DNA of 38,714 nt, taken from Thiotrichaceae bacterium (lineage in GTDB: Bacteria > Pseudomonadota > Gammaproteobacteria > Thiotrichales > Thiotrichaceae). A model generated the notes under the pieces. The model made no database searches. It was not told where the DNA came from and worked only from the letters and a program-made list of their open reading frames with translations. Below, piece after piece: positions 1 to 38,714 of this stretch. Location: NCBI GenBank assembly GCA_023144895.1, contig JAGLEV010000025.1:1-38714 (forward strand), given 5' to 3'. Position 1 is the stretch's first letter. Each line of letters starts with the position of its first letter. Position numbers and translations under genes: made by a program.

Positions 1-205
1 TTGAATTGAATATTTCACGTATTTTAAAGAAATACTTCTTTTTATCAATATGTTGCTCATTCCATAAATATTCATAAAGATTAACTAAATCATCGGGTCT
101 TTCTAATATTTCTTCCCAAAGCTTCATTAGTGGTTTGTTGAGATCATTAAGAATTATATTCTTTGCTAGCCCATGAGCACTCGCAGACAAAGATATGGCG
201 CTAGC
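1..205 (-). pseudogene. D12-class (Dam-like) DNA adenine methylase, N-terminally truncated and running off the window
   Basis: Read on the minus strand, about 68 codons stay open from a TGA at 206-208 to the window edge. The translation contains ILNDLNKPLMKLWEEI and later KYFFKIREIFN. These match the D12/Dam-family block 'NDxNxxLxxLY' and the following 'YYxxRxxFN' block, and the spacing between them fits. The family's N-terminal K-W-x-G-K element and the SAM-binding 'EPFxGSG' motif should lie just upstream. There the frame is stopped, and nothing methylase-like follows in any frame up to 300. I read it as a decayed or truncated methylase gene whose C-terminal half lies left of the window. A frameshifted but otherwise intact gene is unlikely. 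No start codon was found. Confidence 0.55.
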
Positions 206-435
206 TCAATCAGACAGTCTACATTAGAAGGAAAATGAGGGAGGAATAGAGATTGAGTTAAATGATTTCATATACTCATAGTACCTTCTTTAAGCTACAA
301 AATCATCGGGTGTATTTATACCATTATTTCCTAACTTCCTAATGGGTATCTGATTTTTTTATGGAAAGATTCACTACCGAAGACCTCACCTTTCAACGTT
401 TCTTAGTCTGTCAATCGATAATTATCATAAATCAA
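206..435. other. Intergenic stretch with no gene seen
   Basis: No open frame with coding character on either strand and no strong hairpin. It separates the methylase remnant from the promoter of the gnd operon. It may contain the decayed 5' part of the methylase, but I could not recognise any of it. Confidence 0.5.
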
Positions 436-463
436 GTGACATTTAGCTTAATTGTTCTACAAT
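436..463 (+). promoter_or_regulatory. Probable sigma-70 promoter of the gnd-zwf-glycogen block
   Basis: -35 GTGACA (436-441), 16 nt spacer, -10 TACAAT (458-463); each hexamer matches the consensus at five of six positions. Transcription would start near 470, leaving a leader of about 39 nt before the gnd start at 509. This also argues against the in-frame ATG at 452, which would lie upstream of the transcript. Confidence 0.5.
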
Positions 464-508
464 TCCAACCCTAGCTATTTTAAAAATCTAAGGGAGGTTA
501 CACACGAT

Positions 509-1930
509 ATGCCACAAGCAGATATGGGGCTGATTGGCTTAGGTGTCATGGGTCAAAACCTAGCACTCAATTTTAGTGATCATCATTTCAGTTTAGCGGT
601 TTATAATCGCGAAAAAGAATATACCGAAGATTTTATGTTAGGGGAGGCTAAAGGTCGGGCGATAACTCCCTGCTATTCACACAAAGAACTAGTCTCTCAG
701 TTAGCAAAACCTCGCAAAATTATGCTGATGATTACCGCAGGAGACCCTGTTGATTCTACCATCGAAGCCTTGTTACCTTTGTTAGATAAGGGTGATATTA
801 TCATTGATGGTGGAAATTCTCATTTCCCTGACACCATTCGCCGCACAAAATCACTAAAAGAAAAAGGCATTTTATTTGTTGGCTCGGGCATTTCTGGTGG
901 TGAAGAAGGTGCTCGATTCGGACCTGCAATTATGCCAGGTGGAAACCCTGAAGCATGGTCTGAGGTGCAAAATATACTACAATCTATCGCGGCAAAAGTA
1001 GAAGGTGAGCCTTGTTGCCAATGGATTGGTGATGGTGGTGCAGGTCATTATGTCAAGATGGTACATAATGGCATTGAATATGGCGATATGCAGCTCATTG
1101 CTGAAGCTTATCAGTTTATGCATGAAGGGCTGGGTTTAGATCATACTCAAATGCAACAGGTATTTAAAGAATGGAATGAGGGCGTTTTAAGCTCTTATTT
1201 GATTGAAATAACCGCTGATATTCTGGGCAAAAAAGAGAGTAGTGGTGAGCCACTATTAGAAAAAATACTCGATGCCGCAGGGCAAAAAGGCACAGGTACA
1301 TGGACGGCAATGAGTGCCTTAGAGCAAGGTGTACCGCTGACATTAATTGGTGAAGCTGTTTTTGCTCGATGCTTATCATCAATAAAAGCATCACGTGTCA
1401 AGGCGAGTCATATTTACCCCCATGAAAAACGTCCTGCATTTACAGGCGATATGCAAGCAACACTCGATGCCTTACGTGATGCCTTATATGCCGCAAAAAT
1501 CATCTCTTATGCTCAAGGTTTTATGTTGATGCAACAAGCATCAGACAAATATCACTGGAATCTTAACTACGGCAATATTGCCTTAACGTGGCGTGGGGGT
1601 TGCATTATTCGTAGTCGTTTTCTTGATAATATCAAAGCAGCGTATGAGAAAGATCCTCAGTTAGAAAACTTACTATTGGATGCATTCTTTATTGATGCAA
1701 TTAAATCCTCATTAGTGGGCTGGAGGCAAACCGTTCAAACCACTATCGGTATGGCAATTCCTGCTCCCGCTTTTAGTTCAGCATTGAGCTTTTTTGATGG
1801 TTATCGTTCGGCTAGGACATCGGCAAATATGTTACAAGCACAGCGTGATTATTTTGGTGCTCATACCTATGAACGTGTTGATCAACCACGGGGTAAGTTT
1901 TTCCATACTGACTGGACAGAAGGTCAATGA
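509..1930 (+). CDS. gnd: 6-phosphogluconate dehydrogenase, decarboxylating (NADP+)
   Basis: Oxidises and decarboxylates 6-phosphogluconate to ribulose-5-P with NADPH formation, the last oxidative step of the pentose phosphate pathway; cytosolic. The protein of 473 residues has the Rossmann motif GLGVMGQNLALN near residue 10, the substrate loop GSGISGGEEGARFGP at 125-139, and the catalytic pair Lys183 and Glu190 in YVKMVHNGIEYGDM. It ends in FFHTDW, typical of the family. Length equals the usual 468-475. I chose ATG 509 because a strong AGGGAGG at 491-497 precedes it. An in-frame ATG at 452 would add 19 residues absent from the family. The stop overlaps zwf as ATGA, suggesting translational coupling. 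First gene of the operon. Confidence 0.97.
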   Translation: MPQADMGLIGLGVMGQNLALNFSDHHFSLAVYNREKEYTEDFMLGEAKGRAITPCYSHKELVSQLAKPRKIMLMITAGDPVDSTIEALLPLLDKGDIIIDGGNSHFPDTIRRTKSLKEKGILFVGSGISGGEEGARFGPAIMPGGNPEAWSEVQNILQSIAAKVEGEPCCQWIGDGGAGHYVKMVHNGIEYGDMQLIAEAYQFMHEGLGLDHTQMQQVFKEWNEGVLSSYLIEITADILGKKESSGEPLLEKILDAAGQKGTGTWTAMSALEQGVPLTLIGEAVFARCLSSIKASRVKASHIYPHEKRPAFTGDMQATLDALRDALYAAKIISYAQGFMLMQQASDKYHWNLNYGNIALTWRGGCIIRSRFLDNIKAAYEKDPQLENLLLDAFFIDAIKSSLVGWRQTVQTTIGMAIPAPAFSSALSFFDGYRSARTSANMLQAQRDYFGAHTYERVDQPRGKFFHTDWTEGQ

Positions 1931-3411
1931 AAAAGCCCGCAGAAAACTGTACCTTTGTTATTTTTGGCGCAACAGGCAATCTTGCAAAAACCAAGCTGAT
2001 TATTGCTCTTTATCATTTGTATGTGGACAAGCTATTACCTAAAGGTATCCATATCGTTGGCTTAGGGCGCAGTATTGAGGATAAGGATGCATGGATTGCA
2101 TCATTAATGGAAGAGCTTAAAGCACGGGCAAGAGGAGGCTTAAACGCTAGCCTTTTCAAATCTTTTTGTGACAAGTTGCATTACTTTAAAACTTACATGA
2201 AAACCCCTGAAGATTACCAAAATCTTAAACAGTACTTAGAGCAGAAGACGTTCTCCAAAAATATTGCATTCTATTTTTCTCTACCACCATCACTTTATGC
2301 TCCAGTGACAGGTTCTTTAGGGGATGTGGGTTTATTAAAAGAAGATACTGGCTGGCGACGTGTCGTCGTTGAAAAGCCTTTTGGTTCTGATTTAGAAAGC
2401 TCTAGAGATTTACAGCGTTACTTTGAGCGCTATATGGATGAGTCACAAATCTATCGAATTGATCATTATCTTGGTAAGGAAACGGTGCAAAATGTACAAG
2501 TATTCCGTTTTGCCAATTTATTGCTAGAGCCTCTTTGGAATCGTAACTATATTGATCATGTACAGATTTCTCATTCAGAAACCATCGGTATTGGCTCACG
2601 TAGTGGTTATTATGACCGCACAGGAGCCTTGCGCGATATGATTCAAAGCCATCTATTGCAATTATTATCCTTGGTAGCAATGGAGCCACCTGTTTCTATG
2701 CAGGCAGAAGATTTACGCAATGAAAAAGTCAAGTTACTCCGTTCAATTAGCCCTATCCCCAAAGGCGCAGTTTCTAGTCATGCCTTTCGTGCTCAATATA
2801 CGAATGGTCTAGTGAATGACAAGGAGGTAAAAAGCTACCTTGAAGAAGAGGGTATTCCAGAAGAGAGTGCTTGTGAAACTTATGCTGCATTGAAACTCCA
2901 TGTGAATAATTGGCGTTGGCGAGGTGTGCCATTTTATTTGCGAACAGGTAAGCGAATGGCAGAGAAGCGTTCAATGGTGGCGATTTGTTTTCGTCAAACA
3001 CCAAAACAATTCTTCCGTACATCACAGTTGCAACAGTTTGAACCGAATTGGCTATTGATTGGCATTCAGCCTGATGAAACGTTACGAATGGAATTGACGG
3101 TTAAAAAGCCAGGTTTGGATATGAAAACGAAGGTGATTAGCATGGATGCTTGTTTTAGTGATGAAATGAGTAAAGATGCTTATGAAGGGCTGTTACTGGA
3201 TGTTATGGAAGGCGATCATACTTTGTTTTTACGCTCCGATGAGGTGGAAGAATCATGGAAAATTGTTGATCCCGTCTTAAGGAGCTGGGGGTCTCAACGA
3301 GATTATATTCAAACGTATCCAGCAGGTAGCTGGGGACCTGATGAATCACTGCGCCTGTTTGAGAAAGAAAGTCAGAAGTGGCGTTGCTCATTAGAACCTG
3401 ATAAAAAATAG
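1927..3411 (+). CDS. zwf: Glucose-6-phosphate 1-dehydrogenase
   Basis: Oxidises glucose-6-P to 6-phosphogluconolactone, entry to the oxidative pentose phosphate pathway. Of 494 residues, the nucleotide loop GATGNLAKTKL is at 14-24, the EKPFG lysine at 150, the substrate motif RIDHYLGKE with His180 and Lys184, and the catalytic base in RDMIQSH (His242). PFYLRTGKRM and the C-terminal AGSWGPDE block are also typical. It overlaps gnd by 4 nt (ATGA) and is followed after 9 nt by pgl, so gnd, zwf and pgl encode all three oxidative steps in tandem. The glycine loop reads GATGN where many homologues have GASGD. I see no other oddity. Confidence 0.97.
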   Translation: MKKPAENCTFVIFGATGNLAKTKLIIALYHLYVDKLLPKGIHIVGLGRSIEDKDAWIASLMEELKARARGGLNASLFKSFCDKLHYFKTYMKTPEDYQNLKQYLEQKTFSKNIAFYFSLPPSLYAPVTGSLGDVGLLKEDTGWRRVVVEKPFGSDLESSRDLQRYFERYMDESQIYRIDHYLGKETVQNVQVFRFANLLLEPLWNRNYIDHVQISHSETIGIGSRSGYYDRTGALRDMIQSHLLQLLSLVAMEPPVSMQAEDLRNEKVKLLRSISPIPKGAVSSHAFRAQYTNGLVNDKEVKSYLEEEGIPEESACETYAALKLHVNNWRWRGVPFYLRTGKRMAEKRSMVAICFRQTPKQFFRTSQLQQFEPNWLLIGIQPDETLRMELTVKKPGLDMKTKVISMDACFSDEMSKDAYEGLLLDVMEGDHTLFLRSDEVEESWKIVDPVLRSWGSQRDYIQTYPAGSWGPDESLRLFEKESQKWRCSLEPDKK

Positions 3412-3420
3412 TGTGATGAA

Positions 3421-4107
3421 ATGAAGATAAATAAGAATAATGTACAGGTAAAGAAAACAGCAGAAGAGGTTGCCTTGTTTGCACGGGATTACATTCTTGA
3501 TGCAGCTCAAGAAGCCATACGAAAAGTAGGTGTTTTTAAGATTGTTTTAGCAGGAGGCACAACACCTGAACAAGTTTATGGTTTACTAGCCCTAGAGTCT
3601 TGTGATTGGCAACATTGGCATTTTTATTTAGGTGATGAGCGCTGTTTGCCTCTTCATGATGTTGAACGAAATAGCGAAATGGTGCGGCGTATTTTATTGG
3701 ATAAAAAGGTCATTCTTGAAGAAAATATTCACTTTATATCCGCAGAACTTGGGGCAAAAAAAGCAGCAATAGACTATGAAAAGGTTATTAAGAGTGTATT
3801 ACCTTTTGATATGGTGCTATTAGGCATGGGAGAAGATGGTCATACCGCCAGTTTATTTCCTAATCACCAGCATTCTAACAATGAATATGTTCATGCTGTT
3901 TTCGATGCGCCAAAGCCACCATCAGAACGTGTGAGTTTAAGTGTTGATGCATTGAGTCAAAATAGGCATTTGCTTATTATGGTGACAGGTGCTGGTAAAC
4001 ATGATGCGGTAACCCAATGGCAAAAAGGTAAAAATTTGCCAGTTTCTCAAATTTCATCTAATGGAGAAGTACATCTATTACTCGATAGTCTTGCTTGGTC
4101 AGGTTAA
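3421..4107 (+). CDS. pgl: 6-phosphogluconolactonase (DevB type)
   Basis: Hydrolyses 6-phosphogluconolactone made by Zwf. The 228-residue protein has the sugar-phosphate isomerase fold motifs of the DevB/Pgl family: VLAGGTTPEQVYGLL near residue 42, WHFYLGDERCLP near 62, the NSEMVRR segment, and GMGEDGHTASLFP near 138. The length is normal for the family (225-260). It starts 9 nt after zwf and is followed by a 96-nt gap before pgi, the first sizeable gap in the operon. The non-homologous YbhE beta-propeller type of lactonase is ruled out by these motifs. Confidence 0.95.
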   Translation: MKINKNNVQVKKTAEEVALFARDYILDAAQEAIRKVGVFKIVLAGGTTPEQVYGLLALESCDWQHWHFYLGDERCLPLHDVERNSEMVRRILLDKKVILEENIHFISAELGAKKAAIDYEKVIKSVLPFDMVLLGMGEDGHTASLFPNHQHSNNEYVHAVFDAPKPPSERVSLSVDALSQNRHLLIMVTGAGKHDAVTQWQKGKNLPVSQISSNGEVHLLLDSLAWSG

Positions 4108-4130
4108 TGCAAATAAACCATTGTAGAGGT

Positions 4131-4156
4131 GGAAAATGATCTTGTTTTCATTTTTT
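4131..4156 (+). terminator. Weak hairpin with T-run between pgl and pgi (possible attenuator)
   Basis: AAAATGA (4133-4139) pairs with TCATTTT (4148-4154) around an 8-nt loop. G-T pairs extend it, and the right arm merges into a T-run. The stem is all A-T plus one G-C pair, so at most it would weaken transcription into the downstream glycogen genes. Confidence 0.25.
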
Positions 4157-4203
4157 AAGTCAATCCATTGATGATTTATCACCCTTAAAAATTAATAAAA
4201 GTA

Positions 4204-5874
4204 ATGAATAATAAAAAGAACCAATCCTTTACTAAACTTCCTGCTTATCAAAAGCTACAGGATCATTATCAGCGAATAAAAGATTTACATATGCGACGAT
4301 TATTTAGTATCGACCCGCATCGTTGTGACCAATTTTCATTGCAACATAATGACCTGCTATTAGATTATTCTAAAAATCGTATTACATCGAATACGATTCC
4401 TTTGCTATGTGAACTCGCCAGAGATGCCAACCTTGAACACTGGCGAGAAGCGATGTTTTCTGGTGAGAGAATCAATAATACTGAGAATAGAGCGGTGCTA
4501 CATACAGCACTAAGAAATTGCTCAGATCAACCTTTGATGGTCGATGGAAAAGATATTATGCCAGAGATCAGACTCGTTATTGACAAGATGCAGGTATTTT
4601 CAGAAAAGGTACGCACTGGAGAATGGAAAGGCTTTACGGGTAAAGCGGTAACGGATGTTATTAATATTGGTATTGGTGGGTCAGATCTGGGACCAAAAAT
4701 GGTTTATCAGGCATTAAAGCCTTATCACCATCAATCTTTACGCTTGCACTTTGTTTCTAATGTCGATGGTGCTCATATTGAAGACATACTGGAGCGGCTG
4801 AATCCTGAAACTACTTTATTTATTGTGTCATCAAAAACCTTTACAACACAAGAAACACTTAGTAATGCTCATGTTGCACGTGATTGGTTTATGCAGGTCG
4901 CTCAAGAGGATAGTGCAATCCGTCAGCACTTTGTTGCAGTATCAACGAATACAGAAGCGGTAAAAGCCTTTGGTATTGATATTGAGAATATGTTTGAGTT
5001 TTGGGATTGGGTGGGTGGTCGTTATTCACTTTGGTCTGCGATTGGCTTGTCTATTGTGATTGCTGTGGGTGCGGATAATTTTAATCAATTATTGCTGGGT
5101 GCTAATGAGATGGATGAGCACTTTCAGACGGCTCCATTTGAAGAAAATATGCCTGTTATTATGGCTTTGCTGGGCGTTTGGTATAACAACTTCTTTAAAA
5201 CAGAGTCACACGGTATTTTCCCTTATGACGATTATCTGCGTAGCTTGCCGATGTATTTGGAGCAAGCTGATATGGAGAGCAATGGTAAGTCAGTAGACCG
5301 AGAGGGTCGTAAGGTAGACTACCCTACAGGTCCTATTGTTTGGGGAACATCGGGTATTAATGGACAACATGCCTTTTATCAGTTGTTGCATCAGGGAACG
5401 AAGATGATTCCCGCTGATTTTATTGTCTCAATGCTGACGCATAGCAACTATCAAGAACAACACAATATTATGTTCTCCAATGCGGTTGCCCAAACCGAAG
5501 CACTGATGCGTGGACGTAATATTGATGAAACCTATACTGATATTGTTTCTAACACAAAAAAATCTAGTGGTGTAGAAAAGCGGATTCATCACATGGTATT
5601 TGAAGGAAATAATCCAACGAATACCCTACTTATTAAAAAACTATCACCCCGTACATTGGGTAGTTTGCTGGCTTTATATGAACACAAGATCTTTGTACAA
5701 GGTGTTATCTGGAATTTAAATTCATTCGATCAATGGGGTGTTGAATTAGGTAAACAGCTTGCTAAGCAAGTCCTTAGTGATATTCACCAGACGGAGAGTG
5801 TGACCTCACATGATGCTTCAACCAATAAATTAGTTAACTACTACCGTGAGACGATCAATGATTCTAGCAGCTGA
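4204..5874 (+). CDS. pgi: Glucose-6-phosphate isomerase
   Basis: Interconverts glucose-6-P and fructose-6-P in the cytosol. The protein of 556 residues is close to the E. coli length (549). It contains the family's first signature in [16 protein letters not shown] (about residue 262) and the second, [20 protein letters not shown], near 376, followed by [13 protein letters not shown]. The [12 protein letters not shown] phosphate loop is near residue 155. The assigned ATG at 4204 has only a weak ribosome site. The gene ends inside the start of glk. Beside zwf it may run toward glucose-6-P and recycle pentose-pathway fructose-6-P; that is inference from context. Confidence 0.97.
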
Positions 5875-6823
5875 TATTGGTGGAACGAAGTCTTGGTTAA
5901 GCCTGTGTGAATGGGATGCCAAAGTTAAAGGTGCTAAACCTGTGTATGAAGCACTTTATGCTAGTGCTGATTTTGATGATTTTACATCATTGTTACAGCA
6001 CTTTTTGCAAGCTGCTGAGTTAGAGGCTAATCATGTGATTGATACTATGTGCTTGGCTTTGCCCGGTGTGATTAACAATGGACGATGCCGTTTAACTAAT
6101 TTGGATTGGGCGCTAGATAGAGAAGCATTACAATCTACTTTTACTATTCCAACGGTTCTGTTTGTTAATGATTTTCAGGCGGCTGCAATAGGAACAAAGA
6201 GCCTAAAAGCGGATGATTTTATTTGTTTGAATGCCGCAGCGGTTGATAAAAAAGCAATAACAGTAGTGACGGGGGCTGGCACAGGTTTAGGCATGGCTTG
6301 GATGGATAGTACACAAGCCTCACAGCAATTATTTTCTACTGAGGGTGGGCATTGTGATTTTGCACCCACCACGGTGGAGCAAATGAGCTTATTGCGTTTT
6401 TTGTTAGAACAGTATGAACATGTGTCATACGAACGTATTCTCTCAGGAGCAGGGCTGGTGCAGTTATATCGTTTCTACCAGCCTGATCATAAGCAAACGA
6501 CACAAGAAATTAATGCTTTAGCCCGTCAGGGAAATGCAGAGGCGAATGCAGCAATACGTTTATTTGTCGCAATCTATGCGGCTTATATTGGCAATCTTGC
6601 ACTGTTGTATAAACCTGCAGGTGGTATTTATATTGCGGGAGGGATTGCGAAACATATTTTGCCATGGATGCAGGAAAAGGCATTTATTAATCATTACTTA
6701 CACAAAGGAAGAATGCGCCATTTGGCGGAAAATACGGCTGTTTTTTTGGTAACAAATAACCGCCTTGGCTTGGAAGGAGCCATTCTTCTTGCCCAAATTG
6801 AAATGGAAGGGAGGCGATTATGA
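5858..6823 (+). CDS. glk: Glucokinase (proteobacterial Glk family)
   Basis: Phosphorylates glucose with ATP to glucose-6-P. The 321-residue protein has the ATP phosphate-1 loop LAADIGGTK at its N-terminus, FVNDFQAA near residue 105, the [11 protein letters not shown] loop near 138, and the sugar-binding EGGHCDFAP near 162. [12 protein letters not shown] lies near 265. These are typical of PF02685 glucokinases, not the ROK family. I prefer ATG 5858 over GTG 5846 because the protein then starts directly with the ATP loop as in homologues, with GAG at a suitable distance. It overlaps pgi by 17 nt and glgC by 4 nt (ATGA). Likely salvages free glucose released from glycogen by MalQ and GH57 activity. 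Confidence 0.95.
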
Positions 6824-8148
6824 CGATTGGATCACAAGAACAATCTAAGAATTACAAATATTATACTGAACCCAGCATGGTGACAGAACTCACCCGCAAA
6901 ACATTGGTACTGATACTGGCAGGTGGTGAAGGTTCGCGCCTGAAAGGTTTAACACAATGGCGAGCAAAACCTGCAGTACCTTTTGGTGGAAAATATCGAA
7001 TTATTGACTTTGCTCTGTCGAATTGTGTGAACTCAGGCTTGCGTAAAATTGGTGTACTAACACAGTACAAATCACATTCTTTACTCCGTCACTTACAACG
7101 TGGCTGGAGCTTTATGCGTGATGAAATTGGTGAATTTGTTGAGCTACTTCCTGCACAACAACGTACTGTTGAGAAGGCATGGTACAAGGGTACTGCAGAT
7201 GCTCTTTATCAAAACCTAGATATTATGCAACGTCACGCCGCTGAATATGTGGTGGTATTGGGCGGGGATCATATCTATACCATGGACTATTCAAAGATGC
7301 TAGTTCAGCATGTTCAATCAGGTGCTGATTTTACGGTGGGTTGTATCGAAGCACCACTGGAAGAAGCCAAAGATTTTGGGGTGATGTCATTGGATGATGA
7401 TATGCGTATTTCAGGTTTTACCGAAAAACCAGAAAACCCTGAGCCTATGCCGTACAAGCCTAATATGGCATTAGCATCCATGGGGATTTATATCTTCTCA
7501 ACACGTTTCTTATATGAAACCTTGCTTGAAGATTCCAAGATGGAAGACTCTTCACACGATTTTGGTAAGGATATTATCCCACGTAAAATTAAAGATTCTG
7601 TGGCGATGGCTTATGCTTTCCGTGATGATAAAGGCAATCCTGCTTATTGGCGCGATGTGGGTAATCTAGATTCTTACTGGAAAGCAAATATGGAAATTTG
7701 TGCTATCGAGCCAGAACTTAATCTTTATAGTCGTGATTGGCCTATTTGGACTTATCAAACCCAAAGCCCTCCTGCAAAATTCATTTTTGATGATGATGGT
7801 CGTCGTGGCACGGCAATCGACTCATTGATTTCGGGTGGTTGTATTTTATCAGGAGCACGGGTTAAACGTTCAGTGATCTCCTTTTCTACCACGATTGGTA
7901 GCCGATCCTCAGTCAAAGATAGTGTAATCTTACCCAAGGTGCATATTGGTAAAAATTGTAAACTGAGTCGCGTTATTATTGATAAAGGAACGGTGATCGA
8001 TGATAACACCGTTATTGGTTATGACCCCGTAGAAGATGCTAGGCGTTTCCATGTAACACCTGAGGGGGTGGTTTTGGTAACACCACAAATGTTAGATCAA
8101 CATTTATACACACTAGGCGGTGATGATCGTTGGAGGTTGTCCTATTGA
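6820..8148 (+). CDS. glgC: Glucose-1-phosphate adenylyltransferase (ADP-glucose pyrophosphorylase)
   Basis: Makes ADP-glucose from glucose-1-P and ATP, normally the controlled step of glycogen synthesis. Of 442 residues, the nucleotidyltransferase domain begins with LILAGGEGSRLKGLT near 31, followed by RAKPAVPFGGKYRIIDFAL, the AGDH-like GGDHIYTMDYSKM near 147, and the sugar-phosphate site FTEKP. The C-terminal third is a left-handed beta-helix with isoleucine-rich repeats, ending in EDARRFHVTPEGVVLVT as in E. coli GlgC. A strong GGAAGGGAGG precedes the ATG. It overlaps glk by ATGA and the GH57 gene by TTGA. Allosteric behaviour cannot be judged from sequence. Confidence 0.97.
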   Translation: MTIGSQEQSKNYKYYTEPSMVTELTRKTLVLILAGGEGSRLKGLTQWRAKPAVPFGGKYRIIDFALSNCVNSGLRKIGVLTQYKSHSLLRHLQRGWSFMRDEIGEFVELLPAQQRTVEKAWYKGTADALYQNLDIMQRHAAEYVVVLGGDHIYTMDYSKMLVQHVQSGADFTVGCIEAPLEEAKDFGVMSLDDDMRISGFTEKPENPEPMPYKPNMALASMGIYIFSTRFLYETLLEDSKMEDSSHDFGKDIIPRKIKDSVAMAYAFRDDKGNPAYWRDVGNLDSYWKANMEICAIEPELNLYSRDWPIWTYQTQSPPAKFIFDDDGRRGTAIDSLISGGCILSGARVKRSVISFSTTIGSRSSVKDSVILPKVHIGKNCKLSRVIIDKGTVIDDNTVIGYDPVEDARRFHVTPEGVVLVTPQMLDQHLYTLGGDDRWRLSY

Positions 8149-9860
8149 ACGTCGTACTCTGCTGGCACATGCACCAACCCTATTATCGAGAAGGGCTTAA
8201 GGGAAAGTATCATCTCCCTTGGGTCTATTTACATGGCATAAAAGATTACACTGATATGGCTGCGCATCTGGAGAATCATCCTGATATGCGGGCTGTGGTT
8301 AACTTTTCTCCGATTTTATTGGAGCAATTGGATGATTATGTCCAAGAACTCCATGCGCTTTTGAATCAAAAAGGTGAATTGTCTTTACAGATGTCAGACC
8401 CTTTGCTTGCTTTATTAACAGGTATTAGTGAAATTCCCACCAGTATTACAGAGCGAAAACAATTGGTTGCTGACTGTAAGCGATGCTATGCCCCTCGGCT
8501 AATAGAGCCTTACCCTGCCTTTAAGCGTCTCATCGACTGTTTGGATGATGCGGTTGGAAAAGTAGATGAAGATCATCATTTTCCCTTAGGCTATTTAGAG
8601 AGCCAATACTTTGTTGATTTATTAGTTTGGTATCACTTAGCATGGCTAGGGCACTCTATTAAGCAAAGTGATATAGCTCAGCGTTTAATCAAAAAAGAGC
8701 ATAATTACACACTAGAAGATCGCTATGACTTACTCACACTGATCTATAAAAGTCTTGCGGGTATTATTCCACGATATCGAAAATTATCAGAGCAAGGCAG
8801 AATTGAGTTATCACTCACACCTTACGCACACCCCATTATTCCATTACTTAATAATTTTGATAACATGCGTTGCTCCTTACCTGATGCTCCTGCACCACAA
8901 TGTGAAAACTATCCTGATGGTTGGTCTCGTTCACATTGGCATATGCAAAAAGCATTGGATGTTTTTGAACAGTACTTTCATTGTAAACCCAAAGGCGTTT
9001 GGTTATCAGAAGGCGGGCTGAGTGCGGATGCCATTCACTTGCTTGATGAATATGATATACGCTGGACAGCCTCAGGCGAAGCGGTGTGGCGGAATACCTG
9101 TAACCTAGTGGGTTGCAATCAAGAAGAAATGAACAATAAACGTGCCTTATTTCGACCATATCAATATCAGGATTATGAAACGAAAATGTATTTTCGTGAT
9201 GATGGTTTATCTGATTTTATTGGCTTTGAATACAGTCATTGGAATGCAGACGATGCGGCTCGTGACTTTGTGCATAACTTAGAAAATATTGATAATTTTT
9301 TAGGTGATGCTGCGGATGAGCATGTTGTTTCGATTATTCTTGATGGTGAAAATGCATGGGAATATTATCTTGATAATGGTTATCCCTTCCTTGATGCGTT
9401 GTATGGCAAATTAACCGCAAGTCATCAAGTTAATCTGACGACTTTTGCTAAGATATCAGACAAGCTTGCCGCCACTAAAATTGATCAGCTTTGTGCGGGT
9501 AGCTGGGTTTATGGTTCTTTCTCTACATGGGTCGGTCAGGATGATAAAAATCGAGCATGGGAATATTTAGTAGCAGCAAAGAAAGCATATGATCAAAAAA
9601 TAGCAAGCACTACCTTATCGGCTCATGTGATAGAACAAGCAGAGTTACAACTGGCTATTTGTGAGGGTTCGGATTGGTTCTGGTGGTTTGGTGATTATAA
9701 CGCTTCTGAAAGTGTTAATGACTTTGATGTTTTATTCCGTACACAGCTGAAACTATTGTATAACTTGCTGGAAATGGTTGCACCTGAAGCGTTGGATTAT
9801 CCTATTTCGGTGGGTGGCGGCAATGCTGAAAATTCAGGAACAATGCGAAGAAACTCATGA
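8145..9860 (+). CDS. Glycoside hydrolase family 57 alpha-glucan-active enzyme
   Basis: A GH57 enzyme acting on alpha-glucans (amylase, amylopullulanase or glucanotransferase type; the sequence does not decide). Visible GH57 motifs are CWHMHQPYY at the N-terminus (region 1), GVWLSEGG with the presumed nucleophile Glu near residue 285, and DGENAWEYY with the catalytic Asp near 405. The family's TIM-like barrel spans about 1-420, and a helical tail follows. The start is probably TTG 8145: GGAGG at 8132-8136 sits 8 nt before it and it overlaps the glgC stop as TTGA. A TTG at 8130 would lie upstream of the SD. 571 residues. It ends in an ATGA overlap with malQ. It may stand in for the missing debranching enzyme GlgX. 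Confidence 0.9.
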   Translation: MNVVLCWHMHQPYYREGLKGKYHLPWVYLHGIKDYTDMAAHLENHPDMRAVVNFSPILLEQLDDYVQELHALLNQKGELSLQMSDPLLALLTGISEIPTSITERKQLVADCKRCYAPRLIEPYPAFKRLIDCLDDAVGKVDEDHHFPLGYLESQYFVDLLVWYHLAWLGHSIKQSDIAQRLIKKEHNYTLEDRYDLLTLIYKSLAGIIPRYRKLSEQGRIELSLTPYAHPIIPLLNNFDNMRCSLPDAPAPQCENYPDGWSRSHWHMQKALDVFEQYFHCKPKGVWLSEGGLSADAIHLLDEYDIRWTASGEAVWRNTCNLVGCNQEEMNNKRALFRPYQYQDYETKMYFRDDGLSDFIGFEYSHWNADDAARDFVHNLENIDNFLGDAADEHVVSIILDGENAWEYYLDNGYPFLDALYGKLTASHQVNLTTFAKISDKLAATKIDQLCAGSWVYGSFSTWVGQDDKNRAWEYLVAAKKAYDQKIASTTLSAHVIEQAELQLAICEGSDWFWWFGDYNASESVNDFDVLFRTQLKLLYNLLEMVAPEALDYPISVGGGNAENSGTMRRNS

Positions 9861-11248
9861 TTCCCTACTCAGATATAATGCAAGGGCAGTCGCGTGTTGC
9901 GGGTGTTTTATTGCACCCGACTAGCTTGCCATCTGGTAAGCTAGATGATGATGTTTTTCGCTGGTTAGACTTTATGGCGGCAGCAGGATTGCAAGTTTGG
10001 CAAGTCTTGCCTCTGGGTGTACCACAGGATAATTTATCACCCTATCAATGCTATTCTGCTTTTGCGATGAATCCTGCTTTATTAGATGATGTCAGCGCTG
10101 AGGCTCAAGTATCAGGTAAAGAGGATGCAGAGTTTCAAGATTGGTATCATCAAGAGCAATACTGGCTAGATGATTATGCTTTGTTTACTGTACTAAAACA
10201 GCAGTTTTCCTCTCATGCGTGGTATGAATGGGAAGCGCCCTATAAACAGAGAGAGCCTGAAGCTTTAGCCACATTTCAGCAACAATATGCTGAGCAAATC
10301 CGAGGAATTGTTTGGCAACAATATCGCCTTTATTGTCGTTGGAATGAAGTGCGTGATTATGCGGACAATCAGGGTATTTATTTGTTTGGTGATATGCCTA
10401 TTTTTGTTGCTCATGATAGTGCGGATGTTTGGGCAAACCAGCAGTATTTTTTACTGGATGAGCAGGGTATACCCACCGTTGTTGCTGGTGTGCCACCCGA
10501 TTATTTTTCAGAGACAGGACAGCGCTGGGGTAATCCACATTATCACTGGGAAGTGATGCAGGAAAATGGCTTTGATTGGTGGTTAAAACGTTTAGAAAAT
10601 CATCTGGCTTTATTTGATCTTGTCAGAGTGGATCACTTTCGGGGTTTAGAAGCCGTTTGGGTCATCGATGCTCATCATGAAACGGCAGAGCATGGACGGT
10701 GGCAAAAAGTTTTAGGTGAACAGCTATTAGAAACGCTACAAAATAAAATGGGCAATGTCCCTATTGTTGCCGAAGATCTGGGTATTATAACACCAGAAGT
10801 GAATGCACTGAGAGAGCGTTTTCAGTTGCCCGGTATGTCGGTTTTACAATTCTCTTTTGATGCCTTTGATGACAATCCACATAAGCCAAAAAATATCAGT
10901 CATGACCGTATTGTTTATACTGGTACTCATGATAATGATACCACTGAAGGCTGGTTTCAAAGCCTAGATGAAGCGACTCAACATCATGTTATGCAACGAT
11001 TAGAAGTCAATAATCCCAAGCAAGTGACTGATACCTTGATAGAAACCGCGCTGGCAACACAGGCTCAGCTCGCGATAGCACCACTACAAGATTTTCTCCA
11101 GCTAGATTCTAGTACACGAATGAATAGACCAGGAACCGTTGATGATAATTGGCAATGGCAATTTGAATGGCAACAGATACCCGATAATTTAGCATTCGAT
11201 ATAAGAAAGAAAATGCTAGCAGCGGGGCGGTTGATTAGGAATTATTAA
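9857..11248 (+). CDS. malQ: 4-alpha-glucanotransferase (amylomaltase, GH77)
   Basis: Transfers alpha-1,4-glucan segments between chains and releases glucose. It probably trims short maltodextrins left after phosphorylase action. Of 463 residues, GH77 motifs include GVLLHPTSLPSG at the start, VWQVLPLG, the nucleophile block LVRVDHFRGLEAVWV (about 255), the acid/base block VPIVAEDLGIITPEV (about 300), and YTGTHDNDTTEGWF (about 353). The C-terminus QDFLQLDSSTRMNRPG is typical. It is the short form like plant DPE1, without the long N-terminal domain of E. coli MalQ (about 690 residues). ATGA overlap with the GH57 gene; its TAA shares one base with the glgB ATG. Confidence 0.96.
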   Translation: MIPYSDIMQGQSRVAGVLLHPTSLPSGKLDDDVFRWLDFMAAAGLQVWQVLPLGVPQDNLSPYQCYSAFAMNPALLDDVSAEAQVSGKEDAEFQDWYHQEQYWLDDYALFTVLKQQFSSHAWYEWEAPYKQREPEALATFQQQYAEQIRGIVWQQYRLYCRWNEVRDYADNQGIYLFGDMPIFVAHDSADVWANQQYFLLDEQGIPTVVAGVPPDYFSETGQRWGNPHYHWEVMQENGFDWWLKRLENHLALFDLVRVDHFRGLEAVWVIDAHHETAEHGRWQKVLGEQLLETLQNKMGNVPIVAEDLGIITPEVNALRERFQLPGMSVLQFSFDAFDDNPHKPKNISHDRIVYTGTHDNDTTEGWFQSLDEATQHHVMQRLEVNNPKQVTDTLIETALATQAQLAIAPLQDFLQLDSSTRMNRPGTVDDNWQWQFEWQQIPDNLAFDIRKKMLAAGRLIRNY

Positions 11249-13413
11249 TGATGAATAAAGAACAACAGAGAATCCAGCAGGGCAGGCATCATGATCCCTT
11301 TCAGGTGCTAGGTGTGCATCTTGATGATAATGAACAGTCGATTGCACGAGTCTTTTTACCTTATGCTGAAACCGTTGAGCTGATGGGGATAGGGGAGATG
11401 TTACGTATTCCCAATAGTGATATTTTTGAGATTTCATTGCAGGATGAAACCAAAACAGCTCAACACCTTACTCTCCTTTGGCAGGAAAAAGGGAGTGATG
11501 TATTGCATGAAATGATTTCACCCTATAGCTTTGCTATGCAGGTGGGTGAACTAGATTTACATCTCTTTGCAGAAGGTAAGCATCACCATGCTTACCGTTT
11601 TATGGGCGCTCACCTTAAAACGATTGATGATATTGAAGGTTGTCTCTTTACTCTATGGGCTCCTAATGTACAACGTGTGAGTGTTGTGGGTGATTTTAAT
11701 CAATGGGATGGTCGCTGTCATCCTATGCGTAATTGTGGAGCATCGGGCGTTTGGGAGTTATTTATCCCCAGTCTGCAAGTGAATGATTGTTATAAATATG
11801 AAATATTAACTCAGAATGATGAGAGACTTATAAAAACCGATCCCTATGCCCAATCAATGGCACTACGTCCTGATACCACATCACATATTACGTTGAGTCA
11901 ATATCATTGGCAGGATTCTCATTGGCTAGAAAACCGTGCCAAATTTGATTGGCAACACCAGCCGATGAGTATCTATGAGCTTCATGCGGGTTCATGGCAG
12001 CAAAGCGACTCTGGTGGTTTTTTAAATTGGCGAGAACTTGCCACTCGGTTGATCCCTTATATATTAGAACTGGGCTATACCCATATTGAGCTGATGCCGA
12101 TTGCCGAACATCCCTTGGATCAATCGTGGGGCTATCAAGTCACGGGTTTTTTTGCACCGAGTGCTCGCTTTGGATCACCCGATGATTTTCGTTATTTCAT
12201 CGATCAATGTCATCAGAATGACCTTGGTGTTTTTATTGACTGGGTGCCTGCTCACTTTCCTAAAGATGCCTTTGCATTAGCTAAATTTAATGGTGATGCA
12301 CTCTATGAGCACGCTGATCCTCGGCAGGGAGAGCATCAAGATTGGGGGACGCTGATTTTTAATTATGGGCGTAATGAAGTGCGTAATTTCCTTATTACCA
12401 ATGCGGTGTATTGGCTGGATGAGTTTCATATTGATGGTTTACGTGTTGATGCCGTTGCTTCCATGTTGTATTTGGATTACTCACGTGAGGATGGAGAATG
12501 GTTGCCCAATGCCTATGGTGGTAGAGAAAACCTAGAGGCGATTAAATTTCTACAAGAGATGAATACGACCGTACATGGTTTACATGAGGGTGTGGTCACT
12601 ATGGCAGAAGAGTCTACGGCATGGCCGATGGTTTCTCGTCCCGTAGAGCTGGGCGGGCTGGGTTTCTCAATGAAGTGGAATATGGGCTGGATGAATGATA
12701 ATTTATCTTATATTAAAATTGATCCCATTCATCGTCAATATCATCATAATCAACTGACCTTTAGCCAAATTTATTCTTATAGTGAAAACTTTGTATTACC
12801 ACTATCACATGATGAAGTTGTCCATGGAAAATGCAGTTTAATCAATAAAATGCCCGGAGATAACTGGCAAAAATTCGCTAATCTACGCTTATTTTATGCA
12901 TGGCAATATGCTCACTCTGGAAAGAAATTACTTTTTATGGGCGGTGAAATAGCGCAATGGAAAGAATGGAATGAAGCCGAATCATTAGACTGGGATTTAT
13001 TAGGTTTTGATACCCATCAGGGCATAAAGCAGCTTGTCAGTGACCTTAATCATCAGTATAAAAATGAGCCAGCACTGCATGAGCTAGATTTTTCTTCTGA
13101 TGGTTTTCAGTGGATTGATTGCCATGACTCAAGTCAGTCTATATTGAGCTTTCTTCGTTGGAACAAAGAGAGAAGTCAGCATATTGTTTGCATCTTGAAC
13201 TTTACACCATTGACTCGGGAAGGTTATCGCATTGGTGTACCGAATGGAACAGATTATCAAGAAGTACTCAATACCGACTCAAGTTATTACGCAGGTAGTA
13301 ATCAGGGCAATCAAGGTAAGATTGCTATAGAAGAGATTCCTTGGTCTGGTTTTGAGTATTCTATCAGTATTACATTGCCACCATTAGGTGCATTGTTTTT
13401 GAAAGGGGTATAA
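11248..13413 (+). CDS. glgB: 1,4-alpha-glucan branching enzyme (GH13)
   Basis: Introduces alpha-1,6 branches into glycogen. Of 721 residues, a bacterial N-terminal beta domain (PFQVLGVH near 17) comes first. A CBM48-like domain with LWAPNVQRVSVVGDFNQWDG near 135-154 follows. Then comes the (beta/alpha)8 barrel with the nucleophile in IDGLRVDAVASMLYLDYSR, the acid/base Glu in MAEESTAWP, and LPLSHDEVVHGK with the third acid. The last ~110 residues form the C-terminal beta-sandwich. Length matches E. coli GlgB (728). It starts on the last base of the malQ stop; an alternative ATG is three bases later. glgA follows directly with no gap. Confidence 0.97.
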   Translation: MMNKEQQRIQQGRHHDPFQVLGVHLDDNEQSIARVFLPYAETVELMGIGEMLRIPNSDIFEISLQDETKTAQHLTLLWQEKGSDVLHEMISPYSFAMQVGELDLHLFAEGKHHHAYRFMGAHLKTIDDIEGCLFTLWAPNVQRVSVVGDFNQWDGRCHPMRNCGASGVWELFIPSLQVNDCYKYEILTQNDERLIKTDPYAQSMALRPDTTSHITLSQYHWQDSHWLENRAKFDWQHQPMSIYELHAGSWQQSDSGGFLNWRELATRLIPYILELGYTHIELMPIAEHPLDQSWGYQVTGFFAPSARFGSPDDFRYFIDQCHQNDLGVFIDWVPAHFPKDAFALAKFNGDALYEHADPRQGEHQDWGTLIFNYGRNEVRNFLITNAVYWLDEFHIDGLRVDAVASMLYLDYSREDGEWLPNAYGGRENLEAIKFLQEMNTTVHGLHEGVVTMAEESTAWPMVSRPVELGGLGFSMKWNMGWMNDNLSYIKIDPIHRQYHHNQLTFSQIYSYSENFVLPLSHDEVVHGKCSLINKMPGDNWQKFANLRLFYAWQYAHSGKKLLFMGGEIAQWKEWNEAESLDWDLLGFDTHQGIKQLVSDLNHQYKNEPALHELDFSSDGFQWIDCHDSSQSILSFLRWNKERSQHIVCILNFTPLTREGYRIGVPNGTDYQEVLNTDSSYYAGSNQGNQGKIAIEEIPWSGFEYSISITLPPLGALFLKGV

Positions 13414-14895
13414 ATGAAAGTTTTATTCGCTAGTAGCGAAGTTTGGCCATTAATTAAAACGGGTGGTTTAGGTGATGTGGCGTATAGTTTGCCACAAGCA
13501 TTACATCAGCAAGGTATTGATATACGGATTATATTACCTGCTTATCGTGATGTGTTACAGCAGTTTGACAGCTTCAAGATTCTGGGTTGGTTAGCTTTAA
13601 ATATTGCAGGTAAAACGCGTTCAGTACGCATCCTAGAAGTGAGTCATGACAAATTTGCACTGCCTATTTTATTGGTTGATTGCCAATGTTTATTTGATCG
13701 GGCAGGCAATCCTTATACTCATGCTGACGGTTATGATTGGCCTGATAATGCTGAACGCTTTGTTTTATTTTCACAAGCAGTTGCACAGTTGGCAATGGAT
13801 GAACTGAAGCTGGGCTGGAAAGCTGATGTGGTTCATAGTAGTGATTGGCAAACAGGTTTAGTGTCGGCTTTCTTGGATAATAAAGTGGATCGTCCTAAGC
13901 GTGTTTTTACTATTCATAATCTTGCTTATGGTGGTTATTTTTCTCATGAAGAATATAGTCGCCTGCAACTCCCAGCAGAATGGTGGTCAGCAGAAGGGGC
14001 AGAGTTTTATGGTAACTTATCAATGCTGAAAGCAGGTATTGTCTATTCTGATGTTATTACAACGGTCAGCCCGAGTTATGCTGAGGAAATTTGTACTCCT
14101 GCATTTGGTTATGGTTTGGAAGGGGTGTTGTCACATCGAAGCTATAAGCTAAGTGGTATTCTCAACGGTATTGATACCGATGTATGGGATCCGCAAAGTG
14201 ACCCACTGATCCCTTATCATTACTCAGATAAACGTCGTAATCCTGGCAAGCAACAAAATAAACGCGCCCTATTAGAAGCGAATGGTGTTGAAGTGACTAA
14301 AGATAATTTAGTCGCTCCATTGCTAGGTATGGTGAGTCGCCTTGTTGAACAAAAAGGCGTGGATATGATTATTGAGATCATTCCACAATTATTAAAATGG
14401 ACTCAGGCTAATTTTGTTTTTATTGGCAAAGGGCATCCACACTTTGAGGCACAATTATTACAGCTCAATGAGCAATATCCTGAGCGAGTGATGGTCACTA
14501 TTGGCTATTCAGAAGAAAAAGCACATTTATTGGAAGCGGGCAGTGATCTATTTCTGATGCCATCACGCTTTGAGCCTTGTGGTCTGAATCAGCTGTATAG
14601 TTTACGTTATGGTACATTGCCAATTGTTCACCGCACAGGGGGGCTGGCGGATACAGTAGTTGATGCCAAGCTTAAAGCAGGTTCTAAAACCGCCTTAATT
14701 GAGACAGCGACAGGTTTTGTTTTTGACACAGCAACAAGCGATGAATTACTTAAGGCTATTACCCGAGCTTTGTTTGTCTTTACCCAGAAAAAACAGTGGA
14801 ATCAGCTCCAGCGTACTGCGATGCAACAAGATTTTGGCTGGGAAAAAAGTGCTTTAGAATATATAAAATTATATGTAGGGCGGACTGAGGAATAA
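13414..14895 (+). CDS. glgA: Glycogen synthase (GT5, ADP-glucose)
   Basis: Extends glycogen by transfer from ADP-glucose. Of 493 residues, the N-terminal MKVLFASSEVWPLIKTGGLG carries the ADP-glucose-binding KTGGL. VVHSSDWQTGLV, the VFTIHNLAYGG segment and TVSPSYAEEI mark the GT5 N-domain. GMVSRLVEQKGVD opens the C-domain, and FLMPSRFEPCGLNQLYSLRYG is the conserved E-x7-E region with the catalytic site. Somewhat longer than E. coli GlgA (477). An AAAGGGG ribosome site lies just before the ATG, inside the end of glgB. It should use the product of GlgC six genes earlier in the same operon. Confidence 0.97.
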   Translation: MKVLFASSEVWPLIKTGGLGDVAYSLPQALHQQGIDIRIILPAYRDVLQQFDSFKILGWLALNIAGKTRSVRILEVSHDKFALPILLVDCQCLFDRAGNPYTHADGYDWPDNAERFVLFSQAVAQLAMDELKLGWKADVVHSSDWQTGLVSAFLDNKVDRPKRVFTIHNLAYGGYFSHEEYSRLQLPAEWWSAEGAEFYGNLSMLKAGIVYSDVITTVSPSYAEEICTPAFGYGLEGVLSHRSYKLSGILNGIDTDVWDPQSDPLIPYHYSDKRRNPGKQQNKRALLEANGVEVTKDNLVAPLLGMVSRLVEQKGVDMIIEIIPQLLKWTQANFVFIGKGHPHFEAQLLQLNEQYPERVMVTIGYSEEKAHLLEAGSDLFLMPSRFEPCGLNQLYSLRYGTLPIVHRTGGLADTVVDAKLKAGSKTALIETATGFVFDTATSDELLKAITRALFVFTQKKQWNQLQRTAMQQDFGWEKSALEYIKLYVGRTEE

Positions 14896-15042
14896 AAACA
14901 AAATAACGGTCATTTTATGGAAGCTTTTTAGCCCAACTCAATCCCGTGCAGTGTAGAATAACTATACACCTTCTAATTTCATTTAATGGGTACTTACTCT
15001 TTAGATGTTATTCAATTGCTCGTCCTTAATAGAATAAAAAAC

Positions 15043-17526
15043 ATGGAAAAATCACAGACAATGGAAAGCTGTATCCCAACTGAAATTCAAAAACTATCCA
15101 GTACTCCTGATGCACTTGCTAAAAGTTTCAAGCGTTATCTTATTTATCATCTGGGTCGCCAAAGAGGCTGTTCGCCTTGTTATTTATTTGAAGCGATTTC
15201 AAAAACCTTACGTGATCGTGTCATTGTAAACTGGCATGACACACGCTCGAAACAAGAACAAAAAGGGGTTAAGCAAGCCTATTATCTCTCGCTAGAGTTT
15301 TTAATGGGACGTGCCTTAGGTAATCACCTATTAAACCTTGATCTCACTGATAATATGCGTGAAACCTTAGAAAATTTTTGCTTAGATATGGAGGAAATTA
15401 AGGCAGTAGAAGCTGATGCAGGTTTGGGTAACGGTGGTCTTGGACGGCTTGCCGCTTGCTTTATGGATAGCTGTGCGAGTTTACAACTTCCTGTGATGGG
15501 TTATGGTTTGCATTATGAATATGGCATGTTTCGTCAGCTCATCAATAATGGCTATCAAGAAGAAGAGCCAGATCAGTGGCTAAAACATGGCAACCCTTGG
15601 GAGTTACGTCGTCCTGAATATACACAGCGCATTTGTTTTGGTGGTCGTACTGAATTTTATCAAGATCAAAATAGGCAGTTAAAAGCCCATTGGGTTGATA
15701 CGCATGATGTACTCGCTGTACCTTATGATGTACCAATCTCTGGCTATAAGAATGATACCGTTAATACTTTACGGCTTTGGAAGGCAGCAGCGACTGATGA
15801 GTTTGATTTATATGAGTTTAATGAGGGTGATTATACTGAATCAATGGCGGCAAAAAATGCGGCTGAAAATATCACAATGGTTTTATATCCTAATGATAGC
15901 AGTGAAAATGGTAAAGAATTACGCCTGCGTCAACAGTACTTTTTAGCATCGGCTAGTTTGCAAGATATATTACGCCGCTGGGAGCTAAGAGAAGGTAAAA
16001 ATTACTCGCACTTTGCTGAAAAAAATGTTTTCCAAATGAATGATACGCACCCCACTATTTCAGTAGCAGAGCTTATGCGCCTGTTAATGGATGAAAAAGG
16101 TTTAGGTTGGGATGAGGCATGGGAGATTACTTCAAAAACGATGGCTTATACCAATCATACTTTATTGCCAGAGGCGTTAGAGAAGTGGTCGGTCAGTTTA
16201 TTCCAGCAATTATTGCCGCGTTTGTTGGATATTATTTATGAAATTAATGCACATTTTATGGATGTTGTACGCGCAAAATGGCCAGCAAATCCTGATAAGC
16301 AACAACAGCTTTCTATTATTGAAGAGGGAGATTATCCACAGGTACGTATGGCTCACCTTGCGATTGTTGGGAGTTTTTCTGTTAATGGTGTTGCTGCTTT
16401 GCATTCAGAATTGCTTTGCAAAGGGTTGTTTAAAGATTTCTACGAGCTATGGCCTGAGAAATTCAATAATAAAACCAATGGTGTAACACCCCGTCGCTGG
16501 ATTGCTCATGCTAACCCTTTGCTCACTGATTTAATTAAACAAACCATTGGCTCTGAGTGGTTGGCAGATTTAAGTAAAATATCTGCGTTAAAGCCTTATG
16601 CAGGTGAAGATCATGATGCGTTCCAAACGGCATTTAAAAATGTAAAACAAGCGAATAAACAACGTCTTTCAGACATGATTAACAAGGTCTGTGGGGTTGA
16701 GTTTAAAACGGATGCTTTATTTGATATTCAAGTAAAACGTATTCATGAGTATAAGCGCCAATTACTCAATGCTTTACATATGATTCATTTGTATAACCAA
16801 ATCAAACAAGGTCATACAGAGAATTTGGTTAATCGTTGCATTCTTATTGGTGGCAAGGCAGCACCAGGCTATGTCATGGCAAAAAGTATTATTAAATTAA
16901 TTAATAATATCGCTAATGTTGTGAATAATGACCCTGATGTTGGTGATCAGTTGAAAATAGCATTTTATCCTAACTATGATGTTTCTAGTATGGAGATTAT
17001 TGCTCCTGCGGCTGATTTGTCAGAACAAATATCAACGGCGGGTAAAGAGGCTTCTGGCACGGGTAATATGAAGTTCATGATGAATGGGGCTTTGACAATT
17101 GGTACTTATGATGGTGCAAATATTGAAATATTGGAACAGGTCGGTAAAGAGAATTTTTTCTTATTTGGTTTAAAAGCCGATGAGGTAGAAGCACTATTGC
17201 CACACTACAATCCAGCCGACTATGTGCAAAAAGACAAAGACCTTTATGCTGTCATGGAGCTATTAAAGTCAGAGCATTTTAATGCACTAGAGCCTAATAT
17301 TTTTGATGATATTATTAATCGCTTACTCAGCCCGCATGATCCTTGGATGACTTTGGCTGATTTTAGTCATTATATTGAGGCACAAAATCAAGTGGCTACA
17401 GCATGGCGGAACCAAGAAAAATGGCAAAGGATGAGTATCATGAATACTGCTAGCAGTGGTTTTTTCTCTACGGATAGAACTATGAAGGAATATAATGAAG
17501 ATATTTGGAAATTAGAGGCAATCTAG
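15043..17526 (+). CDS. glgP: Glycogen/maltodextrin phosphorylase (GT35)
   Basis: Releases glucose-1-P from non-reducing ends of glycogen with pyridoxal phosphate. The protein of about 827 residues has YYLSLEFLMGRALGNHL near the N-terminus, GNGGLGRLAACFMDS, FQMNDTHPTISVAELMR, and the PLP block EASGTGNMKFMMNGALTIGT with the Schiff-base Lys. The end is close to E. coli GlgP (815). The start is uncertain. ATG 14986 gives 846 residues with a hydrophobic N-terminus unlike the family; ATG 15043 fits the family length best, but neither has a clear ribosome site. It lies 90-147 nt after glgA, so it may have its own promoter, which I could not identify. Confidence 0.95.
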   Translation: MEKSQTMESCIPTEIQKLSSTPDALAKSFKRYLIYHLGRQRGCSPCYLFEAISKTLRDRVIVNWHDTRSKQEQKGVKQAYYLSLEFLMGRALGNHLLNLDLTDNMRETLENFCLDMEEIKAVEADAGLGNGGLGRLAACFMDSCASLQLPVMGYGLHYEYGMFRQLINNGYQEEEPDQWLKHGNPWELRRPEYTQRICFGGRTEFYQDQNRQLKAHWVDTHDVLAVPYDVPISGYKNDTVNTLRLWKAAATDEFDLYEFNEGDYTESMAAKNAAENITMVLYPNDSSENGKELRLRQQYFLASASLQDILRRWELREGKNYSHFAEKNVFQMNDTHPTISVAELMRLLMDEKGLGWDEAWEITSKTMAYTNHTLLPEALEKWSVSLFQQLLPRLLDIIYEINAHFMDVVRAKWPANPDKQQQLSIIEEGDYPQVRMAHLAIVGSFSVNGVAALHSELLCKGLFKDFYELWPEKFNNKTNGVTPRRWIAHANPLLTDLIKQTIGSEWLADLSKISALKPYAGEDHDAFQTAFKNVKQANKQRLSDMINKVCGVEFKTDALFDIQVKRIHEYKRQLLNALHMIHLYNQIKQGHTENLVNRCILIGGKAAPGYVMAKSIIKLINNIANVVNNDPDVGDQLKIAFYPNYDVSSMEIIAPAADLSEQISTAGKEASGTGNMKFMMNGALTIGTYDGANIEILEQVGKENFFLFGLKADEVEALLPHYNPADYVQKDKDLYAVMELLKSEHFNALEPNIFDDIINRLLSPHDPWMTLADFSHYIEAQNQVATAWRNQEKWQRMSIMNTASSGFFSTDRTMKEYNEDIWKLEAI

Positions 17527-17558
17527 TCGATCAATCCGCTCAAAATATCCATATTAAT

Positions 17559-17648
17559 GAGTCTTCAAGTCATTGTCTATATTGTTGCTTGTACACAGAA
17601 TAGAGTCACTGTTCTGTGACAATACTTAGAGCTAATGACTTGAAACTC
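17559..17648. repeat. Long nested inverted repeat downstream of glgP
   Basis: GAGT + TTCAAGTCATT (17559-17574, one bulged C) pairs with AATGACTTGAA + ACTC (17634-17648). Inside, TATTGT (17580-17585) pairs with ACAATA (17619-17624), and CACAGAA (17594-17600) pairs with TTCTGTG (17612-17618) around an 11-nt loop. Together this is a 90-nt, three-tier stem-loop. There is no T-run, so it is not an ordinary intrinsic terminator. It could be a transcript 3'-end stabiliser, a structured RNA, a protein target or a small mobile inverted-repeat element. Confidence 0.6.
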
Positions 17649-17774
17649 TATTGATAGTGATACTTTAAACAGCTTGATAGACTGGCTTAAGCTTGATCTA
17701 AACCTTTGTTAGGGCGGGAAGTTATTTTCCTTAGTTCATTGCAGGGTTTGTTGAATAATAATACGGAAAATAAA

Positions 17775-18326
17775 ATGTCAGAATTAACAGATTCATTAAA
17801 GAAAGCCCAAGCGTATGGTATTGGTGACTTTTTAGAAATTATTGGAGAACTCTCGCAAGAAAGTACAAAAAAAGGGGCACTCAGTCGTAAAGAAAAAGAG
17901 CTGATCACCCTAGGGATTGCATTGAGTAAGGATTGTAACCGTTGTATAAAAATTCATACTCAAGCTGCTCTTGCTCTTGAGGTAACGGAAACAGAAATAG
18001 AGCAGGTACGCAGGATTCACTTATTTTTATTATCCAGCCCTGCTAAGAATGACAAGCTGTGGAAGAGCTGGAAGAGTTCATGGCGACAGTTCTCTCTTGC
18101 TCATGCTTCAGTAGGGCATTATATTCGTGAGCTTATTGCACTGGGGATTGCTTTAGTTCATCAGTCACCTGAACACATTAAGCTACACACTAAGGCTGCC
18201 ATTAAATTTGGTGCAAAACCTGAGCAGGTTTTTGAAGTCATGCCCATTGCTTTATTAATGGATGGAGCGCCAGCTATTTCGCAGATTCCTCGTTTGATGA
18301 ATGCATTGGAGAAGGCGACGGAGTAA
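17775..18326 (+). CDS. Carboxymuconolactone decarboxylase/AhpD-like protein with two domains, second one degenerate
   Basis: 183 residues containing two copies of the CMD/AhpD helical domain (PF02627). The first has the redox motif CNRCIKIH (CxxCxxxH) preceded by an E-L-I-T-L-G-I-A-L helix. The second repeats this layout, with ELIALGIALV then SPEHIKLHTKAA: both cysteines are replaced (Ser and His) while His-Thr-x-Ala-Ala is kept. In AhpD-like proteins the cysteines give peroxidase or disulfide-reductase activity, so only domain 1 could be redox active. True decarboxylase function is unlikely to be inferred from this alone. The start ATG 17775 gives a normal N-terminus; a TTG at 17706 is in frame but less likely. 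It stands alone between glgP and a convergent gene. Confidence 0.85.
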   Translation: MSELTDSLKKAQAYGIGDFLEIIGELSQESTKKGALSRKEKELITLGIALSKDCNRCIKIHTQAALALEVTETEIEQVRRIHLFLLSSPAKNDKLWKSWKSSWRQFSLAHASVGHYIRELIALGIALVHQSPEHIKLHTKAAIKFGAKPEQVFEVMPIALLMDGAPAISQIPRLMNALEKATE

Positions 18327-18383
18327 ATTTTTTGCAGGAGTTATTCGTCTCAGAACTTCAAGCAAGAGGCTTATCTGATGAGG

Positions 18384-18411
18384 TTGTTACGAGACCAAAG
18401 TCTCGTAACAA
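18384..18411. terminator. Strong hairpin between convergent genes
   Basis: Perfect 12-bp stem TTGTTACGAGAC / GTCTCGTAACAA with loop CAAA. It sits 57 bp after the CMD-like gene and 52 bp after the convergent small gene's stop. No T-run follows on either strand, so it may protect or define 3' ends for both transcripts; a classical intrinsic terminator is less likely. Confidence 0.5.
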
Positions 18412-18463
18412 AGGGGTAATGATATTATATTGTGACTTTTTCAAGTCAAGTCATATCCTAAAC

Positions 18464-18685
18464 CTACAATAACGCTTCAGCACGAATTGCATGAGCGCGT
18501 GAAGGAGAGCGCATTTCATCTTGTCCAATAGCACTTTCTACTTCATCAATACGTTTTTGGAAGTTTAGGGAGGCATGTTGTGATGGTATCATTTTGTCGG
18601 CAGCTTTTTTCTTAAGCTCGGGATTGCCGAGTACAACGACATCGGTCAGAACAGGGATATGTTGGTCTGAGTTTAATTTTGTCAT
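18464..18685 (-). CDS. Small conserved hypothetical protein with IPVLTDVV motif
   Basis: 73 residues, soluble and charged, with no membrane segment. The N-terminal HIPVLTDVVVLGNPE resembles the short 'IPxLTDVV' start seen in small proteobacterial proteins of unknown function (DUF2486-like, from memory). The middle is lysine-rich and the end is arginine/alanine-rich. It lies downstream of pepA and holC on the same strand, 247 nt after holC. In several proteobacteria, as I recall it, a small gene occupies the slot between holC and valS, which supports it being real. No clear ribosome site is visible before the ATG. Function unknown. Confidence 0.6.
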   Translation of the reverse strand: MTKLNSDQHIPVLTDVVVLGNPELKKKAADKMIPSQHASLNFQKRIDEVESAIGQDEMRSPSRAHAIRAEALL

Positions 18686-18779
18686 AAATCACATAGGGTT
18701 AGTATCAACAAGATATTTCTCTTATTGAAGTACAACATCATAAAATTGACAATTTATTAGTAGGCTGACATCCTATCTT

Positions 18780-18801
18780 TAGTCTTAGAAAGACTATTTT
18801 T
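18780..18801 (+). terminator. Short terminator-like hairpin, plus strand
   Basis: TAGTCTT - AGA - AAGACTA stem of 7 bp followed directly by TTTTT. It faces the plus strand although no plus-strand gene ends nearby. It could stop antisense read-through into holC/pepA, or could be part of the leader of the small minus-strand gene. Confidence 0.35.
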
Positions 18802-18932
18802 ACTAGGCTTCTAAGTTAAAACTAATAATTAGGTCAAAAGACTTTACGATTAATTGAGTTATAATTGTGGTTATTATTTGTATTCATCTTTATCTCTGTA
18901 AAGAGTTGTAAGAATCTATTAAAATTAAATTC

Positions 18933-19352
18933 TTACAGCTTATAGTAGTCTAATTTATAACCTCTGTCCTTATAAAAACGATAACGATCACGCCCTTTGT
19001 TCAAAACAGTGGGTTCTTGGGAAATAATTTCTGCTAGTTTAGCGTACCGAGCGAAGAATGCAGGTCGTTCTCCAGTAAGGTTAATTAAATAATCACACTC
19101 TGTCATTGGCTCAAAATCATAGCCTATTAAGACCTCGACCTTAGTGTCAGTTGGTGCAAGTTCATGGGCAATAAAACTCTCATCGTTAAACTCCCATAGT
19201 AAACTATCTAACTGCTCTGCCATGACGGCAGATTCTACGTGAATATAGACGTGCATTTGATGTTGCAATGCCTTTTGTGTGAGTTGGCAGGCAAGCATCA
19301 AACGAGAAGATTGCTCTTCTGATCGAGTCACATAGAACTTTATTTCGGTCAC
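18933..19352 (-). CDS. holC: DNA polymerase III subunit chi
   Basis: Clamp-loader accessory subunit that, with psi, links the replisome to SSB. 139 residues, matching the family. It starts with MTEIKFYV, has the YIHVESAVMAEQLDSLLWEF region (the 'aeaLD.lLW' block), LINLTGERPAFF, and a C-terminal GRDRYRFYKDRGY typical of HolC. It follows pepA after 9 nt on the same strand, the usual pepA-holC order in proteobacteria. No psi subunit gene (holD) is in the window. Confidence 0.93.
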   Translation of the reverse strand: MTEIKFYVTRSEEQSSRLMLACQLTQKALQHQMHVYIHVESAVMAEQLDSLLWEFNDESFIAHELAPTDTKVEVLIGYDFEPMTECDYLINLTGERPAFFARYAKLAEIISQEPTVLNKGRDRYRFYKDRGYKLDYYKL

Positions 19353-19361
19353 TAGAAGCGC

Positions 19362-20804
19362 TTAGAGTTGATTAATAATGAATTGAGTTAATAAGGGAAC
19401 AGGGCGACCCGTTGCTGCCTTTCCAGACCATGCTGTACCTGCAACATCCAAATGAGCCCAAGTATACTTTTGAGTAAACTCTGCTAAGAAACAACCTGCT
19501 GTAATGGTGCCACCCTCTGGTCCACCAATATTACCTAAATCAGCAAATTCACTTCTTAGTTGCTTAGTAAAATCACTATTCATGGGTAAACGCCATGCTT
19601 TATCTTGACATTGCTCACCTGCAGACATAATCGAATCAGCTAAATTATCATTATTACTAATGATGGCACAGATATGATGACCAAGAGCAACAATACAGGC
19701 ACCTGTTAGTGTTGCAATATCAATGACTAATTTAGGATTAAAGCGTTCTATATAAGTCAATGCATCACAAAGCACTAGCCGTCCTTCTGCATCCGTGTTG
19801 AGCACTTCAATGGTCTTGCCTGACATTGATGTCACAATATCGCCAGGTTTAGTGGCTCGACTACTCGGCATATTTTCTGCACTTGCTACGACACCTACCA
19901 CGTTAATCGGTAATTGCATGTCAACAATCGCTTGCATCGTACCAAAAACACTCGCTGCTCCACCCATATCGAACTTCATCTCATCCATTTTGCCACCAGG
20001 CTTTAATGAGATACCACCAGAGTCAAAAGTGATGCCCTTGCCGACTAAGACAATGGGCTGGCTTCCGTCATCAACACCTTGGTAGTTCATAATAATTAGT
20101 TTGGCAGGCTCTACACTACCTTGGCTAACCGATAATAATGACCCCATACCCAAGGCTTCCATATCGACTTCTTCCAAGACTTCAACGCTTAATTTGTCAT
20201 GTTGTTTTGCCAAGGTTTTTGCTGTTTTAGCAAGATAGGTTGGTGTACAGATATTTCCAGGATGATTGGCAAGGTTCTTAGCAAGTGTGACACCAGAGGC
20301 AATACCTTCACCATAACGCATACCTTGCTCTGAGTTGGTTCCTGCTAAAGCAATGGTTTCTAAGCTTTGTGTTGACTCTTTATTTTTGTAATCTAATAAT
20401 TCATATTGACTGTCGAGCAGACTACTTATAAATTGTTGAGCCGCTTGTTCATCGTTCAAGGATTCTAATAGCCAAATTTCAGCACTGGCTACTTTCAACT
20501 TTTTTAACTCTACTGCCACCGTTTTTGCTAGCTCACCTGCTACCTTGCTGTCAAATATGTACGGATTACCACAACCCACCAATAATAAACGTGATGTTGA
20601 TACACCTTGCAAGTGATAAAGTATTTCTGTACTACTTTTTCTACCATAAAAATGACCTAAAGCCAATAGTTGACTAATAGCACCCTTGGATGCTTCATCA
20701 ATCTGCTTTGCTGAACCTGATAAATTACCAGCATAAACAGGGACAACCACACAATCTAAATCGGTTACTAGAGGGGAGGTATTATTTGAAAGTGATATAT
20801 TCAT
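19362..20804 (-). CDS. pepA: Leucyl (cytosol) aminopeptidase, M17
   Basis: Two-metal aminopeptidase releasing N-terminal residues from peptides; E. coli PepA also binds DNA in Xer recombination and carAB control, not testable here. Of 480 residues, the M17 catalytic domain carries VGKGITFDSGGISLKPGG (Lys and Asp ligands), MKFDMGGAASV, and the signature NTDAEGRLVLCDAL with Asp and Glu metal ligands. The tail WAHLDVAGTAW is typical. An N-terminal macro-like domain covers about 1-165. It is co-transcribed with holC from a promoter in the divergent region at about 20.9 kb. Slightly shorter than E. coli PepA (503). Confidence 0.96.
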   Translation of the reverse strand: MNISLSNNTSPLVTDLDCVVVPVYAGNLSGSAKQIDEASKGAISQLLALGHFYGRKSSTEILYHLQGVSTSRLLLVGCGNPYIFDSKVAGELAKTVAVELKKLKVASAEIWLLESLNDEQAAQQFISSLLDSQYELLDYKNKESTQSLETIALAGTNSEQGMRYGEGIASGVTLAKNLANHPGNICTPTYLAKTAKTLAKQHDKLSVEVLEEVDMEALGMGSLLSVSQGSVEPAKLIIMNYQGVDDGSQPIVLVGKGITFDSGGISLKPGGKMDEMKFDMGGAASVFGTMQAIVDMQLPINVVGVVASAENMPSSRATKPGDIVTSMSGKTIEVLNTDAEGRLVLCDALTYIERFNPKLVIDIATLTGACIVALGHHICAIISNNDNLADSIMSAGEQCQDKAWRLPMNSDFTKQLRSEFADLGNIGGPEGGTITAGCFLAEFTQKYTWAHLDVAGTAWSGKAATGRPVPLLTQFIINQL

Positions 20805-20885
20805 TCTTTTATTATTCTCGAAACAAGTAGGCTAGGATAGCGATGACAGCTTCGTCTGTACTGAAAGAGTGTAGAAGCAATGTAC

Positions 20886-20914
20886 ATTCTATTTTATTAT
20901 TTTATTGCAGTCTA
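20886..20914 (-). promoter_or_regulatory. Probable sigma-70 promoter for pepA-holC
   Basis: On the minus strand: -35 TAGACT (20914-20909), 17 nt spacer, -10 TAGAAT (20891-20886). It lies about 80 nt before the pepA start. The match is moderate: four and five of six positions. Confidence 0.4.
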
Positions 20915-20965
20915 TCAGAAAACTACTTTGATTCCCCCGATTCTCCTACCAATTGCCAATTAATA

Positions 20966-20994
20966 TTGCCATAAACTCAGTGTAACTCTATACT
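20966..20994 (+). promoter_or_regulatory. Probable sigma-70 promoter for the flippase/polymerase pair
   Basis: -35 TTGCCA (20966-20971), exactly 17 nt, -10 TATACT (20989-20994), five of six matches each. It points at the flippase gene starting at 21071, giving a leader of about 70 nt. It is divergent from the pepA promoter 52 nt away. Confidence 0.5.
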
Positions 20995-21070
20995 TCCCAA
21001 AAATTAATCTAAGCCTATCATCTTAAAACTATGTATTATTTTCCATATCATCATTCTATTAAAAATAATT

Positions 21071-22372
21071 ATGAGTGAAACTAAGCGCTTTTTACAAAGC
21101 AGTCTATTGAGTGTTATTGCTCGTTTTACTGGGGTAGGGCTTAACTTCGGGTTACAAATTCTTATTGCTCGATTGCTCATTGATAAGACCGCTGTGAAAG
21201 CAGTACAAGATGTTGGTCTTAGTCATTATGGTGATCTTAAAATGATGCTGACCTTAATTACAGGTATTGCACTTTTTAGCCGTTTGGGAGTTGACCAGCT
21301 TATTGTTAAAGAGATTGCTAGCTATGAAGATAACCGTATGGCACATGGTGCTCAGCTACAGAAGCAAATTTATAAGCTAATTTTTATTAGTTCTACCTTC
21401 TTTATGTTGTTCTGGATTATTTTTAGCCCATGGATCAAAGATGCCTTATTTGATGATGTCTCAATGATTAATTTTAATCTGGCTAGTTTAGGTATCTTAT
21501 TCTTTAATCTCGTGACTTTAAATGCTTACTATTTGAAAGCCCTGCATAGAGCTTCTGGCTTTGCATTGATACAAAATGCACTACCTGCACTTAGCTTTCT
21601 CATACTGGTTGTGGCATTTTGGGAGTGGTTTCCCTCTGATGAGTTGTATATCAATCTCTATACGCTCTCTACTATTGTTGCTGGAGTTGCTTCTCTTCTT
21701 ATTATCATCCCCTTATTAAAACAGAAAAAACTGACTTACAATGTATCACTTCGCTTAAAAAACATTGCTAAGCGCTCACTACCTTTAGCGCCCGTCTCTA
21801 TTACTGCTTTTCTTATGTTATGGTCTGATACCATCATGGTGGGGTTATTTTTAGATGCTGACAAAGTGGGTTTATATTCAACAGCAGCAAGTATCTCCTT
21901 TATTAGTTTATTCTTTCTCGGTGCATTAGATGCAACGATTATACCTAAGCTGTTGTTTAAGAGTAAAAATACACCTAAGGAATTTAAGTCATTTTTTTGG
22001 AAAGCAACCGCTTTAGTTGTCTTTGGACTACTGGCTGTTACCGTGTTTATGGGCTTGTTAGCTAAACCTATGCTTAGCCTGTTCGGCACTATTTTCCAGC
22101 AAGCTACTCTAAGTCTTATTATACTACTATCAGCGCAATGGCTTAGAGCCACTAGCTTGACATTCTCCTTTATGTTTATTATTAAAGAGCAAGTAAAATA
22201 TCTTAATATTATTATGGTCATTGCTTTAATAATAAACCTAGTAGCGAATACTATACTCATCAATGCCTATGGTATTGAAGGCGCGGCAGTTGCTACTTTG
22301 TTAGCAAATACTTTTCTCGCGATGGCAAGTGTACTACTCTTCTATCATAAAAAACTACTTGCTGATTATTAG
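21071..22372 (+). CDS. Polysaccharide flippase (Wzx/MATE-like, MOP superfamily)
   Basis: 433 residues with about 12 hydrophobic segments spread over the whole length. The N-terminal FLQSSLLSVIARFTGVGLNF is typical of Wzx/RfbX-like polysaccharide exporters. A DNA- or sugar-binding domain is absent. The family moves lipid-linked oligosaccharide units across the inner membrane. It is followed after 11 nt by an O-antigen polymerase/ligase-like gene, so the two likely work on the same glycan. No glycosyltransferases are adjacent, which is unusual. Start ATG 21071 has a poor ribosome site. MurJ is less likely because length and motifs differ. Confidence 0.85.
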   Translation: MSETKRFLQSSLLSVIARFTGVGLNFGLQILIARLLIDKTAVKAVQDVGLSHYGDLKMMLTLITGIALFSRLGVDQLIVKEIASYEDNRMAHGAQLQKQIYKLIFISSTFFMLFWIIFSPWIKDALFDDVSMINFNLASLGILFFNLVTLNAYYLKALHRASGFALIQNALPALSFLILVVAFWEWFPSDELYINLYTLSTIVAGVASLLIIIPLLKQKKLTYNVSLRLKNIAKRSLPLAPVSITAFLMLWSDTIMVGLFLDADKVGLYSTAASISFISLFFLGALDATIIPKLLFKSKNTPKEFKSFFWKATALVVFGLLAVTVFMGLLAKPMLSLFGTIFQQATLSLIILLSAQWLRATSLTFSFMFIIKEQVKYLNIIMVIALIINLVANTILINAYGIEGAAVATLLANTFLAMASVLLFYHKKLLADY

Positions 22373-22383
22373 TGGAAACCTAA

Positions 22384-23655
22384 ATGTTTAAATTTTTAGC
22401 CATTTTATTTGTTATTTCAATATTTATTCCTGTCGAATTTTATTATCTTGCAGGTGGATTGCGGTTAGAGGCGTACCGTATCGTGCTCGCCTTAGTGCTT
22501 ATTGTGAGTCTCTTTAATATTAAGAGCTTAGTTGAGAGGGCTGATCTGGTTGATATTCTTCTGCTTGGCTTTGTTGTACTAGCGACCATTAGCTTTATGG
22601 CTAATCATGGATTAAAAGAAGGCATTGAAAAAGCGGGTATTTTTTCTATTGAGGTACTGGGTGCATTCTATCTTGCACGTAATTTTATTACTACGCCAAA
22701 ACGTTATTTTAAAATTAATATGGCCTTTATTGGCTTGCTGACCTTGGCCGTTGGTTTTAGCTTTTATGAGAGCTTTGCTCATCACCGTATTCTCCATGAA
22801 TATGCAACCAAGCTAACAGGGCATCAATCACTTGACCCTACCTTATATACTCATTATTACATCCGTTTTGATATCCTGCGTGCAACGAACTTATTTGTTC
22901 ACCCCATACTTTATGGTGCGCTCACTGCGATCTTTTTCCCCTTTGTGATTCTGCTCTTGTTTTTCTCCTTTAAGACACGTTACCTTATCGCTACTTTAGC
23001 TTTATTATCATCAATGCTTCTTACCATGTCATCAGCGCCGATGTTGTCTGCTGTATTTCAAGGTATGGTGGCAACATTATCAAGATACTGGGAAGGCTCT
23101 AAACGCTTTTGGCTATCAGGTTTATTCTTTGTTATGTCTGGGGCATTTCTGGTTAATTTAATATCAAATCGAGGCTTCTTTGCTTTATTAGTATCACACC
23201 TCACTTTCAACCCCGCCACAGGTTATTACCGCATGTTCCAGTGGCAATATGCAATGGATGATGTGTTGGATAACCCACTATTGGGGATTGGTATTAGTGA
23301 GTGGTCACGTCCTAGTTGGCTAAATTATAGTATCGATAGCTTTTGGCTGTTAATTACGATGCAACACGGGATTCCTGCGGGATTCTTACTCTTATTTTGC
23401 TGTCTCTATATCGTGTTTCATGTACTGAATAATCTACATAAGCAACATGAATACTATCGCTGGATGGCAAATGCGTGGGTTCTCTCTTTTATGTCATTAA
23501 TACTGATTGGCTTTACGGTTGATTATTTTGGTAAATTACAGCCAATGTTCTTCTTTGTCTTAGGCTCAATTGCATGGGTCAGCTATCCACAATTGAATAA
23601 ACATATGAGAGTTCTGGTTTGGATAAAAGAAAGAAAAGAGAGAGTGAGACGATGA
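22384..23655 (+). CDS. O-antigen polymerase/ligase-like membrane protein (Wzy/WaaL family)
   Basis: 423 residues with about 10-11 hydrophobic segments and a larger periplasmic loop around residues 270-310 with FNPATGYYRMFQWQYAMDD. This kind of motif (arginine in a loop before a helix, then 'NPLLGIGISEW') is characteristic of PF04932-type O-antigen ligases and polymerases. It starts 11 nt after the flippase. The last codons overlap an ATG (ATGA) opening only an 8-codon frame, possibly the stump of a lost downstream gene. Polymerase and ligase cannot be told apart by sequence alone. Confidence 0.8.
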   Translation: MFKFLAILFVISIFIPVEFYYLAGGLRLEAYRIVLALVLIVSLFNIKSLVERADLVDILLLGFVVLATISFMANHGLKEGIEKAGIFSIEVLGAFYLARNFITTPKRYFKINMAFIGLLTLAVGFSFYESFAHHRILHEYATKLTGHQSLDPTLYTHYYIRFDILRATNLFVHPILYGALTAIFFPFVILLLFFSFKTRYLIATLALLSSMLLTMSSAPMLSAVFQGMVATLSRYWEGSKRFWLSGLFFVMSGAFLVNLISNRGFFALLVSHLTFNPATGYYRMFQWQYAMDDVLDNPLLGIGISEWSRPSWLNYSIDSFWLLITMQHGIPAGFLLLFCCLYIVFHVLNNLHKQHEYYRWMANAWVLSFMSLILIGFTVDYFGKLQPMFFFVLGSIAWVSYPQLNKHMRVLVWIKERKERVRR

Positions 23656-23757
23656 AGAAAGGTTGGATGCGGTATTGAGTCGGGCGAGGGGTTTGTAATG
23701 ACTTAATTAAGGAGTCAATCAGTCGTTATGCAGAAGGTTAAGAGGCTTTGGCTTCTG

Positions 23758-23800
23758 CAAAAACAATACAGCACCAAGAACAAAAATCCTTGGTGCTGTA
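23758..23800 (-). terminator. Intrinsic terminator of soxYZ (minus strand)
   Basis: Perfect 12-bp stem TACAGCACCAAG / CTTGGTGCTGTA with a 10-nt loop. On the minus strand it is followed by TTGTTTTTGC. It lies 28 nt beyond the soxZ stop. A second 8-bp hairpin (TGCAGAAG / CTTCTGCA, 23729-23759) lies next to it and may serve the convergent polymerase-like gene. Confidence 0.7.
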
Positions 23801-23827
23801 AAAGCGTTTAACATAAAATAATAAGCG

Positions 23828-24136
23828 TTATTTTACCGTAGACTCTGTTTCATCCGTCTCGCCTTTGTTGTCTTTCCAGCTTAACTTGACTTTATCGCCA
23901 GACTTTCCTTTATATGCAAAAGAAAGGTAAGGCTTTTTAGAGACTGAAGAGTTCCATGCTGCTTCTAATACCATTTTACCATTGGCTTCAACAGTCACTT
24001 CTTGAATAAAATGAGCAGGGACTTTTTCGCCTGTTTTCTTATCTTTACGAAGACCTGTTTCCATTGGATGATTGATGAGTGCTTTAATGTTAACAACACC
24101 TTTTTTAAACTTAGTTTTTAATTTAATTGTTCCCAT
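23828..24136 (-). CDS. soxZ: Sulfur-oxidation carrier subunit SoxZ
   Basis: 102 residues, cytosol-type sequence without its own signal; SoxZ normally reaches the periplasm together with SoxY. Typical SoxZ text includes KALINHPMETGLRKD near the N-terminus and VPAHFIQEVTVEANGK in the middle. The end is charged and acidic. It forms the SoxYZ heterodimer that carries sulfur intermediates during thiosulfate oxidation. A good AAGGAG precedes the ATG, 15 nt after soxY. A strong terminator follows. soxA, soxX, soxB and soxCD are not in the window. Confidence 0.95.
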   Translation of the reverse strand: MGTIKLKTKFKKGVVNIKALINHPMETGLRKDKKTGEKVPAHFIQEVTVEANGKMVLEAAWNSSVSKKPYLSFAYKGKSGDKVKLSWKDNKGETDETESTVK

Positions 24137-24151
24137 AATAAATCTCCTTGG

Positions 24152-24601
24152 TTATCCGCCACATCCGCCTTTAGTTACTTTAACTGTGACTTTATTTGTA
24201 TAAATTTTGTCACCCGCATTAACGATGGCAATAACATCGCTAGATTTACCCATTTTTACACGGTTTTTAACTGCAGGCACAGCGCCTTCGCCAAAAGTAT
24301 AAACAGCCACTAATGGTGTTGGGTTTTCAGAAATGACAACACTAATTTTCGTTGTTCCTTCAATTTCACTGGTAACAGTAATAGGTACAACCATTCCATT
24401 TTCAGCAATTTCAGGGGCTTTAATTTTAACTTTATCTGATTGCTCAGCATTTTTTGCTTTGATTCCTTCAAGCGCTGAGTCTAGGTCTTTTGCTTCAAAG
24501 TTTTCCTTTGCCCATTCTGCGAAAGCACTAGGTGTCAGTGATACAGCTCCTGATGCAAGACCCGCAACAACAGTACCTTTAATAAAGGCTCTACGTTTCA
24601 T
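24152..24601 (-). CDS. soxY: Sulfur-oxidation carrier subunit SoxY (Tat-exported)
   Basis: 149 residues. It starts with a twin-arginine signal (MKRRAFIKG, hydrophobic stretch, cleavage about residue 28). It ends with KGGCGG, the mobile C-terminal arm whose Cys carries the thiosulfate-derived sulfane. Both features define SoxY. The middle is a beta-rich domain. GGAG sits 9 nt before the ATG. It lies downstream of a TtrSR-like two-component pair on the same strand, separated by 283 nt. It should carry substrate between SoxAX, SoxB and SoxCD, or donate sulfur to globules if SoxCD is absent; those partners are not seen here. Confidence 0.96.
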   Translation of the reverse strand: MKRRAFIKGTVVAGLASGAVSLTPSAFAEWAKENFEAKDLDSALEGIKAKNAEQSDKVKIKAPEIAENGMVVPITVTSEIEGTTKISVVISENPTPLVAVYTFGEGAVPAVKNRVKMGKSSDVIAIVNAGDKIYTNKVTVKVTKGGCGG

Positions 24602-24672
24602 AGTATTTACTCCATTTGATAAAATTCTAAACTAGTCGACATTTAATAGGGATTAACTGTCAAAGTCATAAC

Positions 24673-24747
24673 ATATATCATTTTTTTATAAAAAAACTTA
24701 TCACAAGATATACCACCATAGAGGCTCAAAAAATGATGATATATCTT
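24673..24747. repeat. AT-rich inverted repeats upstream of soxY (possible operator)
   Basis: ATATATCATTTTTT (24673-24686) is the inverse of AAAAAATGAT(GAT)ATAT (24728-24744) with a 3-nt insertion. AAGATATA (24705-24712) is the inverse of TATATCTT (24740-24747). The elements lie in the 283-nt gap between the response-regulator gene and soxY, about 70-145 nt upstream of the soxY start, where an activator would bind. AT-richness makes chance inverted repeats possible. Confidence 0.35.
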
Positions 24748-24884
24748 ATGAAAAGTTACACTACCTATTATGGGCTAAGGGATAGAAAAAAAATATTATT
24801 GGAAATATGAAATCTTATTAGGGTTTACCCCTATAGTAGTAAGTCATTTTCTATTGGATTGTGTTATCGGCTATTGTGCTGGAT

Positions 24885-25496
24885 TTATTTGGGTGTCAAA
24901 CTAATCATCATTCGCATCAGATGAGAAAGAGATTTAGCTTGTAGCTTCTCCATGCCTTTTGCACGATGTGCCTCAACCGTGGATAAGGTAATATTAAGAT
25001 CGTTAGCAATACTTTTATTGCGCTTACCGGTGACCACCTCATTAATCACTTGGCGCTCACGAGGTGTCAGCAGGTCTAGCCGTGATTGAATTTCTTCTTT
25101 AATGAGTGCTTTGCCCCGTTGCTCTGCATCATGTTCTATCGCTCGGTGAATGCTATCCAATAAAACCTGTTCCTTAAAAGGCTTTTCAATAAAGTTAGCC
25201 GCACCTTTTTGTACTGCTTGAACCGCCATAGGGATATCACCATGCCCTGTAATAATAATTACGGGTGGGGACTGGGGTAGGGTGTTTAAATGATTCTGTA
25301 AGTCTAAACCACTCATACCTCTCATGCGAACATCCAGCACAAGGCATCCAGAGGCTTGAGGGTCAAAGTCATCAAGGTAAGCCTGTGCCGACTCATAGCT
25401 TTTAGACACTAAACCAATAGATTGTAAGAGTAATTCGATGGCTTCACGTACCTCATGATCATCATCAATAATAAAAACGGTACTGTTTGAAGGCAT
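24885..25496 (-). CDS. FixJ/TtrR-type response regulator
   Basis: 203 residues. An N-terminal receiver (about 1-120) has acidic pocket Asp11-13, phospho-acceptor Asp55 in LVLDVRM, Thr83 and Lys105 in IEKPF. A LuxR-type helix-turn-helix (about 142-195) contains LTPRERQVINEVVTGKRNKS and TLSTVEAHRAK. This is the FixJ/NarL-like layout. It overlaps no gene but starts 9 nt after the sensor kinase gene, so the two form one unit. soxYZ follows 283 nt downstream on the same strand, a likely target. TtrR (tetrathionate) and ThsR (thiosulfate) are the closest kinds known to me with this partner type. Confidence 0.93.
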   Translation of the reverse strand: MPSNSTVFIIDDDHEVREAIELLLQSIGLVSKSYESAQAYLDDFDPQASGCLVLDVRMRGMSGLDLQNHLNTLPQSPPVIIITGHGDIPMAVQAVQKGAANFIEKPFKEQVLLDSIHRAIEHDAEQRGKALIKEEIQSRLDLLTPRERQVINEVVTGKRNKSIANDLNITLSTVEAHRAKGMEKLQAKSLSHLMRMMISLTPK

Positions 25497-25505
25497 TATC
25501 GAATC

Positions 25506-27644
25506 CTAAGTAAGAGCTTTTGAGCGTTGTAACATAAAATGAAAACAGATATGTTGCGGTTGGCTGCTGAGTTGTATCTTACCACCATGTGCCACAATAA
25601 TATTCTGGCTAATCGATAAACCTAAACCCATGCCTTGATATTTATTGGTATTAAAGGGTTCAAAGAGTTGCTCTAGTATCGCTTTATCTACACCAGCTCC
25701 TGTGTCACATACCTTAAATTGCACTTGTGAAGCTTTGGATTGGCAAGAAACGGTAATGCTTCGCTCATGTTCGGGTAGCTTGCTCACAGAATCAATGGCA
25801 TTTTTGATGAGATTAATCAGTACTTGTTGGATTTGAATTTCATTGGCATGTATCCATAAGGGAGTCTTGGGAATGACCAAGATAAAAGTAATCTTATGTT
25901 TATTCAGATCATATTGAATCAAATCATTGACCGTTTTAATCATTGTGCCCACAAAGACTTTGTTGAGTTCGAGCTGATCTTTTTTTATAAAATGTCGAAT
26001 ATGACGAATAACCTCACCTGCTCGCTCTGCCTGAGAAGTGACTTTTTCCATGATATCAGCACAGTCTTCAAGGTTAGGTTGATCATTTTCCAACATTCGC
26101 ACACAAGCTCGGGCATTCATGGCGATTGCGGTTAAAGGCTGATTGATTTCATGAGCAATACCAGAAGTAATCTCACCTAGCGTATTTAGTCGTGCCACAT
26201 GGCGTAGTTGTTGTTCATGTTGATGTAGCTTGGTTTGATAGGCTTTTCTTGCACTAATATCACGGAAAATCACCACGCCACCAATGATTAAACCCTCTTT
26301 ATTCTTTAGTGGTGTACTACTGTATTCCACGCTAATGCTATGACCTTGTTTACACCAAAAAATATCATCTTCAATAAAATGTGCTTGCTGATCTTGAAAG
26401 GATCGGTACATCGGGCAACTGCTGATAGGGGTGGGTAAGCCGTCCTTACGAGTGTGGTGCATAATATGGTGTAGCTTTTTATTTAATACATCTTGTTCCT
26501 GCCAGCCCGTCATATCCTGCATCGCCTTATTGATAAAGGTACAACGACCTTGGTTATCAATACCATAAAGTCCATCAGCAACAGAGTTGACCACAAGCTG
26601 ATAACGTGAAGCTAGTTTTTCTTTAGAGAGTCGTAGGTGCTTATTACGCCTTGTTGTCATGAGTATGCTGAGGCTTAATACCATTAATAATAATACTGCA
26701 ATGAGTGACCAGTGCCAATAATACTTCACTAATGACCAGACCGTTTGCTTATCAACTCGCTCATAAGGAGGGAGTTGTAACTCATTTAATAAGGCTTCTA
26801 CTGTGTGATGGTTTTTGGGTAGTGTCCATGATGTGTTGCTATTGGCAAAAATGGGCATTCGTACTAGGGTGATAGTGAGCTTTTCTGCTAGCCTGAAATC
26901 AGTATCATTCAGCATACTCAGTGTCCATTTAGGGTAAAGCGGGGTGCTGTGCATGAAAGGAAAGTTGGCTGTCTTGAGTGGATTGATAATTTTAATTTTA
27001 CGAGGGTCAAGTGCTTTGCTGTGAATTAATTGCTCTAATGTGCCTGTTCTCAGAATCCCTGCATCATAGTGTTCGGCTGTAACGGCATTAACGACTTGGG
27101 TATGATTATGGATAAAGCTTAGTTGGAATAAGTCGGTAAAAGGATTGATATTTTTCGCCTTTAGTTCACGCCATACCATTTGAAATCCACTAAAAGAGGA
27201 TTGCTCAACGGCTACGATGGTTTTATCACGTAAATCAGCAATATGATGAATCTCATTATTATCATGCTGAGTAATGATCACACTACCGTATTCGCTATAA
27301 GACTCACCATCAATCATCGTATTGTGAGTGACTAGCGGCTTGATACCATATTGTGCAGAGAGAAAAACAAAGGTACTTGGATTGGTTAATACAAAATCAA
27401 CCCGCTTTTCGGTAATGGCAGTAATGATCTCAGTAGAGTGCAATGGCACAATCTCAAAATCATATTCGGGAAGTGTCATCGCTAAGTAATCAACGGTGGG
27501 TTCCCAATTGTGCGTAATTTCAGAGCGTGCTTTGCCTAGATGGTTAAGCACTCCAATTTTAATGAACGATTCAGTGGCAGATGAAATAGGTGCTAGTGTT
27601 ACTATAAAAATTAATAATACTAAGCGGATAGCCTGTTTTTTCAT
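25506..27644 (-). CDS. TtrS/ThsS-like sensor histidine kinase with periplasmic PhnD-like domain
   Basis: 712 residues. A signal or first membrane segment (1-24) is followed by a periplasmic PhnD/phosphonate-binding-like domain (about 25-295, with GVLNHLG near 31, TNPSTFVFL near 87 and YDAGILRTGT near 193). Then come a membrane helix at about 311-330 and a PAS domain (about 345-470, GLYGIDNQGRCTFIN). The kinase core has His498 in SGIAHEINQPLTAIAMNARA, N-box NLIKNAID (611-618), DTGAGVD (647-653) and GMGLGLS (671-677). This architecture is that of TtrS (tetrathionate) and ThsS (thiosulfate) sensors. The ligand cannot be read from sequence; proximity to soxYZ favours a reduced sulfur compound. 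Confidence 0.9.
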   Translation of the reverse strand: MKKQAIRLVLLIFIVTLAPISSATESFIKIGVLNHLGKARSEITHNWEPTVDYLAMTLPEYDFEIVPLHSTEIITAITEKRVDFVLTNPSTFVFLSAQYGIKPLVTHNTMIDGESYSEYGSVIITQHDNNEIHHIADLRDKTIVAVEQSSFSGFQMVWRELKAKNINPFTDLFQLSFIHNHTQVVNAVTAEHYDAGILRTGTLEQLIHSKALDPRKIKIINPLKTANFPFMHSTPLYPKWTLSMLNDTDFRLAEKLTITLVRMPIFANSNTSWTLPKNHHTVEALLNELQLPPYERVDKQTVWSLVKYYWHWSLIAVLLLMVLSLSILMTTRRNKHLRLSKEKLASRYQLVVNSVADGLYGIDNQGRCTFINKAMQDMTGWQEQDVLNKKLHHIMHHTRKDGLPTPISSCPMYRSFQDQQAHFIEDDIFWCKQGHSISVEYSSTPLKNKEGLIIGGVVIFRDISARKAYQTKLHQHEQQLRHVARLNTLGEITSGIAHEINQPLTAIAMNARACVRMLENDQPNLEDCADIMEKVTSQAERAGEVIRHIRHFIKKDQLELNKVFVGTMIKTVNDLIQYDLNKHKITFILVIPKTPLWIHANEIQIQQVLINLIKNAIDSVSKLPEHERSITVSCQSKASQVQFKVCDTGAGVDKAILEQLFEPFNTNKYQGMGLGLSISQNIIVAHGGKIQLSSQPQHICFHFMLQRSKALT

Positions 27645-27707
27645 AAGAGCACTATAGGGTAAAAAGAACTATAATTATAACAGTTTCAGCTAAATTTAAA
27701 ATCATGC

Positions 27708-27743
27708 TTGACTTAATCTCTAAAACAAGGAGAATACGCCACC
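27708..27743 (+). promoter_or_regulatory. tRNA promoter with stringent-type discriminator
   Basis: -35 TTGACT (27708-27713), 16 nt spacer, -10 GAGAAT (27730-27735), then ACGCCACC (27736-27743). The last matches the GCGCCNCC discriminator of ppGpp-repressed stable-RNA promoters at seven of eight positions. It ends 3 nt before the mature tRNA. Confidence 0.55.
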
Positions 27744-27746
27744 TCA

Positions 27747-27823
27747 GCGCTGGTAGCTCAGTTGGATAGAGTATCTGGCTACGAACCAGAGGGTCGGGGG
27801 TTCGAATCCTCCCCAGCGCGCCA
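27747..27823 (+). tRNA. tRNA-Arg (anticodon ACG)
   Basis: 77 nt including encoded CCA. The acceptor stem is GCGCTGG/CCAGCGC with discriminator G. The D arm is GCTC/GAGT with a G-T pair. The anticodon stem TCTGG/CCAGA holds loop CTACGAA, so the anticodon is ACG (read as ICG after deamination, decoding CGU/CGC/CGA). The T arm is GGGGG-TTCGAAT-CCTCC. All invariant positions I checked are present. It is a single gene with its own promoter and terminator. Confidence 0.97.
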
Positions 27824-27836
27824 TTATTTTTTAATT

Positions 27837-27862
27837 AAACCAGCTTCTTAGCTGGTTTTTTT
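27837..27862 (+). terminator. Intrinsic terminator of tRNA-Arg
   Basis: AAACCAGC (27837-27844), loop TTCTTA, GCTGGTTT (27851-27858), and a T-run to 27862. It starts 13 nt after the tRNA CCA. Confidence 0.85.
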
Positions 27863-28287
27863 ATGCTCGTTAAAAATGACTAACAGAATGAGGTGTAACA
27901 CTGTCACTCGCTGTTTTGGAGCGAAGATCACGCTTGAAAATACCGTTGCTCTTGAATTCATCTAACGTCAAGCACCGAACGGTAACATCGTGTAGAACGT
28001 CTTGATTTGTTGTTTTGTTTACTTGTTTCTTGCTAGAAACGTATTGATTAAAACCTTAATCTGGATTGGTTTTTTTGCACTTGGGCCAAGCAATATTTTT
28101 CATATTCTACATACTGTAGACTTATTTACACCTACTTCAATCATATTAAGAGACTGTAATACTGGTAGAAAATCTTAGCTTTAGATCATCCCATTGATAT
28201 GTATCAAAGAATATTAGAATTTAGTTATATTCTTAAGTCCTAATGCGCTAGTATTCAGACTATATTTCCTGAGTACAAAATGGATTT
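27863..28287. other. Gene-free stretch with possible decayed transposase-like frames (minus strand)
   Basis: No intact gene. On the minus strand one frame (28174 to 28019, one internal TGA) reads MIEVGVNKSTVCRI, then continues after the TGA to ...LINTFLARNK. The helix-turn-helix look of GVNKSTVCRI resembles IS30- or mariner-type transposase DNA-binding domains. A second overlapping frame (28054 to 27870) is open for about 61 codons and contains VRCLTLDEFKSNGIFKRDLR, which I do not recognise. Together they could be a frameshifted insertion-sequence remnant beside the tRNA. Chance is also possible. Confidence 0.25.
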
Positions 28288-28338
28288 GTGTACAAAATGG
28301 ATTTTGGAATAAACAATTATTTATATTTGGAGATGGTT

Positions 28339-28767
28339 ATGAAATTAAGTTATGCATTAATTATATCAAGCTTATTGATTTCTTTATCAGCACCGACGAT
28401 AGGGAAAGATGCTGAACAGTCTGACTTAGCAAAGCCGATTGTTGGTTTGATGAAGCACTTTAAAGCTGTTCGTGAAAATTTGAAGTTGAAAGATAAGCAA
28501 AATATTATTATCGACAACTGGATGGAGCAAGCACCTAAGCGTCGTACTGAGTTAGAAGAAGAAATACTAGAGCTTCGTGAAAAGCTTAGTGAAGCCATTG
28601 TTAATCGTGATACTCGTATTAAAAGAGATGCGTTAAAGCAGAAGCTATCAGAAGCAAACATTCGTTTAATCGAAGCGACTAGCTTGTGCGCACGTATGCT
28701 ACATAATACTTTGACGAAGGAACAATACGCTATTATCGTGAAGCATTACAACGACGATAAGTCCTAA
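28339..28767 (+). CDS. Spy/CpxP-like periplasmic protein (LTxxQ family)
   Basis: 142 residues. An N-terminal Sec signal (MKLSYALIISSLLISLSAPT) is followed by a fully helical, charged mature part with a long heptad-like region (about 60-110). It ends with LTKEQYAIIVKHY, the LTxxQ motif of Spy/CpxP/ZraP-like chaperones and metal-stress sensors. I chose ATG 28339 because GGAG sits 6 nt upstream and the signal peptide then starts cleanly; an in-frame ATG 28333 is equally spaced less well. A single Cys lies in the C-terminal helix. A 24-codon membrane micropeptide and a strong terminator follow, so the two probably form one transcript. Envelope stress role is inferred. Confidence 0.75.
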   Translation: MKLSYALIISSLLISLSAPTIGKDAEQSDLAKPIVGLMKHFKAVRENLKLKDKQNIIIDNWMEQAPKRRTELEEEILELREKLSEAIVNRDTRIKRDALKQKLSEANIRLIEATSLCARMLHNTLTKEQYAIIVKHYNDDKS

Positions 28768-28855
28768 TAACTTAGATCCTAAGTGACTGATCAAGTGATA
28801 AGTTACTAGACCTTTTATTTAAGCCCAAATATTAATAACAAATGAGGCGAATATT

Positions 28856-28930
28856 ATGATTAATTGGATAGAATTTGCATTATTTTTAAGTTTAATGGTC
28901 GCAGTATTACTAACAGGCTTTGTAATGTAG
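28856..28930 (+). CDS. 24-residue single-helix membrane micropeptide
   Basis: ATG with GAGG 8-9 nt upstream opens a 24-codon frame, MINWIEFALFLSLMVAVLLT then GFVM, ending in TAG. About 18 consecutive residues are hydrophobic and aromatic residues sit at the N-terminal boundary, typical of a single-span small membrane protein. A 13-bp intrinsic terminator begins 12 nt after the stop. It lies 88 nt after the Spy-like gene. I know no named family; it is too short to be recognised by standard gene callers. Confidence 0.6.
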   Translation: MINWIEFALFLSLMVAVLLTGFVM

Positions 28931-28941
28931 GTAATCGTTAT

Positions 28942-28982
28942 TACCGTTCTTGTTGTTATAAAAACAAGAACGGTAGCTTTTT
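28942..28982 (+). terminator. Intrinsic terminator after the Spy-like/micropeptide unit
   Basis: 13-bp perfect stem TACCGTTCTTGTT (28942-28954) / AACAAGAACGGTA (28963-28975), 8-nt loop, then GCTTTTT. Confidence 0.85.
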
Positions 28983-29046
28983 CTATCTTTCATGCTTATC
29001 AGCTAATGACCTTCCGTTCCCGTCAAATTATTAGCGATCAACAAAA

Positions 29047-31155
29047 CTAATTTACGACAAAACCAATATTCTTAAACTTACCTTTATCTTTAAACTCAAT
29101 TTCACGTTTCAAGCCAGCTAATAAGCTTTCAGTATCTAAAGATTTAGGTGCAAAACGGCTCTGTCTTACAACCGTAGCGAAGTCACCAGGAGTTAAACCA
29201 CGTAAACTGCGTACTTTCTTCTCTAGTGCTTTAGTATTTTTAATCTTACCATCAAAATCTTTTACAACCTGCATAAATAACTCCCAGCCTTGCTCTGGCT
29301 TGAGGTAATCAAACTTTACTTTTAAGTCAAAGCGACGTAATGAAGCTTGATCAAGATTATCCATTAAATTCGTTGAACATATAAAGATACCTTCAAAGCG
29401 TTCCATCTGAGTGAGTAGCTCATTGACTTGAGTCACTTCCCATGACTGCTGGGCACGACTACGGTCTTGTAAAAAACTGTCCGCCTCATCCAGTAATAAT
29501 AAAGCATCATTTTCAAGTGCTTGATCAAACATATTTTTAATGTTTTTCTCACTCATGCCCACATAAGCATCTAATAGATCAGAAGCCCGTTTGACTAACA
29601 AGGTCTTATCAAGAATTTTTGAAAGATGGCGTGCAAATTCACTTTTACCCGTACCAGAAGGGCCATATAAACAAAAGCGCCCTTGTTGGTATTTGCTCAA
29701 ACCTTCCTGTAAAGAAACTAAATCATAGTCTGCATTCAAAACATCAGGACGATAAGAAATAGGGGAGCCAACACTTTTAGCAAGATTTTTATCATAACCC
29801 ATCGCATGCAATGAATTACTGATGACTCGCTCAAGACTTTTTTCATTATCAACTTGTTTTTCATAGGCAAGCTCGGCAACCACTTTTGCTGCACTGGAAA
29901 TTAAGCCTGGAGAAAGATCCTCATTAATAGCAATTTTTTCTATCCATTTGTCACTGACATCAATATTGCGAGTATAGTAGTTTAGTATATTGATACGTGT
30001 TTTCTTCGGCGGTGTTTTGAGCTCCATCACATAATCAAAACGGCGTAAAATTGCCTCATCAATATGGCTCACAACATTGGAAACCCAGATAGCAGGAACA
30101 GGATTTTCTTCTAATACCATATTGAACCAACCCTTTTTAGAGTCAGTACTAGTACGAATACCATAACGTTCCATTGAACCATCACGAACAAAAACATCTT
30201 CAATCTCATCAAAGAGAATTAATGATTCTGTTTTACGTTTTAGCACTTCCTGACAAAGCTGGTAAGCATCCACTCGACCTTGGTACATGATGGCATCATT
30301 ATCGCTATCCGTAGTGGTCACTTCATAAAGTGTAAAGTCTAAGTCTTTTGCCAATGTACGGACAAGTTCACTTTTTCCCGTTCCTGGTGGGCCATAAATG
30401 AGAATATTACAACCCTGAATATTTTTCTCATTAGCTGCACGAAGGTAGCGGTTAATGATTTCGTAATCTTTGTTGATATAGCTGAAATCAGATATTTTTA
30501 ACTTAGCTTTTTTACCTTGGACAAAGAAGCGTTTTAGGGACTCCATGATGTCGGGTTGGTTATCATTGAGTAAAACATCAGAAATTTCATCCAGTACGCT
30601 AACTTGGTATTGCAAATTAGTTTGGCTATCACGGCTAAAACGTAGTAATCCCGTCTTATTTAATAAGCCATCACTTGATAGTGCTTCACGTACTTCTACG
30701 GTAGGAATTTCTAAAATAACAGAAAAGACATTAATCGCACCATAGGCTGAAATATCACCTAATACATCACAAATGGCTTCTAGCTCACCGACTGCATTCA
30801 TTAATACCGCAAAACTTAATAATTGTTGTTCAACGGTATTTAACTGAATGAGATCGCTTAACTTTATGATATTTTTATTTAGCGTTAAGTCGGTGAAATC
30901 ATGTTCTTTTTCGTGGTATTTTTTATGTTGATTTTTCAGTATTTTACGAAATTTTTTCTTAGAAAGTTCGTTATCATCATCATACTTATCGAGTAAATTT
31001 TCTAAGCCTACGGCACTAAAGGCACGCTCATTACCATAGAGACCATAAGAAATATCCATTAAGGTATAACCCTTTAGATCGAGAAGGATGCGAAGAGACC
31101 AAAGGATAACAAGTTCAGAGTATTGATCCATAGGCGATTTAATATCAGTAGCCAT
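29047..31155 (-). CDS. Tandem AAA+ ATPase of unknown function
   Basis: 702 residues, no signal or membrane segment. The N-terminal 240 residues are helical and unrecognised. AAA module 1 has Walker A GPPGTGKS (255-262), Walker B LILFDEIED (312-320), a WVSN sensor-1 (357-360) and arginine-finger-like RRFD (371-374). Module 2 has Walker A GPSGTGKS (498-505), pore-loop-like DAYVGMSEKNI (529-539), Walker B LLLLDEAD (552-559), STN (594-596) and RRFD (607-610). Both sites look competent for ATP binding and hydrolysis. The second module resembles classical Cdc48/FtsH/Vps4-like AAA modules, so a double-ring unfoldase or remodeller is plausible. It starts 107 nt downstream of a small membrane protein gene on the same strand. 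Substrate unknown. Confidence 0.85.
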   Translation of the reverse strand: MATDIKSPMDQYSELVILWSLRILLDLKGYTLMDISYGLYGNERAFSAVGLENLLDKYDDDNELSKKKFRKILKNQHKKYHEKEHDFTDLTLNKNIIKLSDLIQLNTVEQQLLSFAVLMNAVGELEAICDVLGDISAYGAINVFSVILEIPTVEVREALSSDGLLNKTGLLRFSRDSQTNLQYQVSVLDEISDVLLNDNQPDIMESLKRFFVQGKKAKLKISDFSYINKDYEIINRYLRAANEKNIQGCNILIYGPPGTGKSELVRTLAKDLDFTLYEVTTTDSDNDAIMYQGRVDAYQLCQEVLKRKTESLILFDEIEDVFVRDGSMERYGIRTSTDSKKGWFNMVLEENPVPAIWVSNVVSHIDEAILRRFDYVMELKTPPKKTRINILNYYTRNIDVSDKWIEKIAINEDLSPGLISSAAKVVAELAYEKQVDNEKSLERVISNSLHAMGYDKNLAKSVGSPISYRPDVLNADYDLVSLQEGLSKYQQGRFCLYGPSGTGKSEFARHLSKILDKTLLVKRASDLLDAYVGMSEKNIKNMFDQALENDALLLLDEADSFLQDRSRAQQSWEVTQVNELLTQMERFEGIFICSTNLMDNLDQASLRRFDLKVKFDYLKPEQGWELFMQVVKDFDGKIKNTKALEKKVRSLRGLTPGDFATVVRQSRFAPKSLDTESLLAGLKREIEFKDKGKFKNIGFVVN

Positions 31156-31261
31156 AGCAAAAATTGATCATAAGGGAAAATTGTGACTATAGGCTATTTT
31201 AGGAAATTTATCACCTTTGAATGATAGCTCAATGACTAGTTTGTTAGATAGTGCTAGAAAT

Positions 31262-31495
31262 TTATAGTAACCAGCGATAAATTCCAACAATATTAATGAG
31301 TGTAAAAATACTATTTTGCGCCACAATACCATAGGCTTTTTGTTGTAATGCCCACGCCAATAACAAAAGACTAGAGGCGGTGTATACGACATAAGCCCAA
31401 GGGCTAATCGAGATATTCAATGCCAATAAACTAGCACCGATAATGCTTAAAATAGCTCCACCCCATTCCAATGCTAATACTGTTGATCTTTTCAT
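31262..31495 (-). CDS. Small three-helix membrane protein, PnuC-like/YgjV-like
   Basis: 77 residues with three hydrophobic segments (about 8-25, 33-50, 58-76). It ends NIVGIYRWLL, similar to the last helix of PnuC-type nicotinamide riboside transporters ('xNxxGxYRW') and to short proteins of unknown function found in proteobacteria. It is too short to be a full transporter, so it may oligomerise like SemiSWEETs; that is speculation. GGAAAG precedes the ATG by 6 nt. It is upstream of the tandem AAA+ gene on the same strand and may share its transcript. A shorter overlapping frame in another phase is a shadow. Confidence 0.7.
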   Translation of the reverse strand: MKRSTVLALEWGGAILSIIGASLLALNISISPWAYVVYTASSLLLLAWALQQKAYGIVAQNSIFTLINIVGIYRWLL

Positions 31496-31523
31496 ATTTA
31501 TCTTTCCGATTTGAAAAGCAAAG

Positions 31524-31569
31524 AATATAGACTTATTAATAACCCTGTCACATAATTCTGCGATATAAT
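31524..31569. promoter_or_regulatory. Divergent promoter region
   Basis: Minus strand: -35 GTGACA (31551-31546), 16 nt spacer, -10 TATATT (31529-31524), aimed at the small membrane protein and AAA+ gene. Plus strand: a perfect -10 TATAAT (31564-31569), 30 nt before the next gene, without a recognisable -35. Confidence 0.4.
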
Positions 31570-31598
31570 GGGCTTTTTTATACTAAGCAAATCCCATC

Positions 31599-32297
31599 AT
31601 GAGTGATTTTATTCTTGAACCTAGTGATAACCCAGGAGCGCATGAGCGTCACCTTGTTCGTCGTCATAACAATCCACTATTTGAAGATAAGCAAACCGAG
31701 CTTGATCAAGCCTCGCAGTTAAAGGCGCAAGAAAAAGATCACGAGATCTTAATGGCTTATCAAAAAACGCTACATAGTCTGTTTAATCAAGCAGTCTCAC
31801 TCAAGCCCAATGAGGAAAGTGAGACAATTCTAAGGATTAAAAGTGAATTTGATGAATTGTATGAAACGGCTTGTAATATTGCGGATGATCAAAGTGATAA
31901 TAAAAAAGCAATACGTTCACTGATCGATAGTATTATGAAGACAGTGATTGCTGCTGCAGGCAATGATTCTCAGGCTCAGCAAGAGCTACAACAAGAAACA
32001 ATGGCACGTGATACACATTTTGAGTTGCTAAAATGTCAATTAGTTGGGGATTTAATTAATCCAGAGTCACCCATTCAACAGGATGAACTGGTAGCAACCT
32101 TGCTTTCTGCGAATAAAGATGATTTGGCACTTTGTTTACAGATCTTTGACCCTAAACAATTAGTTTTGATTGTTGAAGAGGGTGAAGTTTTACTGAATCG
32201 CCTAGGTGGACAACGGATAGATATTCAAGAAGCTGCTGAGAATATTGTTTTTATCCAAGGTTTTATTAGCTATGTTAGTCAGTATCAAGAAGTGTAG
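31599..32297 (+). CDS. Conserved-looking hypothetical protein, acidic and helical
   Basis: 232 residues, soluble, no signal peptide. The N-terminus MSDFILEPSDNPGAHERHLV is polar; the remainder is helical and rich in Glu, Gln and Leu, with possible coiled coils around 30-60 and 85-140. LCLQIFDPKQLVLIVEEGEV is a hydrophobic stretch that may form a domain core. I do not recognise a family. It faces away from the small membrane protein/AAA+ pair across a shared promoter region and precedes tcdA by 76 nt. Real gene: good codon continuity and a fitting start after a TATAAT box. Confidence 0.7.
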   Translation: MSDFILEPSDNPGAHERHLVRRHNNPLFEDKQTELDQASQLKAQEKDHEILMAYQKTLHSLFNQAVSLKPNEESETILRIKSEFDELYETACNIADDQSDNKKAIRSLIDSIMKTVIAAAGNDSQAQQELQQETMARDTHFELLKCQLVGDLINPESPIQQDELVATLLSANKDDLALCLQIFDPKQLVLIVEEGEVLLNRLGGQRIDIQEAAENIVFIQGFISYVSQYQEV

Positions 32298-32373
32298 TAT
32301 TGGGCGTATTACCATGGGTTTCAGCTAGCTATTGATAGGCTAAAGTCTAACTTTTCGTGAGAAACAATCTCTT

Positions 32374-33135
32374 ATGGCAACATGTGATAATCAAAGGCGC
32401 TTTCAGGGTGTAGCTAAAATCTATAGCCCCGCAGGTTTTGAGCAATTTCAAAATGCTCATCTCTGTGTGGTTGGTTTAGGTGGGGTGGGTTCATGGGCGG
32501 TTGAAGCATTCGCTCGTTCTGCTATTGGTGAGTTAACTTTGATTGATATGGATCATATTGCAGAGTCCAATATCAACCGTCAAATTCAAGCAACTTCAGA
32601 AACGCTTGGACAGTCCAAGGCGATTGCTTTACAAGAGCGTATTCTAGCGATTAATCCTCATTGTAAGATTCATTGTATTGATGATTTTGTGACAACAGAA
32701 AATACCGCCAAATTATTAGATCAAGATTATGATTGGGTCATTGATTGTATTGATAATTTTAGAGTGAAGTCTGCAATGATTGCTTATTGCAAACGACAAA
32801 AAATAAAAATAATAACAGTGGGTGGTGCGGGAGGAATGATTGACCCCACGAAAATACAATTAGTCGACTTAGCACGAACAAAACAGGATCCATTATTGGC
32901 AAAGACACGTAAATTATTACGACAAGCGTTTAATTTTCCACAAAACCCGAAGCGACGCTTCTCTATACCCTGTGTATTTTCTGAAGAACCGCTTCGTTAT
33001 CCTGATAATAATAAGGGCGTGAGTGGTTTAAATTGTGGCGGTTTTGGCTCGGCGGTGACTGTGACTGCTAGCTTTGGATTTTTTGTTGCTGCGTATGTCT
33101 TGAATAAGTTGGCAGTGAATGACTTATTGAAATAA
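32374..33135 (+). CDS. tcdA: tRNA threonylcarbamoyladenosine dehydratase (CsdL/TcdA)
   Basis: Converts t6A37 of ANN-decoding tRNAs to the cyclic ct6A form using ATP; E1-like fold. Of 253 residues, the nucleotide loop GLGGVGSWAVEAFARSAIG is near 33, DMDHIAESNINRQ near 60, and VIDCIDNFRVK near 118. SIPCVFSEEP near 190 and GVSGLNCGGFGSAVT near 215 follow, as in E. coli TcdA. The membrane tail found in some homologues is short here: one hydrophobic helix near the C-terminus. The E1 catalytic Cys used in MoeB/ThiF chemistry is not needed. 76 nt separate it from the upstream hypothetical gene. Confidence 0.93.
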   Translation: MATCDNQRRFQGVAKIYSPAGFEQFQNAHLCVVGLGGVGSWAVEAFARSAIGELTLIDMDHIAESNINRQIQATSETLGQSKAIALQERILAINPHCKIHCIDDFVTTENTAKLLDQDYDWVIDCIDNFRVKSAMIAYCKRQKIKIITVGGAGGMIDPTKIQLVDLARTKQDPLLAKTRKLLRQAFNFPQNPKRRFSIPCVFSEEPLRYPDNNKGVSGLNCGGFGSAVTVTASFGFFVAAYVLNKLAVNDLLK

Positions 33136-33177
33136 AGTTATCTGAACCCTCTAAAATAATTAAAAGGCTTGTTTCGT

Positions 33178-34263
33178 TTGCAAAATTCTTCTTCCATTTT
33201 ACTTGCTAGTTATCATGACAAGATAATGTTAGGGAAAATTGTCAGTGATCCGCACCAGCAACCAATACTCAAGGCTTTACAGCAACTTTACACACAATTA
33301 CAGGAGAGTAAGCCATTACTCCTGTACAGAATTGCTCAAAGGTTAAAATTAGCTCCAGTCAAGGCAAAAAATAAAGGGCTCTATGTTTGGGGAGGCGTTG
33401 GGCGTGGTAAGACTTTTTTAATGAATTTATTTTACCAGTACTTACCACAGCAGAAGATGCGCTTACACTTTCATCGTTTTATGCAATTGGTTCATGAGCA
33501 GTTAGCAGAAAATCAACATAAAGAAGACCCCTTACGGTCGGTTGCTGATTATTTTAGTGAACGGGCAAGTGTCTTATGTTTGGATGAAGTCAATGTCACT
33601 GATATTACGGATGCAATGATCTTATCTCGCTTATTACATCATCTCTATAGACAAAATATAGTGATGGTGATGACATCAAACCTAGCGCCTGATGATTTAT
33701 ACCCTGAAGGATTGCAACGAGAACAGTTTTTACCCGCAATCCAGTTGATTCATCAGTATAACAAGGTCATTCAGATGACGGGAGAGTTGGATTATCGGCA
33801 GAACTTATTAGCTCAGACTATGCTTTATTATGTACCCGCAGATGCACGTGCAGAACAACAATTACAACGTATTTATCGCAATTTATCTGGAGTTGATTTA
33901 CATCAAGAGCGTACTGATATTATTATTAACCAGCGTTCTATTTGGGTAAAAAAATGGTCGGATAATATTGTTTGGTTTGAGTTTACAGTGATTTGTGGTA
34001 ATGGTCGAAGTACTGAAGATTACCTGCAAATAGCAACCTATTTTAGTACAATTATCATTTCTAATATTCCTTGTATGGATGACCAAAGACTGGATGAATT
34101 GAGGCGCTTTATCAATATGATCGATATCTATTATGACAAACAAATTAAACTGATTGTCTCTGCTGATGCTCGTCCTGAATTATTGTATCTATCGGGTGAA
34201 TTGGTGACAGAATATCAGCGCACACAAAGTCGTTTATTAGAAATGCAATCAACACAATATTGA
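33178..34263 (+). CDS. zapE: Cell division ATPase ZapE (AFG1-like)
   Basis: About 361 residues of the AFG1/ZapE ATPase family, linked to Z-ring disassembly under low oxygen in E. coli. Walker A is in GVGRGKTFLMNLFY. LHFHRFMQLVHEQL and DEVNVTDITDAMILSRLL (Walker B) follow. MTSNLAPDDLYPEGLQREQF is the sensor region. The C-terminus LLEMQSTQY mirrors E. coli ZapE. After Walker B 'DE', E. coli as I recall it has FF where this protein has VN. Start: TTG 33178 has AAAAGG 10 nt upstream; TTG 33169 is too close to that site; ATG 33226 would cut part of the family's N-terminus. 42 nt after tcdA. Confidence 0.9.
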   Translation: MQNSSSILLASYHDKIMLGKIVSDPHQQPILKALQQLYTQLQESKPLLLYRIAQRLKLAPVKAKNKGLYVWGGVGRGKTFLMNLFYQYLPQQKMRLHFHRFMQLVHEQLAENQHKEDPLRSVADYFSERASVLCLDEVNVTDITDAMILSRLLHHLYRQNIVMVMTSNLAPDDLYPEGLQREQFLPAIQLIHQYNKVIQMTGELDYRQNLLAQTMLYYVPADARAEQQLQRIYRNLSGVDLHQERTDIIINQRSIWVKKWSDNIVWFEFTVICGNGRSTEDYLQIATYFSTIIISNIPCMDDQRLDELRRFINMIDIYYDKQIKLIVSADARPELLYLSGELVTEYQRTQSRLLEMQSTQY

Positions 34264-34266
34264 TAA

Positions 34267-34312
34267 GAATAGTCTTTCGTTCATTATTGTTGGAGCTACA
34301 TCCTGACTATTC
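34267..34312. repeat. Inverted repeat between zapE and sdhC
   Basis: GAATAGTC (34267-34274) and GACTATTC (34305-34312) form a perfect 8-bp stem with a 30-nt loop, inside which GGA/TCC can pair. No T-run follows. Probable 3' hairpin of the zapE transcript. Confidence 0.4.
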
Positions 34313-34353
34313 AATAGAGTTTTCATGTAAGTCACTTATAACATAATAAATAA

Positions 34354-34368
34354 TTATCATCATGATAA
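34354..34368. promoter_or_regulatory. 15-bp perfect palindrome across the sdhC start codon
   Basis: TTATCAT-C-ATGATAA; the ATG of sdhC (34362) is inside it. It lies in AT-rich DNA and resembles Fur-type GATAAT/ATTATC hexamers. A repressor here would block transcription or translation of the whole sdh operon. No clear ribosome site precedes the ATG. Confidence 0.3.
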
Positions 34369-34739
34369 AATCATCACCTATATCTCCTCATTTGCAACGT
34401 TATAAATTGCCACTCAATGCTTGGTTCTCTATTTTCCATCGGCTCAGTGGTATTGCACTCTTTATTGGGTTCTTTTTGATTACTATCTTATTAGTGATCG
34501 CTAGTCATGGGGAAGGTGCATGGCAAATGGTACAACCTATAATCAGCCATAGTATGAGTCAATGCATCGTCTTTCTATTTACCTTTATTTTATATTTTCA
34601 TCTTTGTAATGGTATTCGTCATTTATTTTGGGATATAGGCAAGGGTTTAGATTTAGCCAGTGCTTCACGTAGTGCAAAAATAGCATTGACTGTGGCGATT
34701 CTCTTAAACTTACTCACATGGTTATTCGTATGGCTTTAG
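34362..34739 (+). CDS. sdhC: Succinate dehydrogenase cytochrome b556 subunit
   Basis: Membrane anchor of complex II, three helices, binding heme b and quinone. 125 residues. ISPHLQRYKLP and SIFHRLSGIALF match the family signatures. HLCNGIRHLFWDIG contains the heme-ligand His region. Hydrophobic segments are about 28-50, 68-88 and 103-124. No good Shine-Dalgarno is visible before the ATG, but the N-terminus matches the family exactly. It overlaps sdhD. First gene of sdhCDAB. Confidence 0.93.
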   Translation: MIKSSPISPHLQRYKLPLNAWFSIFHRLSGIALFIGFFLITILLVIASHGEGAWQMVQPIISHSMSQCIVFLFTFILYFHLCNGIRHLFWDIGKGLDLASASRSAKIALTVAILLNLLTWLFVWL

Positions 34740-35116
34740 GCGCAATGCAAACAACACTGGCAAAAGTCAAAGGTTTAGGCTCAGCACATAATGGCACTGA
34801 ACATTTCTGGTGGCAACGAGTGAGTGCGCTAGCTTTAATTCCCTTGGTGCTTTGGCTTTGTTTTAGTCTTGCTAGTCTTGGATCTAGTGATTATAACTCC
34901 GTAAAAAACTGGTTTGATTCAATATTTAATGCCATTACTGCGAGTTTGTTTGTTGTTGTTTCCTTATACCACGGACAACTGGGGATGCAGATGGTAATAG
35001 AAGATTACATTAGTCAAACCTCACATCGTTTAATTTTATTGATTGCCTTAAAGTTAGGTACGGTATTTGCTTGCTGTTTTGCAGTATTTGCTATTATAAA
35101 ATTATGGACAATCTAA
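34718..35116 (+). CDS. sdhD: Succinate dehydrogenase hydrophobic membrane anchor subunit
   Basis: Second membrane anchor of complex II. Up to 132 residues, three hydrophobic helices (about 33-53, 62-88, 103-131). VKGLGSAHNGTEHFWWQRVSA is the typical N-terminal motif of SdhD of the alphaproteobacterial/Thiotrichales style. The SLYHGQLGMQMVIEDYI segment contains the heme-ligand His and the Asp-Tyr pair near the quinone site. Start is uncertain: ATG 34718, 34730 or 34745. The last begins 5 nt after the sdhC stop with AGG close by; the first overlaps sdhC by 22 nt. Confidence 0.92.
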   Translation: MVIRMALGAMQTTLAKVKGLGSAHNGTEHFWWQRVSALALIPLVLWLCFSLASLGSSDYNSVKNWFDSIFNAITASLFVVVSLYHGQLGMQMVIEDYISQTSHRLILLIALKLGTVFACCFAVFAIIKLWTI

Positions 35117-35128
35117 AGGATATTACCG

Positions 35129-36919
35129 ATGAAAATAGCTGGCTATGAGGTCATCGAGCATGAATATGATGTGGTTATTGTTGGAGCAGGAGGGGCGGGC
35201 TTACGTGCTGCTTTAGGTATGGCATCTTCGGGTCTTCGTACTGCTTGTATTACCAAAGTATTTCCTACCCGTAGCCATACTGTTGCAGCACAAGGTGGTA
35301 TGTCTGCAGCACTGGGAAATATGGGGGAAGATTCTTGGCGTTGGCATATGTATGACACAGTGAAAGGTTCAGATTGGCTGGGTGATCAAGATGCGATTGA
35401 ATATATGTGTCGAGAAGCTGCCGCTTCAGTATTGGAGTTAGAGCGTTTTGGTGTGCCATTTTCACGGACTCAAGAAGGTAAAATTTATCAACGCCCCTTT
35501 GGTGGGATGACTACGCATTATGGCAAGGGTACAGCACAAAGAACCTGTGCCGCTGCTGATCGTACAGGTCATGCTATTTTGCATACTTTATACCAGCAAT
35601 CTTTAAAGCATAAAGCAGAGTTCTTTATTGAATATTTTGTCACTGATTTGATTATGGATGACGGGGTTTGTCGTGGGGTTGTCGCTTGGGATTTAGCCAA
35701 TGGTACATTACACCGCTTTCGTGCTCATCGTGTTGTTTTAGCAACAGGTGGCTGTGGTCGAGCTTATTTTTCTGCAACCTCTGCGCATACTTGTACAGGC
35801 GATGGAAGCGGTATGGTGTTACGTGCAGGTTTGCCTTTGCAAGATATGGAGTTTGTCCAATTTCATCCCACAGGAATATACGGTGCAGGGGTATTAATTA
35901 CTGAAGGTGTGCGCGGTGAAGGTGGTTATTTAAGCAATGCCTTGGGTGAGCGTTTTATGGAACGTTACGCGCCTAATGCGAAAGATTTAGCCTCCCGTGA
36001 TGTGGTTTCACGGGCGATGACTGAAGAAATTAATGCAGGTCGTGGAGTCGGGGAGAAAAAGGATCATATTTATCTTAATCTGATGCATTTAGGTGAGGAG
36101 GTCATTAAGAAACGTCTACCCGGTATTGCTGAAAGTGCACGCATATTTGCTAATGTCGATGTGAATAAAGATCCTATTCCTGTACTACCGACGGTGCATT
36201 ACAATATGGGTGGGATACCCACAAATTATAAAGGTGAAGTGGTCACCTTAAAAGGTGGTAATCCTGATTCTATTGTTGAGGGCTTAATGGCGATTGGAGA
36301 GTGTGCTTGTGTTTCAGTACATGGTGCTAATCGCTTAGGCTCTAATTCATTATTAGATATTATTGTCTTTGGGCGAGCCGCCGCTCAACAAGCAGCAAAA
36401 AAGATTGAGCCTAATACTCCTCATAAAGAGATAAATGAGGCGTTAACAGCCGTATTAATTCAACGTTTTGACCGCCTGCGTTATGCTAATGGTTCAACAT
36501 CAACGGCGAGTATTCGAGAAGCAATGCAAATGACGATGCAACACTATGCTGCTGTTTTTCGCACAGGGTCAACACTTGCTGCGGGTTCACATAGGATGCA
36601 ACAGGTTTTTGCTAGTTTTGCTGATGTTGCTGTTCGTGATCGAGGGATGCAGTGGAATACTGATTTACTTGAAACCTTAGAGCTAGAGAATTTATTAGCA
36701 CAATCACAAACGATTATTGCTGGGGCGTTAAATCGTGAAGAGAGTAGGGGAGGGCATGCCCGTGACGATTTTCCTGAGCGTAATGATAAGCAATGGATGA
36801 AACATAGCTTAGCGTGGCTGGCTGAGACAGGTGATGTGACTATGGGATATCGTCCTGTACATATGTTTACATTGACTAAGGATTGTTCCGTGATTCCACC
36901 GAAGAAGCGAGTGTATTAG
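35129..36919 (+). CDS. sdhA: Succinate dehydrogenase flavoprotein subunit
   Basis: Oxidises succinate to fumarate with covalent FAD. 596 residues. The nucleotide-binding [16 protein letters not shown] is near residue 15, and the FAD-linking His is His50 in [33 protein letters not shown] and the substrate-binding [13 protein letters not shown] are present; [11 protein letters not shown] and the catalytic Arg region RDVVSRAM follow. [13 protein letters not shown] is the signature of the C-domain; the protein ends [18 protein letters not shown] as in typical SdhA. Normal length. It starts 12 nt after sdhD. A fumarate reductase is less likely because of the sdhCDAB order and the sequence ends. 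Confidence 0.97.
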
Positions 36920-36921
36920 TC

Positions 36922-37698
36922 ATGGCTGAGTTTAGATTACCTGCAAACTCTATTGTTAAAAAAGGGGAGGCTTATAGTGACCCTAATGCTAAATACCCCC
37001 GTAAAATGGTTATCTATCGCTATGACCCTGAAACGACAGATAACCCACGTTTAGATAGCTATGAAATTGATTTAGACCATTGTGGTCCGATGGTGTTAGA
37101 TGCCATCTTGATGGTAAAAAATGAGATGGATAGCACTATCGCAATACGTCGCTCTTGTCGGGAAGGAATTTGTGGTTCTTGTGCGGTTAATATTAATGGT
37201 AAAAATACCTTGGCATGTACTCAGTCGATTGCTGATATTAAAGGGGATATAGAAGTTTATCCTCTGCCACATCAAAATGTTATTAAAGACTTAGTGACTG
37301 ATTTACAAAATTTCTATGCTCAATATGCCAGTATTGAGCCGTGGATGAAAGTAGATTCTGCTTTACCTGCGGATCGTGAATATAGCCAATCTATTGAAGA
37401 TCGTAGCAAGCTGGATGGTTTATACGAATGTGTATTATGTGCTTGCTGTTCCACATCATGCCCTAGTTATTGGTGGAATAGTGATCGTTTTCTTGGCCCT
37501 GCAGCCTTGCTTAATGCTTATCGCTGGATAGTCGATTCACGAGATGAGGCAACAGGAGAGCGCCTTGATGCGATTGAAGATGCTTTTAAGGTCTACCGTT
37601 GTCATACGATTATGAATTGTACTGATGCTTGTCCTAAGGGTTTAAATCCTGCTAAGGCAATTGCTGGTATTAAGGCACTAATGGTTAAGCGACGTTAG
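36922..37698 (+). CDS. sdhB: Succinate dehydrogenase iron-sulfur subunit
   Basis: Carries electrons from FAD to quinone. 258 residues starting [10 protein letters not shown] at ATG 36922, 2 nt after sdhA; an ATG at 36883 lies inside sdhA and is rejected. The [2Fe-2S] ligands are Cys79, 84, 87 and 99 in CREGICGSC and LAC. The [4Fe-4S]/[3Fe-4S] ligands are Cys170, 173, 176 and 180 in [11 protein letters not shown], then Cys227, 233 and 237 in [14 protein letters not shown]. All cluster cysteines are present. The start has no strong ribosome site; coupling to sdhA is likely. Last gene of the operon; the next DNA is cassette-like. Confidence 0.97.
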
Positions 37699-37976
37699 TT
37701 TTTTAGTCTTTTATTTTATCTTTTAAACTAAGGTATTCAGAGAAGGGCCAAAATGATTGAATGACGATAAAATCATTGAGTTATGTGACCTTCGGTTATC
37801 AAAAGGTTATAGCAAGAAGAGGGTGTTTAGTTTTCACCTCTCAATGATAAAGTACTCAACACTAGCAAAGTATTTTTAATCCCTGAATCTCAACACTAAG
37901 AGAGTCAACAGCAGCATCTCATTTTTAAAGTGACAGGACTTTGAAAACCACAGCTCTAAATAATGACAGAGAAAGG
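37699..37976. other. Gene-free spacer between sdhB and the cassette region
   Basis: A T-rich stretch follows sdhB. TTAGTTT and AAACTAA arms frame it, and a weak AATGATT/AATCATT hairpin lies at 37752-37777. A GTGACC-TTC-GGTTAT hairpin (G-T pairs) is near 37785. No convincing open frame. The end of the sdh transcript probably lies here. It may also be the distal edge of the integron array. Confidence 0.5.
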
Positions 37977-38075
37977 AACTAACGCCCAAATCACTTGACA
38001 TAAAAAGAGGCGGAAATTTTGCGATAGCAAAAATTTGTGACGCTTTTTACGGTAAAGTGGATTTGATTGTTATAC
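37977..38075 (-). repeat. Integron attC-like recombination site (99 bp)
   Basis: Read on the minus strand it begins GTATAAC AATCAAATCCACTT and ends AAGTGATTTGGGC GTTAGTT. The outer cores share TAAC/GTTA, like inverse and simple attC cores. Left arm CAAATCCACTT and right arm AAGTGATTTG pair except for one unpaired C, an extrahelical base as in attC sites. Further in, TAAAAAG pairs with CTTTTTA and AAATTTTTGC with GCAAAATTT around a TATC loop. It starts 5 nt after the stop of the cassette gene. The imperfect inverted repeat is typical of attC. Cores deviate slightly from GTTRRRY. Confidence 0.75.
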
Positions 38076-38080
38076 GCTTT

Positions 38081-38482
38081 TTACTGCCACGTATATTTAA
38101 TTGGGTTTGATGCCCCTTTTTTCCTAAACTCATCAGGTATTCTCTTACCTATATACATCTGTTGAATACTTTCACTCGCTTTAATTCCATTGAAACCAAA
38201 CCTACCCTTATCTGATTCCCCTATTTCTCTTCCTGGAAAATTTTCTGCTGTTGCCTCTAACCATGTGTTGGCAATGAAAGCACCAACAATTACCCCCTGA
38301 ACTGTTGGAAGAATCACTTCTGCTTGTTCGGCCTTTTCTCTATTGATACGCCAAGCAAACCTAGTTGCTTCATATAATGAAGCACCCAGAGCACTTTTAT
38401 TTACAATAATAAGTAATACGCGATGCTGATCAAATGTAGCAAAAACTTCTGATGGAAATGAATCTTGTTTATTATCTGTCAT
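38081..38482 (-). CDS. Integron cassette protein, unknown function
   Basis: 133 residues from ATG 38482 (AAGGG 5 nt upstream; a longer frame from 38545 would start inside the attC site and is rejected). Soluble, no signal. A notable block is ASLYEATRFAWRINREKAEQ, then VILPTVQGVIVGAFIANTW, then RFGFNGIKASE and a tail with IGKRIPDEFRKKGASNPI. This pattern reminds me of a small PUA/EVE-like family found in accessory and restriction-related genes ('xARxxWxxN..A..G.vv..f....W...RfgF'), but I cannot name it with certainty. It lies within one cassette of 521 bp (37983-38503) between two attC-like sites, stop and start close to the cores as usual in cassettes. Confidence 0.6.
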   Translation of the reverse strand: MTDNKQDSFPSEVFATFDQHRVLLIIVNKSALGASLYEATRFAWRINREKAEQAEVILPTVQGVIVGAFIANTWLEATAENFPGREIGESDKGRFGFNGIKASESIQQMYIGKRIPDEFRKKGASNPIKYTWQ

Positions 38483-38497
38483 TGAACCCTTTATTGC

Positions 38498-38576
38498 GTA
38501 TAACGCCCGCTTGTGTTGCTGGCGATTGAAACTACAAGATTTCAATTAAACACCAAACTAACCAAGCAGTCAACCC
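38498..38576 (-). repeat. Second integron attC-like site (about 79 bp)
   Basis: On the minus strand it ends GCGGGC GTTATAC GC (core GTTATAC, 38504-38498) just before the cassette ATG. It begins near GGTTGACTGCTTGG about 7 nt after the stop of the upstream partial gene. GCTTGG...TTTGGTG on the left pairs imperfectly with CGCCAGCAACACAAGC on the right, and the centre is ATTGAAA / TTTCAAT. The size and position agree with an attC. The inner core on the far side (GGTTGAC) is a poor match. Confidence 0.6.
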
Positions 38577-38582
38577 TAAGAA

Positions 38583-38714
38583 TTACCGCTGAGTAAGCCA
38601 GTCCACACGAAGCTCTTGGTAGTGGCATTTATTTAGAAAGGGATTATTCATACTCTCAATAGGTAGCAAAACTACAAGAGTAAAATATGCTACGGACTCT
38701 GTTAACCGAAACTG
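38583..38714 (-). CDS. Partial cassette gene, C-terminus only
   Basis: An open frame of 43 codons enters from the right edge of the window and stops at TAA 38583-38585, 7 nt before the attC-like site. The readable end contains YFTLVVLLPIESMNNPFLN and a final QELRVDWLTQR. I do not recognise a family. Its position relative to the attC mirrors that of the complete cassette gene next to it. The N-terminal part lies outside the window. Confidence 0.4.
   Translation of the reverse strand, partial: QFRLTESVAYFTLVVLLPIESMNNPFLNKCHYQELRVDWLTQR

Follow-up and report, generated by a model that had tools for sequence, protein, structure and literature searches.

The window analysed here is the whole of contig C22, 38,714 nucleotides of the 2.64-Mb, 103-contig assembly of a Thiotrichaceae bacterium, and it stops where the contig stops, at position 38714. 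The features near this end are as follows.

36922 to 37698, plus strand: sdhB, the chromosomal neighbour of the array end, with Pfam Fer2_3 and 4Fe-4S domains
37861 to 37983, minus strand: tail after the last R' core, with an 87% copy at the start of contig C57
37977 to 38075, minus strand: attC site belonging to the last cassette, with R'' GTATAAC at 38069-38075 and R' GTTAGTT at 37977-37983; identified by covariance models and single-stranded DNA folding
37983 to 38503, minus strand: one-gene integron cassette that measures 521 bp, beginning with TTATAC and closing with the G of GTTAGTT; delimited by sequence
38081 to 38482, minus strand: cassette gene of 133 aa, the CMoRE/PD-T4-3 modification-sensing domain without the GIY-YIG nuclease
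38444 to 38458, minus strand: codons for FPSEV, a residual N-terminal motif of CMoRE; the presumed deletion joint follows at once
38498 to 38575, minus strand: putative attC site belonging to the preceding cassette, with R'' GGTTGAC and R' GTTATAC; its left half is degenerate, its right half clear
38583 to 38714, minus strand: 3' end of an ORF from the preceding cassette, truncated where the contig stops

The inner site is a 99-nt imperfect inverted repeat located 5 nt past the stop codon of the 133-aa minus-strand ORF, and its arms pair with one base left unpaired. The bottom strand of the site, which is the plus strand of the window, folded at −19.5 kcal/mol compared with −8.35 ± 2.15 for shuffled sequences (z = −5.19), and none of 200 shuffles was as good. 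The top strand folded more weakly (−13.1, z = −2.51), with 5 of 200 shuffles as good. The covariance-model search for attC sites that the first-pass annotation had proposed was run over the contig with two models, neither containing any site from the window. For model R1, 11 attC sites were taken from class 1 arrays and the arrays of relatives, 4 of them shortened to the arms. Model R2 was built from 33 attC sites found elsewhere by R1 and is not independent of it. Both models ranked the inner site first: R1, applied unfiltered, at 20.3 bits (E = 0.0063, next best 11.2 bits) and R2 at 27.9 bits (E = 0.00028, next best 11.3 bits), where the E-values are rough according to a warning of the tool. 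With R1, six attC sites in the array of one genome of the same family scored between 13.9 and 27.5 bits, so 20.3 bits is a normal score there. Rfam yielded no match above gathering at this site; a sub-threshold rimP match overlaps it (23.8 bits against a gathering threshold of 47, E = 0.47). The first-pass annotation had described this 99-bp repeat, GTATAAC...GTTAGTT with a single unpaired base, as attC-like, and sequence, fold and both models agree. Positions 37977 to 38075 on the minus strand are well supported as an attC site.

For the second attC-like site that had been claimed farther out, the right half stood and the remainder did not. The right half, GCGGGCGTTATAC, is attC-like; R'' and L'' are degenerate, neither R1 nor R2 reported 38498 to 38575 at E ≤ 10, and the fold was weak (z between −1.2 and −1.4). 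Its arm-pairing score of 15.2 is no more than chance gives, being equaled or exceeded by 7 others among the 234 GTTRNNY sites of the window. Arm pairing was dropped as a sole test for attC sites on this account. The inner attC is among those seven with a score of 15.8 and is unexceptional by pairing alone.

The cassette of 521 bp predicted between the cores was recovered (38503 to 37983). Its 5' TTATAC, taken with the G, complements all 7 positions of R'' in the cassette's own attC, which is the expectation for a circularized cassette. The 43 aa available from the ORF of the previous cassette gave no Pfam match.

One attC site supported by the covariance models lies on C22 before the contig ends, and further traces of an integron were found on other contigs of the assembly. 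The first bases of contig C57 are precisely GTTAGTT, and a tail of ∼122 bp there matches the DNA after the inner attC at 87% identity, so two contig ends share one tail. Contig C76 ends with the 57-aa C terminus of a tyrosine recombinase. The best NCBIfam match of this fragment is the integron integrase model TIGR02249, with 85.2 bits and an alignment that reaches the last model position (XerD, 62.6 bits); the score falls short of the cut-off of 265 for whole proteins, as it should for a fragment. Over 53 aa, the fragment shares 85% identity with IntI from G002, which belongs to the same genus. No N-terminal counterpart was found among the matches listed, where those on C16 and C66 lay far below the cut-off. 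Contig C38 starts with an attC-like site (20.2 bits with R1 and 22.9 bits with R2; E = 0.45 and 0.26 for the genome). In this stretch (L169:61-421), ∼100 nt separate the site from a match to group II introns (RF02001, 118 bits); read by eye, the 5' end of the intron meets the attC-like site. attC sites serve as insertion targets for class C group II introns. Two whole-genome searches with the covariance models scored 150 of 436 and 150 of 252 candidates; C38 was the sole contig listed, and the attC of the window itself did not appear, so these searches are no evidence that attC sites are absent.

The covariance-model result, the tail shared with C57, and the IntI fragment on C76 bear out the earlier reading of this locus, with weaker support from the attC-like site on C38, and the end of C22 is supported as the end of an integron array or CALIN. 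The unexceptional arm pairing and the failure of the outer site with the covariance models would also fit chance inverted repeats with no integron at all. We consider this extremely improbable, as it is largely contradicted by R1 and R2, both built without window sequence, and also by the IntI fragment, the matching end of C57, and homologs of the cassette gene that abut attC sites elsewhere.

The position of the array end was compared with related genomes. An SdhE-like ORF was recognized by eye downstream of sdhB in all four relatives of the genus with DNA there, and Pfam Sdh5 was confirmed for one of the four; in G002, the fifth relative, no match to sdhB came within the limit applied. In the source genome the Sdh5 match lies inside contig C6 (23273-23440 of 26018). 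With sdhB beside the array end and Sdh5 on C6, the array end stands where the sdhB-sdhE pair of the relatives is parted. A 138-bp tail query found no full copy in 38 relatives; the single match among them was a 22-base stretch in G004, by eye within coding sequence. The sdhE gene was also considered as a marker of the other end of the array and was rejected, the match lying in the interior of C6. In the 3.2-kb stretch of C6 around it, nothing beyond 12-16 bases was similar to the tails.

The cassette gene, left unnamed by the sequence-only annotation, has a Shine-Dalgarno-like AAAGGG just 5' of it (by eye). Its product matched no Pfam family, and a match to NCBIfam at E = 0.0071 was far under the cut-off. 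A phmmer search against the PDB sequences gave two matches, both to E. coli CMoRE (E = 4.9e-32 and 1.8e-31), which span positions 138-259 of the 262-residue chain; identity with the CMoRE sensing domain is 44-46%. The PADLOC PD-T4-3 profile matched with 2.2e-47 over positions 134-254 of 256, and phrog_5356 with 2.4e-33 over 130-252 of 255. The AlphaFold model of the cassette protein (pLDDT 81.3) aligned with CMoRE chains at Z 14.8-15.6, the highest value being that for 9u75. The cassette gene is the C-terminal modification-sensing domain of CMoRE/PD-T4-3. The GIY-YIG nuclease domain (GIYxY-YIG) is not present in the 133-aa ORF, and the cassette start at 38503 leaves no space for it there.

Structural alignment was performed on the candidates proposed by Foldseek itself, and among the 50 matches listed, entries with ASCH, YTH, and EVE-HNH (VcaM4I) titles, along with a few other EVE-, YTH-, or ASCH-like proteins, followed below CMoRE at Z 3.8-4.9. 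ASCH, YTH, and EVE domains are classed together as PUA-like readers. The best Foldseek E-value outside CMoRE was 0.018, for YTHDF2. Compared with the PUA-like readers, the sensor has Z ≤ 4.9 at 3-16% identity, below the level where a common arrangement can be excluded. The modeled fold hints that the sensor may be a diverged PUA-like reader, with Z values under 8 being no proof. According to the available parts of the 2026 CMoRE paper, searches by sequence and by structure found no homologues of the sensing domain (PMC12923530).

As described in those parts, CMoRE/PD-T4-3 is a GIY-YIG type IV restriction endonuclease that cuts hydroxymethylcytosine phage DNA and protects E. coli against T2, T4, and T6, and Tyr-127 (Y127) in its linker contacts 5hmC through its main-chain oxygen in the crystal (PMC12923530). 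Nuclease-bearing homologs start with an F-P-x-E-V-like motif, ∼10 residues before YVYRLIDP. The cassette protein starts with MTDNKQDSFPSEV and is followed by the sensor at once. Its N terminus was scored with a profile of the starts of 10 homologs, with 136 ORF starts and 20,000 shuffles as controls. The score of 16.5 was reached by 1 of the 136 control ORF starts and by none of the 20,000 shuffles; the lone control had the identical score and was taken to be the ORF of the window itself, which was part of the control set. The stretch with Y127 is lost in the cassette protein. Among 22 homologs examined for this residue, the joint was found by pattern in 17, of which 16 have the tyrosine and one (L080) a phenylalanine. 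In the five with no pattern match, inspection by eye found the tyrosine in L075, L082, and L083 and not in L079 and L086; Y127 is not universal. The simplest account would be that the nuclease was lost through an in-frame internal deletion. The cassette ORF is intact, and the sensor has kept 27 of the 27 columns that are invariant in 11 homologs, all with a complete nuclease except L075, which has part of it. There is thus no sign of decay, a point against a non-functional relic; a recent deletion would look alike.

The deletion is known from one assembly and was seen in no relative; a sensor match was present in 3 of 63 genomes of the order, the source genome included. An artefact, in which the assembly collapsed short reads from a complete CMoRE cassette and thereby created the deletion, would fit this singularity and also the fact that C22, C57, and C76 all end in or beside integron sequence, the array breaking the assembly anyway. 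Against such a collapse, the reading frame is kept across the joint, which is ∼260 bp away from the contig end; we regard the artefact as quite improbable.

Besides the window, 23 homologous cellular loci were collected (11, plus 4 from 398 genomes, 6 from 369, and 2 from 63; the samples overlap). GIY-YIG and sensor are joined in one frame in 16 of the 23, where the nuclease motif was recognized by eye and the Pfam test covers L064 and L072. In four cases this gene abuts an attC site: L069 (Marinomonas, 40.7 bits) and L087 (35.5 bits), and by eye L071 (Thioalkalivibrio) and L072 (Thiopseudomonas), the latter two in stretches with further attC sites found by covariance model. No attC site was found with R2 (E ≤ 1, default filters) in 14 stretches, namely the other 12 of the 16, L068, and L170; L070 has one R1 match (22.6 bits) >3 kb from the gene. 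Two versions are broken, L083 having no N terminus and L084 being frameshifted. The remaining five loci differ. In L077 (1327-1815 of this locus; contig C12 of G287), a diverged sensor stands alone as an ORF of 125-129 aa whose start immediately follows a weak attC-like site (13.5 and 15.2 bits, E = 0.11 and 0.31). L085 (G474:C150) holds a sensor remnant that by eye is joined to an attC-like repeat, of which the right half is present, and an attC site of 28.4 bits comes after it. In L068 (2860-4053 of this locus; JAJDYX010000003.1), from a Latescibacterota metagenome-assembled genome, the sensor (PADLOC PD-T4-3, 4.2e-42) is combined with an HSDR_N domain (Pfam, 1.7e-7); judged from its domains, this could be a differently built modification-dependent nuclease. 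In L170, near a contig edge, the sensor is joined to what by eye is an IstB-like fragment, and the L073 locus is cut by a contig edge. L075, on the Picosynechococcus plasmid pAQ7 (3743-4333), is another shortened form, starting inside the nuclease domain, and it directly adjoins an IS4-like transposase gene.

Sensor matches were also present in 16 of 50,697 phage records, the two examined carrying CDSs of 254 and 248 aa, and in 18 of 72,556 plasmids. From viral contigs, 79 loci were obtained from the best 80 of 87 relatives. The nuclease string VYRLIDPR occurs in 79 of the 80 sensor ORFs of this best set, and 58 are of one length. On both counts, the viral ORFs say little on stand-alone forms.

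These relatives bear on whether the protein might be functional without a nuclease. Such a reader would bind 5hm-dNTPs or the modified cytosine of phage DNA; it might keep the phage from replicating or being transcribed, bring in a separate nuclease, or modulate another system. The full conservation of the 27 invariant columns and the good fold would fit such a reader, as would the diverged stand-alone sensor L077 after its weak attC-like site (13.5 bits, E = 0.11) and the fusion to an HSDR_N-type nuclease in Latescibacterota, which marks the module as portable. Against these stand the loss of the linker segment with Y127, for which the main-chain contact to 5hmC was reported, and the 211 bp beyond the cassette, in which no partner gene is recognizable. 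Moreover, L077 is the only clear stand-alone form among the 23 other cellular loci. A functional reader is possible, if rather unlikely.

We consider it probable that the locus is the attI-distal end of an array beside sdhB, with the CMoRE sensor as last cassette, its nuclease deleted and the product probably non-restricting. According to this reading, a chromosomal integron array would adjoin sdhB with the end farthest from attI, or a CALIN that lacks an integrase would lie there. The bottom strand of the inner attC is predicted to fold into the type of hairpin recombined by integron integrases, and IntI would have moved the cassette by such recombination. An in-frame deletion would then have removed the nuclease and kept FPSEV and the sensor, so that what remains is presumably a modified-base reader fold without a nuclease. 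With no nuclease domain, the protein should not cut DNA. A defence cassette minus its nuclease, at the far end of the array, would no longer restrict phage. Cassettes at the far end of an array are less likely to be expressed, as stated in the accessible parts of PMC9024848. Most likely, the 133-aa protein no longer restricts phage. The locus is a real array end of known kind, and the truncated defence gene is its unusual part.

Two contexts now show the sensor without GIY-YIG, namely the integron cassette described here and, in diverged form, a second genome where it follows an attC-like site. A nuclease domain of another type carries it as well, and the proteins nearest to it in structure after CMoRE look PUA-like. 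CMoRE genes are shown in integron cassettes, and versions of the reader result that can be tested separately. A wider proposal would make the CMoRE sensor a portable PUA-like reader that is spread by integrons and other elements in three forms, with a GIY-YIG nuclease, with an HSDR_N-type nuclease, and alone, where the nuclease-less cassettes read phage DNA modification and leave it uncut. We hold this to be speculative and unlikely to apply in full.

Several known systems resemble the locus. As in the chromosomal integron arrays and CALINs described in the available parts of PMC9024848, an attC site follows a short ORF, the cassette measures 521 bp, and an IntI fragment is present elsewhere in the assembly; in contrast to them, one attC site is supported by the covariance models and the IntI fragment is on a separate contig. 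A GIY-YIG cassette gene, orf6, has been printed for a class 4-like integron of Aeromonas (PMC10609294); the likeness is a GIY-YIG gene in a cassette, and the passages of that paper at hand draw no link to CMoRE. A literature search lacking most subscription papers found no paper that brings PD-T4-3 and integrons together. Defence cassettes in integrons are the subject of works in Science (2025) and Nature Microbiology (2025) referenced in the accessible part of PMC12444791. The present cassette is like these in carrying a gene of an anti-phage family, with the catalytic half missing here. Compared with CMoRE as presented in the accessible parts of PMC12923530, the cassette product aligns over the C-terminal sensing domain and differs in being integron-borne and in having neither the GIY-YIG nuclease nor the Y127 linker.
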